A stretch of 64,000 nt of DNA from Sphingomicrobium astaxanthinifaciens (GTDB lineage: Bacteria > Pseudomonadota > Alphaproteobacteria > Sphingomonadales > Sphingomonadaceae), in assembly GCF_022865105.1 (NCBI RefSeq), contig NZ_JAKNYM010000002.1, positions 1,025,501 through 1,089,500 of the forward strand. The letters are read 5' to 3'. Positions 1 through 64,000 of this stretch are shown in pieces (the first letter of the stretch is position 1; the number at the start of each line of letters is the position of its first letter). Both the position numbers and the translations under genes were made by a program. Under the pieces are notes generated by a model. The model had not been told where the DNA came from. It made no database searches and saw only the letters and a program-made list of their open reading frames with translations.

Positions 1-435
1 ATGCTGGTGCTCGCGAACGGTACCCCCGAGCAGAAGCGGATGGCGCAGGATGCGATCAACCGCTGGTGGTGGCCGAGCCTCATGATGTTCGGTCCGCCCG
101 ATGACCAGTCGCCCAACACCGAGCGCTCGATGCGCTGGCGGATCAAGCGCGAGACCAATGACGAGCTGCGGCAGAAGTTCGTCGACATCACCGTCCCGCA
201 GGCCGAGTTCGCGGGCCTCACCGTGCCCGACCCCGACCTGTCGTGGAACGAGGCCAAGGGCGGCTATGATTTCGGCGAGATCGACTGGGAGGAATTCTAC
301 GCCGTGGTGCGGGGCGAGGGCCCCGTCGCCAAGGAGCGCATGAAGGCGCGCCGCGATGCGTGGGAGGATGGCGCGTGGGTGCGCGAGGCGGCCGACGCGC
401 ACGAAGCCAAGAAGGCCGCGCGCAAGGTCGCCTAG
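1..435 (+). CDS. paaA: PaaA, phenylacetyl-CoA epoxidase catalytic subunit (5' end outside window)
   Basis: This is the C-terminal ~144 residues of the catalytic subunit of ring-1,2-phenylacetyl-CoA epoxidase. The enzyme inserts oxygen into the ring of phenylacetyl-CoA in aerobic phenylacetate degradation. The stretch [19 protein letters not shown] is characteristic of PaaA. Family members are about 310-330 residues, so the N-terminal half and most di-iron ligands lie before position 1; the ATG at position 1 is an internal Met or coincidence. paaB follows after a 127 nt gap, unusually wide for a paa operon. That the gene is intact upstream cannot be checked here. Confidence 0.9.
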
Positions 436-562
436 GGACGCCCGGCCCGACACCGCCGGCTGGCGACGGTCGGCTGGACGCGACCGGGCTCGACACGGCT
501 GGCTGGACAAGCCCGCCGCCATGCGCCTAAGCCACGCCCGTCAGGAAAAGGGGAGAGATCGC

Positions 563-844
563 GTGTCCGATTGGCCGCTCTGGGAAGTGTTCGTCCGCGC
601 CAAGGGAGGATTGAGCCACCGCCACGTCGGCAGCGTGCATGCGCCCGACCGCGAGATGGCGCTCAACCACGCGCGCGACACCTATACCCGTCGGCTCGAG
701 GGGGTGTCGCTGTGGGTGGTGAAGTCGAGCGACATCGTGGCGAGCGATCCCGACCAGTCCGGTCCCACCTTCGAGCCCGCCGCCGACAAGGTCTACCGTC
801 ACCCGACCTTTTACGAGATCCCCGACGAAGTGAAGCATATCTGA
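563..844 (+). CDS. paaB: PaaB, phenylacetyl-CoA epoxidase subunit B
   Basis: This is a 93-residue small subunit of the phenylacetyl-CoA epoxidase complex, matching the usual ~95 residues. The sequence WPLWEVFVRAKGGLSHRHVGS at the N-terminus and the YRHPTFYEIPDEV-type C-terminus are typical of PaaB. I chose the GTG at 563 because it follows the purine-rich AAAAGGGGAGAG and gives the family length; longer readings in the same frame begin with unrelated arginine-rich sequence. The stop overlaps the paaC start (ATGA), so translation is probably coupled. PaaB is non-catalytic and helps hold the PaaA-PaaC assembly together. Confidence 0.92.
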   Translation: MSDWPLWEVFVRAKGGLSHRHVGSVHAPDREMALNHARDTYTRRLEGVSLWVVKSSDIVASDPDQSGPTFEPAADKVYRHPTFYEIPDEVKHI

Positions 845-1698
845 TGCCCAGCCTGCCGACGATCAGCGAGAAGGACGAGGCCCGCGCCGCCGCCAGCGAC
901 GCCGGCGCGCCCGAGGGCAGTTTCGATGCGCCGACCGCGAGCGCGCACGACGAGGCGACCATCGCCTATGTCACGAGCCTGGGCGATGACGCGCTGATCC
1001 TCGGCCAGCGATTGTCCGAATGGTGCGGCCATGCCCCCGCGCTCGAGGTCGATCTCAGCCTTGCCAACATGGGGCTCGACCTTATCGGCCAGGCGACCAA
1101 CTGGCTCGGCCTCGCGGCGCGGCACGACGAGCGGTACGCCAATGCCGACGCGCTGGCCTTCCATCGCGACGTGCTCGATTTTCGCAACTGCCTGCTCGTC
1201 GAACAGCCCAATGGCGATTTCGCGCAGACGATGGCGCGCCAGTTGCTGTTCTCGACCTGGCAGCACCTGCTGCTCGAGCGGCTCGCGGGCGCGTCCGACG
1301 AGGCGATCGCGGGGATCGCCGCCAAGAGCGTCAAGGAAGTCGCCTATCACCGCGAGCTGAGCCACGACTGGGTCGTCCGGCTGGGCGATGGCACCGAGGA
1401 GAGCAAGCGGCGGATGGCCGCGGGGCTCGACTGGTGCTGGCGCTTCATCCCCGAACTGTTCGAGGTTACCGAGGAACTCGAGGCGCTGGTCCAGCGCGGG
1501 ATCGCGGTCGACCCGCGCAGCTTCGAGGAAGAGTATCGCGCGGCGCTGGCGGCCACGCTCGAGGAGGCCACGCTCGACGCGCCGGCCGAGCAGCGTCCCA
1601 TCCTCGGCGGGCGGCGCGGCCACCATTCGGAGCATCTCGGGCACCTGCTGGCGGTAATGCAATATCTGCCGCGCACCTATCCCGAGGCCAAGTGGTAG
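844..1698 (+). CDS. paaC: PaaC, phenylacetyl-CoA epoxidase structural subunit
   Basis: This 284-residue ferritin-like structural partner of PaaA is needed for assembly of the epoxidase. Recognisable stretches include LGDDALILGQRLSEWCGHAP near residues 41-60, the LANMGLDLIGQAT helix and the C-terminal RRGHHSEHLGHLLAVMQYL. The start overlaps the paaB stop by 4 nt. The N-terminus is about 30 residues longer than usual (PTISEKDEARAAASDAG), low-complexity and probably disordered. The next gene is paaE after 4 nt; paaD, which usually sits here, is absent. Confidence 0.92.
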   Translation: MPSLPTISEKDEARAAASDAGAPEGSFDAPTASAHDEATIAYVTSLGDDALILGQRLSEWCGHAPALEVDLSLANMGLDLIGQATNWLGLAARHDERYANADALAFHRDVLDFRNCLLVEQPNGDFAQTMARQLLFSTWQHLLLERLAGASDEAIAGIAAKSVKEVAYHRELSHDWVVRLGDGTEESKRRMAAGLDWCWRFIPELFEVTEELEALVQRGIAVDPRSFEEEYRAALAATLEEATLDAPAEQRPILGGRRGHHSEHLGHLLAVMQYLPRTYPEAKW

Positions 1699-1702
1699 CA
1701 CG

Positions 1703-2782
1703 ATGAGCAGCGATCATTTCATCCCGCTTCGCATCGCCGCGATCACCCGCGAGACCGAGGATGCCAACTCGATCACCTTCGATGTCCCCGACGAGCACAA
1801 GCCGTTGTTCGCCTTCAAGGCGGGGCAGCACCTGACGCTCAAGGCCGAGATCGACGGCGAAGAAGTGCGGCGCAACTATTCGCTGTGCGTCGCCCCGCAC
1901 GAGGGCCAACTCAAGGTCACGGTCAAGCGGATCGAGGGCGGGCGCTTTTCCAACTGGGTCGGCGATCGGCTCGAGCCGGGCGACACGCTCGAGGTGATGC
2001 CCCCGCACGGCAGCTTCACCTACCCCTTCGCCGAGGACGCGCCGCCGCGCCATTATGTCGGCTTCGCCGGCGGCTCGGGGATCACCCCGGTGATGAGCCT
2101 CATTCGCACCGCCCTGTCGGTCGAGCCCGAGGCCCGGTTCACGCTGTTCTACGGCAACCGCGACAGCGCCAGCGTCATCTTCCTCGATGCGATCTCGGAC
2201 CTCAAGGACCGCTACCTGTCGCGTTTCCAGCCGTTCCATTTCCTGTCCGACGAGGAAGGCGAGGTCGAGCTGTTCAACGGCATGCTCGATCGCGCGACCT
2301 GCGATGCGGTGATCGAGCAGCTGCTCGAGGACCCCGCGACGATCGACGCCTTCTTCATCTGCGGCCCCGGGCCGATGATGGATGCTGCCGAGGCGAGCCT
2401 GCTCGAGCATGGGGTCGACAAGGAGCGGATCCATATCGAGCGCTTCACCGCCTCCACCCCCTCGGCCGCCGAGGCGCGCAAGGTCATGGCCGCCAAGCAG
2501 CAGGCCGCGGGGCACAGCTTTTGGGTCAATCTCGACGGGCGCGCGCGCAGGGTCGAGTTCAACGGCGAGAACATCCTCGATTCGGCGCGCGAGGCGGGGC
2601 TGCCCGCGCCCTTCGCTTGCAAGGCGGGGGTGTGCGCGACCTGCCGCGCGCGGGTGGTCAAGGGCAAGGTCGAGCAGGCCGCGCGCTACGGGCTGACCGA
2701 CGAGGAGATCGCGGCGGGCTACGTGCTAACCTGCCAGTCAGTCCCGGTAGGTGACGAGGTGCGCGTCGATTATGACGCCTGA
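1703..2782 (+). CDS. paaE: PaaE, phenylacetyl-CoA epoxidase reductase subunit
   Basis: This 359-residue NAD(P)H oxidoreductase passes electrons to the PaaA di-iron centre. The N-terminal half is a ferredoxin-reductase module with the flavin motif RNYS at 57-60 and the nucleotide-binding GGSGITPV around 123-130. The C-terminal third is a plant-type [2Fe-2S] ferredoxin with cysteine ligands at 306, 311, 314 and 344 (C-x4-C-x2-C ... C). Length and domain order match PaaE. It lies 4 nt after paaC, so it is in the same operon. It is followed by a 42 nt gap and then the aminotransferase gene, on the same strand. Confidence 0.93.
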   Translation: MSSDHFIPLRIAAITRETEDANSITFDVPDEHKPLFAFKAGQHLTLKAEIDGEEVRRNYSLCVAPHEGQLKVTVKRIEGGRFSNWVGDRLEPGDTLEVMPPHGSFTYPFAEDAPPRHYVGFAGGSGITPVMSLIRTALSVEPEARFTLFYGNRDSASVIFLDAISDLKDRYLSRFQPFHFLSDEEGEVELFNGMLDRATCDAVIEQLLEDPATIDAFFICGPGPMMDAAEASLLEHGVDKERIHIERFTASTPSAAEARKVMAAKQQAAGHSFWVNLDGRARRVEFNGENILDSAREAGLPAPFACKAGVCATCRARVVKGKVEQAARYGLTDEEIAAGYVLTCQSVPVGDEVRVDYDA

Positions 2783-2824
2783 CGCCTTTACGGCCACTGC
2801 GGTTCGGGGCTAAGCCCTCCACCC

Positions 2825-4003
2825 ATGTCAGGACTGTTTTCAGGGCTCGAGCCCATAGAGCCGGACGCGTTGCTGCAGCTGATGGTGATGGCGCGCGCCG
2901 ATGACCGGCCGCACAAGATCGATGCCGGCGTTGGGGTCTACAAGACCTCGGACGGCGCGACCCCGGTGATGCGCGCGGTCCGCGAGGCCGAGCAACGGCT
3001 CCACGATACGCAGGACAGCAAGGGCTATCTCGGCATGCGCGGCGATGCGGGCTATGCCGAGGCGGTCGGTCGGCTGTTGTTCGGGCCGCTGTGGGGCACC
3101 GACCGGCTGGTCGGGCTGCAGACCCCCGGCGGGTGCGGCGCGCTCGCGCTCGGCTTCGCGCTGGTGCGCGCCGCGCGTCCCGACGCCAAGGTCTGGGTGG
3201 GGACCCCGACCTGGCCCAATCACGAGCCGCTCATCAAGGGCGCCGGGCTGACGATCGAGGCCTATCCCTATTACGACAAGGCGAGCGCCAGCATCCAGTT
3301 CGACGCGATGGTCGCCGCGCTCGAGCGTGCCGACAAGGGCGATGTCGTGCTGCTCCACGGCTGCTGTCACAACCCGACCGGCGCCGACCTCGATGCCGGC
3401 CAGTGGGCCAAGGTGCGCAGCATCATCGCCGCGCGCGGGCTGATCCCCTTCATCGACATCGCCTATCAGGGGCTCGGCGACGGGCTCGAGGACGACGCGG
3501 CGGGTACGCGCGCGCTGGTCGAGGCGGTCGACGAGGCGATCGTGGCGCAGAGCTGCGATAAGAATTTCGGCATGTACCGCGACCGCGTCGGCACGCTGTT
3601 CGTCAAGGGCAGGGACGGCGAGGCGACCAAGCTGGCATTGGACTGGATCATGCAGCTGGCGCGCGAACTGTGGTCGATGCCGCCCGACCATGGCGCCGCG
3701 GTGGTGCGGATCGTGCTCGAGGACGAGGCGCTGCGGGCCGACTGGCGCGCCGAACTCGACGGCATGCGCGAACGCATCAACGGGCTGCGCAAGGCGATCG
3801 CGGCCAGCGATCCGCGCTTGTCCTATATCGGGCGGCAGAAGGGCATGTTCTCGATGCTGCCGGTCACGCCCGAGCAGGTGGCGCGACTGCGCGAGGAATT
3901 CGCCATCTATGTCGCGGGCTCGGGGCGGTTCAACATCTGCGGGATGGGCGATGACCAGGTCGACTATTTCTGCGACAGCGTGAAAGCAGTGATCGATGGC
4001 TAG
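2825..4003 (+). CDS. TyrB/AspC-type aromatic or aspartate aminotransferase
   Basis: This is a 392-residue fold-type I PLP aminotransferase of the TyrB/AspC family. It would transfer the amino group of an aromatic (or acidic) amino acid to 2-oxoglutarate. Visible active-site features are HNPTG at 182-186, the PLP-contacting Asp211 in FIDIAYQG, the Schiff-base Lys246 in SCDKNFGMYRDRVG and the substrate-carboxylate Arg near 368 in SGRFNICGM. The last 8 nt overlap the next gene, tying expression to the 2-oxoacid dehydrogenase. With paaABCE just upstream, phenylalanine is the substrate I infer. Sequence alone does not separate aromatic from aspartate specificity. Confidence 0.85.
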   Translation: MSGLFSGLEPIEPDALLQLMVMARADDRPHKIDAGVGVYKTSDGATPVMRAVREAEQRLHDTQDSKGYLGMRGDAGYAEAVGRLLFGPLWGTDRLVGLQTPGGCGALALGFALVRAARPDAKVWVGTPTWPNHEPLIKGAGLTIEAYPYYDKASASIQFDAMVAALERADKGDVVLLHGCCHNPTGADLDAGQWAKVRSIIAARGLIPFIDIAYQGLGDGLEDDAAGTRALVEAVDEAIVAQSCDKNFGMYRDRVGTLFVKGRDGEATKLALDWIMQLARELWSMPPDHGAAVVRIVLEDEALRADWRAELDGMRERINGLRKAIAASDPRLSYIGRQKGMFSMLPVTPEQVARLREEFAIYVAGSGRFNICGMGDDQVDYFCDSVKAVIDG

Positions 4004-6041
4004 TCTGGCTGACCCCGCTGCGCGCACCGACAAGCTGGCCTTCGCCTGGGAAGACGTCGCGCGTCTCGTCCTGACCAGCCGCGAGATGGACCGGCTCGAG
4101 GAAGAGGAGCTCGTCCCCGCGCGCAAGGTGCTCTACCAATTCAGTGCGCGCGGCCACGACATGGCGCAGGTCATGCTCGGGCTGCACCTGCGCGAGGGCG
4201 ATGCGGCCTGCGGCTATTATCGCTCGCGCCCGATGCTGCTCGCGCTCGGGGTTGAACTGGCCGATGCGCTGGGCTCCAACATGGGGCGCGAGGGCGGCTA
4301 TTCGGACGGGCGCGATATCGGCGTCGTCTTCAACTATCCCAACCCGGGCGGGGCGCATGCGCTGCCGATGTGCGGCGGGGTGGGGGCGCAATATACGCCC
4401 GCCGCCGGCTGGGCGCAGGCGATCACCTACAAGGCCAAGGTGCTGGGCGAGAAGGACGATGGTGCGATCGCGGTGGTGCTGGGTGGCGATGCGAGCTGCG
4501 CGACCGGCGGTTTCTGGTCGGCGCTGACCATCGCCACGACGCAGAACCTGCCCTTGCTCTTCTTTATCGAGGACAATGGCTACGGCATCTCGGTGACGAG
4601 CGATTACCAGACGCCGGGGCGCAACATCGCGGCCAACCTTTCGAGCTTCAAGAACCTCACCATCTTCGACGGTGACGGCACCGATCCCGAGTCCGCCGCC
4701 AGGCAGATCGGCGAGGCGGTGGCGCATGTCCGCAACCGCAAGGGGCCGGTGCTGTGCCGCCTCACCGTGCCCCGGCTCGAGGGGCATAGCGCGCAGGACA
4801 CGCAGGCCTACAAGTCAGACGAGGAAAAGACCGCCGAATGGGCGCGCGATCCGCTGCCCAAGCTGAAGAAGCTGGCGGACAATCTCGACTGGGACATGAT
4901 CGAGGCGTCGGTGGCGCGCGAGGTCGATGCGGCCCGGCAGGAAGCCGAGGCCCGCGCCGTGTCCGACCCCGAGAAGGTCACCAGCGGCGTCTTCTTCGAG
5001 GGCGAACAAGCCAAGGTCGGCGGGCAGGCGGGGCTCAGCCTCGAGGGCACGCACGAGGACCCGCGCCCCGAGGGGCAACGCATCAACATGGTCACCGCGA
5101 TCCGCCGCGTGCTCGACCAGGAACTCGAGGCCAACCCGAAGATGAGTGTCTTCGGCGAGGACGTCGGCCCCAAGGGTGGCGTCCATGCGGTGACGCTCGG
5201 CCTCCAGGACAAGTATGGCAAGGAGCGCGTGTTCGACACCTCGCTCAACGAGGAAGGCATCGTCGGACGCGCGATCGGGATGGCGATGGCGGGGCTCTTG
5301 CCCGTGCCCGAGATCCAGTTCCGCAAATATGCCGAGCCCGCGACCGAGCAAATCAACGATTGCGGCACCATCCGCTGGCGCACGCACAATCGTTTCGCCG
5401 CGCCCATGGTGCTGCGCATCCCGGGCGGCTTCTTCAAGTGCGGCGACCCGTGGCACAGCCAGACCAACGAGGTGCAGTTCGTGCACAATCCGGGCTGGCG
5501 CGTCGCGGTCCCGTCCAACGCCGAGGATGCGGTCGGGCTGCTGCGCATGGCGCTGCGCGGCAACGATCCCACCATCTTCTTCGAACATCGCGCGATGCTC
5601 GACGACAGCTGGGCACGGCGGCCCTATCCGGGGGACGGCTATGTGCTGCCCTTCGGCAAGGCGAAGAAGACGATGCAGGGCGACCGGATCACCATCGTGA
5701 CCTGGGGCGCGATGGTGCCGCGCTGCGAGGCAGCCGCGAAGGACATGGGCGCCGACGTCATCGACCTGCGCACGCTGCAGCCGTGGGACAAGGACATGGT
5801 GCTCGAAAGCGTCGCCAAGACGCACCGCTGCCTGATCGTCCACGAGGACCTGCGCACCGGCGGCTTCGGGGCGGAGATCGCCGCGGTGGTCGCCGACGAG
5901 GCGTTCCTCGACCTCGACGCGCCGGTCGAGCGGGTGACGATGCCCGACATTCCCTCGCCGCATCACCCAAAGTTGCTCGAAGCCGCGGTCCCCTCGGTCG
6001 AGGATATCCGCGCCAAGATCACCGAGATGCTGGAGTTCTGA
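3996..6041 (+). CDS. fused E1 alpha/beta 2-oxoacid dehydrogenase (branched-chain type)
   Basis: This is a 681-residue thiamine-diphosphate 2-oxoacid decarboxylating dehydrogenase with alpha and beta parts in one chain. The alpha half (about 1-330) carries the ThDP/Mg motif GGDAS (163-167) ending in Asn194 of IEDNGYG. A linker of about 30 residues follows, then the beta half (about 360-681) starting INMVTAIRRVL and containing FGEDVGPKGGVH and IPSPHHPKLLEAAVPS. It resembles the branched-chain 2-oxoacid family. It overlaps the aminotransferase by 8 nt and the E2 by 1 nt. No E3 gene is in the window, so lipoamide dehydrogenase must be encoded elsewhere. Phenylpyruvate as substrate is an inference from neighbours. 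Confidence 0.88.
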   Translation: MASLADPAARTDKLAFAWEDVARLVLTSREMDRLEEEELVPARKVLYQFSARGHDMAQVMLGLHLREGDAACGYYRSRPMLLALGVELADALGSNMGREGGYSDGRDIGVVFNYPNPGGAHALPMCGGVGAQYTPAAGWAQAITYKAKVLGEKDDGAIAVVLGGDASCATGGFWSALTIATTQNLPLLFFIEDNGYGISVTSDYQTPGRNIAANLSSFKNLTIFDGDGTDPESAARQIGEAVAHVRNRKGPVLCRLTVPRLEGHSAQDTQAYKSDEEKTAEWARDPLPKLKKLADNLDWDMIEASVAREVDAARQEAEARAVSDPEKVTSGVFFEGEQAKVGGQAGLSLEGTHEDPRPEGQRINMVTAIRRVLDQELEANPKMSVFGEDVGPKGGVHAVTLGLQDKYGKERVFDTSLNEEGIVGRAIGMAMAGLLPVPEIQFRKYAEPATEQINDCGTIRWRTHNRFAAPMVLRIPGGFFKCGDPWHSQTNEVQFVHNPGWRVAVPSNAEDAVGLLRMALRGNDPTIFFEHRAMLDDSWARRPYPGDGYVLPFGKAKKTMQGDRITIVTWGAMVPRCEAAAKDMGADVIDLRTLQPWDKDMVLESVAKTHRCLIVHEDLRTGGFGAEIAAVVADEAFLDLDAPVERVTMPDIPSPHHPKLLEAAVPSVEDIRAKITEMLEF

Positions 6042-7243
6042 TGATCGACGTTCTCGTTCCCGAGGAACAGGAAGGCACCAAGGCGGTCGTGCGCGGCTGG
6101 CTCAAGCAGGTGGGCGAGCGGGTCGAGGAAAACGACCCGCTGGTCGAGCTCGAGACCGACAAGGTGACGCAGGAAGTGCCCGCGCCCGCGAGTGGCGTGC
6201 TCACCGAGATCCTGCTCGACAGCGATGCCGAGGCCGAGCCCGGTGCGCTGCTCGCGCGGATCGACGCGGCGGGCGAGGCGAGCGAGCCGGCCGCGAAGCC
6301 CGAGGCCGCGACGACACCCCAGCCGCAGGCGCCCGCATCCAAGCCGGCCGCCAAGGCGGAGGTCTTGCGCGAGACGCGCTTGTCGCCCGCGGTCAAGCGC
6401 GCGGTCCTGCAACATGGCATCGACCCCGCGCATATCGAGGGCACGGGCCGCGACGGGCGCGTCACGCTCGAGGACGTCGACAAGGCGGTGGCGTCGGCCA
6501 CGGTCAGCCATGTTGGCGCCCCCAAGACCGCGCAGCCGCGCGTCGTCGAGGGCTTCGATTCGGCCGACATCCCGCACGACCGGATGCGCCGGACGATCGC
6601 GCAGAACATGGTCAAGGCGGTCTCGCAGGCGCCGCATGTCACCGCGCTGTTCGAAGCCGATTTCTCCGCGATCGCGGCGCACAAGGCGGCGATGAAGGCG
6701 AAGGGGGTCAAGCTCAGCTACACCGCCTACATCGTCAAGGCTGCGGCGGAGGCGATGGCGGTGGCGCCCGCGATCAACGGGCGCTGGGAAGAGGACCGCA
6801 TCGCCATTTCCGACACGATCGACATCGGCGTCGGCACCGCGCTTGGCGACAAGGGGCTGGTCGTGCCCGTGGTGCGCGATTGCGGCGGCGCGAGCCTCGA
6901 GGAGATCGGCAGGCAGCTCGGCGAACTCACCGACAAGGCGCGCGCGGGCAAGCTCGATCGCAAGGACGTGTCGGGGGGCAGCTTCACCATCTCCAACCAT
7001 GGCGTGTCGGGCAGCCTGCTCGCCGCGCCGATCATCCTGCACCAGGGGCAGGCGGCGATCCTCGGCGTCGGCAAGCTGGAAAAGCGGGTCGTCGTGCGCG
7101 AGCTCGACGGGCAGGACGTCATGGTCATCCGCCCGATGGCCTATGTCACGCTGACGATCGACCATCGCGTCGTCGACGGGCACCAGACCAACGGCTGGCT
7201 GGCCCGCTTCGTCGAGATCCTCGAGCAGTGGCCGCCCGCTTGA
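6041..7243 (+). CDS. E2 dihydrolipoyl acyltransferase of 2-oxoacid dehydrogenase complex
   Basis: This 400-residue E2 core takes the acyl group from E1 on a lipoyl arm and passes it to CoA. The domains in order are: one lipoyl domain with lipoylated Lys41 in ETDKVTQ; an Ala/Pro linker (about 80-105); a peripheral subunit-binding domain near 110-148 (LSPAVKRAVLQHGID ... GRDGRVT); and the catalytic domain ending with DHRVVDG (His375, Asp379). Stop and start overlap with E1 as TGATG, so synthesis is coupled. The product acyl-CoA could be phenylacetyl-CoA feeding paaABCE, or a branched-chain acyl-CoA. Confidence 0.92.
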   Translation: MIDVLVPEEQEGTKAVVRGWLKQVGERVEENDPLVELETDKVTQEVPAPASGVLTEILLDSDAEAEPGALLARIDAAGEASEPAAKPEAATTPQPQAPASKPAAKAEVLRETRLSPAVKRAVLQHGIDPAHIEGTGRDGRVTLEDVDKAVASATVSHVGAPKTAQPRVVEGFDSADIPHDRMRRTIAQNMVKAVSQAPHVTALFEADFSAIAAHKAAMKAKGVKLSYTAYIVKAAAEAMAVAPAINGRWEEDRIAISDTIDIGVGTALGDKGLVVPVVRDCGGASLEEIGRQLGELTDKARAGKLDRKDVSGGSFTISNHGVSGSLLAAPIILHQGQAAILGVGKLEKRVVVRELDGQDVMVIRPMAYVTLTIDHRVVDGHQTNGWLARFVEILEQWPPA

Positions 7244-7268
7244 GGCGGTGATCGAACGCCCCCCGCGA

Positions 7269-7294
7269 AAACCGGCTTAAACCGCGCAAAACCG
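7269..7294 (+). repeat. three AAACCG direct repeats phased at exactly 10 bp
   Basis: AAACCG occurs at 7269, 7279 and 7289, each starting exactly 10 bp after the last, on one face of the helix. The array lies just after the E2 stop and about 160 bp before the TonB-dependent receptor start. It could be an activator site or chance in a GC-rich gap; no regulator is assigned. Confidence 0.45.
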
Positions 7295-7342
7295 CCGCTT
7301 TTCTGGTGCCTTTTCGCCGCACCCGGGAAGATTATGCCGAAT

Positions 7343-7370
7343 TGTGACAAATCGCCACGCGGCTGTCACA
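7343..7370. promoter_or_regulatory. inverted repeat TGTGACA-N14-TGTCACA upstream of TonB receptor
   Basis: The two 7-bp arms at 7343-7349 and 7364-7370 are perfect inverted copies, about 85-110 bp before the receptor ATG. The spacing does not fit the usual CRP site (TGTGA-N6-TCACA). It may bind another regulator or overlap the promoter; no -10/-35 pair is convincing. Confidence 0.35.
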
Positions 7371-7455
7371 TTTCGCGGTTACCGGCCCGGCTGAGCGTCG
7401 CTGCGGCTTAGGAGGCGGTGGCGCTTGTAAGTCTTTTTTGCGGGGATCAATCACA

Positions 7456-10400
7456 ATGAAGAAACTTTCCGTCCTGTTGGCGGCGAGTGCGCTCACGACC
7501 ACTGCCATGGTCGTGGCCACGCCTGCCGCTGCGCAGCAGACCACTTCGGGCATCGAGGGGACCGTGCGTGCCGACACCGGCGCCGCGATCGAGAATGCGA
7601 CCGTGGTCATCACCGACACGCGCACCGGCGCCACCAGCACCCAGATGACGGGGGCCGACGGCCGCTTCAACACCACCGGCCTGCCGACCGGCGGTCCGTA
7701 TATGGTCGCGGTCAATGCGCCCGGCTATCAGGGCCAGGTCGTCGAAAACGTCTTCATCAACCTGACCGGTTCGACCAGCTTCAGCTTCGACCTCGCGTCG
7801 GCCTCGGACACGGTCACCGAAGAAGCGATCGTCATCACCGGCAGCCGCGCCGGCGAGACCCAGCGCGCGCTCGGCCCGGGCCAGTCGATCAGCCAGGAAG
7901 TCCTCGAGACCCTGCCGACCATCAGCCGCGACGTCCGCGACTTCATCCGCATCGACCCGCGCGTCGCGATCGAGACCTCGGGCGACGACGTCGATCGCAT
8001 CAGCTGCCTCGGCGGCAACGATCGCACCAACGTCTTCACTGTCGACGGCATCGCGCAGGCCGACCTCTTCGGTCTCAACAACACCCCGTTCGCGGGCCGC
8101 AACTCGGGCCCGATCCCGTTCGACGCGATCAAGGAAACCGCGGTCGAATTCGCGCCCTTCGACGTCGAATATGGTGCCTTCACGGGCTGCGCGATCAACG
8201 CGGTGACCAAGTCGGGTACCAACGAATTCCACGGTAGCGCCTTCTTCGAATATCGCGACCAGGACATGCGCGGCGACACCGCCGGCGGCGAAACCTTCGA
8301 AAAGGGCGTGTTCGACGAGAAGCGCTTCGGCGCCACCCTCGGCGGCCCGATCCTCAAGGACCGCCTGTTCTTCTTCGCGGGCTATGAGGAACTCGACGCC
8401 GCCAGCGCGATCGACCGTGGCCCCAAGGGCATGGGCTTCGCCAACGAAGTCGACTTCGTCACCGAAGACCAGTTCAACACCTATTCGGACATCCTGAGCC
8501 GCGTCTACGGCTACGACATCGGCCCGATTGTCCGCTCGGCGCCCAATACGAACCAGAAGTATTTCGGTCGTATCGACGCCTACATCACCGATGATCACCG
8601 CCTCGAGGCGACCTACCAGCACTTCAACGAAGATCGCGTCGAAAGCGACTTCGGTGGCGGTTCCTACGGCGGCCTCAACAGCTACGAGAACGAAGGCACC
8701 AACTCGGATTACTATTCGGCGCGCCTGTTCTCGCAGTGGACCGATCGCCTGTCGACCGAAGTGCGCTACAGCCGCTCGGAAATCAGCGACAAGCAGGGCC
8801 CCGTCGGTGGCGGCGAGGCGCAGGAAGACAACCCGATCGTCCGTCTCGTCGTCGGCGTGCTCGAAGAGGGCTGCACCGTCCCCGCGGGCCAGACCCTCGA
8901 GGACGTGATCGGCACCTCGGGCTGCGAAGCCGGCACGCTCAACTCGGGCCCCGGCATTTTCCGCTCGGCCAACCAGCTCGACTACACCGTCGACCAGGCC
9001 AAGGCGCTCGCCAACTATGAAGCGGGCGACCACTTCATCACCGTGGGCGGCGAGATGAACCATCTCGACATCTACAACCTGTTCATCATCAACGCGACGG
9101 GCACGCTCTACTTCGAGAACTTCGCGGATCTCGAGGAAGGCCTGCTCGCGGGTGGCCGCGGCTTCTTCCCCGACGGCGAGGACCTCGTCCTCGGTGACGG
9201 CTGGGGCGCCGACATCAACGCGACCCCGACGGGTGATCCCAACGAGGCCGCCGCGGAATGGAACCGCACGATCTGGTCGGCCTACGTCCAGGACGACTGG
9301 ACCGTTACCGACCAGCTCAACGTGCTGTTCGGGCTGCGCGCCGAATTCTACTCGGGCAGCACCCCGCGCGAGAACCCGAACTTCCTCGAACGCTACGGCT
9401 TTGCCAACAACCCCTCGTTCGACAATCTCGACCCGCTGGTGATGCCGCGTGTGGCCTTCGCCTACGAGCTCGACAACAACGGGTTCTTCTACAACAGCAA
9501 GGTGACCGGCGGGATCGGCCTATTCTCGGGCGGTGATCCGGCGGTGTGGCTGTCGAATGCCTTCTCGAACAATGGCTTCATCGGCAACAGCTCGACCCGC
9601 TTCGCGAACTGCTCGGGCGAGAACATGACCAACGGTCAGATCGACGTCGTCGTGAACGGCCAGTTCACCGGGTTCATCGACTGCGTCTTCGACGCGGCGC
9701 GTGACCAGGCGGCGCGCGGTCTCGGCGACACCCAGTCGACCGACCAGGATCTCAAGCTGGCCACGGTGACCCGTGCCAACCTCGGCTTCGGGACCCGCTT
9801 CGGTGACGGTTCGGGCGGGCTGCTCGACGATTGGAACCTCAACGTCGACTACATCTACTCGCGCTACAACAACCCGTACAACTTCGTCGATCTGATCATG
9901 GCTCCCGACCTTGATCGCCTCGCGGCGACGCGCGGGTTCGCGGTCGATGGTCGCCCGATCTACTCGCCGATCGACCCGACCCGTTCGAGCTGCAACGCCG
10001 AACTGGTCAAGGTTGACGGCCAGTATCAGTGGACCAACCTGTCGCCGAGCTGCTTCGGCACGGGTCGTGACGATGAAATCCAGCTGACCAACGCCGAGGG
10101 CTATGCCAGCCACACCGTTTCGGCGGTGCTGCGCAAGAACTGGCGCGGTGGTCTCGTCACCTCGGGTGGCGGCGGCTACTTCAACTTCGGTTACGCCTTC
10201 ACCGATGCGTACGAGCGTCGCACCAACGACAACTCGACCGCGACCTCGGGCTACGACCGGACCGCCGCGTTCGATCGCTGGTATCCCGAAGTGCGTCAGT
10301 CGAGCTACGTGTCCGAGCATAACTTCTCGGTCTCGGTCGGGCTGCGCGAGGAATTCGTCGAGGACTATCAGACCTCGCTCGGCGTGTTCTTCCGTGCCAC

Positions 10401-10935
10401 CTCGGGTCGTCCCTACAGCCTCGTCTACGGCGAAGGCGCGGACCGCGACTTCGGCTTCCAGGACAGCTCGTCGGGTGACTTCAACGCGCTCGCTTACATC
10501 CCCACGGGTGTGAACGATCCGAACCTGTCGCCCTTCTCGGATCCGGCGGCGGTGACCGATTTCCTCGCCTTCGTCGAGGAGAGCAACTGCGAGTATATCG
10601 CCGGGCTCTCGATCCTCGCCAACACCTGCCGCAACCCGTGGTACTTCGACATGGACCTGCGCATCGCGCAGGAACTGCCGGGGCCGGGGAACCTGTTCGG
10701 TGTCGACGATCGAATCGAACTGTTCGCCACGATGGACAACTTCCTGAACTTCATCGACGGCGACTGGAACGCGCTGCGGACCTACGGGACCACCCGCGGG
10801 ATGATCGAGGGCGGCGTCGACGATGACGGCCTCTATGTCATCGAGCGGTTCAACAGCTTCCGCGACGAGCCGGCCGACGTTCGCACGAACGCCTCGACCT
10901 GGCGCCTCAAGATCGGTGCCCGCTACGAGTTCTAG
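7456..10935 (+). CDS. Oar-like TonB-dependent receptor with carboxypeptidase-regulatory-like N-terminal domain
   Basis: This is a 1159-residue outer-membrane receptor. A signal peptide ([20 protein letters not shown], cleavage near AAAQQ) is followed by a beta-sandwich carboxypeptidase-regulatory-like domain (about 30-115), a plug domain ([14 protein letters not shown] onward) and a long beta-barrel ending in the aromatic residue GARYEF, as needed for barrel insertion. The family resembles Oar receptors thought to import peptides or other polymers. I chose the ATG at 7456 because it starts the signal peptide after GGGGA; a TTG 18 nt earlier is less likely. Codon use is more regular and somewhat lower in GC than its neighbours, as for a highly expressed gene. 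The ligand is unknown. Confidence 0.9.
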
Positions 10936-10962
10936 TCGCTCGTAGGGCTCCGGCCAGAAACG

Positions 10963-10994
10963 CCCCCGTCCGGTTCGTCCGGGCGGGGGTTTTT
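10963..10994 (+). terminator. Rho-independent terminator after TonB receptor
   Basis: An 11-bp GC stem (CCCCCGTCCGG pairing with CCGGGCGGGGG, one T-G pair) closes a TTCGT loop and is followed directly by TTTTT. It begins 28 nt after the receptor stop and should end that transcript. Confidence 0.9.
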
Positions 10995-11169
10995 CGTTGC
11001 GCCGAGCCCGCGCGTGCCGACCCGAGCCGCGTGCCGCCACCCCGCGCGCTGGCGCGCGGCGGTGCGGGAGTCGGAGACATTGAGGGAGGCAAGTTGGCAC
11101 GCGGGCGCGCGGACGCTGCCAGTACCGGCAGCGCGCGGGGGTCAAGCCCGGATGCGAGGAACCGGCGGC
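10995..11169. other. non-coding gap between terminator and tRNA-Arg
   Basis: I see no gene here. It holds one GC palindrome at 11042-11059 (CCGCGCGC-TG-GCGCGCGG). Short frames crossing it have no start context. Confidence 0.4.
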
Positions 11170-11246
11170 TGGCGCACCCAAGAGGATTCGAACCTCTGGC
11201 CTCTGCCTTCGGAGGGCAGCGCTCTATCCAGCTGAGCTATGGGTGC
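11170..11246 (-). tRNA. tRNA-Arg (anticodon CCG)
   Basis: Read on the minus strand, this 77-nt sequence folds as a tRNA. The 7-bp acceptor stem is GCACCCA/TGGGTGC, the D-arm is AGCTCAGCTGGATAGAGC, the anticodon stem is CTGCC/GGCAG with loop CTCCGAA, and the T-arm has GGTTCGAATCC. The CCA end is encoded. Anticodon CCG reads the CGG arginine codon. It stands alone between the receptor terminator and nrsF. Confidence 0.96.
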
Positions 11247-11298
11247 TTTGCCGGCCGGTCCATGGCGCCTAGCCGAGCGGGGGGCCGGGTTCAAGTCC

Positions 11299-11934
11299 CT
11301 ACCAACGCACGAGCCTCGCGAGTACGAGCCGCCCGATCAGCGCCCAGGCCGCGACGATCCCGACGTGGAAGAAGGCGAGGTGCGCGAAGGACGACCCCCC
11401 GCATTCGAGCGTGATCGCCACCGCGCCCACCGCGCCCGCCGCCAACCCGGTGCACAGCCCCGCCGCCTCGGGCAGGACGGGCGCGCCGCGGCGCAGGTGG
11501 CGCACGATCACCGCGGCGGTGAACAGGCTCGCGCCGACCCCGTTGAGGAGGCACATCAGCCCGATCTGCGCCTGCGCATCGGCAGGGCGCCCGACCAGAT
11601 GCTCGACGAGCGCGATCGCGGGGAACAGGAGCATCGCGACGAACAGCCACAGCGCGCCCCCGCGCGGCGCGCCGACCGCGGGCTGCGCCATGCGGATCGC
11701 GCTCAGCCCCGCGGCGAGCGCGAGCAGCGCGAACAGCGCGGTGGTGACGAGGACGAGCGCGTCGGCGACCCCGTTGACCAGCTGCGGGCGCAGCCCGAGC
11801 AGCCCGATCACCAGCGCGATGGTGACGAGCGCGGCGGCGAGCGCGGCGCGACGCCCGTCGCGCTCGCGCACCGCGGGCTGCGGCGCCAGCTCGGCGGCAA
11901 GGTCGTCGATCATCATGTCGAGGCGTTCGGTCAT
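11299..11934 (-). CDS. nrsF: NrsF, DUF1109 membrane anti-sigma factor for SigF
   Basis: This 211-residue integral membrane protein has six predicted hydrophobic helices after a ~30-residue cytoplasmic N-terminus. The length, helix pattern and position right after an ECF sigma gene identify the NrsF/DUF1109 family, which holds SigF at the membrane until metal stress. Cysteines fall at 128, 161 and 178. The 128/178 pair is spaced exactly as the Cys131/Cys181 pair I recall as important for sensing in Caulobacter NrsF. The start is 7 nt after the sigF stop; an upstream in-frame extension is just the end of sigF read in another frame. Confidence 0.88.
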
Positions 11935-11941
11935 CGGTTTC

Positions 11942-12466
11942 TCATTCGCTTTCCACGAGGGCGGCCAGCTTGCGCAGGCCGCGATGGACATTGACCTTCA
12001 CCGCGCTTTCGCTCTGCCCGGTGAGGCGGGCGGTCTCGGCCACGCTGCGCCCCTCGACCTTGGTCAGGGTGATCGCGCGCGCCTGCGGGGCGGGCAGGTG
12101 GCCGATCAGCTGGTCGAGGCTGAGCCGCGCGAGCACCGGTTCCTCGGGCGAGGCGACCGGCGGCTCGGCCTCGAGGCTGGTCTCGGGGCGGCGCGCGCGC
12201 GCGCGCAGCGCGTCGATCCAGCGATAGCGCGCGATCGCGGCGACCCAAGGAAAAAACGGGCGGTCGGGATCGTAACTGCTGCGCTTGCGATGCACGCTGA
12301 GCAGCGTCTCCTGGACGAGGTCGTCGACCTGCGCGGGAGCGATCCGGCGCGCGAAATAGCCGCCGAGCCAGTCGGCCAGCGCGGCCAGCGCGGCGCGATA
12401 GGCGGCACGGTCGCCGCCCTGTGCGGCGCGCATCAGCGTGCGCAAGTCTTGGTCGCTGTGGCGCAT
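11942..12466 (-). CDS. sigF: SigF-type ECF RNA polymerase sigma factor
   Basis: This is a 174-residue ECF sigma factor. Region 2 spans about 20-90 (VDDLVQETLLSVHRKRSSYDPDRPFFPWVAAIARYRWIDALR). Region 4 spans about 115-170, with a helix-turn-helix around VAETARLTGQSESAVKVNVHRG. It belongs with the ECF group whose anti-sigma is DUF1109 (NrsF), encoded next door. ATG codons at 12469 and 12466 both overlap the doxX stop, so translation is coupled to it. A matching promoter lies upstream of bufA at 14974-15000; if SigF uses it, the operon is autoregulated. The likely inducer is heavy-metal stress, by analogy with Caulobacter. Confidence 0.9.
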   Translation of the reverse strand: MRHSDQDLRTLMRAAQGGDRAAYRAALAALADWLGGYFARRIAPAQVDDLVQETLLSVHRKRSSYDPDRPFFPWVAAIARYRWIDALRARARRPETSLEAEPPVASPEEPVLARLSLDQLIGHLPAPQARAITLTKVEGRSVAETARLTGQSESAVKVNVHRGLRKLAALVESE

Positions 12467-12906
12467 CATCTCCTGTCTAGCAGGAAATCGGCGCTGAGGC
12501 GCCCCGGCCCCTGCGTGACGAGCACCAGCCCGAGCGCGACCCAGCCCATGTGCGGCACCCACCAGGCGGCGGGATAGACGAACAGTTGGATGACCAGCGT
12601 CATCGCCACCAGTCCCGCCGCGGCGAGCCGCGTCGCAAGCCCGAGCGCGAGGAGCAGCGGCAGCAGGTGCTCGGCCACGGTGGCCGCCACCGCCGCCACC
12701 GCGGAGGGAAGCAACGGCACCCCCGAATAGTCGTTGGCGAACAGGAAGAAGGTGGTGTCGCTGATGGCGAACAGGCTGCCGTCCTCGACCTTGGTGCGCC
12801 CCGACTGCCAGAAGATGGCGCCAAGCCCGATCCGCACGAACAGCAGCACGAGGTCGGTGACGAGCGGGTGGCCGGCGAGGCGGCGAAGGGCGGCGGGCCG
12901 GATCAT
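12466..12906 (-). CDS. bufD: DoxX-family membrane protein of bufferin operon (BufD)
   Basis: This is a 146-residue DoxX-type protein with four hydrophobic helices (LVTDLVLLFVRIGLGAIFW, the AVAAVAATVAEHLLPLLLAL segment and two more). DoxX proteins commonly accompany DUF692/DUF2063 pairs. In bufferin operons this gene is called bufD and its role is not settled; a membrane redox or export function is often suggested. It starts within bufC (4-nt overlap) and ends within the sigF start. The longer upstream frame is a shadow of bufC. Confidence 0.85.
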   Translation of the reverse strand: MIRPAALRRLAGHPLVTDLVLLFVRIGLGAIFWQSGRTKVEDGSLFAISDTTFFLFANDYSGVPLLPSAVAAVAATVAEHLLPLLLALGLATRLAAAGLVAMTLVIQLFVYPAAWWVPHMGWVALGLVLVTQGPGRLSADFLLDRR

Positions 12907-13610
12907 GATGCCGCCGCCGCGCCATCGGGGTCGGTCGCCGGCGCCAGCCCGCCGGCCTCGACCAGCAGCGTTGTCGCCGCGGCATCGCGCTCGAGCAGCG
13001 CCGCCATCGGCCGCGGGCGCTCCAGCAGTGCGAGCAGCGCGGCGACCCCGGCGCTCGCAAAATGGTGGCGGCAGCGCGCCTCGGGGCGCGTGAAGAGGAG
13101 GTAGCGCGCCGCGCCCGCGGCTTCCCCCTCCCAGCGGAACCGCGAAGGCTCCTCGAGGCGGAGGAGCCGCAGCGCGGGGTGGACCGTCGCCCGCAGCGCG
13201 AGCAGCGCCGCCGGGGTCAGCCCGGCGATCGCCGCGAGGTCGAGCGCGGGCGTGTCGGGCGCGCCATGCGCCTCGAGGAACAGCCATTCGGCGCGGGCGA
13301 GGTCGCGCTCGTGCGCGCGGGCGAGCTGCTCGGCAAAGCCGGCGCCGATCGCGCGCAACGCCCGGCGGCGCGGCGGCGGGGTCGCGAGAAAGGCGTCGGC
13401 GGCGGCATGGAACGCCGCCTTGCCCATCGCCGCGCGGGTGCGCGCATAGCTATCCTCGAGCGCCACGAACCGGGCGTGGCGGATCGTATTGGCATAGGCC
13501 TTGAGCCCGCGCAGCTGGGCGCCCCGCGGCCCCGCGAGCAACCCTCCGGGCAGCGCCGCGGGGCCCTGCTCGAGCACGGTGGCGAAGGCGATCTGGGGAT
13601 CAGGCCGCAT
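12903..13610 (-). CDS. bufC: BufC, DUF2063 partner of the MNIO enzyme
   Basis: This 235-residue protein has the DUF2063 putative DNA-binding domain in its N-terminal ~100 residues (RGLKAYANTIRHARFVALEDSYARTRAAMG). A second alpha/beta domain binds the precursor leader in related systems. In known bufferin operons the MNIO enzyme BufB needs BufC to modify BufA, so here it probably acts as the recognition subunit. It overlaps bufB by 11 nt and bufD by 4 nt. Function by family and context is firm; the exact contacts are inferred. Confidence 0.88.
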   Translation of the reverse strand: MRPDPQIAFATVLEQGPAALPGGLLAGPRGAQLRGLKAYANTIRHARFVALEDSYARTRAAMGKAAFHAAADAFLATPPPRRRALRAIGAGFAEQLARAHERDLARAEWLFLEAHGAPDTPALDLAAIAGLTPAALLALRATVHPALRLLRLEEPSRFRWEGEAAGAARYLLFTRPEARCRHHFASAGVAALLALLERPRPMAALLERDAAATTLLVEAGGLAPATDPDGAAAAS

Positions 13611-14487
13611 GCGACAGCGCTCCCTCGAGCAGCCGTTCGGCGCGCGCCGCCTCGGCGGCGAGGGTGGCGAAGGCGGGCACGTCATTGTCGCGCTCGACCA
13701 GTACCGGTCGCGGCCCGCACCGTTCGAGCAGGGCCGCCAGCAGCGCCCAGCATTCCTCGCTGACGGGCGAGCCATGGTCGTCGATCGCGAGCAGCGCGCC
13801 CCCCGGGTGGCGCTCGAGCGCATGGCCGGCGACGTGGATCTCGCCGATCGCCTCGAGCGGCAGCGCGTCGAGATAGGCGTGGGGGTCGATGCCGACATTT
13901 GTGCGCGCGACGAGGATGTTGTTGACATCGACCAGTAGCCCGCAGCCCGACCGGCGGACCAGCTCGGCGAGGAATTCGGCCTCGTCGTAGCTGTCCTCGG
14001 CGAAGGCGACCATCCGGCTCGGGTTCTCGATCAGGATCGGGCGCGCGAGCCGATCCTGGATGCGCCCCACCTCGGTCACGAAATGCGCCAGCGAGGCGGC
14101 GGTCATCGGCAGCGGGAGGAGGTCGGGCAGCCGTTCGCCGCCGAGGCTCGACCAACTGAGGTGATCGGACACCATCGCCGGCGCGTAGCGCTCGCACAGC
14201 GCGGCGAGCCGTTCGAGCTCGTCGCGGTCGCAGCCGTCGGGGTCGCCGATCGACAGCCCGACCGAATGGAAACTGACCGGCACTGCCGCACGCACCGCGC
14301 CGAGCCAGCGGTGCGAGGGGCCGCCCGCCATCATGTAATTTTGCGGATGCACCTCGATCCAGCCCGGACCCTGCCCGCGCTCGCGCGCCTCGAGGAAGGG
14401 CGCGAAATGCTGCGGCTTGAGCCCGATGCCGGCGCGGGGCGGCAGCGGGGAGGGGGCGGGTCGGTCGCGGTGGCGGTGGCGGGTCAT
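13600..14487 (-). CDS. bufB: BufB, MNIO (DUF692) peptide-modifying multinuclear iron oxygenase
   Basis: This 295-residue TIM-barrel enzyme of the DUF692/MbnB family oxidises precursor cysteines, to 5-thiooxazoles in bufferins. Likely metal ligands visible in order are His74 (SFHSVG), Asp108-His109 (MVSDHLSW), Glu154 (LIENPS), Asp187 (VDVNN), His218/His222 (IHVAGH), Asp237-His238 (IDDHG) and Glu265 (VERD). The ATG at 14487 follows AGGAA by 7 nt and gives the usual length. It lies 90 nt downstream of bufA, across a hairpin. Its substrate is almost certainly the cysteine peptide from bufA. Confidence 0.92.
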   Translation of the reverse strand: MTRHRHRDRPAPSPLPPRAGIGLKPQHFAPFLEARERGQGPGWIEVHPQNYMMAGGPSHRWLGAVRAAVPVSFHSVGLSIGDPDGCDRDELERLAALCERYAPAMVSDHLSWSSLGGERLPDLLPLPMTAASLAHFVTEVGRIQDRLARPILIENPSRMVAFAEDSYDEAEFLAELVRRSGCGLLVDVNNILVARTNVGIDPHAYLDALPLEAIGEIHVAGHALERHPGGALLAIDDHGSPVSEECWALLAALLERCGPRPVLVERDNDVPAFATLAAEAARAERLLEGALSHAA

Positions 14488-14517
14488 GCGGCGGTTCCTC
14501 GTCGGGACGCAACGGCA

Positions 14518-14561
14518 CCCCGCCCGCCGCGCGTCGCGGGACAGCGGGCGGCGGGGCGGGG
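14518..14561 (-). terminator. GC-rich hairpin between bufA and bufB (attenuator candidate)
   Basis: Arms at 14518-14530 and 14548-14561 pair over 13 bp with one bulged base around a 17-nt loop. There is no T-tract, so it is probably a partial terminator or an mRNA-end protector. It would let the precursor be made in excess over the enzymes, as in many RiPP operons. Confidence 0.55.
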
Positions 14562-14577
14562 CGCCACGATCCGGGCC

Positions 14578-14922
14578 CTAGGCGGGCAGGCCCGGATCGT
14601 TATTGTCCTGCTCGGTCAGCGTGCCGCCCATGGCGTTGCAGCCTTCTTCGCCGCCCTCGACATATTTCCAGGCGTTGCCCTGGTAGTCGACGGTCGAGGT
14701 GCCCGCGCAGCTGGTGCCGGGGCCGGCGGCGCAGTCGTTCTTGCCGGCGAGCGCGACGCCGTAGCATTTGACCTTCTCGGCGCTGGCCTCGCTGGTCTGC
14801 GCGCCGCGCACCTCGGCGCTCTGGGCATTGCCCTCGGCGGCGGGGGCGGCGGGCTGGTTGCCGCAGGCGGCGAGCGCGAGCAGCGCGGTGGCGGCAGCGG
14901 TAGTCTTGGCAAGATCGGTCAT
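14578..14922 (-). CDS. bufA: BufA-type bufferin precursor (DUF2282 family), apparent lipoprotein form
   Basis: This 114-residue exported precursor peptide has a hydrophobic N-terminus ending LALAAC (Cys20), which fits a lipobox. A low-complexity spacer (21-50) is followed by the DUF2282-like core with four cysteines at 53 ([13 protein letters not shown]), 64, 72 (TSCAGTS) and 95 (EGCNAM). In characterised bufferins, some core cysteines become copper-binding thiooxazoles. I chose the ATG at 14922 because it gives an export signal and follows GGGAG at 6-nt spacing. It is first in the operon behind the SigF-like promoter. The lipobox is atypical, since known bufferins use an ordinary Sec signal. 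Confidence 0.88.
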
Positions 14923-14973
14923 CTCTGGCTCCCTTTGTGGCGCGGGAGCGCGTCGTGGTCCCGCACCCCCCTG

Positions 14974-15000
14974 TTCGTCCAATCCGCGCACGGGGTTACA
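14974..15000 (-). promoter_or_regulatory. SigF-type promoter GTAACC-N16-CGAA for the buf operon
   Basis: On the minus strand, TGTAACC (14994-15000) is followed by 16 bp and CGAA (14974-14977). This equals the SigF consensus I recall from Caulobacter (GTAACC-N16-CGAA). The -10 lies about 52 nt before the bufA ATG, so the predicted transcript has a leader of about 45 nt. Confidence 0.85.
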
Positions 15001-15023
15001 GCGGGGCGCATTTTGTGCGGCGA

Positions 15024-15066
15024 TTGCTGCACCCGTTGCTGCACGCGCTGCGCTTTTGTTGCAGCG
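15024..15066. promoter_or_regulatory. TGC-rich operator cluster, probable PhaR autoregulation site
   Basis: TTGCTGCA is repeated at 15024 and 15036 (12-bp spacing), followed by GCTGCG (15047) and TTGCAGC (15059). PhaR of Paracoccus is known to bind TGC-rich CTGC/GCAG sites and to repress its own gene. The cluster ends 52 bp before phaR. It is also next to the divergent buf promoter. Confidence 0.6.
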
Positions 15067-15118
15067 CCACAAGGGCCGGTGCTAGAAGGGCGCCAACAGC
15101 GATCATGAAGGAGCGACG

Positions 15119-15622
15119 ATGCCCAAGGTCGTCATCAAGAAATATGCCAACCGCCGCCTCTACGACACCGAACGCTCGAGCTATATCACGCTCGATGACC
15201 TGTCGCGGATGATCCGCGAGGGGCGCGAGGTCGAGGTGATCGACGCCAAGTCGGGCGACGACATCACCCACCAGGTGCTCACCCAAATCATCGTCGAGGA
15301 GGAAGCCGATGGCGGCGGGATGCTGCCCGTCTCCTTCCTGCGCGAGCTGATCAGCATGTACGGCGGCGCGATGCAGGGCGCGGTGCCGACCTATCTCGAA
15401 GCCGCGATGGCCGCGTTTCGCGAGCAGCAGAAGGCGATGGGCGGGGCCTTCGACCCCTCGGTGATGACCGAGATGGCGCGGCGCAACATGGAGATGTTCC
15501 AGTCCGCCGCCTCGGCGTTCACCCCCGGCGCGAGCGCGGGCGCGGGCAAGGAGGGCAAGGACGAGGTCGAGAAGCTGCGCGCCGAACTGGCCGCGCTCAA
15601 GGCCAAGGTCGACAAGCTCTAG
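15119..15622 (+). CDS. phaR: PhaR, polyhydroxyalkanoate synthesis repressor
   Basis: This 167-residue repressor has the PHB/PHA accumulation regulator DNA-binding domain at the very N-terminus (KKYANRRLYDTERSSYITLDDL, residues 7-28) and the DUF-type accumulation domain around 60-105. A coiled-coil-like tail ends DEVEKLRAELAALKAKVDKL. PhaR senses PHA granules and represses phasin and its own gene. The start follows GAAGGAG. No PHA synthase or depolymerase is in the window. The gene after it may be a target. Confidence 0.92.
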   Translation: MPKVVIKKYANRRLYDTERSSYITLDDLSRMIREGREVEVIDAKSGDDITHQVLTQIIVEEEADGGGMLPVSFLRELISMYGGAMQGAVPTYLEAAMAAFREQQKAMGGAFDPSVMTEMARRNMEMFQSAASAFTPGASAGAGKEGKDEVEKLRAELAALKAKVDKL

Positions 15623-15678
15623 GAACCCTTTCCCCGGCCCGACCGTCTCTTGTCGAAGATTGGCAACGGAGGGAATTG

Positions 15679-16347
15679 ATGGCTGGCAAGGACAAGACCG
15701 ACCGCAAGGCGCAGGCCGAGAAATTCGCCCGCGCGGCGATGAGCCCCGAGATGATCGCCGCCGGGCTCGCTGCGGCGGCCGCCGCGATCGCGGCCAGCCC
15801 GACCGCGCGCCGCAAGATCCAGGAGGCCACGCTCGAGGCCGCCGACAAGGCCAATCGCGCGGCGGCCGAGACGATGACCACCGCCACCCGGATGGGGGCG
15901 ATGATCGTCGAGGGGCTCGCCGATGCCGCGCAGCGGATGCTGTCGGGCGACTGGGAAGACGCGGTCGCGCCGCGCCAGCCCACCAAGGCGCCGAAAGCGC
16001 ACCCGGCGGGCGAGCCGGCGCCCGCCGCGAAGGCGCCGGGCAAGCCCGCTGCCGCCAAGAAACCGGCTGCCAAGAAAAGCGCCGCCAAGAAGACCGCGGC
16101 CAAGAAAACTGCCGCCAAGCCCAAGTCCTCGGGCAAGCCGAAATCCTCGGCCAAGACCGGGCCTCGAACCGCCAAGGCCAAGGCCGCCGCCGCGGGCGCG
16201 GCGCGGGTCAAGACCGCGGCGCGCCGCGCCCCCGCGACCAGCGCCGCGGCGGCCAAGACGGGCGCCGCCGGCAAGGCTGCCCCCAAGAAAAACACGGCGG
16301 CCAAGCCCGAGCGCGCGACGCCCCCGGGTGGGAAGGCGAAAAAGTAG
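15679..16347 (+). CDS. unknown protein with histone-H1-like Ala/Lys/Pro tail
   Basis: I do not recognise this 222-residue protein as a named family. Residues 1-100 are alanine-rich and helical (MSPEMIAAGLAAAAAAIAAS, EATLEAADKANRAAAETMTT). Residues 105-222 are a strongly basic tail of repeated AAKK/PAAKK units like eukaryotic H1 or the phasin PhaF. The ATG at 15679 follows GGAGGGA; the TTG just before it is less likely. Position directly after phaR fits a PhaF-like granule/nucleoid-binding phasin, but the helical part is not clearly phasin. A nucleoid protein is the alternative. Confidence 0.7.
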   Translation: MAGKDKTDRKAQAEKFARAAMSPEMIAAGLAAAAAAIAASPTARRKIQEATLEAADKANRAAAETMTTATRMGAMIVEGLADAAQRMLSGDWEDAVAPRQPTKAPKAHPAGEPAPAAKAPGKPAAAKKPAAKKSAAKKTAAKKTAAKPKSSGKPKSSAKTGPRTAKAKAAAAGAARVKTAARRAPATSAAAAKTGAAGKAAPKKNTAAKPERATPPGGKAKK

Positions 16348-16405
16348 GCCGCGAGCGGCTTAAGAGTCTGGAACTTTTAACCTCTTCATGCCATCGGGCG
16401 CGGCC

Positions 16406-17809
16406 ATGAACCAGTCTCCCGCCATCATCGTCCTCGCCGCGGGCAAGGGCACGCGCATGAAATCCGCGCTGCACAAGGTGCTCCACCCGATCGCCGGCCG
16501 CCCGATGATCGAACACCTGCTCGGCAGCGTCGACCAATTGTCGGCCAGCCGCACGGTGGTCGTCGTCGGCCAGTGGAAGGAACAGCTCGAGGCGGCGCTG
16601 GACGGGCGCGGCCTGACCTTCGCCGAACAGACCGAGCAACTGGGAACCGGGCATGCCGTGCAACAGGCGCAGGCGGCGCTGGCGGGGCATGTCGGGCCGG
16701 TCATCCTGCTGTTCGGCGATGTCCCGATGGTCCGCGCCGAGACGATGCGCGCGATGGTCGAGCGGCTCGAGGCCGACGACAAGCCCGGGATCGTGGCGCT
16801 CGGCTTCGAGCCCGAGGATACCAAGGCCTATGGCCGGATCATCACCATGGGCGACGACCGGATCGACAAGATGGTCGAGCACAAGGACGCCAGCCCCGAG
16901 GAGCGTCGCTGCCGGATGTGCAATTCGGGCATGATGGCGGTCGAGGGCGCGAGCCTGTTCGACTGGCTCGCCGAGGTCGACAACGACAATGCGGCGGGCG
17001 AATATTATCTTCCCGACATCGTTAACATCGCCAAGCGCGAGGGGCGCCGCCCGGTGGTCGTCAAGGGCGAGGAGCGCGAGGTCACCGGCATCAACAGCCG
17101 CGCCGAAATGGCGCAGGCCGAGGCGCAGTGGCAGGCCTTCAAGCGCGAGGAAGCGATGGCCGCGGGGGTGACGCTGCGCGCCCCCGAGACCGTGTTCTTC
17201 AGCTGGGATACCGAGCTCGGGGCCGACGTCACGATTGAGCCCTTCGTGCAGTTCGGCCCCGGCGTCCGGGTCGCCGACGGGGCGACCATCCGCGCGCATT
17301 CGCACCTCGAGGGGTGCGACGTCGGCGAGGGCTGCGAGGTCGGCCCCTATGCCCGGCTGCGCCCCGGCGCGCGGCTCGAACGCGGCGCCAAGGTCGGCAA
17401 TTTCGTCGAGATCAAGAATGCGGTGCTCGGCGCGGGCGCCAAGGCCAACCACCTGACCTATGTCGGCGACGCCGCGATCGGCCCGCGCGCCAACCTCGGG
17501 GCGGGCACCATCACCTGCAATTATGACGGCTTCAACAAGTGGCCGACCATCGTCGGCGCCGACGCCTTCGTCGGCTCGAACAGCGCGCTCGTCGCCCCCG
17601 TGGTGATCGGCGAGCGCGCGATCGTCGGCGCGGGCTCGGTCGTCACCAAGGACGTCACCGCCGACGCGATCGCGATCGCGCGCGGGCAACAGAAGGAACT
17701 GGCCGGCGCGGCGAAAAGCTTCCGCGACAAGGCCGGCGAACAGAAGAAAGCGGGCGTGGGCAAGCGGCAGGTCGCCGCCGCGCTCGAAAGCAAAGAGGAC
17801 CAGAAGTAA
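16406..17809 (+). CDS. glmU: GlmU, N-acetylglucosamine-1-P uridyltransferase / glucosamine-1-P acetyltransferase
   Basis: This 467-residue bifunctional cytoplasmic enzyme makes UDP-GlcNAc for peptidoglycan and LPS. The N-terminal pyrophosphorylase has LAAGKGTRMKS (residues 9-19) and FGDVPMV. The C-terminal left-handed beta-helix acetyltransferase has the hexapeptide repeats and NYDGFNKWPT (usually NYDG.NK). ATG codons exist at 16388 and 16406. I chose 16406 because it puts the nucleotide-binding loop at the usual distance; neither has a clear ribosome site. The stop overlaps the glmS start, pairing two steps of the same pathway. Confidence 0.95.
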   Translation: MNQSPAIIVLAAGKGTRMKSALHKVLHPIAGRPMIEHLLGSVDQLSASRTVVVVGQWKEQLEAALDGRGLTFAEQTEQLGTGHAVQQAQAALAGHVGPVILLFGDVPMVRAETMRAMVERLEADDKPGIVALGFEPEDTKAYGRIITMGDDRIDKMVEHKDASPEERRCRMCNSGMMAVEGASLFDWLAEVDNDNAAGEYYLPDIVNIAKREGRRPVVVKGEEREVTGINSRAEMAQAEAQWQAFKREEAMAAGVTLRAPETVFFSWDTELGADVTIEPFVQFGPGVRVADGATIRAHSHLEGCDVGEGCEVGPYARLRPGARLERGAKVGNFVEIKNAVLGAGAKANHLTYVGDAAIGPRANLGAGTITCNYDGFNKWPTIVGADAFVGSNSALVAPVVIGERAIVGAGSVVTKDVTADAIAIARGQQKELAGAAKSFRDKAGEQKKAGVGKRQVAAALESKEDQK

Positions 17810-19632
17810 TGTGTGGAATCGTCGCCATCGTCGGCAAGGAATCCGTCGCCGACCGCCTGTTCGACGGGCTCAAGCGGCTTGAGTATCGCGGCTATGATTC
17901 GGCCGGCATCTGCACGCTCGAGGGGGGCGACTTCCAGCGTCGCCGCGCCGAGGGCAAGCTGCAGAACCTCGCCGCGGTGCTCGCCGAACGGCCGCTCGCG
18001 GGGGACATCGGCATCGCGCATACCCGCTGGGCCACCCACGGCGCGCCGGTCGAAAAGAACGCGCACCCGCATATCGCGGGCGACGTCGCGATCATCCACA
18101 ACGGCATCATCGAGAACTTCAAGCCGCTGCGCGAGGAGCTCGTCGCCGACGGCTATGTGATGGAAAGCGATACCGACAGCGAGGTGGTCGGGCATCTCGT
18201 CGCGCGCGAACTCAAGCGCGGCAAGACCCCGCAGGAAGCGGTCGGCGCGATCCTCTCGCGGCTCCACGGCGCCTTCGCGATGGGCTTCCTGTTCCGCCAG
18301 CATCCCGACATCGTCATCGGCGCGCGGCGCGGCAGCCCGCTCACCATCGGCTATGGCGAGGGCGAGAACTATCTCGGCTCGGACGCCATCGCGCTCGCCC
18401 CCTGGACCCAGCGCATCGCCTATCTCGACGATGGCGACTGGGCAGTGCTGACGCGCGACGCGGTGCAGATCTTCGATGCCGACAACCAGCCGGTCGAGCG
18501 CGAGATCGTCATCTCGGGCGCCTCGGCGGCGAGCGTGGAGAAGGGCAATTATCGCCACTTCATGCAAAAGGAGATCTTCGAGCAGCCGATCGTCGTCGCG
18601 CAGACGCTGCAGAGCTACCTGCGTCCCTATGACGGCGAAGTGGCGCTGCCCGACAGCAGCCTCGACCTGTCGACCATCAACCGCATCACCATCGTCGCCT
18701 GCGGGACCAGCTTCTATGCCGGCATGGTCGCCAAATATTGGATCGAGCATTTCGCGCGCATCCCGGTCGACATCGATGTCGCCTCCGAGTTCCGCTACCG
18801 CGATCCGATCCTCAAGGAGGGCGAACTGTCGCTCTTCATCTCGCAGTCAGGCGAGACCGCCGACACGCTGGCCGCGCTGCGTCACGCCAAGGAGGAGGGG
18901 CAGGTCATCGCCGCGGTGATCAACGTGCCGACCTCGACCATGGCGCGCGAGGCCGATCTCATCCTGCCGACCCACGCGGGTCCCGAGATCGGGGTCGCCT
19001 CGACCAAGGCCTTCACCTGCCAGCTCGCGGTGCTTGCCGCCTTCGCCGCCAACCTCGCGCGCGCCAAGGGCAAGATCGACGCCGCCGAGGAGGCCGACAT
19101 CGTCGCGCACCTCCAGGAGGTGCCCGAGGCAATGCGGCGCGCGCTGGAGCATGACGAGGACATCGCCTCGATGGCGCATCTCGTCAGCCCCGCGCGCGAC
19201 GTGCTCTACCTCGGCCGCGGGCCCGACTATCCGCTGGCGATGGAAGGGGCGCTCAAGCTCAAGGAAATCAGCTATATCCACGCCGAGGGCTATGCCGCGG
19301 GCGAGATGAAGCACGGGCCGATCGCGCTGATCGACGAAAAGGTCCCGGTGATCGTGCTCGCCCCCTCGGGGCCGCTGTTCGACAAGACCGTCTCGAACAT
19401 GCAGGAAGTGCGCGCGCGTGGCGGGCAGATCATCTTCGTGTCCGACGCCAAGGGGCTCGAGGAGGCCGGCGATGGCTGCATCGCTACCATCGAGATGCCG
19501 ACCGCGCACCCGCTGATCCAGCCGATCGTCTACGCCATCCCGGTGCAGCTGCTCGCCTATCATGTCGCGGTCGCCAAGGGCACCGACGTCGACCAGCCGC
19601 GCAACCTCGCCAAGTCGGTGACCGTCGAGTAG
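17809..19632 (+). CDS. glmS: GlmS, glutamine-fructose-6-phosphate aminotransferase
   Basis: This 607-residue enzyme converts fructose-6-phosphate and glutamine to glucosamine-6-phosphate. The N-terminal glutaminase starts MCGIVAIVG with catalytic Cys2. Two SIS domains follow (CGTSFYAGMVAKYW, SQSGETADTLAAL), and the C-terminus ends DQPRNLAKSVTVE as in the family. Start and glmU stop overlap as TAATG. No glmS ribozyme is expected or seen in this phylum. Confidence 0.97.
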   Translation: MCGIVAIVGKESVADRLFDGLKRLEYRGYDSAGICTLEGGDFQRRRAEGKLQNLAAVLAERPLAGDIGIAHTRWATHGAPVEKNAHPHIAGDVAIIHNGIIENFKPLREELVADGYVMESDTDSEVVGHLVARELKRGKTPQEAVGAILSRLHGAFAMGFLFRQHPDIVIGARRGSPLTIGYGEGENYLGSDAIALAPWTQRIAYLDDGDWAVLTRDAVQIFDADNQPVEREIVISGASAASVEKGNYRHFMQKEIFEQPIVVAQTLQSYLRPYDGEVALPDSSLDLSTINRITIVACGTSFYAGMVAKYWIEHFARIPVDIDVASEFRYRDPILKEGELSLFISQSGETADTLAALRHAKEEGQVIAAVINVPTSTMAREADLILPTHAGPEIGVASTKAFTCQLAVLAAFAANLARAKGKIDAAEEADIVAHLQEVPEAMRRALEHDEDIASMAHLVSPARDVLYLGRGPDYPLAMEGALKLKEISYIHAEGYAAGEMKHGPIALIDEKVPVIVLAPSGPLFDKTVSNMQEVRARGGQIIFVSDAKGLEEAGDGCIATIEMPTAHPLIQPIVYAIPVQLLAYHVAVAKGTDVDQPRNLAKSVTVE

Positions 19633-19636
19633 CGGC

Positions 19637-20530
19637 TCAGCGAAGGCCGAGCCGGGCGGCGCGGCGCACCAGCGCGTCGCCGAAATAGGTCATCGCCGCG
19701 CCGATGTGCGGCGACTGGCGGGTGCGCTCGTGGGTGACGATCCACAGCGCCCGCCGCACCGGCCCCGAGGCGAAGCAGGGCTCGAGCGCGGGGTCATCGG
19801 CGACCGCGAGGCACGGCAGTGCGGCGAGCCCGAGCCCGGCGCGGACCGCGGCGAGCAGCCCGGTCGAACTGTCGTAGAGCGTCACCGGCTCGAGCCCCGG
19901 CGCGTGGTGCGCCAGCCAGCGACCGTAGATGTCCCACACCCCGGGGCCGCCGCCGCCGACCAGCGGATGGTCGGCGAGCGCGTCGATGTCCCGCGGCTTG
20001 CCGTTGGCGGCGGCGTAGGCGGCGCTGCAATAAAAGGTCCAGCGATCCTCGCCGATCCGCCGCGCGATCAGCGCATCGCCCTCGATGCGGGTGGCGACCC
20101 GCAGCGCGATATCGGCCTCGCCGCGCCCGAGGTCGCGGGTCTCGTGGGCATGGTCGAGCTCGAGCCGGACCTGCGGGTGCGCCGCCTTGAACCCCGCGAG
20201 GAGCGGGGTCAGCATCATTTCCGAATAGATCTCGTTAACGGTGAGCCGCACCGTCCCGCTGAGCGCGCGGCGCGCGGCCGCGGCCTCGGCGGCGAAGGCG
20301 GACGCCGCCGCCGCGACGGGGCGTGCGTGCGCGAGCAGCCGCTGCCCGACCTCGGTCAGCCGATAGCCCGCGCGCCCGCGCTCGAACAGCTGGTGCCCGA
20401 GCGCGCGCTCGAGCGCGGCGATCCGGCGCGCGACCGTCGTCTGGTTGGCGCCGAGCCGGGCGGCGGCCTTGAGCGTGCTGCCCGCGTCGGCGACGCCGAC
20501 AAAGTAGCGCAGGTCGTCCCAGTCGAACAT
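19637..20530 (-). CDS. LysR-family transcriptional regulator
   Basis: This 297-residue LysR-type regulator has a winged helix-turn-helix at 1-60 (DLRYFVGVADAGSTLKAAARLGANQTTVARRIAALE) and a substrate-binding effector domain from about 90. The ATG at 20530 gives the usual MFDWDDLRYF start; a GTG 6 nt earlier is possible. It converges on glmS (4-nt gap). Upstream, divergently, is a 35-residue hydrophobic ORF with a small inverted repeat in between, which would be the usual target layout. The inducer is unknown. Confidence 0.9.
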   Translation of the reverse strand: MFDWDDLRYFVGVADAGSTLKAAARLGANQTTVARRIAALERALGHQLFERGRAGYRLTEVGQRLLAHARPVAAAASAFAAEAAAARRALSGTVRLTVNEIYSEMMLTPLLAGFKAAHPQVRLELDHAHETRDLGRGEADIALRVATRIEGDALIARRIGEDRWTFYCSAAYAAANGKPRDIDALADHPLVGGGGPGVWDIYGRWLAHHAPGLEPVTLYDSSTGLLAAVRAGLGLAALPCLAVADDPALEPCFASGPVRRALWIVTHERTRQSPHIGAAMTYFGDALVRRAARLGLR

Positions 20531-20559
20531 CGTCACATTCTACGCCGCGCGGGCCGGGG

Positions 20560-20573
20560 CTGCAAAAATGCAG
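20560..20573. promoter_or_regulatory. inverted repeat CTGCA-AAAA-TGCAG in LysR upstream gap
   Basis: A 14-bp dyad 30 bp upstream of the LysR start, in the gap shared with a divergent small ORF. LysR sites are usually T-N11-A dyads of this size, so this is a reasonable autoregulatory site, unproven. Confidence 0.45.
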
Positions 20574-20673
20574 GACAGGTCGGCGAACTGGTGGCTGCCG
20601 CGCCGTGGCGCGCCGGGGTAGAAGCCAAGCCATCGGGCCGCTCGCCGGTCCGCCACCCAGAGGGAGAAGCACC

Positions 20674-20781
20674 ATGACCCGCCTGTTCGCCGCCATCTTC
20701 GCCATCGCCCTGTCGAGCACGCTGCTCGCGCCCCATGTCGCGGCCGGACCGGTCGCCGCGGTGGCCGTGGCGCTCGCCTGA
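20674..20781 (+). CDS. 35-residue hydrophobic/exported peptide
   Basis: This is a small ORF starting MTRLFAAIFAIALSSTLLAP and continuing HVAAGPVAAVAVALA. It has a good ribosome site (AGGGAGAAG, 5 nt before ATG) and a hydrophobic stretch after a single Arg, like a signal peptide or single membrane helix. A hairpin terminator sits 21 nt after the stop, making a self-contained unit divergent from the LysR gene. No family is recognised. It could be a small membrane protein or a leader peptide. Confidence 0.55.
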   Translation: MTRLFAAIFAIALSSTLLAPHVAAGPVAAVAVALA

Positions 20782-20801
20782 CCCGCGCCCCGACGCGAAC
20801 G

Positions 20802-20828
20802 AAAGGGTGTCGCCCCGCGGCACCCTTT
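20802..20828. terminator. hairpin terminator after the 35-residue ORF
   Basis: AAAGGGTGTCGC (20802-20813) pairs with GCGGCACCCTTT (20817-20828), 12 bp with one T-G pair and a CCC loop. The T-run is short, so it may be weak or bidirectional. Confidence 0.65.
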
Positions 20829-20863
20829 GCCGTACGGGCCGTTGAGAGGGGCAAAGGAGCAGC

Positions 20864-22081
20864 ATGCACGCGACCGAGACCTTCAGCTTCACCGGGGCGG
20901 GCGGCCATCGCCTCGACGGCCGCCTCGAGCGCCCGCGTTATGTCACCCCGCGCGCCGTGGCGATCTTCGCGCATTGCTTCACCTGCGGGAAGGACAGCCG
21001 CGGCGCGACCCTGATCGCCCGCGCGCTCGCCGCCGAGGGGTTCGCGGTGCTGCGGTTCGATTTTGCCGGGCTCGGCGGCTCCGAAGGCGATTTCGCCGGC
21101 TTCGCCACGCAGGTCGCCGACCTCGAGGCGGCCGCCGACGCGTTGCGTGCCGCCGGGCTCGCCCCGGGGCTGCTGGTCGGCCACAGCCTCGGCGGCGCGG
21201 CGGTGATCGCCGCGGCCGCGCGGATCGAGGGGATCGGCGCGGTCGCCACCATCGGGGCGCCCTCCGACACCGACCATGTGCTGCGCCATCTCGGCGACCG
21301 GATCGAGGAGATCGAGGTCGACGGCGAGGCGGTGGTGCGGATCGGCGGGCGCGACTTTTGCGTCAAGAAGCAGTTCATCGAGGAAACCCGCGGCGCACTC
21401 CAGGCCGACCGGCTCGAGCGCTTCGACCATCCGCTGCTCGTGATGCACGCCCCGACCGACCAGCTGGTCGGCATCGAGCATGCCCGCGCGATCTTCGAGG
21501 CGGCGCACCACCCCAAGAGCTTCGTCTCGCTCGACGATGCCGACCACCTGCTCACCCGCGACACCGACGCGCGCTATGCCGCGGGCATCATCGCGGCGTG
21601 GGCGGCGCGCTATGCCCCGCCGCGCGCCGCCGAGCCCGCGGCGGCGCTGACCGGGACGGTGCGGGTGGAGACGGCGGGGGGCAAGTTCGCGCAGTGGATG
21701 ATCACCCCGACCCACCGGCTCCTGCTCGACGAGCCCGTCTCCTATGGCGGCAACGATGATGGTCCCACCCCCTATGACCTGCTCCTCGGCGCGCTCGGCA
21801 GTTGCACCTCGATGACCATCGCCATGTATGCGCGGCACAAGGGGATCGACCTGCGCCATGTCACGATCGATCTCGAGCACAGCCGCGACCACCATGCCGA
21901 CACCCGTTCGGACGTCGACGACGAGGGGGCCGAGCGGATCGAGGCGATCGACCGGCACATCCGGCTCGAGGGCAACTTTACCGAGGCACAGCGCCGCCGC
22001 ATGATCGAGATCGCCGAGCGCTGCCCGGTCCATCGCACGCTGGAGGGCGAGCTGCACATCCACACGACGAGCGCGCCGTGA
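20864..22081 (+). CDS. alpha/beta hydrolase-OsmC fusion protein
   Basis: This 405-residue protein has two domains. The first (about 1-255) is an alpha/beta hydrolase with nucleophile Ser in GHSLGG (~107), a catalytic Asp in APTDQLVG and His in DADHLL. The second (about 265-405) is an OsmC/Ohr-like peroxidase domain with the two cysteines LGSCTSMTIAMYA and ERCPVHRTLEG. OsmC proteins reduce organic hydroperoxides with thiols. This two-domain architecture recurs in alphaproteobacteria; the hydrolase substrate is unknown. It overlaps the next gene as GTGA. Confidence 0.9.
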   Translation: MHATETFSFTGAGGHRLDGRLERPRYVTPRAVAIFAHCFTCGKDSRGATLIARALAAEGFAVLRFDFAGLGGSEGDFAGFATQVADLEAAADALRAAGLAPGLLVGHSLGGAAVIAAAARIEGIGAVATIGAPSDTDHVLRHLGDRIEEIEVDGEAVVRIGGRDFCVKKQFIEETRGALQADRLERFDHPLLVMHAPTDQLVGIEHARAIFEAAHHPKSFVSLDDADHLLTRDTDARYAAGIIAAWAARYAPPRAAEPAAALTGTVRVETAGGKFAQWMITPTHRLLLDEPVSYGGNDDGPTPYDLLLGALGSCTSMTIAMYARHKGIDLRHVTIDLEHSRDHHADTRSDVDDEGAERIEAIDRHIRLEGNFTEAQRRRMIEIAERCPVHRTLEGELHIHTTSAP

Positions 22082-22461
22082 AGACCCTCGGTGGCTGCCA
22101 TTGCGGCGTGGTCCGCTGGGAGGCCGAGCTTCCCGACCCGCCGCTCGAGGCGCTGGCGTGCAACTGTTCGATCTGTCGCAAGACCGGGCACCTCCACGTG
22201 TTCGTGCCGCACGCGCGCTTCACGCTGCTGCGCGGCGCCGATGCGCTGACCACCTACCGCTTCGGGACGGGCAGCGCAGCGCACCTCGTCTGCCGCTTCT
22301 GCGGGGTCAAGAGCTGCTACCAGCCGCGCAGCCACCCTGGCGACTGGAGCCTCAACGCGCATTGCTTCGACGAGGAGGTGGCGCTCGAGTGCCGCGATTT
22401 CGACGGCGCCAACTGGGACCTCGCCAAGGCGACCCTCGACGGCACGCCCGAGGGCGGCTAG
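22078..22461 (+). CDS. GFA-family (CENP-V/GFA) zinc protein
   Basis: This 127-residue protein of the glutathione-dependent formaldehyde-activating (GFA/Mss4-like) fold has paired zinc ligands in GGCHCG, CNCSICRKTG and CRFCGV. The family binds two zincs; most members' reactions are unknown and true formaldehyde activity is doubtful. The GTG start overlaps the upstream stop by 4 nt, so it is co-translated with the hydrolase-OsmC fusion. A role in thiol or aldehyde detoxification is inferred. Confidence 0.88.
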   Translation: MKTLGGCHCGVVRWEAELPDPPLEALACNCSICRKTGHLHVFVPHARFTLLRGADALTTYRFGTGSAAHLVCRFCGVKSCYQPRSHPGDWSLNAHCFDEEVALECRDFDGANWDLAKATLDGTPEGG

Positions 22462-22471
22462 CGCTGGCCTG

Positions 22472-23509
22472 ATGGTCCACCGCCCGCTTCGCCTGCGCCT
22501 GTCGCGCCAAGCCCTCGCCGACAATTGGCGCTTCTTCGCCGCGCGCGGCGGGGTGGAGACGGGCGCGGCGATCAAGGCCGACGGCTACGGGCTCGGTGCC
22601 CGCGCGGTGCTCGACACGCTCTACGCCGCGGGGGCGCGCGACTTCTTCGTCGCCACCTGGAGCGAGGCGGCGGCGCTCGGCGAACTGCCCGAAGGGGCGC
22701 GGCTGGCGGTCCTGCACGGGCTCGGCCCCGACGACGGGCAGGCCGCGAGCGCCTCGCCCGCGCGCCCGGTGCTTTGTTCGCTCGGGCAGGTCCGCCGCTG
22801 GCGCGCCGCATTCGGCGAGCGCCCCTGCGACGTGATGGTCGACAGCGGGATGAACCGGCTCGGGGTGGGGGGCGACGAACTCGACGCGCTCGAGGGGCTC
22901 GACATCGACACGCTGCACAGCCATTTGGCCTGCGCCGATGATCCCGCGCATCCGCTCAACGCGGCGCAGCGCGAGCGCTTCGCCGCCGCGCGCGCGCGGG
23001 TGCGCGCGCGACGCTACAGCCTCGCCAATTCGGCCGGGATCCTGCTCGGCCCCGACTATGCCTTCGACCTCACCCGCCCCGGCATCGGCCTCTACGGCGG
23101 CGCCCCGGCGCCGGGCGCCGAGGCCTTTCTCTCCCCCGTCGTCACGGTCGAGACGCAGGTGCTCCAGCGGCGCGTGGTGCGCGCGGGCGAGGCGATCGGC
23201 TATGGCGCGACCTTCGTGGCCGAGCGCGATACCCCGGTCGCGATCCTCAACATCGGCTATGCCGACGGCTATCCGCGCAACATGAGCGGGCAGGGGCACG
23301 CGCGCTGGGGCGGCACGCTGCTGCCGCTGCTGGGCCGCGTGTCGATGGACCTCGTCGCCGCCGACGTCACCCGCGCCGACGAGGTGCGCGAGGGCGACTG
23401 GCTGGGGCTCGACTTCGATGTCGACGCGATCGCCCGGGCGAGCGGGATCAGCGCCTACGAGGTGCTGACGGGGCTCGGGTCGCGCTTTGCGCGGGACTGG
23501 ACCGACTAG
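22472..23509 (+). CDS. alr: Alr, alanine racemase
   Basis: This 345-residue PLP enzyme interconverts L- and D-alanine for peptidoglycan. The Schiff-base lysine is in AAIKADGYGLGA (near residue 35). The catalytic tyrosine is in AIGYGATFVAERD (about residue 248), followed by NIGYADGYPRNMS and GRVSMDL. The ATG at 22472 lies 10 nt after the GFA stop. Length is slightly below the typical ~360. Confidence 0.93.
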   Translation: MVHRPLRLRLSRQALADNWRFFAARGGVETGAAIKADGYGLGARAVLDTLYAAGARDFFVATWSEAAALGELPEGARLAVLHGLGPDDGQAASASPARPVLCSLGQVRRWRAAFGERPCDVMVDSGMNRLGVGGDELDALEGLDIDTLHSHLACADDPAHPLNAAQRERFAAARARVRARRYSLANSAGILLGPDYAFDLTRPGIGLYGGAPAPGAEAFLSPVVTVETQVLQRRVVRAGEAIGYGATFVAERDTPVAILNIGYADGYPRNMSGQGHARWGGTLLPLLGRVSMDLVAADVTRADEVREGDWLGLDFDVDAIARASGISAYEVLTGLGSRFARDWTD

Positions 23510-23512
23510 CGA

Positions 23513-24184
23513 CTAGGACGAGGCGGCGGCGCGGCGCGCGCGCGGCTTGGGCGCGGGGGTCTTCTTCTTGAAGCGGCACAGGTCGGCGACGCGGCAGCGC
23601 CAGCATTCGGGGGTGCGCGCCTTGCAGGTGTAGCGCCCGTGCAGGATCAGCCAGTGGTGCGCGTTGAGGAGGAAGGGCTCGGGGGTGACCTTCTCGAGCT
23701 TCTTCTCGACCGCGAGCACGGTCTTGCCCGGCGCGAGCCCGGTGCGGTTGGCGACGCGGAAGATATGCGTGTCGACCGCGATCGCGGGGTGGCCGAAGGC
23801 GGTGTTGAGCACGACATTGGCGGTCTTGCGCCCGACCCCGGGCAGCCGTTCGAGCGCCTCGCGGTCCTCGGGCACCGCGCCGCCATGCTCCTCGACGAGG
23901 ATCTGCGCGGCCTTGATGACGTTCTTGGCCTTCTGGTTGAACAGCCCGATCGTCTTGATGTGCTCCTTGAGGCCCTCTTCGCCGAGGTCGAGCATGGCCT
24001 GCGGCGTCTTCACCTTCTCGAACAGTGCGCGCGTGGCCTTGTTGACCCCGACATCGGTCGCCTGCGCCGACAAGGCGACGGCGACCAGCAGCTGGTAGGG
24101 ATTGCCATAGGCCAGCTCGGTCTCGGGGGCGGGGTTGTCCTCGGCGAGGCGCGCGTAGAATTCGAAGATGTCGGCTTTTTTCAC
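23513..24184 (-). CDS. nth: Nth, endonuclease III
   Basis: This 223-residue DNA glycosylase/AP lyase removes oxidised pyrimidines. It has the helix-hairpin-helix with catalytic lysine (LPGVGRKTANVV), catalytic Asp in VDTHIFRVANRTGL, and a [4Fe-4S] cluster C-x6-C-x2-C-x5-C (CKARTPECWRCRVADLC). A basic tail (KKKTPAPKPRARRAAASS) follows. I chose the GTG at 24184 because it overlaps the stop of the preceding 51-codon ORF (GTGA) and gives family length; the longer frame upstream is arginine/proline noise. Confidence 0.93.
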   Translation of the reverse strand: MKKADIFEFYARLAEDNPAPETELAYGNPYQLLVAVALSAQATDVGVNKATRALFEKVKTPQAMLDLGEEGLKEHIKTIGLFNQKAKNVIKAAQILVEEHGGAVPEDREALERLPGVGRKTANVVLNTAFGHPAIAVDTHIFRVANRTGLAPGKTVLAVEKKLEKVTPEPFLLNAHHWLILHGRYTCKARTPECWRCRVADLCRFKKKTPAPKPRARRAAASS

Positions 24185-24336
24185 GAACAGTCCCAGGTGA
24201 AGAGCAGGCGGTCGAACTGGCGCGCGAGCAGGTCGTCGCGGCGGTCGAGGAAACTCGACTCGCCGACGTCGCTGCATACGACTTGCTCGTCGCAGGCCAG
24301 CCGGAGAAGGATGCGGCCGAACAGCTGCGGGGTCAT
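24181..24336 (-). CDS. 51-residue ORF coupled between dapB and nth
   Basis: This is a small gene of unknown function starting MTPQLFGRILLRLACDEQVV. Its ATG overlaps the dapB stop (ATGA, 24333-24336) and its TGA overlaps the nth GTG (GTGA, 24181-24184), a perfect double coupling that is hard to get by chance. It has no signal peptide, is acidic/arginine mixed, and has Cys15, Cys21 and Cys50. I do not recognise a family. The overlaps are the evidence that it is translated. Confidence 0.65.
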   Translation of the reverse strand: MTPQLFGRILLRLACDEQVVCSDVGESSFLDRRDDLLARQFDRLLFTWDCS

Positions 24337-25022
24337 TCGGCGGCGATCACGTCGGCCATCGTGTAGAGGCCGGGATCGCGGCCGTGGAGGAATTTGGCGG
24401 CGGTCAGCGCGCCGCGCGCGAAGATCGCGCGGCTCTCGGCGCGGTGCGAGAGGATGAGCCGCTCGTCGGGACCGAGGAAGAGCACGTCATGGTCGCCCGC
24501 CACCGTCCCGCCGCGCACCGCGGCATAACCGATCTCGCCGGTCTCGCGCGACAGCCCGGTGCCGCAGCGCCCGAGTTCGTCATGCGCGTCCTCGCCGCGC
24601 CCGCGTTCGGCGGCGAGCCCGAGGTGGAGCGCGGTGCCCGAGGGCGCGTCGGCCTTGTGGCGATGGTGCGCCTCGACGATCTCGATGTCCCACTCGTCGG
24701 GACCGAGGATCCGCGCCGCGCGGGTCACGAGGTCGGCGAGCAGCGCCACCCCGAGCGAGGTGTTGGGCGCCCTGAGGACGGCGATGTCGGCGCTGGCGTC
24801 GGCGAGCAGCTGGTCGTGCCCCTCGTCGAGCCCGGTGGTCCCGACCAGCAGCGGCACATTCTCGCTCAACGCGCGATCGATCGAGCCGCGCAGCGCCTGT
24901 GGCGCGCTGAAATCGACGAGGACATCGGCGCCGGTGTCGACGATCTCGATGCCCGCCGCAGCGGCGGACTCGGTGATGGCGCGGCCCATCCGGCCGTCGG
25001 GAGCGATGAGCGCGATCTTCAT
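24333..25022 (-). CDS. dapB: DapB, 4-hydroxy-tetrahydrodipicolinate reductase
   Basis: This 229-residue enzyme reduces 4-hydroxy-tetrahydrodipicolinate in the lysine/diaminopimelate pathway. The N-terminal nucleotide site is APDGRMGRAI (shorter than the usual GxxGRMG loop). The catalytic/substrate motif is EAHHRHKADAPSGTAL. It is about 40 residues shorter than E. coli DapB, with a compact N-terminal domain, as in other sphingomonad-type sequences. It is first in an operon with the 51-residue ORF and nth. Confidence 0.93.
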   Translation of the reverse strand: MKIALIAPDGRMGRAITESAAAAGIEIVDTGADVLVDFSAPQALRGSIDRALSENVPLLVGTTGLDEGHDQLLADASADIAVLRAPNTSLGVALLADLVTRAARILGPDEWDIEIVEAHHRHKADAPSGTALHLGLAAERGRGEDAHDELGRCGTGLSRETGEIGYAAVRGGTVAGDHDVLFLGPDERLILSHRAESRAIFARGALTAAKFLHGRDPGLYTMADVIAAE

Positions 25023-25088
25023 GGGCGCCTTGTGCCCGCCCCGGCGGCTCCGCGCAAGCGAGGCCGCGCCGGGGCGGGGCGCTCGATC

Positions 25089-25526
25089 CTATTTGAAGAC
25101 CATGTCGCGCAGCAGCACCGTGCTGCCGACGTGGCGGAAGGTGGCGCGCTGCCCGCTTTCCTGCTGCAGCTGCGCGGCGGTCCGCTCCATATGCTGCTGG
25201 AACGCCTTGCGGCGGCGCTCGCCTTCCTCGGGCGAGACCATGTCGTCGAAGATGGTCACGATATAGATGTCGGGCTCGTCGTGGCGGGCATGGACATTGT
25301 TGAGGATGTGATAGCCCTTGATCCAGCCCTGCTGCTTGGCGAACTCCTGCCCGCGTTTCCAGCTCGAGGCGAGCCAGTTGGCATAGTCGAGCATGTGCCC
25401 GTCATCGATGTCAATTCCGGTCACTTCCCAGTAGCTGCCCGGCGTCATCGGCCAGTCCTGCGCGGCGGCGGGCGTCGCCCACATGGTGGCGGCGGCAAGG
25501 CCTGCCGCAAGCATCAGTCGTTTCAT
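25089..25526 (-). CDS. secreted/periplasmic protein of unknown function
   Basis: This 145-residue protein begins with a clear signal peptide (MKRLMLAAGLAAATMWATPAAA, cleavage before QDWP). The mature part is rich in Trp/Tyr/His (GSYWEVTGIDIDDGHMLDYANWL ... ILNNVHARHDEPDIYIVTIFDDM) and ends in a helical segment. The layout (strand, helix, strand) resembles a dimeric alpha-beta-barrel fold, but I cannot name the family. It is transcribed separately, 66 nt before the dapB start. Confidence 0.75.
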   Translation of the reverse strand: MKRLMLAAGLAAATMWATPAAAQDWPMTPGSYWEVTGIDIDDGHMLDYANWLASSWKRGQEFAKQQGWIKGYHILNNVHARHDEPDIYIVTIFDDMVSPEEGERRRKAFQQHMERTAAQLQQESGQRATFRHVGSTVLLRDMVFK

Positions 25527-25702
25527 GATGATCGTCCCCTCTTGGTGCCGACCCCCCACGGACCGGCTTTCGAGCAAGAGAACGGCGGGGCCCGCAGCGC
25601 GGGCGGTCGAGCCCGCCCCATGACGCCCCGAGCCAGCGTCGTTCTCGCGACGATGGTTAACGCAAGTTTAACAAAAAAGCTAGTCCGGGCAGCGCGGGGG
25701 CG

Positions 25703-26098
25703 CTAGCGCTCGAGAAACCGCGCAGCGACGTCCTTGGCCAGCCGCGCAGGGCGCTGGCTCACGGCATCGAGGCAGCACCAGACGCTCTTGACCTCGGCGA
25801 TCGTCTCCTCGCCGCGCTTGATCACCGTGGTGAAGAAGGCGCGCGCGCCCGACACCTTCTCGGCGATCACGTCGGCGACGACGACATCGTCGAGGAAGGT
25901 CGGGCGGCGATAGCTGATCTCATGCTTGAGCGCGACCCACAGGTGGCGCGCCACCGCGTCCGGCGGGGCGACCTTCGACCAATAGTCGACGACCGCGTCC
26001 TGTACCCATTTGAGATAGACCGAATTGTTGACGTGACCCATATGGTCGATGTCGGCGGGTTCGATCCCGATCGGATGGTGGAAGGCATGCTCGGACAT
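25703..26098 (-). CDS. acyl-CoA thioesterase, hotdog (4HBT/YbgC-like) family
   Basis: This 131-residue hotdog-fold thioesterase has the family motif around ADIDHMGHVNNSVYLKWVQDA (residues 15-35) with the catalytic Asp/His region, then the long beta-sheet. It would hydrolyse acyl-CoA thioesters in the cytoplasm. The start is uncertain between 26098 and an ATG 9 nt earlier. A perfect 8-bp dyad lies 10-19 nt upstream, suggesting repressor control. Confidence 0.85.
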   Translation of the reverse strand: MSEHAFHHPIGIEPADIDHMGHVNNSVYLKWVQDAVVDYWSKVAPPDAVARHLWVALKHEISYRRPTFLDDVVVADVIAEKVSGARAFFTTVIKRGEETIAEVKSVWCCLDAVSQRPARLAKDVAARFLER

Positions 26099-26116
26099 GC
26101 CCCCCATGTTGGCGTT

Positions 26117-26134
26117 ATTGACACAAGTGTCAAT
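26117..26134. promoter_or_regulatory. palindrome ATTGACAC-AA-GTGTCAAT, probable operator
   Basis: A perfect inverted repeat with 8-bp arms and a 2-bp centre, right before the thioesterase start. TTGACA within it could serve as a -35 box on the plus strand. The size and symmetry are typical of TetR- or GntR-type operators; no such regulator gene is adjacent. Confidence 0.6.
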
Positions 26135-26266
26135 GGCGAAGCGCGCATCGTCCGCCCCGCGCACGGGTGGCGGTAGGCAAGATCCGCGCGGCGTTGCGCG
26201 CGGGCCACGCCCGGCGCGCGCAGCGGGGGCTTTGCAGCGCTGCGTCGGCGCGGCATGGTGGGGGCG

Positions 26267-26497
26267 ATGGATATGCTGCTGTCGCTCCTCGTGCGCCACG
26301 ACCGCCTGTTCGCGGCGATCGGCTGGACCTGCTTTGCCCTGTCCTGCGCGATCCACGCGCGCTTCGTCTCGCTGCCCGACTGGGCGGCGATCCCCTTCTG
26401 GGTCGGGGTCGGGTTGATGGTGGCGCGCTGGGCGATGCTCGAACCGATGCGCGAGCGGCTGCTCGCGCGCGCGAAGGCCGACGGCGATGGCCGCTGA
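26267..26497 (+). CDS. small membrane protein, two helices
   Basis: This 76-residue protein has two hydrophobic helices (LFAAIGWTCFALSCAIHARF and the WAAIPFWVGVGLMVARWAML stretch) and a basic C-terminus (ERLLARAKADGDGR). I chose the ATG at 26267 because GGGGG precedes it by 2-5 nt and the upstream ATG (26255) has no site. cobB starts 5 nt after the stop, so the two are likely one transcript. No family recognised. Confidence 0.65.
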   Translation: MDMLLSLLVRHDRLFAAIGWTCFALSCAIHARFVSLPDWAAIPFWVGVGLMVARWAMLEPMRERLLARAKADGDGR

Positions 26498-26502
26498 CGC
26501 CG

Positions 26503-27201
26503 ATGGATAATATCGTCGTCCTCACCGGCGCGGGGATCAGCGCCGAAAGCGGGCTGGCGACCTTTCGCGGTCCCGAGGGCCTGTGGGAAGGGCACCGGGT
26601 CGAGGATGTCGCCACCCCCGAGGCCTTCGCGCGCGATCCCGAACTGGTGCACCGCTTCTACGACGCGCGCCGCGCGCAGCTGGCGCAGGCGCAGCCCAAC
26701 CGCGCGCACGAGGCGCTGGCCTATCTCGACGCCGAATGGGACGGCGAATTGCTGATCGTGACGCAGAATGTCGACGACCTGCACGAGCGCGCGGGCGCGC
26801 GGCGGCTGCTGCACATGCATGGCGAACTGACCAACGCGCTGTGCCTCAACTGCGCCGAGCGCTCGCCGGTCGCGGGCGACCTTGCCGACACCCCGCCCTG
26901 TCCGTGGTGCCGCGCCCCCGAACTGCGTCCCGACATCGTCTGGTTCGGCGAGATGCCCTACGGGCTCGACCGGATCGAGGAGGCGCTCATGCGCGCCGAC
27001 CTGTTCGTGTCGATCGGCACCTCGGGCGCGGTCTATCCCGCCGCCGGTTTCGTGCAGTCGGCGCGCTATCGCGGCGCGCATTGCGTCGAGCTCAACCTCG
27101 AGCCGAGCCAGGGGTCGAGCTTCTTCCACGACAGCCGGCAGGGGGCGGCGAGCGACCTCGTGCCCGCCTTCGTCGACGAGCTGCTCGACACGCAGGCGTA
27201 G
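26503..27201 (+). CDS. cobB: CobB, NAD-dependent protein deacylase (sirtuin)
   Basis: This 232-residue sirtuin removes acyl groups from lysines using NAD+. The Rossmann motif is VLTGAGISAESGLATFRG (residues 6-23). Also visible are TQNVDDLHERAG, catalytic His in HMHGELTN, and four zinc cysteines CLNCAE...CPWC. VWFGEMPYGLD follows. Length is that of bacterial class III sirtuins. The ATG at 26503 is 5 nt after the small membrane protein gene. Confidence 0.94.
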   Translation: MDNIVVLTGAGISAESGLATFRGPEGLWEGHRVEDVATPEAFARDPELVHRFYDARRAQLAQAQPNRAHEALAYLDAEWDGELLIVTQNVDDLHERAGARRLLHMHGELTNALCLNCAERSPVAGDLADTPPCPWCRAPELRPDIVWFGEMPYGLDRIEEALMRADLFVSIGTSGAVYPAAGFVQSARYRGAHCVELNLEPSQGSSFFHDSRQGAASDLVPAFVDELLDTQA

Positions 27202-27207
27202 CCGCCG

Positions 27208-27492
27208 CTAGCGCGCGCGATACATGACGGGACGATCGTTGACGAACCCGCGCACCCGGCCGTTGGGGCGGGCGAGCAGCTCGAACCGCAACCCGTCGTC
27301 GACCCGTTCGCCCTCGATCCGGCGGCCCGCGGCCTCGTCGGTCACCTGGTAACGATAGGTCATCCCGTCATGCTCGAAGCTGCGCAGCGGGCGCGCGGCG
27401 ATGACCGTGACGGGTTCGGACTGGAACAGGACCGCGACCGGGAGCGGGGCCGGCTCGGCGGCGAGGAGCATGAGCAGCGTAGGGGCGAACAT
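27208..27492 (-). CDS. small exported protein of unknown function
   Basis: This 94-residue protein starts MFAPTLLMLLAAEPAPLPVA, a signal-like hydrophobic N-terminus. A beta-rich domain follows (FEHDGMTYRYQVTDEAAGRRIEGERVDDGLRFELLARPNGRVRGFVNDRPV). The start at 27492 follows GGAGAAG. It converges on cobB with a 6-nt gap. No family is recognised. Confidence 0.65.
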   Translation of the reverse strand: MFAPTLLMLLAAEPAPLPVAVLFQSEPVTVIAARPLRSFEHDGMTYRYQVTDEAAGRRIEGERVDDGLRFELLARPNGRVRGFVNDRPVMYRAR

Positions 27493-27649
27493 GGGGCTTC
27501 TCCTTGGCAAAGGGAACGCGCATCGCCGCTCGCAGAGTCGATCCACGACCCAAGCGCCCTTCATAGCATGATTCGGGGTCCGAGGCGACGTTTTCGCCTG
27601 TCTTTTCAAGGCCTAGTGTCAAGCCGGGGCGTGCCGCCGGGGCGCGCGA

Positions 27650-28540
27650 TCAGGCCTTCCAGTCGAGCCCGACCTCGTCATAGACCTCGCGGTCCTCGTC
27701 CCACTTGGGATCGACCTTGACGTGAAGGAAGAGGTGTACCTTGCGCCCGAGATGCTCGGCGATCTCGGCGCGCGCCTTCTCGCCGATCGCCTTGAGCTTG
27801 GCGCCGCCCTTGCCCAGCACGATGCCCTTCTGGCTGTCGCGCGCGATGCGGATCTGCTGGTGGATGGCGGTCGAGCCGTCCTTGCGCTCCTCCCACTTCT
27901 CGGTGACCACGGTCGAGGCGTAGGGCAGCTCCTGGTGGAGCTGGTTGTAGAGCTGTTCGCGGGTCAGTTCGGCGGCGATCATGCGGTCGGTGGCATCGGA
28001 CAATTGGTCCTCGGGGAAATGCCAGGGGCCCTCGGGCATGGCCTCGGCGAGATGCTGCTTGAGGTCGCTCACCCCGTCGCCGCTGGTGGCCGAGACGAAG
28101 AACACCGCCTCGGGCGCCAGCCGCTCGGACAGCGTCTGCGCCAGTTCGAGCAACTTGGATTTCTTCACGAGGTCGACCTTGTTGAGCACGAGGATGCGCG
28201 GTTCCTTGCGCTCGCACACACCCTCGATCAGCATCTCGACGCGCTTGCCGATGCCCGCGGCGGCATCGACGATGACGACCAGCCGGTCGGCGTCCTCGGC
28301 GCCGTCCCACGCGGCCTTGACCATCGCCCGGTCGAGCCGCCGCCCGGGGGCGAAGATGCCCGGCGTGTCGAGCAGCAGGATCTGCGCCTCTTCGTGGATC
28401 GCGATCCCCATCAGCCGGGCGCGGGTGGTCTGCGCCTTGGGGCTGGTGATCGCGACCTTCTGGCCGACGAGCGCGTTGACGAGGGTCGACTTGCCCGCGT
28501 TTGGGGCGCCGAGCACGGCGACGAGACCGCAAGTGGTCAT
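27650..28540 (-). CDS. era: Era, ribosome-assembly GTPase
   Basis: This 296-residue GTPase binds the 3' end of 16S rRNA during 30S maturation. G-motifs: GAPNAGKST (10-18), DTPGI and NKVD. The C-terminal KH RNA-binding domain contains GIVLGKGGAKLKAIG. Start overlaps the rnc stop by 4 nt. It is the third gene of lepB-rnc-era, the common proteobacterial order. Confidence 0.96.
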   Translation of the reverse strand: MTTCGLVAVLGAPNAGKSTLVNALVGQKVAITSPKAQTTRARLMGIAIHEEAQILLLDTPGIFAPGRRLDRAMVKAAWDGAEDADRLVVIVDAAAGIGKRVEMLIEGVCERKEPRILVLNKVDLVKKSKLLELAQTLSERLAPEAVFFVSATSGDGVSDLKQHLAEAMPEGPWHFPEDQLSDATDRMIAAELTREQLYNQLHQELPYASTVVTEKWEERKDGSTAIHQQIRIARDSQKGIVLGKGGAKLKAIGEKARAEIAEHLGRKVHLFLHVKVDPKWDEDREVYDEVGLDWKA

Positions 28541-29232
28541 GATGGCTTAAGTTCCTTCAAGAGCGCCTTGGCCGCGGCGGTTTCGGCCTCCTGCTTGGAG
28601 GCGCCTTCGGCCTCGGCGACATGGTCGCGCAGCGTGACGCGGACGGTGAAGACGGGATTGTGCGGGGGGCCCTTGGTGCCCGTCCGCTCGTAGCTCGGGG
28701 TGCCGAGCTTGCGCGCCGCCGCCAGTTCCTGGAGCGCCGACTTGGGGTGGACGGGGGCCTTGCGCTGGCCCTCGAGCCACGGCGCCCAGTGGGTGCGCAC
28801 GAAGGTGGCGCACGGCGCGAGCCCCGCCTCGAGGTAGAGCGCGCCGATCAGCGCCTCGACCACGTCGCCGATGACATTGTCGCTCTCCTGCGCCTTGTCG
28901 TCGCGCGCCTGTCGCCCGAGGCGGATATGGTCGGGCAGCCCGAGCGAGCGGCCGACCACCGCGCAGGTCTCGCGCGCGACGAGCGCGTTGTAGCGCCGCG
29001 CGATCTTGCCTTCCTCTTCCTTGGGGAAGCGCGCGTAGAGCCATTCGGCGACGACCAGCCCGAGCACCCGGTCGCCGAGGAATTCGAGCCGCTCGTAGCT
29101 CGCCTCGCCGCGCTGGGTGCCAGCATGGCTGCCGTGGGTCAGCGCAGCCACGAACAGCGCCCGGTCGGCGGGCTCGTGGTCGAACAGCTCGCGCGCGAGC
29201 GCGGCGGCGGCGGCGGCGGGATCAGTCGCCAT
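28537..29232 (-). CDS. rnc: Rnc, ribonuclease III
   Basis: This 231-residue enzyme cleaves double-stranded RNA, including rRNA precursors. The signature ERLEFLGDRVLGLVVAE (about 44-60) carries the catalytic carboxylates; a second acidic cluster is in DVVEALIGALYLEAG. A C-terminal double-stranded RNA-binding domain starts PKSALQELAAARKLGTPSY. It overlaps lepB by 11 nt and era by 4 nt. Confidence 0.95.
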   Translation of the reverse strand: MATDPAAAAAALARELFDHEPADRALFVAALTHGSHAGTQRGEASYERLEFLGDRVLGLVVAEWLYARFPKEEEGKIARRYNALVARETCAVVGRSLGLPDHIRLGRQARDDKAQESDNVIGDVVEALIGALYLEAGLAPCATFVRTHWAPWLEGQRKAPVHPKSALQELAAARKLGTPSYERTGTKGPPHNPVFTVRVTLRDHVAEAEGASKQEAETAAAKALLKELKPS

Positions 29233-30058
29233 AGCCGACCCCGATCCGGCCGGGTCGCAGCGCGGTCAGCCAGGTCCATGGCAGGAACCAGCTCGCCGAC
29301 CCGTCGGTCGACCAGAAATTGCCCAGCGCGCGCCCGACGAGGTTCTGCTGCGGCACCAGCCCGACCCCGCCGACCGCGGGAGGGAAGCGCGAATCGAGGC
29401 TGTCGTCGCGATTGTCCCCCATCAGGAAATAATGCCCCGCGGGCACGGTCAGCGGTGCGCGGTCGTCGCCGATCGAGGCGCGGCGCTGGTCAAGCACCGT
29501 ATAGCTGCGCCCCGACGGCAGCGTTTCGCGAAAGGCGGGGTAGTGGCAGCGATCGACTCCGTCGGCCCCGGGCTGGACGAAGCGCTCGCCGCCCTCGACC
29601 ACCTTGCACGGGCTGTTGGGGGAGATCGGCAGCGCGAAATCGCGCCCCAGCCGCTGCCGCTCGATCGGCGTGCCGTTGAGCACGACGACCCCGTCGCGCA
29701 GTTCGATACGGTCGCCCGGCAGCCCGATCACCCGCTTGACATAGTCGGTGTCCTCCTGCCCCGGCGGGCGGAAGACGACGATGTCGCCGCGCTCGGGATC
29801 ATCGGCGAGGATGCGTCCCTCGATCGGCGGGATGCCGAGCGGGAAGCTGTACTTGGAATAGCCGTAGGGCCACTTGCCGACGAACAGATAGTCGCCGATC
29901 CACATCGTCGGCAGCATCGAGCCCGAGGGAATCGAGAAGGGCGCGACGACGAGGCTGCGCAATATCCAGGCGAACAGCGCCAGCCCGAGCAGGAAGCGGG
30001 TCATTGAGCCGAGCGTCTCGGGCTTCTTGTCGGGGGCGGTCTTGTCGGTCTTGGCCAT
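29222..30058 (-). CDS. lepB: LepB, signal peptidase I
   Basis: This 278-residue inner-membrane serine protease cleaves Sec/Tat signal peptides. A single membrane helix (MTRFLLGLALFAWILRSLVV) is followed by the catalytic Ser in SIPSGSMLPT, the general-base Lys in DYVKRVIGLPGD and the GDNRDDSLDSR box. I chose the ATG at 30058 (MAKTDKTAPD), which gives a short cytoplasmic N-terminus. Confidence 0.95.
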   Translation of the reverse strand: MAKTDKTAPDKKPETLGSMTRFLLGLALFAWILRSLVVAPFSIPSGSMLPTMWIGDYLFVGKWPYGYSKYSFPLGIPPIEGRILADDPERGDIVVFRPPGQEDTDYVKRVIGLPGDRIELRDGVVVLNGTPIERQRLGRDFALPISPNSPCKVVEGGERFVQPGADGVDRCHYPAFRETLPSGRSYTVLDQRRASIGDDRAPLTVPAGHYFLMGDNRDDSLDSRFPPAVGGVGLVPQQNLVGRALGNFWSTDGSASWFLPWTWLTALRPGRIGVGYGD

Positions 30059-30139
30059 ATGCGCTGTCCCTTCGACCGCCGCGTGGCCGAGGTCAAGCGG
30101 GGATGGCATTCGCCGCCGCCTTCGCTATGGGTGCCCTCG

Positions 30140-31660
30140 ATGACGAACAGCACCGACAACCGCGCCGCCGCCCTCGACCCCATCTTCAATTACGAGGGGC
30201 CGCCGATCGGCGCGCTGTTCGATGCCGAACCCGACCGGCTCGAGCGGCTGGTGATCGAGGATTGCGGCATCCGCTTCGACTTTTCCAAGACCCATCTCGA
30301 TGTCGACCTCGTCGGGATGTTCGAGGAACTGGCGCAGGCGAGCGGGCTCGAAGACGCGCGCAAGGCGCTGTTCGCGGGCGCGGTCGTCAACCCGACCGAG
30401 AACCGCGCCGCCACCCATGTCGCCGAGCGCGGCGAGGGGGGCAATGACGACAATGAGCTCGCCGCCGCGATGCGCCGCCGCATGCGCCAGCTGATCGACG
30501 CGATCGAGGCCGACGCCTTCGGCGAGATCGAGGCGGTGCTGCATATCGGCATCGGCGGTTCGGTGCTGGGGCCTGCGCTGGTGGTCGACGCATTGGGGCG
30601 CGAGGGGCAGAATGTCGACCTGCGCTTCGTCGCCAATATCGACGGCGAGGCGATGGACGAGGCGCTGATCGGGCTCGACCCCGAGACCACGCTGGTCGTC
30701 GCCGTGTCCAAGAGCTGGTCGACGATGGAGACGCTGACCAACCTCGACGCCGCGATCGACTGGCTCGAGGGCGCGGGGATGGAAGATCCCTATGGCCGCG
30801 TCATCGCCGTCACCGCGAGCCCCGACAAGGCGATCGCGAGCGGTATCGACGAGACGCGCATCCTGCCCTTCGCCGAGAGCGTGGGCGGGCGCTATTCGCT
30901 GTGGAGCGCGGTCGGCGTGTCGATCGCGCTGGCGCTCGGCTACGAGAAGTTCGAGGAGCTGCTCGAGGGGGCGGCGGCGATGGACCGCCATTTCAAGCTG
31001 CGCCCGCTCGTAAAGAACGCCCCCGTGCTCGCCGCCTTCAGCGACCTCTATTACACGCAGAACCGCGGCGCCGAGACGCGCGCGGTCTTCGCCTATGACG
31101 AACGGCTGCGGCTGCTCGCCCCCTATCTCCAGCAGTTGGTGATGGAATCGAACGGCAAGGGGGTGACCGCCGACGGCACCCCGCTCGACCGCCCGACCAG
31201 CGCGATCTTGTGGGGCGGGGTGGGGACCGACGGCCAGCACGCGGTCTTCCAACTGCTCCATCAGGGCAGCCACCTCGTGCCGGTCGAATTCGTCGCGGTG
31301 ATCGAGAATGAGGACAGCCAGGACCCGCGCCAGCACCGCCAGCTCCTCCTCAACGCCTTCGCGCAGGGCGCGGCGCTGATGGCGGGGCGCGCCAATGAAG
31401 AGGATGCCGCGCGCGCCTATCCGGGCGACCGTCCCTCGGCGACGCTGTTGCTCGACCGACTCGATGCGCAGACGCTGGGCGCGCTCATCGCCTTCTACGA
31501 GCATCGCACCTTCGCCGAGGCGGTGATGCTCGGCATCAACCCGTTCGACCAATATGGCGTCGAACTGGGCAAGGAGATGGCGCGCGCGATCGACGATCCC
31601 GAAACCCGCGAGGAGTTCGATCCCTCGACCAAGGCGCTCATCGGAAAGGCCGGGCTGTGA
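30140..31660 (+). CDS. pgi: Pgi, glucose-6-phosphate isomerase
   Basis: This 506-residue glycolytic enzyme interconverts glucose-6-phosphate and fructose-6-phosphate. Visible are GIGGSVLGPALVVDAL, SKSWSTMETLTN, the GGRYSLWSAVG signature and a glutamate-containing LVPVEFVAVIENEDS. The ATG at 30140 follows the divergent lepB by 81 nt. The stop overlaps the gor start as GTGA, starting a four-gene operon. Pgi and glmS share fructose-6-phosphate. Confidence 0.95.
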   Translation: MTNSTDNRAAALDPIFNYEGPPIGALFDAEPDRLERLVIEDCGIRFDFSKTHLDVDLVGMFEELAQASGLEDARKALFAGAVVNPTENRAATHVAERGEGGNDDNELAAAMRRRMRQLIDAIEADAFGEIEAVLHIGIGGSVLGPALVVDALGREGQNVDLRFVANIDGEAMDEALIGLDPETTLVVAVSKSWSTMETLTNLDAAIDWLEGAGMEDPYGRVIAVTASPDKAIASGIDETRILPFAESVGGRYSLWSAVGVSIALALGYEKFEELLEGAAAMDRHFKLRPLVKNAPVLAAFSDLYYTQNRGAETRAVFAYDERLRLLAPYLQQLVMESNGKGVTADGTPLDRPTSAILWGGVGTDGQHAVFQLLHQGSHLVPVEFVAVIENEDSQDPRQHRQLLLNAFAQGAALMAGRANEEDAARAYPGDRPSATLLLDRLDAQTLGALIAFYEHRTFAEAVMLGINPFDQYGVELGKEMARAIDDPETREEFDPSTKALIGKAGL

Positions 31661-33009
31661 GCAATTACGACTACGACCTGTTCGTGATCGGTGCGGGCTC
31701 GGGCGGGGTGCGCGCCGCGCGCATCGCCGCGAGCCACGGGGCCAAGGTCGGGATCGCCGAGGAATATCGCGTCGGCGGGACCTGCGTCATCCGCGGCTGC
31801 GTGCCCAAGAAGCTGCTCGTCTACGGGGCGCATTTCGCCGAGGATCTCGAGGATTGCGCGCGCTTCGGCTGGGAGGTGGAGGGCAAGAGCTTCGACTGGG
31901 GCAAGCTCAGGGACAACGTCGCCCACGAGGTCGACCGGCTCGAAGGCCTCTATCGCAACACGCTCGGTAGCAACGACGTCACCATCCACGATTGCCGCGC
32001 GTCACTCGGCGGCGGGCACGAGGTAACGCTGTCCGACGGCAGCAGCGTCACCGCCAAATATATTCTGATCGCGGTGGGTGCGCGGCCGCATGTCCCCGAG
32101 ATCGAGGGCTGTCAGGAGCACGCCATCGTCTCGAACGACGTGTTCAAGCTCGACACGCTGCCCAAGCGCATCGCCATCGCCGGGGGCGGCTATATCGCCA
32201 ACGAATTCGCGGGCATCTTCAACGAGTTCGGCTCGACCGTGACCATCGTCAATCGCGGCGACCGGATCCTGCGCGGCTATGATCACCAGGTGCGCGACCG
32301 GCTGCTCCAGATCTCGATGACCAAGGGCATCCGCTTCATCTTCAATTCGACCTTCGACAAGGTCGAGAAGCAGGGTGACGGCTCGCTCCGCCTGACCATG
32401 AACGGCTGCGAGGACATGGAGGTCGACGCACTGCTCTTCGCCACCGGGCGCGTGCCCAATGTCGAGGGGCTGGGGCTCGAAGAGGCAGGGGTGACGATGG
32501 GCGAGCGCGGCGCGATCTGCGTCGATGACCATAGCCGCACCAGCGTCGATCACATCTATGCGGTGGGCGATGTCACCGACCGTATCCAGCTCACCCCGGT
32601 GGCGATCCGCGAGGGGCATGCGGTCGCCGACAACCTCTTCGACGGGCAGGATCGCACGGTCGATTACGCCAATATCCCGAGCGCGGTGTTCAGCCACCCG
32701 CCGATCGCGGCGGTCGGGCTGACCGAGAGCGAGGCGCGCGAGCAGCTAGGCGGGGCCTACAAGACCTACACCAGCGATTTTCGCGCGATGAAGAACGTGC
32801 TCGCGGGGCGCAACGAGCGCTCGCTCTACAAGCTGGTCGTCGATGCCAATACCGACGTGGTGGTCGGCATCCACATGATCGGCCCCGAGGCGCCCGAGGT
32901 GATGCAGGCGGCCGCGATCGCGGTGAAGGCGGGGCTGACCAAGCAGGCGTTCGACGACACCATCGCGCTGCATCCCACGATGGCGGAAGAACTGGTGCTG
33001 ATGCGCTGA
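31657..33009 (+). CDS. gor: Gor, glutathione-disulfide reductase
   Basis: This 450-residue FAD oxidoreductase has GAGSGGVRAAR (11-21), the redox disulfide GGTCVIRGCVPKK (about 41-53), NAD(P)-site GGGYIANEFAG and the C-terminal dimer domain with HPTMAEE carrying the catalytic His. CVIRGCVPKK is the glutathione-reductase form of the motif. With gshB also in the window, glutathione is made and recycled here. GTG start overlaps pgi. Confidence 0.92.
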   Translation: MSNYDYDLFVIGAGSGGVRAARIAASHGAKVGIAEEYRVGGTCVIRGCVPKKLLVYGAHFAEDLEDCARFGWEVEGKSFDWGKLRDNVAHEVDRLEGLYRNTLGSNDVTIHDCRASLGGGHEVTLSDGSSVTAKYILIAVGARPHVPEIEGCQEHAIVSNDVFKLDTLPKRIAIAGGGYIANEFAGIFNEFGSTVTIVNRGDRILRGYDHQVRDRLLQISMTKGIRFIFNSTFDKVEKQGDGSLRLTMNGCEDMEVDALLFATGRVPNVEGLGLEEAGVTMGERGAICVDDHSRTSVDHIYAVGDVTDRIQLTPVAIREGHAVADNLFDGQDRTVDYANIPSAVFSHPPIAAVGLTESEAREQLGGAYKTYTSDFRAMKNVLAGRNERSLYKLVVDANTDVVVGIHMIGPEAPEVMQAAAIAVKAGLTKQAFDDTIALHPTMAEELVLMR

Positions 33010-34595
33010 TGCACGACGCGGTCGTCATCGGGGCGGGGCACAACGGGCTGACCTGCGCCTTCTACCTTGCCAAGAAGGGGCTCGACGTGCTCGTCGTCGA
33101 GGCGGCCGATACCGTCGGCGGCGCGGCGGTGACCGACGAGTTTCACGAGGGATTCCGCAACTCGGCCGCCAGCTACACGGTCAGCCTGCTCCAGCCGCGG
33201 ATCATTCGCGACATGGAGCTGCACCGTCACGGGCTCGAAGTGGTGCTGCGCAAGCTCGACAATTTCCTGCCGACGCGCGGGGGCGACTACCTGCTCGCCG
33301 GGCGCGGCGGGCGGACCCGCGCCGAGCTGGTGCGCCACCACAAGGCCGACGGGCCGGCCTATGACGCTTATGAAACCGAGCTGCAGGGGCTCGTCGCGCT
33401 GGTGCGCCGGTGGATGCTCAAGGCCCCCCCGGTGGCGGCCAAGCGCGTCTCGGGGCTCGGCGACTGGCTGCGGCTGGCGCGCGACGTCGTCGGGATGGAC
33501 CGCGCCGAGGTCGACGCGCTCGCCGCCTTTTTCCTCAAGAGCGCGGGCGACGTGCTCGACGCGCGCTTCGAGGGCGAGCTGGCCAAGGCGCTGTTCGGTT
33601 TCGACGGCATCGTCGGCCATTTCGCCTCGCCCTACGAACCGGGCACCGCCTACGTCCTCCTCCACCACCTGCTGGGCGAGGCCAACGGGGTGCAGGGGGC
33701 GTGGGGGCATGCGATCGGCGGGATGGGCGCGATCACGCAGGCGATGGCGCGCAGCGTGCGCGAGGCGGGGGGCGACATCCGCTTGGGCGTGCCGGTCGAG
33801 CAAGTGATCGTCGAGGGCGGGCGCGCCTGCGGCGTCGTCGTCGGCGGCAAGGCGATCCGCGCGAAAGTGGTCGTGTCCAACGCCAACCCGCGGCTGCTGG
33901 CCGACCAACTCCTGCCCGAGGGCGCGCTCCCCGAGGACGCGGCGGCGCATTATGCCGGCTGGGCCTGCGAGAGCGCGACCTTCCGGATGAACGTCGCGCT
34001 CAAGCGGCTGCCGAGCTTCACCAGCCTGCCGGGGCGCGGCGATCACCTGACCGCGGGGATCATCATGGCGCCGAGCCTCGATCACATGGCGCGCGCGCAT
34101 GCCAGCGCGGTGCTCGACGGCTGGAGCCGGGACCCGGTGATCGAGATGCTCCTGCCCTCGACGCTCGACGATACACTCGCGCCCAGGCACAGCCACGTCG
34201 CCAGCCTCTTCTGCCAACATTTCCGCTACAAGCTGCCGGGCAAGCGGACGTGGGCCGAGGAGCGCGAGGCGGCGGCCGACCAAATCATCCGGACCGTCGA
34301 CAGCTATGCGCCCGGTTTCGCCGACAGCGTCATCGCGCGGCAGGTCCATTCGCCCGCCGACCTCGAGAGCCGCTTCGGGCTGGTCGGGGGCGATATCTTC
34401 CATGGCAAGATGACGCTCGACCAGATCTTCTCGGCCCGCCCTCGGCTCGGCGACCAGAGCTATCGGATGCCGCTCGACGGGCTCTATCTGTGCGGCTCGG
34501 GCGCGCATCCGGGAGGCGGGGTGACCGGCGCGCCGGGGCATAATGCGGCGAAAACCATCTTGTCGGACAAGCGCAAATGGAGGAACGCGGCATGA
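33009..34595 (+). CDS. FAD-dependent oxidoreductase, PYROXD2/phytoene-desaturase-like
   Basis: This 528-residue flavoprotein has the Rossmann dinucleotide motif VIGAGHNGLTCAFYLAKKG (6-24), the VVEAADTVGGAA motif and a C-terminal YLCGSGAHPGGGVTGAPGHNAA closing the FAD site. It belongs to the COG1233/PYROXD2 group, distinct from true carotenoid enzymes. The substrate is unknown. It overlaps gor by 1 nt and the CaiB gene by 4 nt. Confidence 0.85.
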   Translation: MHDAVVIGAGHNGLTCAFYLAKKGLDVLVVEAADTVGGAAVTDEFHEGFRNSAASYTVSLLQPRIIRDMELHRHGLEVVLRKLDNFLPTRGGDYLLAGRGGRTRAELVRHHKADGPAYDAYETELQGLVALVRRWMLKAPPVAAKRVSGLGDWLRLARDVVGMDRAEVDALAAFFLKSAGDVLDARFEGELAKALFGFDGIVGHFASPYEPGTAYVLLHHLLGEANGVQGAWGHAIGGMGAITQAMARSVREAGGDIRLGVPVEQVIVEGGRACGVVVGGKAIRAKVVVSNANPRLLADQLLPEGALPEDAAAHYAGWACESATFRMNVALKRLPSFTSLPGRGDHLTAGIIMAPSLDHMARAHASAVLDGWSRDPVIEMLLPSTLDDTLAPRHSHVASLFCQHFRYKLPGKRTWAEEREAAADQIIRTVDSYAPGFADSVIARQVHSPADLESRFGLVGGDIFHGKMTLDQIFSARPRLGDQSYRMPLDGLYLCGSGAHPGGGVTGAPGHNAAKTILSDKRKWRNAA

Positions 34596-35806
34596 GTGCG
34601 GCGCCGCTCAAGGGACTCAAGGTGCTCGATCTCAGCCGCGTGCTGGCGGGGCCGTGGTGCACCCAGTTGCTCGCCGACCTCGGCGCTGAGGTGATCAAGG
34701 TGGAAAAGCCCGGCGCGGGCGACGACACGCGCCACTGGGGGCCGCCGTGGCACGAGCATGAGGGCGAGCGGGTCGCCGCCTATTTCCTCGCCGCCAACCG
34801 CGGCAAGAAGAGCGTGGCGCTCGACTTTTCGACGCCGGAGGGGGCGGACGTGGTGCGCCAGATGGCCGCCGGCGTCGATGTGCTGGTCGAGAATTACAAG
34901 GTCGGCGGGCTCGCCAGATATGGCCTCGACGCCGCCAGCCTGCGCGCCGCCAACCCGAGGCTCGTCTACGCCTCGGTCACCGGTTTCGGGCAGGACGGGC
35001 CCTATGCTTCCCGCGCGGGCTACGACTATATCATCCAGGCGATGGGGGGCATGATGAGCCTCACCGGGCTGCCCGACGAGATGGAAAATGGGGGCCCCTT
35101 ACGCGTCGGCGTCGCCATCGCCGACATCTTCACCGGCATGTACACCGCCTCCGCGATCCTCGCCGCGCTGCACGAGCGCGAGCGCACGGGGCAGGGCGCG
35201 CACATCGACATGGCGCTGTTCGACACCCAGCTCGCGGTGCTCGCCAACCAGGCTTCCAACGCGCTGGTCTCGGGGCGCGACCCCGTGCGACAGGGCAACA
35301 GCCACCCCAATATCGTGCCCTACCAGCCCTTCATGGCGAGCGACCAGCCGCTGATCATCGCGGTCGGTAACGATCGGCAGTTCGCGCGGCTCGCCGCGCT
35401 TTGCGGCCACCCCGAATGGGCCGAGGACGAGCGCTTCGCCACCAACGCCGCGCGCGTCGCCCACCGCGAGGCGATCGTCGCCAAGGTCGGCGCGGTGATC
35501 GCCGACGCCCCCGCCGATCACTGGATGGAAAAGCTTCTCGAGGCGGGCATCCCCGCGGGGCCGATCAATTCCGTGAGCCAGGCGCTCGCCGACCCGCAGG
35601 CCGCGCATCGCGGCGCCGCGCAGCAGCGCGGGGCAGGCGCGCTCGGCGAGGTGCCGATGGTCGGTTCGCCGATCCGCCTCGATGGCGCGCGTGCCGATGC
35701 CGCGCTCGCCCCGCCCGCGCTGGGCGAACATAGCGAGGAAGTGCTCGCCGAACTGCTCGGCGCCGATCGCCTCGCGGCGCTGCGCGGGGCGGGGATCGTG
35801 GGCTAG
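34592..35806 (+). CDS. CaiB/BaiF family CoA-transferase
   Basis: This 404-residue family III CoA-transferase moves CoA between carboxylic acids. The N-terminal motif is LKVLDLSRVLAGPWCTQLLADLGAEVIKVE. The catalytic Asp is in HIDMALFDTQLAVLANQ (about residue 209 by count). SVTGFGQDGPYASRAGYD is also typical. I chose the ATG at 34592, 8 nt after GGAGG and overlapping the upstream stop. The acid substrate cannot be told. Confidence 0.9.
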   Translation: MSAAPLKGLKVLDLSRVLAGPWCTQLLADLGAEVIKVEKPGAGDDTRHWGPPWHEHEGERVAAYFLAANRGKKSVALDFSTPEGADVVRQMAAGVDVLVENYKVGGLARYGLDAASLRAANPRLVYASVTGFGQDGPYASRAGYDYIIQAMGGMMSLTGLPDEMENGGPLRVGVAIADIFTGMYTASAILAALHERERTGQGAHIDMALFDTQLAVLANQASNALVSGRDPVRQGNSHPNIVPYQPFMASDQPLIIAVGNDRQFARLAALCGHPEWAEDERFATNAARVAHREAIVAKVGAVIADAPADHWMEKLLEAGIPAGPINSVSQALADPQAAHRGAAQQRGAGALGEVPMVGSPIRLDGARADAALAPPALGEHSEEVLAELLGADRLAALRGAGIVG

Positions 35807-35859
35807 CCCTCTTCCTTCGCCGCCGCTGGCGCGACCCCGCCGGCCCGGCGCATCGGCGC

Positions 35860-36639
35860 CTAGCGGTCGAACTCGCTCTTCTTCTCGCCGTAGCGGTTCT
35901 TGAGGAAGCGGCCATGGCTCTCGAGCGCGTGGACGTCCTTGCGGGCCAGGCTCTCGCCCAGTTCCTCGAGCGCCTCGCGCCCCGAGCGCAGCCCGTCGGC
36001 GAGCCGCTGGTTGGCGGTCAGCCCCTCGTTGTCGCGGGTCAGCCGATAGCTTTCGGGGACCTGCTCGTAGCGCTCGATCAGGAGCGGGAGGTGCTGGCTC
36101 ATCAGCCGCCGCGCGTCGGCCACCTGCGGGTCGCCCGCATCGGCATTGTCGAGCAGCCGCGCCATCGCCTTGGCGCGCGCGCGCAGCGCATCGAGTTCGG
36201 CGCGGGCCACGGTGGGCAGGTCGCGGCGCGCCGCCGCGAGGAAGCGATCGAACCGCGCGACGAGGTCGGCATTGCCGATCCGCGCGCTGATCTCGCCCAT
36301 CGTCACCGCCGCCCGGCGGGGGAAGAAGGCGACGATCGCGGCAAGCCCGATGGCGATGCCGACCGCGGCGAGGAAGCCGAACAGCCCGATCGGCACGACC
36401 ATGCCGACGCCGATGGTCAGCAGGCTGACCACCCCGATCGCCAGCCCGGCGCGCACCAGCGCGTTGGTGAGGTCGCGCCCCATCTGCTCGAGGTCGCGGC
36501 GCCGCGTCGGGCTGTCGATCCCGCCGAGCACCCGGTCGGCGCGATCGAGCGCGGCGTTGGTGCGCTCCTGGACCGCGGGTAGCCGCTCCATCTCGCGCGC
36601 CTGCCGTTCAACCGCGGCAATTCCCTCCTCGATGCTCAT
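35860..36639 (-). CDS. XpaC-like membrane protein, TelA partner
   Basis: This 259-residue protein has two adjacent membrane helices (ALVRAGLAIGVVSLLTIGVGM, GLFGFLAAVGIAIGLAAIVAF, ~60-105) and a helical cytoplasmic C-terminal half. The layout and its place directly downstream of telA suggest the XpaC/5-bromo-4-chloroindolyl-phosphate hydrolysis family, which is commonly paired with TelA. Biochemical function is unknown; envelope stress is a frequent proposal. It starts 13 nt after telA stops. Confidence 0.65.
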   Translation of the reverse strand: MSIEEGIAAVERQAREMERLPAVQERTNAALDRADRVLGGIDSPTRRRDLEQMGRDLTNALVRAGLAIGVVSLLTIGVGMVVPIGLFGFLAAVGIAIGLAAIVAFFPRRAAVTMGEISARIGNADLVARFDRFLAAARRDLPTVARAELDALRARAKAMARLLDNADAGDPQVADARRLMSQHLPLLIERYEQVPESYRLTRDNEGLTANQRLADGLRSGREALEELGESLARKDVHALESHGRFLKNRYGEKKSEFDR

Positions 36640-36652
36640 CGCCGGTCCCGTC

Positions 36653-37855
36653 CTATTCGAGCGCCTCGAAGGGCGATTTCTGCGCCTCGAGCTTGGCCTG
36701 CTCGACCCCTTCGGCGCGCGCGATATAGCCCTTCGACTTCTCGACCTCGCCCTCGAGCACGTCGACCGTCTGCTTCATGTTGCCGAGCGCGGTCAGCTTG
36801 AACTGGTCGATCTGGTCCATCGTGTCGTAGATGTTCTGGAAGGCGCGTTGGAGCGTCTCGAGCGGGATCGTCGAGCTGGCCGCCTGTTCGTGGATCGCGG
36901 CGGTGTTCGACTTGAGCAGTTCGCCGGTCGAATCGATCATCCCCGCGGTGGTCTGGTTGAGCGCGGTGATCTGGCCGAGCACCAGCTTCTGGTTGCTCAT
37001 CGCCTGCGCCACCGTGACCGCGGTGCGTAGCGCGGCGACCGTGGTGGTGGAGGCGCGGTCGACCCCCTTCACCAGCTCGACATTGTTCTTCTTGACGAGG
37101 TCGAGCGCGAGATAGCCCTGCACCGTGACCGCCATCTGCGTGAGCAGGTCCTGCGTGCGCTGGCGGGTATAGAAGAGCGCGCTCTCGCGGATCGCCTTGG
37201 CCTTGGCGGGATCGGTCGCGTCGAGTTCGTTGGCCTTGGCCTCGAGCGCGGCATCGAGCTGCTTGGAGATGTGGATCATCTGCTCGAGCTTGTGCATCGT
37301 CTTCCACAGTCCGGCGCGCTCAGTATCGATCGCGGCATTGTCCATCAGCAGCTCGTCCTTGCCGTTGCCGAGCCGCTCGAGGATCGCGCTGATGTGGCTC
37401 TGCGCGGAGCGATACTTGTCGAAATAGCGGTTCACCCGCTTGCCGAAGGGGATGATGCCGAGGAGCTTGCGGCTGGTGAACATCTTCGAATTTTCGGACG
37501 GGTCGAGTTCCTCGACCGTCTGCCGCAGCTTGGTGAGGTCGGCGCCGATCCCGGTGTCGGCGTCGATCGCCTTGACCGGGCGGTCGAGGAAGCGCGAGGA
37601 GGCGCCCGCCGCCTCGGCGATCTCGCGGCGTCCCATCGCGGTCAACTGGTCGACCTTCTTGCCGAACTCGGGGCTGTTGGCATCGAGCGCGGCAAGCTCC
37701 TCGACAAAGCTGTCCACCTTGCTGTCGAGCTGGGTGCGCTCCTCGTCCTTGAGCGGGACCAGCCCCGCCGCCTGCTGGGTGCTCAGCGGCTGCAACGCCT
37801 CGGGCGGGTCGAGGTTGATCTTGGTCGGCGTCTGCGTTTCGGTCTGGGTGGCCAT
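36653..37855 (-). CDS. telA: TelA/KlaA toxic-anion-resistance family protein
   Basis: This is a 400-residue cytoplasmic, almost fully helical protein of the TelA family (tellurite-resistance annotation; real role likely envelope stress). Recognisable blocks: LLGIIPFGKRVNRYFDKYRSAQSHI, LWKTMHKLEQMI and ALRTAVTVAQAMSNQKLVLGQI. I chose the ATG at 37855 after GAGGGA. An upstream in-frame extension is poor. It forms an operon with the XpaC-like gene. Confidence 0.88.
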   Translation of the reverse strand: MATQTETQTPTKINLDPPEALQPLSTQQAAGLVPLKDEERTQLDSKVDSFVEELAALDANSPEFGKKVDQLTAMGRREIAEAAGASSRFLDRPVKAIDADTGIGADLTKLRQTVEELDPSENSKMFTSRKLLGIIPFGKRVNRYFDKYRSAQSHISAILERLGNGKDELLMDNAAIDTERAGLWKTMHKLEQMIHISKQLDAALEAKANELDATDPAKAKAIRESALFYTRQRTQDLLTQMAVTVQGYLALDLVKKNNVELVKGVDRASTTTVAALRTAVTVAQAMSNQKLVLGQITALNQTTAGMIDSTGELLKSNTAAIHEQAASSTIPLETLQRAFQNIYDTMDQIDQFKLTALGNMKQTVDVLEGEVEKSKGYIARAEGVEQAKLEAQKSPFEALE

Positions 37856-38091
37856 GAAATCCCTCTTTTGCGGCGCTTGCCTGGTGTCGTCGGCGAAGGT
37901 GACCCATGCGGGCCGGACAAGGCAAGCCATAAAGACTGTATTATTCATGTAGGACGCTCGGGCCCGCGCGGCAAGGGCGCCCCCGCGGGGCGATGGGGGT
38001 TACGCGGCGTTAACCATGTCATTCAAGGCTTCGCTCACCATCCGCTTGCTATGGGGTGATCCGATTGGGACACGGCCGGGAGGCGACGGGC

Positions 38092-39438
38092 ATGCGCAAG
38101 CTGCTGAACAGAGTATGGAATGACGAGCGCGGCAACGTGCTCGTGGTGATGGGGGCGACGCTGCCGCTGTTCATCGGCGCGGCGGGGCTGGCCACCGACA
38201 CGATCCAGTGGACGCTGTGGAAGCGCCAGTTGCAGCGCGCGGCGGATTCGGCGGCGATCGCCGGGGTCTACGAGCGCGTCCAGGTCAAGGACGACAAGGA
38301 CAAGGTTGAGGCCGCGGTCGACAAGGACCTCGCGCTCAACCACCACACGGGGATCCCGCTGTCGTCGGGCTATCCCGAGGTCGACCTGCTGGCCGACGAT
38401 GGCGACCAGACGCTGCGCGTCTACGTCAAGCTGTCGGTCGCGCGGCCGCTGTCGTTCAGCGGCATGTTCATGAGCGACCCGCCCGAGATCCAGGCCGAAT
38501 CTATCGCCGCCTCGGTGCCGGGCACCGACGATTATTGCGTCATCAGCCTCGAGGACACCTCGACCACCGGGATTACCGGGTCGGGCAATGCCGGGGTCGA
38601 GATGGACTGCGGGATGATCACCAACTCGACCGCCGCCAACTCGGCGATCGCGAAGGGCAATGTGACGATGAGGGCGAGCGTCATCGCCAGCGTCGGTGGC
38701 ATCCAGGAATCGGACAATTGGGTGGTCGACAAATATGACCCCTATGTCTCGAAGATGAAGGACCCCTATGGCGACGTGAACCCCGATCCCAACGACATGA
38801 ACTGCACCGCGCAGAAAGTCGTCGTCCAAGGGGGGAAGAACACCACGACCACCGCCGCGCCGGTACTCAACGCCAGCTTCGACTTCGTCAATTCTAAGAC
38901 CAGCGGCGGCGACCCGATCAACTGTTTCTCGTCGATCGACGTGCAGCCGGGCGACACCATCAACCTGCCGCCCGGTGTCTATTATGTCGACGGCGGAAAC
39001 GCGAGGGTGCAGGGCAAGCTCACCGGCAAGGATGTCACCATCGTCCTGACCAATTCGAACACGTCGACGACCGCGCCGATCGGTACCTTCGACATGAACG
39101 CGGGGGCGGAAATGACGCTGTCGGCGCCGAGCAGCGGCGACTGGGCGGGGCTCGCGATCTTCCAGGACCGGCGGGCGGTCAACAAGAACAAGCTCAACCC
39201 CAACAAGATCAACGGCGGCTCGACCGGGATCATCGAGGGGGTGCTCTACTTCCCCAACCAGGGGCTGGCCTACAACGGCAACGGCACGAGCAGCTTCATC
39301 TGCACCCGGATCGTCGCGCGCCGCGTCGAATTCTCGGGCAACAACTCGACCGGCAACACCAACAAGTTCGAGAAGGACTGCGCGCACATGGGGATCCCCA
39401 CCTTCGAAGGCGGACGGCTGATCCGACTGGTAGCCTGA
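38092..39438 (+). CDS. TadG-like Flp pilus assembly protein
   Basis: This 448-residue protein begins with the Tad N-terminal hydrophobic helix after a short basic stretch (RVWNDERGNVLVVMGATLPLFIGAAGLATDTIQW, residues 7-40), typical of TadG pseudopilins. The long C-terminal part is Thr/Asn-rich and beta-like, with six cysteines. The start at 38092 follows GGGAGGC. It is followed by two TadE-like genes in one operon. No Tad secretion ATPase or prepilin peptidase is in the window. Confidence 0.82.
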   Translation: MRKLLNRVWNDERGNVLVVMGATLPLFIGAAGLATDTIQWTLWKRQLQRAADSAAIAGVYERVQVKDDKDKVEAAVDKDLALNHHTGIPLSSGYPEVDLLADDGDQTLRVYVKLSVARPLSFSGMFMSDPPEIQAESIAASVPGTDDYCVISLEDTSTTGITGSGNAGVEMDCGMITNSTAANSAIAKGNVTMRASVIASVGGIQESDNWVVDKYDPYVSKMKDPYGDVNPDPNDMNCTAQKVVVQGGKNTTTTAAPVLNASFDFVNSKTSGGDPINCFSSIDVQPGDTINLPPGVYYVDGGNARVQGKLTGKDVTIVLTNSNTSTTAPIGTFDMNAGAEMTLSAPSSGDWAGLAIFQDRRAVNKNKLNPNKINGGSTGIIEGVLYFPNQGLAYNGNGTSSFICTRIVARRVEFSGNNSTGNTNKFEKDCAHMGIPTFEGGRLIRLVA

Positions 39439-39439
39439 C

Positions 39440-39970
39440 ATGATCCACAAGATCCACGCGATGCTCGCCGACAGGCGCGGTTCGGCCACCATCGAGCTGG
39501 CGCTGTGCGCGCCGGTGATGGCGCTGATGGTGGTCGGCGTCGTCGACCTGTCGATGGCCTACAGCCGCAAGCTGGCGATCGAGCAGGGCGCGCAGCGCGC
39601 GATCGAAAAGGTGATGCAGACCACCACCACCGAGACCGTCCACGGCACGCTCGGCAAGGAGGCCGCCGCCGCCGCGCAGGTGCCCGAGGACCAGGTGACG
39701 GTCAGCTACGTACGCGAATGCGACGGCACCGACAGCGACATCAGCGCCGCCGTGGCCGCGGTGCAGGCGCAGCTCGACGCCGGCAAGGCGTGGTCGGAAA
39801 TCGACACCTCGGCGATGGATTGCCCGAGCGGCACCTCGCTCGAGCGCCGCTATCTCACCGTGACCATCGTCGACGATTTCGAACCGGTCATCAATCCCAG
39901 CTACGTCGGCATCGCCTCGAAGGACGGCAAGTTCCCGATCACCGTTGAAACAGGGATCCGCACGCAATGA
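39440..39970 (+). CDS. TadE/TadF-like pseudopilin
   Basis: This 176-residue pseudopilin has the TadE N-terminal segment RRGSATIELALCAPVMALMVVGVVDLSMAYS (residues 12-42): a small-residue motif, a conserved Glu and one membrane helix. A soluble domain with two cysteines follows. It starts 1 nt after tadG and overlaps the next TadE by 4 nt. Confidence 0.85.
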   Translation: MIHKIHAMLADRRGSATIELALCAPVMALMVVGVVDLSMAYSRKLAIEQGAQRAIEKVMQTTTTETVHGTLGKEAAAAAQVPEDQVTVSYVRECDGTDSDISAAVAAVQAQLDAGKAWSEIDTSAMDCPSGTSLERRYLTVTIVDDFEPVINPSYVGIASKDGKFPITVETGIRTQ

Positions 39971-40365
39971 TCAAGCGCTTCATCAAGCGGCTCGGCCGAC
40001 GCGAAGAGGGTGCCGCGGCGATCGAACTCGCCTTCGCGCTGCCGATCTTCATCATCCTCCTGTGGATGGTGGTGCAGATGGGGCTGGTCATGCGCGCGGT
40101 CGCGGGGATGCAGCACGCGCTCGGCGAGGGCGCGCGGCTGGCGACCATCTATCCGACCCCGACCAAGACCGACATCACCAACGAGATCAACCGCCGCGTC
40201 TACGGCATCGGCCCCGGCAATTTCACCATTGCCGAGCCGACCTACAACAACATCGGCGGCTATGTGGACCTCGAGGTGACCTACAACCAGAAGACCGACC
40301 TGCTGTTTCTGCCCGGCCCCGATATCTCGCTGTCGCGCAACAAGCGGGTCTATGTCGCCAACTAG
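39967..40365 (+). CDS. TadE-like pseudopilin (second)
   Basis: This 132-residue TadE family protein starts with a short basic stretch and EEGAAAIELAFALPIFIILLWMVVQMG, the usual Glu-containing processing region plus membrane helix. The C-terminal domain is small (DIEVTYNQKTDLLFLP-like strands). It overlaps the previous gene by 4 nt. It converges on the enoyl-CoA hydratase gene with a 6-nt gap. Confidence 0.85.
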   Translation: MIKRFIKRLGRREEGAAAIELAFALPIFIILLWMVVQMGLVMRAVAGMQHALGEGARLATIYPTPTKTDITNEINRRVYGIGPGNFTIAEPTYNNIGGYVDLEVTYNQKTDLLFLPGPDISLSRNKRVYVAN

Positions 40366-40371
40366 CCGCGG

Positions 40372-41166
40372 CTAGGAGCGGTCGCCGCCACCCCCGTCGC
40401 CGCCGCCGCTGCGCGCGGCGAAGAAGGCGGCGATGGCGCCCTTGAGTTCATCGGAGGCGAGGCGTTCGGCGAACTTGCCGTTCTCGAGGTCCATCCGCTG
40501 CAGGAGCGCCTCGCGGTCGGCGCGCCGCAGCAGCGCCTGCGTGAGCCGCACCGCCTCGGGCGGGCGCGACAGCAAGAGCGCCGCCACCTTCTCGCCCATC
40601 GCCTCGAGTTCATCCGCCGGGGCGACATGGCTCGCCAGCCCGATCGCCTTGGCCTCGGCCGCCGAGAAACCCTCGCCCAGCAGCAGGTAGCGCGCCGCCG
40701 CGCGCCGCCCCGCCAGTTCGGGCAGGAGCAGGCTCGAGGCCGCCTCGGGCACCAGCCCAAGCTCGGTGAAGGGCATCTTGAAGCGCGCCGCCTCGCTCAC
40801 CACCACGAGGTCGCAGTGGAACAGCATGGTCGTGCCGATCCCGATCGCATTGCCCTGCACCCGGGCGAGGATCGGCACCACATTGTTGGCGAGCGCGCGC
40901 AGGAAGCGCCACACCGGCACGTCGCTGTGGCTGCCCGGCTGCGGCATTTCCTGGAGGAAATCCATCAGGTCGTTGCCCGCGGTGAAGTCCTCGCCCTCGC
41001 CCGACAGGGTGATGAGGCGGGTCGCCGCTTCCTCCGCGTTGGCCGCCTCGATCGCGTCCGCCATCGCGTCATACATGGCGATCGTGATGGCGTTGCGCCG
41101 CTCGGGACGCGCCAGCCGGATGTCGAGCCGACCGTCCTGCTTGCTGATCCTGATATGCTCGCTCAT
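40372..41166 (-). CDS. enoyl-CoA hydratase/isomerase family protein
   Basis: This 264-residue crotonase-fold protein has the oxyanion-hole regions at SGEGEDFTAGNDLMDF and AVQGNAIGIGTTMLFHCDLVV (GNAIGIG) and PFTELGLVPEAASSLLLPELAG. In true hydratases two glutamates act as catalysts; the Glu in FTELGLVPEAAS is present. I used the second of two adjacent Met codons because AGGA is 5-6 nt before it. The substrate is unknown. A Gly/Asp-rich tail ends the protein. Confidence 0.85.
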   Translation of the reverse strand: MSEHIRISKQDGRLDIRLARPERRNAITIAMYDAMADAIEAANAEEAATRLITLSGEGEDFTAGNDLMDFLQEMPQPGSHSDVPVWRFLRALANNVVPILARVQGNAIGIGTTMLFHCDLVVVSEAARFKMPFTELGLVPEAASSLLLPELAGRRAAARYLLLGEGFSAAEAKAIGLASHVAPADELEAMGEKVAALLLSRPPEAVRLTQALLRRADREALLQRMDLENGKFAERLASDELKGAIAAFFAARSGGGDGGGGDRS

Positions 41167-41252
41167 CATTTTCCTTTCTGGCCGGGTGACGGCGCGTGTC
41201 GCTTTGGCTATCGGATAGCCGAAACCTGCGCCACCCCGAGGGAGCCATTGCC

Positions 41253-41906
41253 ATGAAATTCTTCGCCGACACCGCCGACATCGACGCGATCAAGGAGTTG
41301 GCCGACACCGGCCTGCTCGACGGCGTCACCACCAACCCCTCGCTGATCAAGAAGTCGGGGCGCGACATCATCGAGGTGACCAGGGAAATCTGCACGCTGA
41401 CCGACGGTCCGGTCTCGGCCGAAGTGGTCGCCACCGAGCATGGCGAGATGATGCGCGAGGCCGAGGTGCTGCGCAAGATCGCCGACAATATCGCGATCAA
41501 GGTGCCGCTGACGCGCGATGGGTTGAAGACCTGCAAGGCGCTCACCGGCGACGGCACGATGGTCAACGTGACGCTGTGCTTCTCGGCCAACCAGGCGCTG
41601 CTCGCGGCCAAGGCGGGGGCCAGCTTCATCTCCCCCTTCGTCGGGCGGCATGACGACGTCGGCTATCCGGGTATCGAACTCATCGCCGACATCCGGCTCA
41701 TCTACGACAATTACGATTTCGACACCGAGATCCTCGTCGCGAGCGTGCGCAACCCGGTGCATATCCACGATTCGGCCAAGCTCGGCGCCGACGTCATGAC
41801 CGCCCCCCCCGAGGTGATCTGGAAGATGTTCAACCATCCGCTTACCGACAAGGGGCTGGCCGCCTTCCTCAAGGACTGGGAAGCGACCGGGCAGACGATC
41901 GGCTGA
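41253..41906 (+). CDS. small transaldolase / fructose-6-phosphate aldolase family
   Basis: This 217-residue TIM-barrel enzyme of the TalC/Fsa small-transaldolase type starts [16 protein letters not shown], with [11 protein letters not shown] and the Schiff-base lysine in [23 protein letters not shown] and [13 protein letters not shown] follow. Most alphaproteobacterial members act as transaldolase in the pentose phosphate pathway. The ATG at 41253 follows GAGGGAG. Confidence 0.92.
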
Positions 41907-41983
41907 GCATGGCGGGGGCGCCAAGCGGTGAAAAATCGCGCCGCCCTATCTCGCTCTTAACCCTTCTGGGGTAGAAGGGGCCC

Positions 41984-42541
41984 ATGGCAGAAGTGATTCG
42001 CTTCGAGGATCGGGCGCTGAAGAGCCTGCGCGACCGTCTCGGCGCCGCCGAGGTGGCGCGCGACGACGCGATCGCGTTCGCGCGCGGCCATGCCGGCGCG
42101 ACCGCCTCGATCCACCATGCCGCGCTGTCGCTGATGCGGTGCGAGACAGTGCCCGCGCTGTTCGATACCATCGTCCACGACTGGGCACGGCTGCTCGAGG
42201 TCGACCATGCCGCGGTCGCACTCAAAGCGGGCGGCAAGGCCTATCGCATCGATCATGCGGGCAACCACCGGCTCGAGCCCGCGTGGATCACCCGCGCGAT
42301 GGGGCTGGGCAAGGTGCAGATGCGCGCCACCAACCATGGCGACCCGCTGTTCGGCCGCGCCGCGGCGGCGATCCGCACCGAGGCGCTCATTCCCTTCGAG
42401 GCCGAGAAGGGCCGCCTCGCCGGGCTCATCCTCCTCGGGCAGGAAGACAGGCTGCCGCTCGACGGGGCGCATGGCGCCAAGCTCCTCGCCTTTCTCGGCG
42501 AGACCCTCGGCGCGATGCTGGTGCGGTGCAGCCGGGGCTGA
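41984..42541 (+). CDS. DUF484 family protein
   Basis: This 185-residue GAF-like protein of the DUF484 family carries the N-terminal helix (RFEDRALKSLRDRLGAAEVARDD) and the core LIPFEAEKGRLAGLILLGQED. It has no known function but sits directly upstream of xerC in many proteobacteria, as here. The two genes overlap by 16 nt. Confidence 0.88.
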   Translation: MAEVIRFEDRALKSLRDRLGAAEVARDDAIAFARGHAGATASIHHAALSLMRCETVPALFDTIVHDWARLLEVDHAAVALKAGGKAYRIDHAGNHRLEPAWITRAMGLGKVQMRATNHGDPLFGRAAAAIRTEALIPFEAEKGRLAGLILLGQEDRLPLDGAHGAKLLAFLGETLGAMLVRCSRG

Positions 42542-43452
42542 ACGCCCACCCCGCGCGCGCGACCGTCGTGCGCTGGGCCACGCATCTCGAGAACGACCGC
42601 CGCCTGAGCGCGCACACGGTGCGCGCCTATCGCGCTACCGGCTTTCGCTTCGTCGACTTTCTCGGGCGCCATCGCGGCGAGGAGATCGGCAAGTTCGCGC
42701 TGCTCTCGCTCGCGGCGGTCGACCTGCGGGCCTTCCTTGCACAGCGGCGCAGCGAGGGCCTCGGTGCCGCCTCGGCGGCGCGCGAGCTGTCGGCGGTGCG
42801 CAATTTCCTCAAATGGGTCGCGATCGAGGCGGGCGAGCCGCCGCGCGTGCCCACCACCCGCGCGCCCAAGCGACCGCGCACGCTGCCGCGCCCCTCGAGC
42901 CCGGCCGACGTCGAGGCGCTCGGGCAGAGCGCCCGCGCGGCCGCCTCGGCGCCGTGGGTGGGCAAGCGCGATCTCGCGATCCTGCTTCTCCTCTATGGCG
43001 CGGGGCTGCGAATCGCCGAGGCGATGGCGCTCGACGCGGCGCAGCTGCCGGTGGGCGAGACGATCCGCGTGACCGGCAAGGGGGGCAAGCCGCGCGTGGT
43101 GCCGATCGTGCCCGCGGTGGCCGAGGCGATCGCCGACTATGCGCGCGCCTGTCCGTGGCCGCTGGGCGCGGGCGACCCGCTGTTTCGCGGGGTGCGCGGG
43201 GGGCGGCTGTCGGCCGACCTCGTGCGCCGCGCGGTGCGCAACGCGCGCGCCGAGCTGGGGTTGCCCGACAGCCTCACGCCGCACGCGCTGCGGCACAGCT
43301 TTGCCAGCCACCTGCTCGCCGCCGGGACCGACCTGCGTTCGCTGCAGGAACTGCTCGGCCATGCCAGCCTGTCCTCGACCCAGATCTACACCAGCGTCGA
43401 TGCCGCGCGGCTGCTCGACGTCTATCGCCACGCGCATCCGCGCGGGCGCTGA
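42526..43452 (+). CDS. xerC: XerC, tyrosine site-specific recombinase
   Basis: This 308-residue recombinase works with XerD at dif to resolve chromosome dimers. An N-terminal SAM-like domain (SAHTVRAYRATGFRFVDFL) precedes the catalytic domain with Arg in GAGLRIAEAM, Lys in GKGGKPR, HALRHSFASHLL (H-x2-R), LLGHASLSSTQIYTSV with the tyrosine nucleophile. The GTG at 42526 is the best start, since there is no in-frame ATG near and it gives standard length; it overlaps DUF484 by 16 nt. Confidence 0.9.
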   Translation: MQPGLNAHPARATVVRWATHLENDRRLSAHTVRAYRATGFRFVDFLGRHRGEEIGKFALLSLAAVDLRAFLAQRRSEGLGAASAARELSAVRNFLKWVAIEAGEPPRVPTTRAPKRPRTLPRPSSPADVEALGQSARAAASAPWVGKRDLAILLLLYGAGLRIAEAMALDAAQLPVGETIRVTGKGGKPRVVPIVPAVAEAIADYARACPWPLGAGDPLFRGVRGGRLSADLVRRAVRNARAELGLPDSLTPHALRHSFASHLLAAGTDLRSLQELLGHASLSSTQIYTSVDAARLLDVYRHAHPRGR

Positions 43453-43461
43453 GCGTGCCGC

Positions 43462-43866
43462 TCACTCGGTCGCCATCTGCAGCAGCTCGATCTCGCGGCG
43501 CAACCGCTGCAACTCCATCTCGTAGAGCCGCGAACAGTCGAGTCGCCGTGGCTGCCGCCCGAGCGGGAGGGTCATGCGGACATAGCCCGTGACCTGGTCC
43601 TCGCGCCCGTCGACGCGGTGGTTCCACGGCCCGACATAGGGGTCGCGGTAATTGCCCGTCGAGCCGACCGCCCCGACATCGAGATAGGCGCCGTTGGCGT
43701 TCATGCTCTGGCGGCACCGGGTGCCGTTCTGGGTCTCGATCACGTCTTCCCCGCCGGGACCGCGCGGCGGCGCGGGCAGGTAGACATGTTGCGCCGCGAG
43801 CGGCTCAGCCGCCACGAGCGCGACGAGGCAGGCGACGCGCGACAAGCGTCGAGCAGATGCGAGCAT
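43462..43866 (-). CDS. exported protein of unknown function (third gene of secreted cluster)
   Basis: This 134-residue protein has a signal peptide (MLASARRLSRVACLVALVAAEPLAAQ) and a mature part with NGTRCRQSMNANGAYLDVGAVGSTGNY and a helical end (LDCSRLYEMELQRLRREIELLQ). The start has GGAGAG 6 nt upstream, but it lies inside the end of the previous gene (62-nt overlap). It may be part of a surface or fimbrial-like unit with the two upstream genes. Confidence 0.68.
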   Translation of the reverse strand: MLASARRLSRVACLVALVAAEPLAAQHVYLPAPPRGPGGEDVIETQNGTRCRQSMNANGAYLDVGAVGSTGNYRDPYVGPWNHRVDGREDQVTGYVRMTLPLGRQPRRLDCSRLYEMELQRLRREIELLQMATE

Positions 43867-44209
43867 AGAGGCTCTCCTCGGGTTGGGGGGCACGCGCTGC
43901 GCAGACGCGAACGCGGCGCGTCTCGCCGGGCGCGAGGCCGTCGACGATGACCAGCACGCGGCGCTGGCGCCCGCCGCCGAGCCGGGTGGTCGCGGGCAGG
44001 ATGGCGAGCCGCGCCGCCGGGGTCACCCCGTCGGCCTCATAGCCGTGCAGTTCGAAGGTCTGGGCGGTGCGATAGGCATTGCGCAGCTGGAGGTAGAACC
44101 CCTTGCGCGGCCCGTCGGTCACCCCGGTCTTGGCGAGCGGGCCGAACGAGGTCGCGGCACCCGGCGCGGCGATTGCCGCCAGTGCGAGGGCGAACAGGAG
44201 CGCGCGCAT
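43805..44209 (-). CDS. exported protein resembling a fimbrial chaperone fragment
   Basis: This 134-residue protein has a signal peptide (MRALLFALALAAIAAPGAA) and a mostly beta domain (GFYLQLRNAYRTAQTFELHGYEADGV ... RQRRVLVIVDGLAPGETRRVRVCA). The last part looks like the Ig-like strand pattern of pilus chaperones, but it is only half their size. It starts 4 nt after the spore-coat-U-like gene and overlaps the next by 62 nt. Confidence 0.6.
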   Translation of the reverse strand: MRALLFALALAAIAAPGAATSFGPLAKTGVTDGPRKGFYLQLRNAYRTAQTFELHGYEADGVTPAARLAILPATTRLGGGRQRRVLVIVDGLAPGETRRVRVCAARAPQPEESLYARICSTLVARRLPRRARGG

Positions 44210-44213
44210 CGGC

Positions 44214-44687
44214 TCAGCCCTGCGAACAGGTGACGACGGTGCGCAGCACATAGTCGCCCGAGGCGAACCCCTCGCTCGCCACGATCCGGCCGTGGACCAC
44301 GAAGCTGTCGGACAGCGCGCCGACCGCGTGGCTCGTTTCCTGGTCGGTATAGGCCTGGTTGGCGCCCCCGCTCGAGGTATAGGCGATGCCGAGGCTCGGG
44401 GTCGCGCTCCAGCCGACCGGCGAGGTGGCCAGGCTCGGCGCCCCGAAGGTGACGGTGGGATTGCTGCCGGTCGCGTTGACGACGAGCGAGGCGGGGCTGC
44501 CCCCCGGCTCCTCGGTGCCGAGAGTGGTGCCCTCGGTGCTGACCGCCATCGTCCCGTTGGCGGGCACGGTCATCGTGCAACTGTCGGCGACGGTGGCGTC
44601 GAAGTCGATCTGCTGCGCGCCGGCCGCCGCCCTGAACGGGAACGGCGAGGCCAGGGCGAGCGCGAACAGGCGGAAACGGTGCGTCAT
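44214..44687 (-). CDS. spore-coat-U/Csu-like secreted beta protein
   Basis: This 157-residue exported protein has a signal peptide (start MTHRFRLFALALASPFPFRA) and mature sequence with Ser/Thr/Gly-rich beta strands (FDATVADSCTMTVPANG; GWSATPSLGIAYTSSGG; GDYVLRTVVTCSQG) and a pair of cysteines. This is the spore-coat-protein-U/CsuAB pilin-like pattern. It is first in a three-gene cluster, but no usher gene is present. Function likely surface structure. Confidence 0.6.
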   Translation of the reverse strand: MTHRFRLFALALASPFPFRAAAGAQQIDFDATVADSCTMTVPANGTMAVSTEGTTLGTEEPGGSPASLVVNATGSNPTVTFGAPSLATSPVGWSATPSLGIAYTSSGGANQAYTDQETSHAVGALSDSFVVHGRIVASEGFASGDYVLRTVVTCSQG

Positions 44688-44795
44688 GTGTCTCTCCCTC
44701 GTGACGCGAGCGAGCAACACGGCCAGTCGTTAACGCGGCGGTAAAGCTCCGGATCGGCGCAGTGGCAAATGCCGCAAATCCGCGCCCCGATGATC

Positions 44796-45407
44796 CTAAA
44801 CGGAGCCTTTACCAACCTTGCGATGGGTCCACAGCCGCCAGACATAGGCAATCAGGAGGGTGGCCACGATCGCGGTCGAGATCGGCCCGAGGAAGTCGTC
44901 GATCTCCTCGAAGTTGGATCCCAGCTGGTAGCCCGCGACCGCGAGGAGCGCGGTCCAGCCGGCGGTCCCCAGCGTCGAGGCGATGAGGAAGCTGCGCCAG
45001 CGCATCTTGAGCATCCCCGCGGGGATCGAGACGAGGCTGCGCACGGTCGGCAGCATCCGCCCGAGGAAGACGAAGAAGGTCCCGTAGCGCGCGAACCACT
45101 TGCGCCCGCGCTCGACCTCGGGCCAGGTGATGGTGAGCCAGCGGCCCCAGCGGTCGATGATCGGCTTGAACCGCTCGATGCCGAGCCAGCGGGCGATGAC
45201 GTACCAGAACACATTGCCCGCCATCGCCCCCGCGGTGCCGGCGACGATGATCGCGGTCAGCGACATCTGCCCCTGGCCCGCGCGGATGCCCGCGAGGCTC
45301 ATGATGAGTTCGGACGGGATCGGCGGGAACACCGTCTCGAGGAACATCAGGAGGAAAACGGCGAGTTCGCCGCCCTTGTCGATGAGATCGACCACCCAGT
45401 CGGTCAT
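44796..45407 (-). CDS. DedA-family membrane protein
   Basis: This 203-residue integral membrane protein of the DedA superfamily has ETVFPPIPSELIMSLAG (24-40), GNVFWYVIARWLG and GRMLPTVRSLVSIPAGMLKM. DedA proteins act in membrane potential or undecaprenyl-phosphate/phospholipid flipping. The ATG at 45407 lies 7 nt after GGAG and overlaps gshB's stop by 4 nt. Confidence 0.92.
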   Translation of the reverse strand: MTDWVVDLIDKGGELAVFLLMFLETVFPPIPSELIMSLAGIRAGQGQMSLTAIIVAGTAGAMAGNVFWYVIARWLGIERFKPIIDRWGRWLTITWPEVERGRKWFARYGTFFVFLGRMLPTVRSLVSIPAGMLKMRWRSFLIASTLGTAGWTALLAVAGYQLGSNFEEIDDFLGPISTAIVATLLIAYVWRLWTHRKVGKGSV

Positions 45408-46348
45408 TTGAGGCGCTCCTCGACCGCGTCCCAGATCAGCCCGGCGCTGTTGATCCCGTCGAACCGGTCGAGCGCGACGAGTCCCGTCGGGCTGGTGACG
45501 TTGATCTCGGTGAGCAGGCCGCCGATCACGTCGATGCCCGTGAACAGCAGCCCGCGCCGTTTCAGCTCGGGGCCCAAGGCGGCGCAGATCTCGCGCTCGC
45601 GGGGCGTGAGGCCGACCTTGGCCGCCGTGCCGCCGGCGACGAGGTTGGAGCGAAACTCGCCTTGCGCCGGGATGCGGTTGATCGCGCCGATCGGCTCGCC
45701 GTCGACGAGGATGATGCGCTTGTCGCCCTCGCTGACCGCGGGGAGGAAGGCCTGCGCGATGAAGGGCTCCTTCATCTCCTGCGCGAAGAAGTCGACGAGG
45801 CTCGACAGGTTGCGCGCGTCCGGACCGATGCGGAACACGCCTTCGCCACCCTTGCCGTGGAGCGGCTTGACGACGATCTCGCCATGATCGGCGAGGAAGG
45901 CGCGGATTTCCGCCTCCGAGCGCGTGATCAGCGTCGGCGGCATGAAGCGCGCGAAGTCGAGCACGAAGAGCTTTTCGGGGGCCGAGCGGATCGCCTCGGG
46001 ATCGTTGAGGACGAGGCTCTCGCCGGTCACGCGCTCGAGCAGATGCGCGGCGGTGACATAGGCGATGTCGAAGGGCGGGTCCTGCCGCACCCAGACGACG
46101 TCGGTGTCGCGGCCGAGATCGAGATGGCGATAGTCGCCCGCGCGGAAATGACCGCCTTCCTCGCGCTGCACCGTGACCGGGCGCGCCCATGCGCGCACGC
46201 GGCCGTCGAGATAGGACAGGGCGCCGGGCTGGTATTCGTAGAGCGCATAGCCGCGCGCCTGGGCCTCGAGCATGAGCGCGAAGGTGCTGTCGCCGGCGAT
46301 GGAAATGTCCTCGAGCGGGTCCATCTGGAAGGCAATGGTACGGGTCAT
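45404..46348 (-). CDS. gshB: GshB, glutathione synthetase
   Basis: This 314-residue ATP-grasp enzyme joins gamma-glutamylcysteine and glycine. Typical GshB blocks: FQMDPLEDISIAGDSTFALMLEAQARG (residues 8-34), VWVRQDPPFDIAY, VVKPLHGKGGEGVFRI and LTEINVTSPTGL. The ATG at 46348 is chosen since it begins TRTIAFQMDPL. It overlaps DedA and follows yraN by 33 nt. Confidence 0.95.
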   Translation of the reverse strand: MTRTIAFQMDPLEDISIAGDSTFALMLEAQARGYALYEYQPGALSYLDGRVRAWARPVTVQREEGGHFRAGDYRHLDLGRDTDVVWVRQDPPFDIAYVTAAHLLERVTGESLVLNDPEAIRSAPEKLFVLDFARFMPPTLITRSEAEIRAFLADHGEIVVKPLHGKGGEGVFRIGPDARNLSSLVDFFAQEMKEPFIAQAFLPAVSEGDKRIILVDGEPIGAINRIPAQGEFRSNLVAGGTAAKVGLTPREREICAALGPELKRRGLLFTGIDVIGGLLTEINVTSPTGLVALDRFDGINSAGLIWDAVEERLK

Positions 46349-46381
46349 GGGAGAGCCCCCTAGGATCAATGGGTTAACTTG

Positions 46382-46735
46382 TCACCAACCCTGCCAGACA
46401 TTTTCGAGGTGGAGCGGCCGGCGCCCGGGCGCGCAGAGCACCGCGTCGATGCGCACGTCATGGCCCTGCGCGACATAGATCGGCGCGAGCGCCTCGGCGG
46501 CGGCGATGACGCGGCGCAGGGTGCGCGGCTCGAGGAAGCCCTGCGCCTCCTCGATGGTCGGGCGGGTCTTGACCTCGACGAAGGCCACGACATTGCCCTT
46601 GCGCGCGACGAGGTCGATCTCGCCCACCCCGGTGCGCACGCGCCGCTCGAGGATGCGCCAGCCCTTGAGCCGCAGCCACCAGGCGGCGACGCGCTCGCCC
46701 TGCCGCCTGCGCGCCTCGGCCTGCTGCCGGTTCAG
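46382..46735 (-). CDS. yraN: YraN/UPF0102 family endonuclease-like protein, probable CTG start
   Basis: This 117-residue nuclease-fold protein of UPF0102 has the pattern GEIDLVARKGN...VAFVEVKTR (D-x-E-x-K). The sequence upstream of the first ATG/GTG-type codon remains clearly homologous (NRQQAEARRRQGERVAAWWLRLKGW), so the gene must start earlier. The only fitting codon is CTG at 46735, which overlaps the rsmI TGA as CTGA, the same geometry as ATGA/GTGA. No nearby ATG, GTG or TTG is in frame. Function unknown, often linked to recombination. Confidence 0.8.
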   Translation of the reverse strand: MNRQQAEARRRQGERVAAWWLRLKGWRILERRVRTGVGEIDLVARKGNVVAFVEVKTRPTIEEAQGFLEPRTLRRVIAAAEALAPIYVAQGHDVRIDAVLCAPGRRPLHLENVWQGW

Positions 46736-47580
46736 CTGGCCACCCTTTGCTGCACGCGCGCATAGACGTCGTTCTTCTTCAAGCCGAAGCGGGTCGCCAC
46801 CTCCTTGGCGGCGCGGCTCGGGCTGAGGCTTTCGAGCGCTTCGTCGATGGCGGCGTCGATGGCGGCATCGTCGGGCGCCTCGTCCTCGCCCGGCGGGCCG
46901 ATGACGAGCACGATCTCGCCCTTGGGCGGGGTGTCGGCATAGCGTTGGCCAAGCTCCTCGAGCGTCCCGGTGGCGACTTCCTCGAACATCTTGGTCAGCT
47001 CGCGCGCGACCGCGGCGGGGCGGTTGCCGAGCACCTCGGCGGCGGCGGCAAGGCTCTTGGCGAGCCGCGGGCCGGTCTCGAAGAAGACCAGCGTGGCGCG
47101 CAGCCCGGCCAGTTCCTCGAACAGGTCGGCGCGCGCCTTGTCCTTGCTCGGGATGAAGCCCGCGAAGAGATAGCGATCGGTCGGCAGCCCCGACAAGGTC
47201 AGCGCCATCGTCGGCGCGCTCGGTCCGGGCACCGCGCCGACGGGCAGTCCGCGTGCCCGCGCCGCATGGACCAGCTTGTAGCCGGGGTCGGAGATGAGCG
47301 GGGTGCCGGCGTCGGAGACCAGCACCACGACCTTGTCGGCCAGCATCGCGAGGATCGCCTCGCGATCGGCTTCCTTGCTATGGTCGTGATAGGGTCGCAT
47401 CGGTTTCTTGAGCCCGAGGTGCGCGAGCAGCTTGCCAGTCACGCGGCTGTCCTCGACCAGCAGCAGGTCGGCGGCCGCGATCGTCGCGCCCGCGCGCGCG
47501 CTGAGATCGGAAAGATTGCCGATCGGGGTCGCGACGATATAGAGGCCGGGCGAGATTTCGAGATTCTTCATGAGGGACAT
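46732..47580 (-). CDS. rsmI: RsmI, 16S rRNA cytidine-1402 2'-O-methyltransferase
   Basis: This 282-residue SAM methyltransferase has GLYIVATPIGNLSDLSARA (12-30), the SAM loop VSDAGTPLISDPG and the VGAVPGPSAPTMALTLSGLPT block. The helical tail ends KKNDVYARVQQRVAS. It modifies the P-site decoding base. Divergent from the LpoA-like gene (5-nt gap), and coupled to yraN. Confidence 0.95.
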   Translation of the reverse strand: MSLMKNLEISPGLYIVATPIGNLSDLSARAGATIAAADLLLVEDSRVTGKLLAHLGLKKPMRPYHDHSKEADREAILAMLADKVVVLVSDAGTPLISDPGYKLVHAARARGLPVGAVPGPSAPTMALTLSGLPTDRYLFAGFIPSKDKARADLFEELAGLRATLVFFETGPRLAKSLAAAAEVLGNRPAAVARELTKMFEEVATGTLEELGQRYADTPPKGEIVLVIGPPGEDEAPDDAAIDAAIDEALESLSPSRAAKEVATRFGLKKNDVYARVQQRVAS

Positions 47581-47585
47581 GAGCC

Positions 47586-48755
47586 ATGATTGACGCAGGC
47601 GCGCAAGCGCGAGCCCCCTTCCAGTCCGGCGCGCTGGGCATCGCGGCGTTGTTGCTCGCCGGCTGCCAGGCCACCCCGCGGGTCGAGCCCCCGACCGCGC
47701 CGCCGCCCGCCGAGACCGCCGCGCCGCGACCCGACGCGCCCGCGCCCGAGCAGGAGAAGAACCGCGTCGCCGTGCTGGTGCCGTTGAGCGGCGACAATGC
47801 CGCGATCGGCCGTTCGATCGCGCAGGCCGCGACGATGGCGCTCACCGACACCAAGGAAGAGACGATCCGGCTGTCGATCTACGACACCGCCGGCGCGGGC
47901 GGGGCCGAGGCCGCGGCGCGCACCGCGCTGGCCGAGGGCAACCGGCTCTTCCTCGGCCCGCTGCGGGGCGAGAATGTCCGCCTCGTCGCGCCGCTCGCCG
48001 ATGCCGCCGACGTCCCCGTCCTCGCCTTCTCCAACGACGAGGGGGTGGCCGGCGACGGGGTCTATATCATGGGGTTCACGCCGACCCAGTCGATCGACCG
48101 GATCGTCGACTATGCCGCCAGCCAGGGCGCCGAGGTCTATGCCGGGATGAGCTCGACCGGCGTCTACGGCCAGCGCGCGATCCAGGCCTTCCTCACCGCG
48201 GTCGACCGCAGCGGCGGTCGCGTCGCCCGGCTCGAGACCTACGAGCGCAGCCGCGCCGACGTCGAGCGCGCCGCGCGCGCGATCGCGGGGACCGAGGGGG
48301 TCGACATGGTGCTGATCGCCGATTCGGGGCGGATCGCGCAGATCGCCGCCCCCTCGCTCCAGCTGTCGGGCACGCTGATGGGGACCGAATTGTGGGCCGC
48401 CGACCAAGGGCTCGGCCGCGTGGCGCCGATGCGCGGCGCGGTGTTCGCGGCGGTGCCCGATGCGCGCTTCGACCAGCTCGTCACCCGGTACCGCGCGACC
48501 TATGAAAGCGCCCCCTACCGGCTCGCCAGCCTCGGCTATGACGCCACGCTCCTCGTCGTCCGGCTCGCGCGCGACTGGCAGGTCGGGGACGATTTTCCCG
48601 AGGCGCGGCTGGTCGATCGCGACGGGTTCGCCGGGGTCGACGGCATCTTCCGCTTCGGTTCCGACGGCATCGCCGAGCGCGCGCTCGAGGTGCGTCGCGT
48701 GACCGCGAGCGGCACCGAGGTGGTGAGCCCGGCCTCGACCCGCTTCGACGACTAG
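47586..48755 (+). CDS. LpoA-like penicillin-binding-protein activator lipoprotein
   Basis: This 389-residue lipoprotein has a lipobox LLAGC (Cys27), a Pro/Ala-rich linker (28-56) and a type 1 periplasmic-binding fold (VAVLVPLSGDNAAIGRSIAQAATMAL). That is the C-terminal module of LpoA/YraM; the N-terminal TPR part of E. coli LpoA is missing, as in other alphaproteobacteria. It probably activates a class A PBP. The place beside rsmI and yraN matches the E. coli yraLMN order. Confidence 0.88.
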   Translation: MIDAGAQARAPFQSGALGIAALLLAGCQATPRVEPPTAPPPAETAAPRPDAPAPEQEKNRVAVLVPLSGDNAAIGRSIAQAATMALTDTKEETIRLSIYDTAGAGGAEAAARTALAEGNRLFLGPLRGENVRLVAPLADAADVPVLAFSNDEGVAGDGVYIMGFTPTQSIDRIVDYAASQGAEVYAGMSSTGVYGQRAIQAFLTAVDRSGGRVARLETYERSRADVERAARAIAGTEGVDMVLIADSGRIAQIAAPSLQLSGTLMGTELWAADQGLGRVAPMRGAVFAAVPDARFDQLVTRYRATYESAPYRLASLGYDATLLVVRLARDWQVGDDFPEARLVDRDGFAGVDGIFRFGSDGIAERALEVRRVTASGTEVVSPASTRFDD

Positions 48756-49918
48756 AGCGCGATCTCGGCGAGGATCGCGTCGTTGAGGAGGCGACCGGCG
48801 GGGCTCAGCCGCAGCCGCTCGTCCCACATGAGCAGCCCCTGGTCGACCAGCCGCCGCGCCGCGTCCTCGTCGATCGCGGGGACCCCGAAGCGCGCCGCCA
48901 TCGCCGCGGGGTCGATGCCCTCGGCGAGCCGCAGCCCCATGACCAGCGCCTCGCGCGCCGCCTGGCGCGGGGCGAGCGGTGCCTCCTCGCGCAGCCCGTG
49001 GCCGTTGCGCGCCACCGCGGCGAGGAAATTCTCGGGCTTGCGGTGCCGGAAGGTGCGCAGCCCGCCGCGGCGTCCGTGCGCCCCGGGGCCGATGCCGGCA
49101 TAGTCGCGGTAGCGCCAGTAGGCGAGGTTGTGGCGGCTCTCGGCGCCCGGGCGGGCGTGGTTGGAAATCTCGTAAGGGGGCAGCCCCGCCGCGCTCATGC
49201 GCGCGCTCGTCAGCTCGAACAGTTCGGCCCCCAGGTCCTCGTCGATCGGCGTGAAGGCGCCCTTGCGCACCATCGTCTCGAACCGCGTCCCCGGCTCGAT
49301 CGTCAGCTGGTAGAGCGAGACATGCTCGGTGCCCAGCCCGATGGCGCGGTCGAGCACCTTGTCGAAGCGCTCGGGCGTATCGCCGGGCAACGCGGTGATG
49401 AGGTCGAAGCTCACCCGCTCCACCGCCGCCTGCGCCGCCTCCAAGGCGCGCAGCCCCTCGGCGGCGCTGTGCAGCCGCCCGAGAAAGGCGAGGCTGGCAT
49501 CGTCGAACCGCTGCAGCCCGAGGCTGAGCCGGTTGACCCCGGCGCTCGCCAGCGCCCTGAACCCGGCGGCCTCGGCGCTCTGCGGGTTGGCCTCGAGCGT
49601 GACCTCGAGGTCCTCGGCGCAAGCCCAGTGGCGAGCGGCCGCATCGATCACCGCCGCCACCGTCTCTGGCGGCATCAGGCTCGGCGTGCCGCCGCCGAAG
49701 AAGATGCTGGTCAGCCGGTGGCCGGGGGTCAGCGCGGCCTCATGCGCGAGGTCGGCCAGCAGCGCGGCGCGCCACGCCGCCTGGTCGACCGCCTCGCGCA
49801 CATGGCTGTTGAAATCGCAATAGGGGCATTTCTTCGCGCAGAAGGGCCAGTGGACATAGAGCGCGAGCGGCGGCGCGTCCGCCGCGGGTCTCGACGGGGC
49901 GGGGGCGGGGGCGGTCAT
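48752..49918 (-). CDS. hemW: HemW, radical SAM heme chaperone
   Basis: This 388-residue radical-SAM protein has the [4Fe-4S] motif CAKKCPYCDFNSH, GGGTPSLM, the family EANP and GVNRLSLGLQRFDD. The C-terminal HemN-like domain ends in a winged helix. It was formerly called coproporphyrinogen oxidase-like, but heme chaperone is current. The stop overlaps the convergent LpoA-like gene by 4 nt. It lies downstream of rph-rdgB. Confidence 0.94.
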   Translation of the reverse strand: MTAPAPAPSRPAADAPPLALYVHWPFCAKKCPYCDFNSHVREAVDQAAWRAALLADLAHEAALTPGHRLTSIFFGGGTPSLMPPETVAAVIDAAARHWACAEDLEVTLEANPQSAEAAGFRALASAGVNRLSLGLQRFDDASLAFLGRLHSAAEGLRALEAAQAAVERVSFDLITALPGDTPERFDKVLDRAIGLGTEHVSLYQLTIEPGTRFETMVRKGAFTPIDEDLGAELFELTSARMSAAGLPPYEISNHARPGAESRHNLAYWRYRDYAGIGPGAHGRRGGLRTFRHRKPENFLAAVARNGHGLREEAPLAPRQAAREALVMGLRLAEGIDPAAMAARFGVPAIDEDAARRLVDQGLLMWDERLRLSPAGRLLNDAILAEIAL

Positions 49919-49936
49919 GGCGGTGGTCTTGCGGCT

Positions 49937-50116
49937 TTAGTCGATGAAGCGAAAGCGGTCGTAGGCGAGGATCGCCACCCCGACCAGCGTGAGATAGGCG
50001 ATCGACAGGCGATCGGGCGCGCCCTCGAGCCCGCACAGGTGCCATGCGGCGCCGATCAGCGCGAGCAGCAGCACCGCCGCGCCGACGCCCGAGTAGATGC
50101 TCAGGCGCCGCGTCAT
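49937..50116 (-). CDS. 59-residue membrane protein between rdgB and hemW
   Basis: This small protein has two hydrophobic helices ([19 protein letters not shown] and [19 protein letters not shown]). Its ATG overlaps the rdgB stop (ATGA), and hemW begins 18 nt after it, so it is in the rph-rdgB-hemW operon. No family is recognised. Confidence 0.7.
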
Positions 50117-50727
50117 TGCCGGGCGTCCAGCCAGGCGAGCAGCTGGGCGAAGGCATCGGCGCGATGGCTCATGCCATGCTTCTTCGCCGGCTCCATCTCG
50201 CCGAAGGTCAGCGCGTGGCCGGTCGGCACGAACATGGGGTCGTAGCCGAAGCCGTTGTCGCCGCGCGGGGGCCAGACCAGTTCGCCATGCACCTTGCCCT
50301 CGAAGGTCTCGGTGCGCCCGTCGGGCCAGGCGAGCGAGAGCGCGCAGGTGAAATGCGCGTCGCGGCTGACGTCGTCGCCCAACGCCTGCAGCGCGGTCTC
50401 GACCTTCTCCATCGCGCGGAAGAAGTCGCGGTTGCCCTCCGCGTCCTCGGCCCAGCGCGCCGAGCGCACGCCCGGATCGCCGTTCAGCGCCTCGACGCAC
50501 AGCCCGCTGTCGTCGGCGAGCGCGGGTAGCCCCGACAGGTCGGCCGCCTGCCGCGCCTTCAGTTCGGCATTGTCGATGAAGGTGACGCCGGTTTCCTCGG
50601 GCTCGGGGAGCCCCGCTTCCTCGGCGCCGACGACCTCGATCCCGAAGCGCGCGACGAGATCGGCGATCTCCTCGAGCTTGCCCTTGTTGTGGGTGGCGAG
50701 GACGAGCTTGGGGCCGATCGGCTTCAT
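50113..50727 (-). CDS. rdgB: RdgB/HAM1, dITP/XTP pyrophosphatase
   Basis: This 204-residue house-cleaning enzyme hydrolyses non-canonical purine NTPs. Motifs: [14 protein letters not shown] near the N-terminus, [30 protein letters not shown] and [12 protein letters not shown]. Start overlaps rph by 4 nt. Confidence 0.95.
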
Positions 50728-51440
50728 TTGCCCGCCGCCTGCAGCTGCGCCGCGAAGATCTCCTTGCAGCCGATCTCGGCGAGCCGCATCAGCCGCAGGA
50801 GCCCTTCCTGGTCGAAGGTCTCGCCCTCGGCGCTGATCTGCGCCTCGACGATATTGCCGTCGCTGGTCAGGACGAAATTGCCGTCCGAGCCCGCCGAGCT
50901 GTCCTCGGGATAATCGAGGTCGAGCACCGGGGTGCCATTATAGACGCCGCAGCTCACCGCCGCGACCTGCGCGAGGATCGGGTCTTCCTCGAGCTTGCCC
51001 TCGGCGAGCAGCTTGTCGACCGCGATGCGCAGCGCCACCCAGGCGCCCGAGATGCTCGTCGTGCGCGTCCCGCCGTCTGCCTGGATGACGTCGCAGTCGA
51101 GGGTGATCTGGCGTTCGCCGAGCTTTTCGAGGTCGACCACCGCGCGCAGGCTGCGTCCGATCAGCCGCTGGATTTCCTGCGTCCGGCCCGACTGCTTGCC
51201 CCGTGCCGCCTCGCGGTTGCCGCGGGTATGGGTGGCGCGGGGCAGCATGCCATATTCGCCCGTGACCCAGCCCTTGCCCTTGCCGCGCAGCCACGGCGGC
51301 AGGTTGGACTCGACGCTGGCGGTGACCAGCACCTTGGTGTCGCCGAAGCTGGCGAGCACGCTGCCTTCGGCGTGGCGGGTGAAGCCCGCCTCGAAACTGA
51401 TGGGGCGCAATTCGTCGGGCGCGCGGCCGGATGGGCGCAT
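50724..51440 (-). CDS. rph: Rph, ribonuclease PH
   Basis: This 238-residue phosphorolytic 3' exonuclease trims tRNA. Motifs: [22 protein letters not shown]-type [16 protein letters not shown] and [22 protein letters not shown]. Divergent from the 156-residue lipoprotein gene. Heads the rph-rdgB-small ORF-hemW operon. Confidence 0.95.
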
Positions 51441-51508
51441 GGGGACTCTCTCCTTGTGTTCGCGATCGCCCTAGCCCAAGCTGGGCGCGCCTGAAAGGGG
51501 AGGGTGAC

Positions 51509-51979
51509 ATGCGGCGAATGGGGCTATTGATGATGGGGTTGGCGCTGGCCGGGTGCGCGAGCCTGCAAAAGCGCCCCGAACCGCTCGCCATCACCTACGA
51601 GACCACCCCCTGCCTGGGGAGCTGCGCGGTCTATCGGCTCGGGGTCAACGCCGACGGCATCGCGGTCTGGGAGGGCGGCGAGCACGTCAAGCTGGTGGGG
51701 CAGCGCATGTTCGTCGTCAGCCCCGCCGAGTTCGAGCGCTTCCGCGCCGCGCTCGAACCCTATCGCCCCGAGGGGGTGCGCAGCCTCGCGACCCCCGGCG
51801 AATGCAACGACCGCTGGACGAGCGACGCGCCCGGGGTCATCGTCAGCTGGACCGAGGACAAGCAGACCGACCGGCTGGTGATCAATTACGGCTGCGACCT
51901 CGAGATGAACCGGGCGATGTTCCAGGCGCTGGCCGACGCGCCCGACGTGCTGCCGCTCGATATCTATCTCGACCGTTGA
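51509..51979 (+). CDS. lipoprotein with DUF6438-like domain
   Basis: This 156-residue lipoprotein has a signal and lipobox LALAGC (Cys16). The mature part begins LAITYETTPCLGSCAVYRLGVNADG, the TPCxGxCPxY pattern of DUF6438, with cysteine pairs. The ATG follows AGGGGAGGG. It lies between rph and hrcA. Function unknown. Confidence 0.78.
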   Translation: MRRMGLLMMGLALAGCASLQKRPEPLAITYETTPCLGSCAVYRLGVNADGIAVWEGGEHVKLVGQRMFVVSPAEFERFRAALEPYRPEGVRSLATPGECNDRWTSDAPGVIVSWTEDKQTDRLVINYGCDLEMNRAMFQALADAPDVLPLDIYLDR

Positions 51980-52010
51980 GGATCCGCGCGCGGCGCCCTA
52001 CATCGCCCCC

Positions 52011-53042
52011 ATGAGCGAGAAGCTGGGCGATCTGACCGAACGCATGCGCGAAATCTTCGGGCAGGTCGTGTCGACCTATCTCGAACAGGGCGCGCCCGTC
52101 GGCTCGAAAGCGCTGACCGAGCGGGTGGCGCTGTCGCCCGCCTCGATTCGCGGGGTGATGGCCGAACTCGAGGCGCGCGGGCTGCTCGCCAGCCCGTATA
52201 CCAGCGCGGGGCGGGTGCCCACCGAGACCGGGCTGCGGCTGTTCGTCGACGGCATGATGCAGGCGCGCAAGGCCCCCGCCGGCGCGCGCCGCGCGATCGA
52301 GGAGGAACTCGAGGGCAAGCCCGTCGACCAGGCGATCGCCGCCGCCACCCAGCGACTCTCGGGGCTGAGCGCCTGCGCCGGCATCGTCACCGCGCCCAAG
52401 CGCGAGGCGCGGCTGAAACAGCTCGCCTTCATGGCGCTCGACGAGGGGCGCGCGCTCGCGGTGATGGTCGGCGATGACGGCTCGGTCGAGAACCGCATCG
52501 TCCCGCTGCCCCCCGGGACCAGCCCGATCGCCTTGAACGAGATCGCCAACTATGTGTCCTCGCGGCTCGCCGGGCGCACGCTCGCCGAGGCCGAGCAGCA
52601 ATTGCGCCGCGACATCGCCGAACGTCGCGAGGCGCTGGACGATCGCGCCGCCGACCTCGTCGCCGCGGGGCTCGCCGAATGGGGCCGCGACCAGGCCAGC
52701 CGCGAGGTGCTGATCGTGCGCGGGCGCGCCAACCTGCTCGACGACCAGACCGCCGAGGACCTCGAGCGCGTCAAGCAACTGTTCGAGGAACTCGAGAACC
52801 GCAACGAGATCGCCAAGCTGCTCCACCGCGTGCGCGAGGGGGAGGGCGTGCGCATCTTCATCGGATCGGAAAACCGCATGTTCGCGTTGTCGGGTTCGAG
52901 CGTCATCGCCGCGCCCTATCGCGACGCCGATGACAAGGTGGTCGGGGTGATCGGCGTGATCGGCCCGACGCGGTTGAACTATGCGCGGGTCGTCCCGATG
53001 GTGGACTTCACCGCCGAAGCGCTTACGAGACGGATGCCATGA
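52011..53042 (+). CDS. hrcA: HrcA, heat-inducible transcription repressor
   Basis: This 343-residue repressor of groESL-type operons has an N-terminal winged helix (MREIFGQVVSTYLEQGAPVGSKAL, about 10-33; LSPASIRGVMAELEARGLL). The regulatory domain ends GVIGVIGPTRLNYARVVPMVD. No CIRCE element (TTAGCACTC-N9-GAGTGCTAA) was seen near it. The stop overlaps grpE by 4 nt. Confidence 0.94.
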   Translation: MSEKLGDLTERMREIFGQVVSTYLEQGAPVGSKALTERVALSPASIRGVMAELEARGLLASPYTSAGRVPTETGLRLFVDGMMQARKAPAGARRAIEEELEGKPVDQAIAAATQRLSGLSACAGIVTAPKREARLKQLAFMALDEGRALAVMVGDDGSVENRIVPLPPGTSPIALNEIANYVSSRLAGRTLAEAEQQLRRDIAERREALDDRAADLVAAGLAEWGRDQASREVLIVRGRANLLDDQTAEDLERVKQLFEELENRNEIAKLLHRVREGEGVRIFIGSENRMFALSGSSVIAAPYRDADDKVVGVIGVIGPTRLNYARVVPMVDFTAEALTRRMP

Positions 53043-53578
53043 CCGAAGAGAATCACACCGAGGCCGAAGAGCTTCGCGAGGAAACCGCCGAGGAAAGCCC
53101 CGAACTGCAGGAGCATGACCGGCTCGCTACGCTCGAGGCCGAGCTCGAGGAAACCAAGCAGAAGGCGCTCTACGCCGCCGCCGAGGTGCAGAACGTGCGC
53201 CGCCGGCTCGAGCAGGAAAAGCAGGACGCGACCAAGTTCGCGGTGTCCAACTTTGCGCGCGACATGCTCAGCGTGAAGGACCACCTCGAGCGCGCGCTCG
53301 ACCATGTCCCCGACGAGGCGCGCGAGGGGCGTGCCGCCAAGTTCATCGAGGGGATCGAGGCGACGCTGCGCGAGATGGACGCGATCTTCACCCGGCAGGG
53401 GATCGAACGCATCGCCGCCAAGGGGCTCGAACTCGACCCCAACGTCCACCAGGCGATGATCGAGATCCCCTCCGACGAGGCGGAACCCGGCACCATCGTC
53501 GAGGAAATGCAGCCCGGCTACACGCTCAAGGGCCGCCTCCTGCGTCCCGCCATGGTCGGGGTCGCGAAGAAGCCGTGA
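53039..53578 (+). CDS. grpE: GrpE, DnaK nucleotide-exchange factor
   Basis: This 179-residue co-chaperone has an acidic N-terminus and long coiled coil (DRLATLEAELEETKQKALYAAAEVQNVRRRLEQEK). The C-terminal beta domain has NVHQAMIEIPSDEAEPGTIVEEMQPGY. It is coupled to hrcA. dnaK is elsewhere. Confidence 0.95.
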   Translation: MTEENHTEAEELREETAEESPELQEHDRLATLEAELEETKQKALYAAAEVQNVRRRLEQEKQDATKFAVSNFARDMLSVKDHLERALDHVPDEAREGRAAKFIEGIEATLREMDAIFTRQGIERIAAKGLELDPNVHQAMIEIPSDEAEPGTIVEEMQPGYTLKGRLLRPAMVGVAKKP

Positions 53579-54102
53579 GGCCCCGCCTCGCCCTCGTCCT
53601 CGCGCTCGCCGCGCTGGCGGGCTGCGGGGACCGGGGCGACCGCGACCCGGCCGCAGGCGCGATCGTGTCCCAGCCGCCCGCGCCCGCCGACCGGCTGCCC
53701 CACCTCATCCTCTACAAGCGCGCCGCCGAGGGTGGTCCCGACGTCTTCATGGAAGCGCGGATCGGCGGCACGCTGGTGCTCGGCGGTCCCTGCGTCGGGC
53801 TCTACGCCAGCCGCGACGGGCCGCATGCCATCGTCACCACCGCGGGCACGCTCGGGCAGGACGGGGAGGGGATTTTCCTCGACGTCGGCCCGCACCGGTT
53901 TCGCGACGGCGACCGCATCGTGAGCGGCGGCGGCTTCATCGGCGAGGCCCCCGCGCGCGCCGACCTGCTCGCCGCGCCGATCCCCGAGGCTTGCGAGGGC
54001 ATGCCGCTGGTCGAACTCAGCATGATCTATCCCGCCCCGCCCGAGGGACCGCGGCAGGTCCCCGACGCGCCGCCACCGCCGCCGTCGGCGAGCCTGAGCT
54101 GA
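53575..54102 (+). CDS. small lipoprotein of unknown function
   Basis: This 175-residue protein has a signal and lipobox LAALAGC (Cys17). The mature domain is beta-rich (DVFMEARIGGTLVLGGPCVGLYASRDGPH ... GDRIVSGGGF) and the tail is proline-rich. GTG start overlaps grpE as GTGA. No clear family. Confidence 0.75.
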   Translation: MRPRLALVLALAALAGCGDRGDRDPAAGAIVSQPPAPADRLPHLILYKRAAEGGPDVFMEARIGGTLVLGGPCVGLYASRDGPHAIVTTAGTLGQDGEGIFLDVGPHRFRDGDRIVSGGGFIGEAPARADLLAAPIPEACEGMPLVELSMIYPAPPEGPRQVPDAPPPPPSASLS

Positions 54103-54548
54103 TGGACGCCGCCTTCGCCGCACTGGCCGCCGCGATGGAGGAGGCGCGCGAGCCCTGGTGGGTGATCGGTTCGGCCGCGCTCGTCCTCCATGGCATCGAC
54201 CCCGGCGGTATCGAGGATATCGACCTCCTCTGCTCCAAGCGCGATGGCGAGCGGCTGCTTGCGCGCTGGGGGCTGGCGCACGCCGATCGCCCGCACGCGC
54301 GCTATCGCTCGTGCCCCTATGCCCGCTGGTGCGGCGTCTCGCCGCCGATCGAGATCATGGGCGGGCTCGAGCGCTGCGTGGAGGGCGCGTGGACGCCGCT
54401 GCGCTTCGCCACGCGCGTCGCGGTCGAGCGCGCGGGCGTGACCCTTTACACCCCCGCGCTCGAGGAGCAGGCGGCGTTGCTGCGCTGGTTCGGGCGCGAC
54501 AAGGATTTAGGCCGGCTCGCCCGCATTGCCGCCGCTAAAGGGCAATAA
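54102..54548 (+). CDS. nucleotidyltransferase-like protein
   Basis: This 148-residue protein has an N-terminal MEEAREPWWVIGSAALVLHGID and GGIEDIDLLCSKRDGERLL (D-x-D), the pattern of the nucleotidyltransferase fold. The start overlaps the preceding stop by 1 nt (TGATG). The last 42 nt overlap the convergent gene's end. Substrate unknown; no partner toxin or antitoxin seen. Confidence 0.7.
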   Translation: MDAAFAALAAAMEEAREPWWVIGSAALVLHGIDPGGIEDIDLLCSKRDGERLLARWGLAHADRPHARYRSCPYARWCGVSPPIEIMGGLERCVEGAWTPLRFATRVAVERAGVTLYTPALEEQAALLRWFGRDKDLGRLARIAAAKGQ

Positions 54549-54977
54549 AGCGCGCGGGGGGATGGTCTTGGGCTTGCCGCCCTTGTCGGCGAGGAAGCGG
54601 TGGCGCACGATCTCGGCCTGCTGCTCGATCCCGTAGCGCAGGAAGGGGCGCCCCTCCTCGAGTTCATAGCCATAGCGGCAGAAGGGGTGACGGATCAGCG
54701 GCAGGAACCACTTGCCCCCGCGCTGGGTCTGCCAGACATGCGTCATTTCGTGGATGAACAGCCCCTGCAGCGTAAGCTTCTCCTTGGAAAAGTCGTCCGA
54801 ATAGCGCTCGCTCCTCGGGTGGAAATGGATGTTGCCGGTGGGCGCCATCACCACCCCCACGGGCTGGAAGAAGATCCATTTCTTGCGGACGATCTCGACC
54901 GCCGCATAATCGATCTGCGCCCCGAACATCTCGCGCGCCATCTCGATTTCGCCGGGGGTGAGGGGGCGGCGGCTCAA
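54507..54977 (-). CDS. HExxH zinc-peptidase-like protein (Vgr-related type)
   Basis: This 156-residue protein has HEMTHVWQTQRGG (about residue 80), an HExxH zinc motif. It starts with the RPLTPGEIEMAREMFGAQIDY pattern found in alphaproteobacterial proteins annotated Vgr-related; a peptidase role is inferred. The start is probably TTG at 54977, which overlaps the upstream stop (TTGA), since homologous sequence precedes the first ATG. The 3' end runs 42 nt into the convergent gene. Confidence 0.72.
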   Translation of the reverse strand: MSRRPLTPGEIEMAREMFGAQIDYAAVEIVRKKWIFFQPVGVVMAPTGNIHFHPRSERYSDDFSKEKLTLQGLFIHEMTHVWQTQRGGKWFLPLIRHPFCRYGYELEEGRPFLRYGIEQQAEIVRHRFLADKGGKPKTIPPRALLPFSGGNAGEPA

Positions 54978-55573
54978 ACCGGCTCGTCCTCGAAGGCGTA
55001 ATATTTGAGCTGCCGGTTGAAACGATGTTCCTGCCCGGGCGCGAGAATCTCCGGGTCGAGCGCATAAAGCGGGATCGTTTGCGCGCCATCGCGGATGAGC
55101 AACGAGGCCAGCGCGCGCGCCGCTTCCGAGGCCAGTGGCGTGATAATGATGACGCAATTGGAGCGCTCGGCCAGCACCCCGGTTCGCATGCTCCCGTCAC
55201 TGCGGGAAAAGAGTGCGAAGGGGTGGCCGCCCAGATGCTTGTTCTTCGCGCCAACCTTGAGTTCGAGCGCCCCATCGCCGTCCTCCACCGTGCCCGGCAC
55301 GATCGGCGAGACCTGCCAGGCATGAACCGAAATCCGGGCATAGAAACCCCTTGCGAAGGCATCGTCCTCGCGTAGCCGCGCATGCGCCTCGGCAAGCTTG
55401 GCATATAGCCGCGCGTCATAATCGGCGAAGCGCTCATGCTGCTCGAAGTTTCGCGTCAATTCCTTGAGCCGATCGACCGAGGGAAAATGCTGGCGCGGGG
55501 TCCAGTCGAATCCCAGCAATTCCTCGAGCCGAGCATGGCGACCGTTGCCGAGCGGCTTGTCGTAATATTTCAT
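54974..55573 (-). CDS. protein of unknown function in a three-gene operon
   Basis: This 199-residue cytoplasmic protein is not recognised. It begins MKYYDKPLGNGRHARLEELL, has a helical stretch around EAHARLREDDAFARGFYARI and beta segments (SNCVIIITPLASEAARALAS). No signal peptide. Overlaps its neighbours by 4 nt on each side; GC and codon use are lower than the surrounding genes. Confidence 0.65.
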   Translation of the reverse strand: MKYYDKPLGNGRHARLEELLGFDWTPRQHFPSVDRLKELTRNFEQHERFADYDARLYAKLAEAHARLREDDAFARGFYARISVHAWQVSPIVPGTVEDGDGALELKVGAKNKHLGGHPFALFSRSDGSMRTGVLAERSNCVIIITPLASEAARALASLLIRDGAQTIPLYALDPEILAPGQEHRFNRQLKYYAFEDEPV

Positions 55574-56400
55574 CCGCAGCGCTCCCGATGCGCCTCGAGC
55601 GCGAGCGCGGTGGCAGCGAAGCGCGGGGGCTGGGCGATGAGCTCGTCATAATCGCTTTTCTCGCCCGCCGAATGCAGCGCGACCGTGTCGAACGGTTGCA
55701 ACAGTCGGCGTCCCTCCTCGAGGTGCGACTCATGACGCAAGGCGGCGAAGAGCAGGTCGGCGAGGGCGCGATAATGCGCTTCTTCGAGGTTGAGAGCGCG
55801 CGGGCCGATCGACAGCGTGCGCCCGAGCAACGGGTCGTCATGCACGTGATACCAGAAGCGCCGCCCGGCGAAATCGAGGCTGCTCGTGCCGCCGCAGTTG
55901 GACACGTCTTGCGCCTTGGAGATGCGGAAGTGTTCGTTGCGTGTCGGATCGGTGAAGGTCGCCCAGACGGCCGCGCGGGCGCCGCCGGTCTGTCGGTCGA
56001 TCCTGTCGGGGTCGATCGCCGCGCGGTCAGTGAAGGCGATATCGTGCAGCGCGCCATGGAGCCACAATGGTGCCCCGCCGATGAGCCGCTCCTCAGTGGC
56101 GTAAAGCTGCTCGAACGCTTCTTCCTCGATCCGCATCCGCGCCGCTGCAGCGCGCAGCTTGTCCTGCGCCTTGCGACCGGCGATCACTGCCTCGGCGCGC
56201 TGTGCGATATGATCGGTATATTGACGCTGTTCGCCACCGCCAGCGCCCGACTTGGCGCGAGAGCTTTTGCCGTGCCTCTTCCCATTCGTGCCGAAGACCT
56301 GTTCGCTGGCATGTTTGGCGAAGAGGCCCGCGACGATCGCGGCCCCGGCGGCGAGGATCTGGGCCGCACCGGGGTCGGGCCCCTTGAAACGCTTGGTCAT
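55570..56400 (-). CDS. protein of unknown function with basic N-terminus
   Basis: This 276-residue protein has an N-terminal hydrophobic stretch (AAQILAAGAAIVAGLFA, 12-28), then a basic linker (KRHGKSSRAKSGAGGG) and a helical/beta C-terminus with FRISKAQDVSNCGGTSSLDFAGRRFWYHVHDDP. It is probably membrane-anchored. It opens the operon that runs to the HExxH gene. No family recognised. Confidence 0.6.
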   Translation of the reverse strand: MTKRFKGPDPGAAQILAAGAAIVAGLFAKHASEQVFGTNGKRHGKSSRAKSGAGGGEQRQYTDHIAQRAEAVIAGRKAQDKLRAAAARMRIEEEAFEQLYATEERLIGGAPLWLHGALHDIAFTDRAAIDPDRIDRQTGGARAAVWATFTDPTRNEHFRISKAQDVSNCGGTSSLDFAGRRFWYHVHDDPLLGRTLSIGPRALNLEEAHYRALADLLFAALRHESHLEEGRRLLQPFDTVALHSAGEKSDYDELIAQPPRFAATALALEAHRERCG

Positions 56401-56671
56401 GCTTGCGGCTCCTCACGCAGACTTTGCCGCCCCACCATATCTCGCGAGCCCCCGAATTCCATGAATAACGACGAATTGGCCGTCATCATCGGTCTTGGTT
56501 GAGCTGGCGACCTTCTATCGGCATGTCGGGCGGAGCGGCGAGCAAGCGCCTTTCGGGCAGCGAGGAAGATGGGCGAACGCTAGGGAAACGCGGATCGGCT
56601 GTCGACACTCTTGCCCAACGCCCCGGCCCACGCTAGGGCATCCTCCGAATTCTAATGAAAGGGAATATTTC

Positions 56672-56908
56672 ATGAGCGATACTGCCGATCGGGTGAAGAA
56701 GATCGTCGTCGAGCATCTCGGTGTTGACGCCGAAAAGGTGACCGAAGATGCCCGCTTCATCGACGATCTGGGTGCGGACAGCCTCGACATCGTCGAACTG
56801 GTGATGGCCTTCGAGGAAGAGTTCGGCGTGGAAATCCCCGACGATGCGGCGGAAGACATCGCCACCGTCAAGGATGCGATTACCTACATCGAGAAGAACA
56901 AGGGCTAA
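56672..56908 (+). CDS. acpP: AcpP, acyl carrier protein
   Basis: This 78-residue carrier protein has the phosphopantetheine serine in [13 protein letters not shown]. The start follows AAAGGGAA. It is followed after 119 nt by fabF, with a strong hairpin between. Confidence 0.98.
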
Positions 56909-56971
56909 GCCCTGCTGATGGCTGTGGCACGGACAGGCTCGTTCGCGCGGCAGGCATGACCGGCATATTCG

Positions 56972-57015
56972 CAGGCTCAGCCCGGTATCCCCGGGTCTGA
57001 GCCTGTTGCCGTTTT
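56972..57015 (+). terminator. hairpin plus T-run between acpP and fabF
   Basis: CAGGCTCAGCCCGG (56972-56985) pairs with CCGGGTCTGAGCCTG (56991-57005), 14 bp with one bulge and a TATCC loop. TTTTT follows at 57011-57015, 12 nt before the fabF start. It can end the acpP transcript, allowing more acpP than fabF, or act as an attenuator. Confidence 0.75.
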
Positions 57016-57027
57016 TAGGAGAATCTT

Positions 57028-58293
57028 ATGCGACGCGTCGTCGTTACCGGTCTCGGCCTCGTCACCCCGCTCGGCGGCGATGTGGAGACCAGCTGGAAGA
57101 ACATCCTCGCGGGCAAGTCGGGGGCGGGCAAGATCACCCGCTTCGATACCGAGGGCCACAAGTGCCACATCGCCTGCGAGGTGAAGCCCGCCGACCATGA
57201 CTATGGCTTCGACCCCGACAAGCGCGTCGACAGCAAGGTGCAGCGGCAGGTCGATCCCTTCATCGTCTATGGCATCGATGCCGCGGGGCAGGCGATCGAG
57301 GATGCCGGGCTCACCGACATGAGCGAAGAGATGAAGGTCCGCGCGGGCTGCTCGATCGGCTCGGGCATCGGCGGGTTGCCGGGGATCGAGAAGGAGAGCC
57401 TCGTACTCGCCAACAAGGGGCCGGGCCGCGTCTCGCCCCACTTCGTCCACGGCCGCCTCATCAATCTCATCTCGGGGCAGGTCTCGATCAAATACGGCCT
57501 CAAGGGGCCCAACCATGCGGTCGTCACCGCCTGCTCGACCGGCGCGCATTCGATCGGCGATGCCGCGCGGATGATCCGCGACGACGATGCCGACATCATG
57601 CTCGCGGGCGGCGCCGAGGCGACCATCTGCCCGATCGGCATCGCTGGCTTCGCGCAGGCGCGCGCGCTCTCGACCAATTTCAACGACCAACCCGAAAAGG
57701 CCTCGCGCCCCTATGACAAGGACCGCGACGGGTTCGTCATGGGCGAGGGCGCGGGGGTCGTCGTGCTCGAGGAATATGAGCATGCCAAGAAGCGTGGCGC
57801 CAAGATCTACGCCGAGGTCGTCGGCTACGGGCTGTCGGGCGATGCCTATCACGTCACCGCTCCGCACCCCGATGGCGACGGCGCCTATCGCTCGATGGAG
57901 ATGGCGCTCAAGAAGGCCGGCATGACGCCCGCCGACGTCGATTACATCAACGCCCACGGCACCTCGACCCCGCTCGGCGACGAGCTCGAACTGGGCGCGG
58001 TGCGCAAGCTGTTCGGCGACGCGATCGACCATGTCTCGATGAGCTCGACCAAGTCGGCGATCGGGCACCTGCTCGGCGGCGCGGGCGCGGTGGAGAGCAT
58101 CTTCTGCATCCTCTCGATCCGCGACCAGGTCGTGCCCCCCACGCTCAACCTCGACAACCCCTCCGAAGGGGTCGCCGGGGTCGACCTCGTGCCGCACGAG
58201 GCCAAGCAGCGCGAGGTGCGCGCCGCGCTCAACAACAGCTTCGGCTTCGGCGGCACCAACGCCAGCCTCGTCATGAAGCGGGTCGAGGGCTAG
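57028..58293 (+). CDS. fabF: FabF, beta-ketoacyl-ACP synthase II
   Basis: This 421-residue condensing enzyme of fatty acid elongation has the nucleophile Cys in TACSTGAHSIGDA, His in NAHGTSTPLGD and a second His in GHLLGGAGAVE. GGAG precedes the ATG. Order acpP-fabF-mltG is common in proteobacteria. Confidence 0.97.
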   Translation: MRRVVVTGLGLVTPLGGDVETSWKNILAGKSGAGKITRFDTEGHKCHIACEVKPADHDYGFDPDKRVDSKVQRQVDPFIVYGIDAAGQAIEDAGLTDMSEEMKVRAGCSIGSGIGGLPGIEKESLVLANKGPGRVSPHFVHGRLINLISGQVSIKYGLKGPNHAVVTACSTGAHSIGDAARMIRDDDADIMLAGGAEATICPIGIAGFAQARALSTNFNDQPEKASRPYDKDRDGFVMGEGAGVVVLEEYEHAKKRGAKIYAEVVGYGLSGDAYHVTAPHPDGDGAYRSMEMALKKAGMTPADVDYINAHGTSTPLGDELELGAVRKLFGDAIDHVSMSSTKSAIGHLLGGAGAVESIFCILSIRDQVVPPTLNLDNPSEGVAGVDLVPHEAKQREVRAALNNSFGFGGTNASLVMKRVEG

Positions 58294-58297
58294 CGGC

Positions 58298-59263
58298 TTG
58301 CTGCGGCGGCTGGTCTTCCTCGTCCTCGTCCTCGTCGGCGCGGCGGCGGCCTTCCTGGCCTTTTCCTGGTGGGGCGGCGGCCCGACCGAGGAGGAGACCG
58401 GGGTGATCGTCGCCGAGGGGACCAGCGTGGCCGCGCTCGGCGAGCAGCTCGCCGAGGACGGCCAGATCGACCTGTCGCCGGGGCTGTGGCGGCTCAACGC
58501 GCGGCTGTTCGGCGGCGGCGATCCCATCCGCGCGGGCGAGTTCACCATCCCGCCGGGCACCAGCGCGGCGGGGATTCTCGACATCGTCCAGCACGCGCGC
58601 CCGGTGCAGCGCTTCATCACCATCCCCGAGGGCATGCCCTCGGTGCTGGTGCGCGAGCGGGTGCAGGCGACCGACCTGCTCGTCGGCGAGGCCCCGCTGC
58701 CCGCCGAAGGCACCGTGCTGCCGCAGACCTACAGCTTCCAGCGCGGCGACAGCCGCGCCGCGGTGATCGCCCGGATGCAGGAGGCGATGAGCCAGACGCT
58801 GGAAGAGTTGTGGCCGACCCGCACCGAGCGCAGCGTCGTCGAGACGCCGGCGGAAGCGGTCATCCTCGCCTCGATCGTCGAGAAGGAAACCGCCAAACCG
58901 TCCGAGCGGCGCATGGTCGCCGGCGTCTATTCCAACCGCTTGCGCATCGGCATGAAGCTCGATGCCGATCCGACGGTCATCTATCCGATCACCAAGGGCA
59001 AGCCGCTCGGCCGCCGCATCCGCCGCTCCGAGCTCAACGACGTCAACGACTACAACACCTATGCTATGGCCGGGCTGCCGGCGGGGCCGATCGCCAACCC
59101 GGGACGCGAGAGCATCGCCGCGGTGCTCGATCCGGCCGAGACCGACGCGCTCTATTTCGTCGCCGACGGGACCGGCGGGCACGTTTTCGCGAGCACGCTC
59201 GAGGAGCATAATCGCAATGTCGCCAAATGGTACGAGATCCGCCGCCGCCGCGGCGAGATGTGA
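58298..59263 (+). CDS. mltG: MltG, endolytic murein transglycosylase
   Basis: This 321-residue membrane-anchored enzyme cuts nascent glycan strands. One N-terminal helix (LVFLVLVLVGAAAAFLAFSWW) precedes a LysM-like region and the YceG domain with catalytic Glu in ILASIVEKETAKPSER. TTG start 4 nt after fabF's stop. Confidence 0.92.
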   Translation: MLRRLVFLVLVLVGAAAAFLAFSWWGGGPTEEETGVIVAEGTSVAALGEQLAEDGQIDLSPGLWRLNARLFGGGDPIRAGEFTIPPGTSAAGILDIVQHARPVQRFITIPEGMPSVLVRERVQATDLLVGEAPLPAEGTVLPQTYSFQRGDSRAAVIARMQEAMSQTLEELWPTRTERSVVETPAEAVILASIVEKETAKPSERRMVAGVYSNRLRIGMKLDADPTVIYPITKGKPLGRRIRRSELNDVNDYNTYAMAGLPAGPIANPGRESIAAVLDPAETDALYFVADGTGGHVFASTLEEHNRNVAKWYEIRRRRGEM

Positions 59264-59290
59264 GCGCGCCGCCCGGTCGGCGGCGCGCGG

Positions 59291-59611
59291 TCAGACCAGC
59301 GCTTCTTCCTTGATATAGCCGACCAGCCGGTCGGGACCGCCATAGCCCCAGACCCAGCCGCCGCGGCTGTCGAGCAGTTCGAACGAATCGCCCGCCGCCA
59401 GCTGCGTCACCAATTCGCTGTCGCAGTCGGGCTCGGCGCGCAGCGGCGCGGCGCGGCGCATCTCGCGCTTCACGGGAGCGGCATAATGGGAGGCGATGAC
59501 CGTGCCCGCGAGGGCGACGTCGGCAAGGTCCTTGCGATAGGCATGGCGGCGCGGGTCGGGCAGCTCGGCCGAGGTGCCCGCAAGGTCGAATTCCCTAGTG
59601 GGTGGCGGCAA
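59291..59611 (-). CDS. stand-alone SH3-like protein, NlpC/P60 domain missing
   Basis: This 106-residue protein starts (probable TTG at 59611) LPPPTREFDLAGTSAELPDP, the usual start of alphaproteobacterial C40 peptidases. It continues RRHAYRKDLADVALAGTVIASHYAAP and an SH3 domain (PLRAEPDCDSELVTQLAAGDSFELLDSRGGWVWGYG) that ends right before the expected NlpC/P60 catalytic part. The gene stops 27 nt from mltG. It overlaps MarR by 17 nt. Possibly truncated or a regulatory remnant. Confidence 0.65.
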   Translation of the reverse strand: MPPPTREFDLAGTSAELPDPRRHAYRKDLADVALAGTVIASHYAAPVKREMRRAAPLRAEPDCDSELVTQLAAGDSFELLDSRGGWVWGYGGPDRLVGYIKEEALV

Positions 59612-60008
59612 GAGCCTGGCGGTCCCCGTGCTGGTATTCGCGCTCGCGCTCGCGCTCGCGTTCGCGGTCGCGCTCGATGCCGCCATTGCCGCCTTGGGCG
59701 CGGAAGAGTTGTCTGAATTCGTCAAGGAAATCGGCCCCGTCGTTGGTGCGGACGATGAAGATGTTGCGTCGATCGTCCTGATCGCGTTCGCGGCGCAGAT
59801 AGCCGAGGCCGCCCAGGGTATTCAAGGCGCGAGTGATGACCGGCTTGGAGACGCCCAGCGTCTGCGCCAGCCCGCGCACCGTATGCGGCCCGGGAGTGAG
59901 GTAGACGACGAGCAGCAGCGCCATCTGTCGATTGGTCAGGTCGGGCGAGCCGGAGCGGACGTAGCCGATGAGGGTCCGCATCCAGGTCGCCAGTGAAAGG
60001 TCGCCCAT
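59595..60008 (-). CDS. MarR-family transcriptional regulator
   Basis: This 137-residue winged-helix regulator has LTNRQMALLLVVYLTPGPHTVRGLAQTLGVSKPVITRALNTLGGLGYLRRERDQDDRRN, a helix-turn-helix plus wing. The C-terminal tail contains five Arg-Glu pairs from a hexanucleotide repeat. It lies between the SH3 gene and leucyl aminopeptidase on the same strand. Ligand unknown. Confidence 0.85.
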   Translation of the reverse strand: MGDLSLATWMRTLIGYVRSGSPDLTNRQMALLLVVYLTPGPHTVRGLAQTLGVSKPVITRALNTLGGLGYLRRERDQDDRRNIFIVRTNDGADFLDEFRQLFRAQGGNGGIERDREREREREREYQHGDRQALAATH

Positions 60009-60135
60009 AGATCCCTCGGTTTCATAGTTCTGCCGTCGCGTACTGATGACAAAAACCGCCGAGCGGTGCGCTTTGTTTCGTCGCCTCACCGTTTTCATCG
60101 CAAATCCCAACCACTTGGGCGGAAGGGGGCACGGC

Positions 60136-61524
60136 CTATGGTCCGTAGCGCTCCTCGAGATAGGCGAAGGTGGCGCGCAGCCCGTAGGCCTCGCCCCCCT
60201 TGGGGCGCCCGGGCTTGGCGGTGGGGCGCCAGCCGAAGGTATCGAAATGGACCCAATCGCAATCGGGGATGAAGCGCTTGAGGAACAAGGCGGCGGTGAT
60301 GCAACCGGCAAAGCTGCCCTGCGCGCTGTTCGACAGGTCGGCGATGCCGCTGGCGAGCATCTCGTCATAGCCCTCCCACAGCGGCATCCGCCAGACATCG
60401 TCGCCGACCGCGCCGCCGCGCGCGGCGATGGCGGCGGCGAGCGCGTCGTCGGTGGCAAACATCGCGGGGAGGTCGGGCCCGAGCGCGACGCGCGCGGCGC
60501 CGGTCAGCGTGGCGAAGTCGACCAAAAGGTCGGGCGCGGCCTCCTCGCCCGCCTTGTGCAGCGCATCGCCGAGGATCAGCCGCCCCTCGGCGTCGGTATT
60601 GTCGATCTCGACGGTCAGCCCCTTGCGGCTCGTGATGATGTCGCCGGGGCGGAAGCTCTCCTCGCTGATCGCATTCTCGACCGCGGGGATGAGGAGGTGG
60701 AGCCGCACGGGCAGGTTGCGCCCCATGACCATCAGCGCGAGCGCGAGCGCGTGCGCGGCGCCGCCCATGTCCTTCTTCATGAGGCGCATGCCGCTCGCCG
60801 CCTTGATGTCGAGCCCGCCCGAATCGAAGGCGACCCCCTTGCCGACCACGGCAAGCCGGGGGGCGTCCTCCTTGCCCCAGGTGAGTTCGATGAGGCGGGG
60901 GGCATGCTGGCGGCTCGCGGCCTTCCCGACGGCGTGGATCATCGGATAGCCCTGTTCGAGGGCATCGCCCTTGATGACCTCGACCTCAGCATGGAAGCGA
61001 TCGGCAACCTCGCGGACCTGCGCCTCGATCCGGTCGGGGCCCATGTCGGCGGTGGGGGTGTCGATCATGTCGCGCACGAGCAGCGTCGCCTCGGCGGCGA
61101 GCGCGGTGCGCTCGATGTCGGCGGGGGCGTTGGTGAGGAGGGTGCGGGCCCCGCGCTCCTCCACATCGCTCTTGTAGCGGCCATAGCGGTGCTGGGCGAG
61201 GATCCAGCCCAGCTTGGCGGGGCCGGGGTCCTTGTCGCCCGCGAGCCGGTAGCGGCCCTCGGGCAGCTCCTCGGCGAGCTTGGCGAGGCACCAGGGGGAC
61301 AGGTCGTCGACGTCGGCGACGGTGGTCACGACCGACCAGTCGTCCTCGCCCTCGCCCGGCAGCACCAGCCACTGATAGCCCTGCTTGCCCGTGTAGCGGC
61401 TGGCCTCGAGCAAGGTGCGGATGCGCGGCGGCTGGCTTTTCTTCCAGTCGTCGAAGCTGCCCTCGTCGACGAGGTGGATGGGATGGGCGTCCTGCCCCTG
61501 ATCGGCGTTCAGAAGATCGGTCAT
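60136..61524 (-). CDS. M17 leucyl aminopeptidase family
   Basis: This 462-residue metallopeptidase has the substrate/metal motif VGKGVAFDSGGLDIK (Lys and Asp), KKDMGGAA and the family signature NTDAEGRLILGDAL. It removes N-terminal residues from peptides in the cytoplasm. It starts 6 nt after the stop of the upstream HTH-type gene. Confidence 0.93.
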   Translation of the reverse strand: MTDLLNADQGQDAHPIHLVDEGSFDDWKKSQPPRIRTLLEASRYTGKQGYQWLVLPGEGEDDWSVVTTVADVDDLSPWCLAKLAEELPEGRYRLAGDKDPGPAKLGWILAQHRYGRYKSDVEERGARTLLTNAPADIERTALAAEATLLVRDMIDTPTADMGPDRIEAQVREVADRFHAEVEVIKGDALEQGYPMIHAVGKAASRQHAPRLIELTWGKEDAPRLAVVGKGVAFDSGGLDIKAASGMRLMKKDMGGAAHALALALMVMGRNLPVRLHLLIPAVENAISEESFRPGDIITSRKGLTVEIDNTDAEGRLILGDALHKAGEEAAPDLLVDFATLTGAARVALGPDLPAMFATDDALAAAIAARGGAVGDDVWRMPLWEGYDEMLASGIADLSNSAQGSFAGCITAALFLKRFIPDCDWVHFDTFGWRPTAKPGRPKGGEAYGLRATFAYLEERYGP

Positions 61525-61530
61525 GGTGGC

Positions 61531-62088
61531 TCAAAGCTTAGGGGCGTCGCTGCGGTCCGGGCAAGGGCGATCGAGCAGCGCTGGGGGACCATCGTCCACT
61601 TTGTCCACTTGTGGAACTTCGCCGCGGCCGGCGGCGATCACGGCATCGAGCGCGCGGTCGAAGGCGGGGGCATAGTCGCCCGCGCGCGCGGTGCCCGCGG
61701 CGATCGCCGCCGCGCGCGCCTCGGCCTTGCGGTCGAGGCGGCGCAGGAGCGCGAGGCCGAGGTGGCTGTCGTAGGTCTTCTTCTCGCCCACCAGTTCGCC
61801 GTCGCGATAATAATATTCGGTCTGCCCGCCAAGGCTGCGCTCGAGCAGCGTGTCGGCGAGCTTTTCGCGCGCCACGCTCAGCGCCTCCTCCCACGCGGCG
61901 GCGAAGAGTCGGTTGCGGCGGCGAAAGGCGTAGGCGGCGCTCGAGCTGCGGTCGGCGATACGGCACGCCTCGGTGACGATCCCGGTGGCCGCGAGGGTCT
62001 CGAGGAAGGCGATCTGCGCCAGGGTGGTCCAGCCGTCGTGGCGCGGTTCGGCGGGGAGCGGGGTCAGGTCGTCATGCGGCTCGGTCAT
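61531..62088 (-). CDS. putative helix-turn-helix protein next to leucyl aminopeptidase
   Basis: This 185-residue protein has a central helix-turn-helix-like part (FLETLAATGIVTEACRIADRSSSAAYAFRRRNRLFAAAWEEAL) similar to small-terminase-type HTH domains. The C-terminus is Ala/Asp-rich. It is coupled to the aminopeptidase gene (6-nt gap). Actual function unknown; no phage genes flank it. ATG at 62088 chosen over one 9 nt upstream. Confidence 0.68.
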   Translation of the reverse strand: MTEPHDDLTPLPAEPRHDGWTTLAQIAFLETLAATGIVTEACRIADRSSSAAYAFRRRNRLFAAAWEEALSVAREKLADTLLERSLGGQTEYYYRDGELVGEKKTYDSHLGLALLRRLDRKAEARAAAIAAGTARAGDYAPAFDRALDAVIAAGRGEVPQVDKVDDGPPALLDRPCPDRSDAPKL

Positions 62089-62295
62089 GGCGCGCATTGA
62101 ATCAGGAAAGGGGCGTGTAGGACAGGGGGCGGCTAGTCTGCCGAGGGATGGGTGCTAGCAACCCCGAAGCGAACTTAACTTCCGACCGGGCTGCAAACGA
62201 CCCCAACAAGCGTACAGACACGATCAAGTGTGATCTGGGACTGCGGGAGACAACAAACCGTCCAAGATTTCGCCAAGACTCTAGCTATCACAATA

Positions 62296-62340
62296 TAAAA
62301 AGACCGATTGGCTCGCGTCACAACGTCGAGCCAATCGGTC
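62296..62340 (-). terminator. 14-bp perfect hairpin terminator (minus strand)
   Basis: GACCGATTGGCTCG (62302-62315) and CGAGCCAATCGGTC (62327-62340) form a perfect 14-bp stem with an 11-nt loop. On the minus strand it is followed by TTTTTATATT, a Rho-independent terminator for the PD40 gene to its right. Confidence 0.85.
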
Positions 62341-62363
62341 CTGTAGATCATCAGCTATATTGA

Positions 62364-63174
62364 TCAGCGATCTGTGGGAACTTCTCTAAAACGAAACCGA
62401 TCACTTTTCCCGGTCTCCTTACTTCGTGTAGAAAACCAAATGTCTGGCAGAGGTGTGATGTTTCCTGCTCGACCGGACGCGAAAATGATGAAGCTCCCGT
62501 CCCAGCTGATATAGGGCCGCGCGTCGAATCCGGGTCCGCTGAGTTCGGAGAGGTGGATAGCAGGTCCGAAATCCTCGGAGGTGCTTTCACGCGTTGCGTA
62601 AGGGCCCGCCGTCGATGCTCATATAAAGCCTACCACCTTGCCCCGCCAGACCGCTGGGTGGACGACGCGTGAAGATCATCACCTCTTGCCCGTTTTCCTC
62701 GTAAAAGGTTGGCGTTTCCTCCAACATCCCTGGCGTATTGATGTTGGGCCCGAGGCGGGTGGGTACGCTCCAGCCGTCCCGGCCCATTCGAGTGACATAG
62801 ATATCATAGGCGAGGTCATCGCGATCACTGGAGAAGTATAATTTCTTGCCCGGCATCAAGGTGGGGCAGGCCTCGTTTGCGTCCGGTCGATTGACTGGCG
62901 CAGGCAGAGGAGAAGCTGGACCGAATTCGTCAGCACGGCTGTTCCGGCTGGCCATGAAAAGGTCCTGGCTGCCGTTGCGATTCGAGTTGAAGACGATGGT
63001 CAGGCCATCAGGCGAATGGCTGGCGCATCCATCGACTACGGCCGTGTTGATATCGGGATTCGATATGACGTTGAGGTTTTGAGGAGGATTCCAAACCTGC
63101 CAGTTTTTCGCGGTAGCGCCGGAAACGCAGAAAAAAGCGAACAAAGACGATGTGATTAGAAGCTTTTTAGTCAT
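62364..63174 (-). pseudogene. PD40/TolB-like exported beta-propeller, broken by one-base frameshift
   Basis: The start is a signal peptide (MTKKLLITSSLFAFFCVSGA) with PD40 repeats (CASHSPDGLTIVFNSNRNGSQDLFMASR; KLYFSSDRDDLAYDIYVTR). The frame ends at 62587 after MSIDGGP. The next PD40 repeat (DARPYISWDGSFIIFASGRAG ... PDIWFSTRS) is read in another frame to a stop at 62364. One extra base in the GGCGGGCCC run near 62605 would explain it; total length 811 nt gives 269 residues after removing it. GC content is clearly lower than the rest, suggesting transfer. May be a real break or a sequencing error. Confidence 0.8.
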
Positions 63175-63370
63175 GACATCACTCCTAAGTTCACCCTGCG
63201 GGGGATGTGCGCGAACGACACCCCGGCTTTGAGTCGAAGGCGTCTCGGCACATCGACCTGGAAAGAGCGCCTAGATTTCTGGAAAGTCAAATATAACTAA
63301 CGCAGATCAATGTTTGCATTAGTATATTGGCCGAGCATTTTTACGCTTCCCAGCCCCTTCACTGCGTTCG

Positions 63371-64000
63371 TCACTCGCTCGGGATGAGCGTGATCGCGTC
63401 CTGCCGCCCGTCGAGGTAGCGCACGGTTTCGCCATCGAACCATGCGTCTTCCTCGCTGCGGAAATCGACCCGTCGGCCGCCCCATTCGGGGACCGCATTG
63501 TAGGTGGTCAGCTCGATCGACCAGGCGGTGTCGGCGCGGACCGGGGCGGCGCCGCGCGGGTCGGCCTCCTGATTGTCCCAGAAGCCGATGGCGGGGCCGG
63601 CGCCGTGGCCGTGCAGCCCGATGGGGTGCGAGTAGATCGACGGGTCGTAGCCCTCGGCGATCGCCTGTGCACGGGCGCGCGCGAGGATGGTATTGCCGGG
63701 CTCGCCCTCGCGAAAACTTTCCCGCAGGATGTCGGCGACGCGCTTGGTGGCCTCGAGGCCTGCGCGAAGGCCCGCGGGGGCCTGCGTCTCGCCGGGCTTG
63801 AGGACGTAGGCAAGGTGCTGGGTGTCGGTGTTGAGGCGCAAATAGGTGAGGCCGAAGTCGGTCCACAGCAGGTCGCCGGGCTCGATCACCCGATCGTTGT
63901 AGAGCATGCCCTCTTCGCCCTCGCGCTGGATGGCGACGCTGGGGTGGAACCACGGCTGGAGCCCGAGGCGCGCGAGCCGCTCGCGCATCCACCAGCGCAC
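63371..64000 (-). CDS. M24 (Xaa-Pro peptidase-like) metallopeptidase, truncated by window edge
   Basis: This is the C-terminal 209 residues of a pita-bread-fold M24 peptidase. Visible metal-region motifs: WTDFGLTYLRLNTDTQH (first Asp pair), SHPIGLHGHGAGPAIG (His) and SIELTTYNAVPEWGG (Glu). The N-terminal part is beyond position 64000. Similar proteins act as aminopeptidases cleaving X-Pro bonds. Confidence 0.85.
   Translation of the reverse strand: MRWWMRERLARLGLQPWFHPSVAIQREGEEGMLYNDRVIEPGDLLWTDFGLTYLRLNTDTQHLAYVLKPGETQAPAGLRAGLEATKRVADILRESFREGEPGNTILARARAQAIAEGYDPSIYSHPIGLHGHGAGPAIGFWDNQEADPRGAAPVRADTAWSIELTTYNAVPEWGGRRVDFRSEEDAWFDGETVRYLDGRQDAITLIPSE

Follow-up and report, generated by a model that had tools for sequence, protein, structure and literature searches.

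The DNA analysed here, a 64,000-nucleotide stretch of the Sphingomicrobium astaxanthinifaciens genome (the window), contains a bufferin operon with a SigF-type promoter and an anti-sigma factor gene, a conclusion that is well supported. It is likely a Buf1-type operon controlled by its own ECF16 SigF/NrsF pair, and one whose only precursor is a lipoprotein, here called a lipobufferin.

Gene content of the bufferin operon

Six co-directional genes, bufA-bufB-bufC-doxX-sigF-nrsF, extend from 14922 to 11299 on the minus strand of the window. The six-gene bufferin operon of the original prediction was thereby confirmed, every gene lying at the place and on the strand given for it and matching its own family. 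The precursor gene bufA, of what we term the L type (14578..14922), matched PF10048 with 70.5 bits (cut-off 22.4). It is followed by bufB (13600..14487), coding for an MNIO (DUF692) maturase (PF05114, 311 bits), and by bufC (12903..13610), coding for a DUF2063 partner protein (PF09836, 48.3 bits, residues 8-94); since BufB also exceeded the cut-off of NCBIfam MNIO_BufB (NF050167; 336.6 versus 310) and BufC that of PF09836, the operon has the adjoining maturase and partner that define Buf1. The remaining genes encode the membrane protein DoxX (12466..12906; PF07681, 61.5 bits), which matched the NCBIfam HvfX family model below its cut-off, the ECF sigma factor SigF (11942..12469; PF04542 and PF08281) and the membrane anti-sigma factor NrsF (11299..11934; PF06532, 103 bits), which stayed below the stricter cut-off of NCBIfam AntiSigF_NrsF (41.6 of 300). 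The genes had been described as mostly overlapping; this holds for three of the five junctions (bufB/bufC, 11 nt; bufC/doxX, 4 nt; doxX/sigF, 4 nt) and not for sigF-nrsF and bufA-bufB, which are separated by 7 nt and 90 nt. The enzymes are intact. In BufB, 21 His/Asp/Glu/Asn/Cys positions are kept in 96-100% of 82 aligned BufB proteins, and bufB is under constraint, comparison of the window's gene with that of L160 giving dN 0.10 and dS 0.51. By sequence search, the nearest PDB chain to BufB was 3BWW; the same kind of search found no PDB match for BufC, the partner that in PME type 1 has an RRE-type C-terminal domain. The lipobox of BufA, a stem-loop in the bufA-bufB gap and a second SigF target, all described below, go beyond the original prediction.

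The operon type is already known from Caulobacter bufferin 1 and from the ECF16 SigF/NrsF systems. Bufferin 1 of Caulobacter crescentus (Buf1/BufA1, DUF2282; CC3254-CC3257 with sigF-nrsF, CC3253-CC3252) shares its gene families and promoter consensus with the window's operon and likewise has an NrsF cysteine pair 50 residues apart. Caulobacter sigF is reported to have its own mapped promoter, whereas a single site lies ahead of the six genes in the window, and a second Caulobacter bufferin operon, CC2907-2905, is described in the same source (PMC3511200). Unlike Caulobacter bufferin 1, the window's precursor bears a lipobox.

A conserved SigF-type promoter precedes bufA

An exact copy of the SigF (ECF16)-type consensus GTAACC-N16-CGAA was found at 14974..14999 on the minus strand (GTAACC at 14999-14994, CGAA at 14977-14974); 51 nt separate it from the bufA start codon, an ATG at 14922. 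If the 6-bp spacing described for ecfF (PMC3420878) is applied, the transcript is predicted to start at about 14968. Only two exact sites exist in the 2.24-Mb genome, one of them being that before bufA; with one mismatch allowed, the 62 genome-wide matches against 50 for the reversed control are not a clear enrichment. Ahead of bufA genes the motif is strongly enriched. When at most one mismatch and spacers of 15-17 were allowed (N16 was found throughout except in L126), it preceded 64 of the 90 bufA genes examined in the family, the window's included, versus 134 of 4137 random windows (3.2%). Among the 14 operons scored, a set outside which the fifteenth (L168) lies, it always stood before the first bufA, in 13 cases exactly and in one with one mismatch. 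The predicted SigF-consensus promoter upstream of bufA thus held up. By type, the motif was present before 55 of 65 secreted (S) and 9 of 25 L genes of the family sample, which leaves many orphan L genes with no visible sign of SigF control; a rescan of the orphans with a looser motif gave 6/18, compared with 22/1800 in the control. In the window, L160, L161 and L165, no second SigF promoter was detected within two mismatches between bufA and bufB, and one-mismatch sites are found in this gap in L163, L166 and L052.

SigF may link the bufferin to methionine-sulfoxide repair

The presence in the operon of SigF with an NrsF-type anti-sigma factor, also foreseen, is borne out by the family matches, the promoter motif and two NrsF cysteines, C128 and C178, which are invariant in 49/49 aligned NrsF proteins. 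They correspond in position and spacing to C131/C181 of Caulobacter NrsF (PMC3511200) and to C129/C179 of Bradyrhizobium OsrA (PMC3420878). An ECF sigma factor, an NrsF-family anti-sigma factor with two conserved cysteines and GTAACC-N16-CGAA promoters together place the pair in ECF16.

The second exact SigF site of the genome lies before the gene of an exported MsrB (SelR, 154.9 bits). The motif was found before msrB in 7/8 genomes with the operon, 4/7 with another NrsF and 1/13 without NrsF, against 7/882 random windows (Fisher p 0.004, operon genomes versus the rest, L268 and L269 being outside the test); it is exact in only 1/8 and 2/7 of the first two groups, the remainder having one mismatch. 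This site suggests a link between the bufferin and methionine-sulfoxide repair, by which copper handling and protein repair may form one envelope-stress response. The original prediction of a closed circuit set off by metal stress was only partly supported as an interpretation. The circuit does not close on this operon, as the other SigF-type site precedes the exported MsrB gene; likewise metal is only one reported trigger, Caulobacter sigma-F responding to chromate and cadmium (PMC3511200), whereas in homologues the stimulus is H2O2 or HOCl (PMC3420878, PMC8315932).

The homologues in question, Bradyrhizobium EcfF-OsrA and Brucella BcrS-AbcS, combine, as in the window, a sigma factor with a six-helix DUF1109/NrsF anti-sigma factor and have methionine sulfoxide reductases in the regulon, EcfF using a GTAAC-type promoter; the portions of the sources consulted mention no bufferin gene in these regulons, whereas the window operon encodes one. 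We therefore weighed whether the operon is mainly a defence against HOCl and H2O2, copper being secondary and the modified thiols and Msr acting on oxidised envelope proteins. That SigF motifs before the exported MsrB track the presence of NrsF, and that peroxide or HOCl induces the ECF16 regulons of Bradyrhizobium and Brucella, which include methionine sulfoxide reductases (PMC3420878, PMC8315932), speaks for it; set against this are the chromate and cadmium response of Caulobacter sigma-F (PMC3511200) and the copper chelation by bufferins reported in PMC12452194. Such a role seems to us possible but doubtful, and would be compatible with the precursor being a lipobufferin.

BufA is a predicted lipoprotein

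BufA is a 114-aa DUF2282 (Buf1) precursor with an N-terminal export signal (judged by eye), a lipobox (LAAC, residues 17-20) whose Cys20 is the predicted lipid site, an acidic linker, the four conserved core cysteines C53, C64, C72 and C95, and the tail DNNDPGLPA. Cys20 and the core cysteines are invariant in two alignments of L proteins, A19-C20 being invariant in 11 and in 20 aligned proteins, and Cys20 stays constant in an otherwise variable N-terminus. All 120 listed matches of an L profile have a lipobox (117 by script; P0047, P0088 and P0102 by eye), in a list that the query itself biases toward the L type. The genome also encodes the signal peptidase II LspA (PF01252 match). By lipobox, invariant cysteine and LspA, that is by pattern and conservation rather than a trained predictor, BufA is probably a lipoprotein (SPII) and not an ordinary secreted bufferin; its end product is therefore probably membrane-anchored.

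It is unlikely, in our estimate, that LAAC is fortuitous and that signal peptidase I releases an ordinary, soluble periplasmic chelator. Core and operon are indeed those of a standard Buf1, relatives carry the name 'BufA1 family periplasmic bufferin-type metallophore' with no mention of lipidation, and A-P-A-A at residues 26-29, after Cys20, could in principle serve signal peptidase I (L161 and L165 likewise have A-P-A-A or A-P-A-S after Cys20, though L160 does not). An accidental LAAC fits poorly, however, with the invariance of Cys20 and the lipobox of all 120 listed homologues, and the S and L forms differ in linker and tail as well while occurring side by side in tandem.

A lipoprotein signal on an MNIO substrate has precedents in lipo-NedABC and lipo-DybAH (DAG-RiPPs) and in lipoprotein-signal bufferins. 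Lipidation of NedA and DybA was shown experimentally (PMC12636315); lipoprotein signals are reported for ~16% of Buf2, and the pertinent section of PMC12452194 says nothing on Buf1. Lipo-NedABC and lipo-DybAH are EGKCG and chryseobasin-like types, whereas the precursor in the window belongs to Buf1, has a SigF circuit of its own and lacks a soluble partner. Nothing on Buf1 lipoproteins in Sphingomonadales was found in the article texts searched.

The soluble bufferin is absent from the window's genome

The 90 bufA genes examined in the family comprise 25 L and 65 S genes, after removal of L002 and L022 (duplicates of L056 and L131) and of L096 (start not located by script; S by eye). Most L genes are orphans, 20 of the 25 lying in analysed stretches without bufB. 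The window's genome encodes a single DUF2282 protein, which is of the L form, and a single MNIO enzyme, and no EGKCG-coding site or EGKCG-type second precursor was found in it. Within the genus, the 12 collinear operons are of three kinds: six LS, four L and two S. Each of the four L-only genomes has a single DUF2282 gene, an L gene heading an intact operon; in 19/19 other genomes a four-cysteine L gene occurs together with an S form (62 genomes read out of 66 in the family with DUF2282; G022, G082, G152 and G177, and second places in G037 and G123, were outside the reading). In a BufB tree built without L067, the window groups with an LS operon as its sister (96/83), and three changes are needed for 'L', of which the starred branches force two; L labels do not cluster clearly beyond shuffles (82/500 as low). 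A recent ancestor of the operon probably carried lipobufferin and soluble bufferin in tandem, the soluble one having been lost in the window's lineage. The absence of S is plain in the sequence, and the direction of the change is what we infer; the S gene of L160 could have been gained anew, and fewer losses would then be needed.

Given the single DUF2282 and single MNIO protein of the window's genome, the L-only state of 4 of the 12 operons in the genus and the two or more events forced by the BufB tree, a lipoprotein, as predicted here, seems to serve as sole and sufficient MNIO substrate among the DUF2282 and EGKCG-type precursors searched. That L-type BufA instead has a bufferin fold but is a lipoprotein left unmodified, BufB and BufC being kept for another precursor, would suit the 20/25 L genes without nearby bufB and the L-like orphans L071 and L101, which lost the central cysteines, but is improbable given the invariance of C64 and C72 in aligned L proteins, the four genomes whose single DUF2282 gene is of the L type and stands first in an intact operon, and the failure to find a further DUF2282 or EGKCG-coding site in the window's genome.

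Outside the family, no L-type or lipobox BufA was seen at any of 37 places (28 of 30 loci in one set plus 10 more, L329 repeating L307); these had the top scores or were picked because the match began early, and are not a random draw. L330, the one locus flagged by script, was rejected as a non-family lipobox: the flagged motif sits before the start codon. By eye, 10 of 80 named loci are L-type, nine with Sphingomonadales names (L180, L181, L182, L206, L212, L220, L221, L246, L251) and L187 named only 'Alphaproteobacteria'; the script's flags on L203 and L254 were wrong.

A candidate element between bufA and bufB

A GC-rich stem-loop at 14514..14565 (minus strand), with a 12-bp stem directly after the bufA stop, is a candidate processing or attenuation element. 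The absence of a T-run downstream rules out an intrinsic terminator in the window. Its strength is not significant alone (24/100 dinucleotide shuffles as low), and the tandem operons L164 (86/100) and L162 (22/100) are without such a stem. The element is supported only by where it lies and by paired changes among three close relatives: L160, L161 and L165 have stems at the same place, with both-side changes at three positions (arms paired by hand, without control). It is not a remnant of a deleted S gene, as L160 keeps S yet shows a comparable stem-loop in its L-S gap. Among the orphan L genes listed, several end in a terminator-like hairpin.

Proposed mechanism and meaning

We propose that envelope stress, from a thiol-reactive metal or an oxidant, would strike the two NrsF cysteines and free SigF, which would transcribe the operon from one site and, at another place in the genome, the operon of the exported MsrB. 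In the cytoplasm, BufB and BufC would together oxidise the two central BufA cysteines, the predicted sites of thiooxazole formation, as happens with known bufferins; such modification has been read out as about -4 Da per EGKCG in NedABC (PMC12636315) and as absorbance near 305 nm (PMC13097082). BufA would then be exported, lipidated at Cys20 and cleaved by signal peptidase II, and, tethered in the envelope through its flexible acidic linker, could bind copper, the outer two cysteines forming a disulphide. The stem-loop after bufA may hold precursor mRNA above enzyme mRNA.

What appears unusual in the window is a sole bufferin with a lipid-anchor signal whose soluble twin has apparently been lost. 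L-only operons offer a clean test of Buf1 lipoproteins as MNIO substrates and of the effect of anchoring, since no soluble paralogue is there to confuse the result, and a genus whose genomes carry the same operon as L-only, L+S or S-only provides a ready-made set for comparison. More broadly, we would put it no higher or lower than an even chance that Sphingomonadales have a distinct membrane-tethered Buf1 class, the lipobufferins, which under SigF has repeatedly replaced the soluble bufferin, so that copper control, along with methionine-sulfoxide repair, would take place at the membrane surface, or through shedding in vesicles, and not by way of a free periplasmic chelator.

The buf operon and its SigF-type promoter

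As originally predicted, the six genes of the operon all lie on the minus strand, and each of them (6/6) matches its expected Pfam family: bufA (14922-14578), bufB (14487-13600), bufC (13610-12903), doxX (12906-12466), sigF (12469-11942) and nrsF (11934-11299). BufB, the MNIO maturase, also scores above the NCBIfam equivalog cut-off for bufferin maturases. The description of these genes as mostly overlapping holds for three of the five junctions and fails for the rest, bufA and bufB being separated by a 90-nt spacer that contains a GC-rich stem-loop. A tRNA-Arg (CCG) gene (11170-11246) lies on the same minus strand, 52 nt beyond the nrsF stop.

The proposed SigF promoter upstream of bufA was recovered as an exact GTAACC-N16-CGAA site at 14999-14974 on the minus strand; PMC3511200 gives this motif as the Caulobacter sigma-F consensus. 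The 2.24-Mb genome contains two exact sites, one being that before bufA. By itself, the looser one-mismatch pattern is little proof, because it has 62 matches genome-wide versus 50 for a reversed control; the case for the promoter rests on its position in relatives. When 300 nt upstream of the bufA start and 20 nt inside the gene were scanned, the motif (≤1 mismatch) was found before 64 of 90 bufA genes from the family, compared with 134 of 4137 random windows from the same loci. By type, it preceded 55/65 genes for secreted, soluble BufA (S) and 9/25 for lipobox-bearing BufA (L).

In the anti-sigma factor NrsF, the candidate sensor cysteines C128 and C178 are invariant (49/49 sequences in an alignment with one entry per locus and E ≤ 1e-10), whereas its third cysteine (C161) shows no such conservation. 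Their spacing of 50 is that of C131/C181 in Caulobacter NrsF and of C129/C179 in OsrA.

The second exact site lies outside the window (G000:C1:382312-382882, same genome), before a gene for a putatively exported MsrB (SelR domain, 154.9 bits) with a twin-arginine-like signal as judged by eye. It is followed by a DipZ-like gene whose reading frame runs off the end of the locus and whose matches to DsbD_TM and Redoxin each fall short of the cut-off. Some MsrB match occurs in 71/71 genus genomes. Among loci from the best 30 of these 71, 28 were scored, including 8 of the 12 operon genomes: the motif preceded msrB in 7/8 genomes with the operon, 4/7 with another NrsF and 1/13 without NrsF (random windows, 7/882; operon genomes versus the rest, Fisher p = 0.004). 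The match was exact in one operon genome, two with another NrsF and none without NrsF, all others having one mismatch; two matches lie ≤11 nt from called starts, which may be wrong. MsrB as a SigF target fits a known pattern, methionine sulfoxide reductases being part of the ECF16 regulons of Bradyrhizobium and Brucella.

A lipobox class of BufA

Overlooked in the original prediction was a lipobox at the N-terminus of the window's BufA, within the first 24 residues. DUF2282 was found in 66/199 genomes of the family scan; 80 regions, two 3-kb loci and the window covered 62 of these 66 and yielded 90 bufA genes, two duplicates and one gene lacking a called start having been left out. The genes split into two kinds. 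The 65 S forms combine a secretion signal with a short linker and a tail that is mostly basic; the 25 L forms carry a lipobox, their linkers are mostly acidic, and their tails often resemble DNNDxGLPA or ADNDPPVPA. The central cysteines are missing in 2/25 L forms. At L071 and L101 (genomes G051 and G128), orphan lipobox BufA-like proteins keep the outer two cysteines and have lost the central modifiable pair, and no bufB-like gene was found in 11 kb of sequence at each. An L gene is present in 22/62 genomes and, with the window's genome and two degenerate cases set aside, is accompanied by an S gene in 19/19. Most L genes (20/25) come from stretches lacking bufB; the remainder head or join an operon. 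In L117 (genome G169), the first bufA ORF holds two DUF2282-like stretches in one frame and adjoins an S-type bufA and a full operon.

A search of 5.8 billion proteins with an L profile gave 8000 scored matches. Among the matches listed, 120/120 have a lipobox (117 by script, 3 by eye), as expected since the query was itself an L form; the nearest are from Sphingomicrobium, and the organism names presumably all belong to Sphingomonadales. One L-type locus in the named collection, L187, is labelled only 'Alphaproteobacteria'. A class-wide scan gave a match in 129/385 genomes, and none of the 37 places read outside the family has a lipobox in the signal peptide.

A stem-loop after bufA

Immediately 3' of bufA lies a stem-loop with a 12-bp stem (14565-14514, minus strand). 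A stem occurs at the same place in three related loci; with arms matched by hand, without a control, 12 of 12 positions pair in the window, 12 in L160, 11 in L161 and 12 in L165, and three positions have changed on both sides. The window's stem energy is not below that of dinucleotide shuffles (24/100 as low); the corresponding figures are 6/100 for L160 and at most 2/100 for L161, L163, L165, L166 and L052, and in L164 and L162 the shuffle test showed no stem to speak of after the L gene. Upstream of the S gene, the gap at L163, L166 and L052 contains a SigF site with one mismatch, which overlaps the stem-loop or lies next to it; the S gene and enzymes there may have their own promoter. The window's bufA-bufB gap has no one-mismatch SigF site. 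A weakly supported model is that, in the window, the bufA promoter also serves the enzyme genes through read-through, and that the stem-loop favours the precursor mRNA.

Operons with a putative lipobufferin as sole precursor

DUF2282 is present in 31/71 genus genomes, which were read from fetched regions for 20 genomes, two earlier ones and the window, and from 3-kb loci for the other 8. Twelve have a collinear SigF-type operon: six with L and S, four with L only and two with S only. The L-only genomes (the window's, G202, G230 and G224) each have a single DUF2282, and the window's has one MNIO. A different lipobox BufA, whose tail is of the GSLQ type, occurs in three MAGs of the genus (G236, G237 and G238; loci L133, L136 and L171); in L171 it lies near another sigF/nrsF pair.

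In a 26-row BufB tree, an L+S operon is sister to the window's (support 96/83). The L-only state needs three changes, two of them forced by well-supported branches; clustering of the L label is not clearly stronger than after label shuffling (82/500 as low). Between the window and L160, bufB has diverged with dN 0.10 and dS 0.51, and the gene remains under constraint.

The operon type, regulator and chemistry are already known. PMC12452194 reports lipoprotein signals in about 16% of Buf2, its section on such signals being silent on Buf1; PMC12636315 mentions them in 'a subset' of bufferins and shows that NedA and DybA are lipidated. Our literature search, which covered article texts, found no published description of a lipobox class of Buf1 in Sphingomonadales, nor of operons with lipobox Buf1 as sole precursor. 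If the S gene of L160 was re-gained, the number of losses would be lower. The simplest reading is that the soluble form has been lost repeatedly, with lipobufferin retained as the sole substrate for a functional BufB-BufC enzyme pair.
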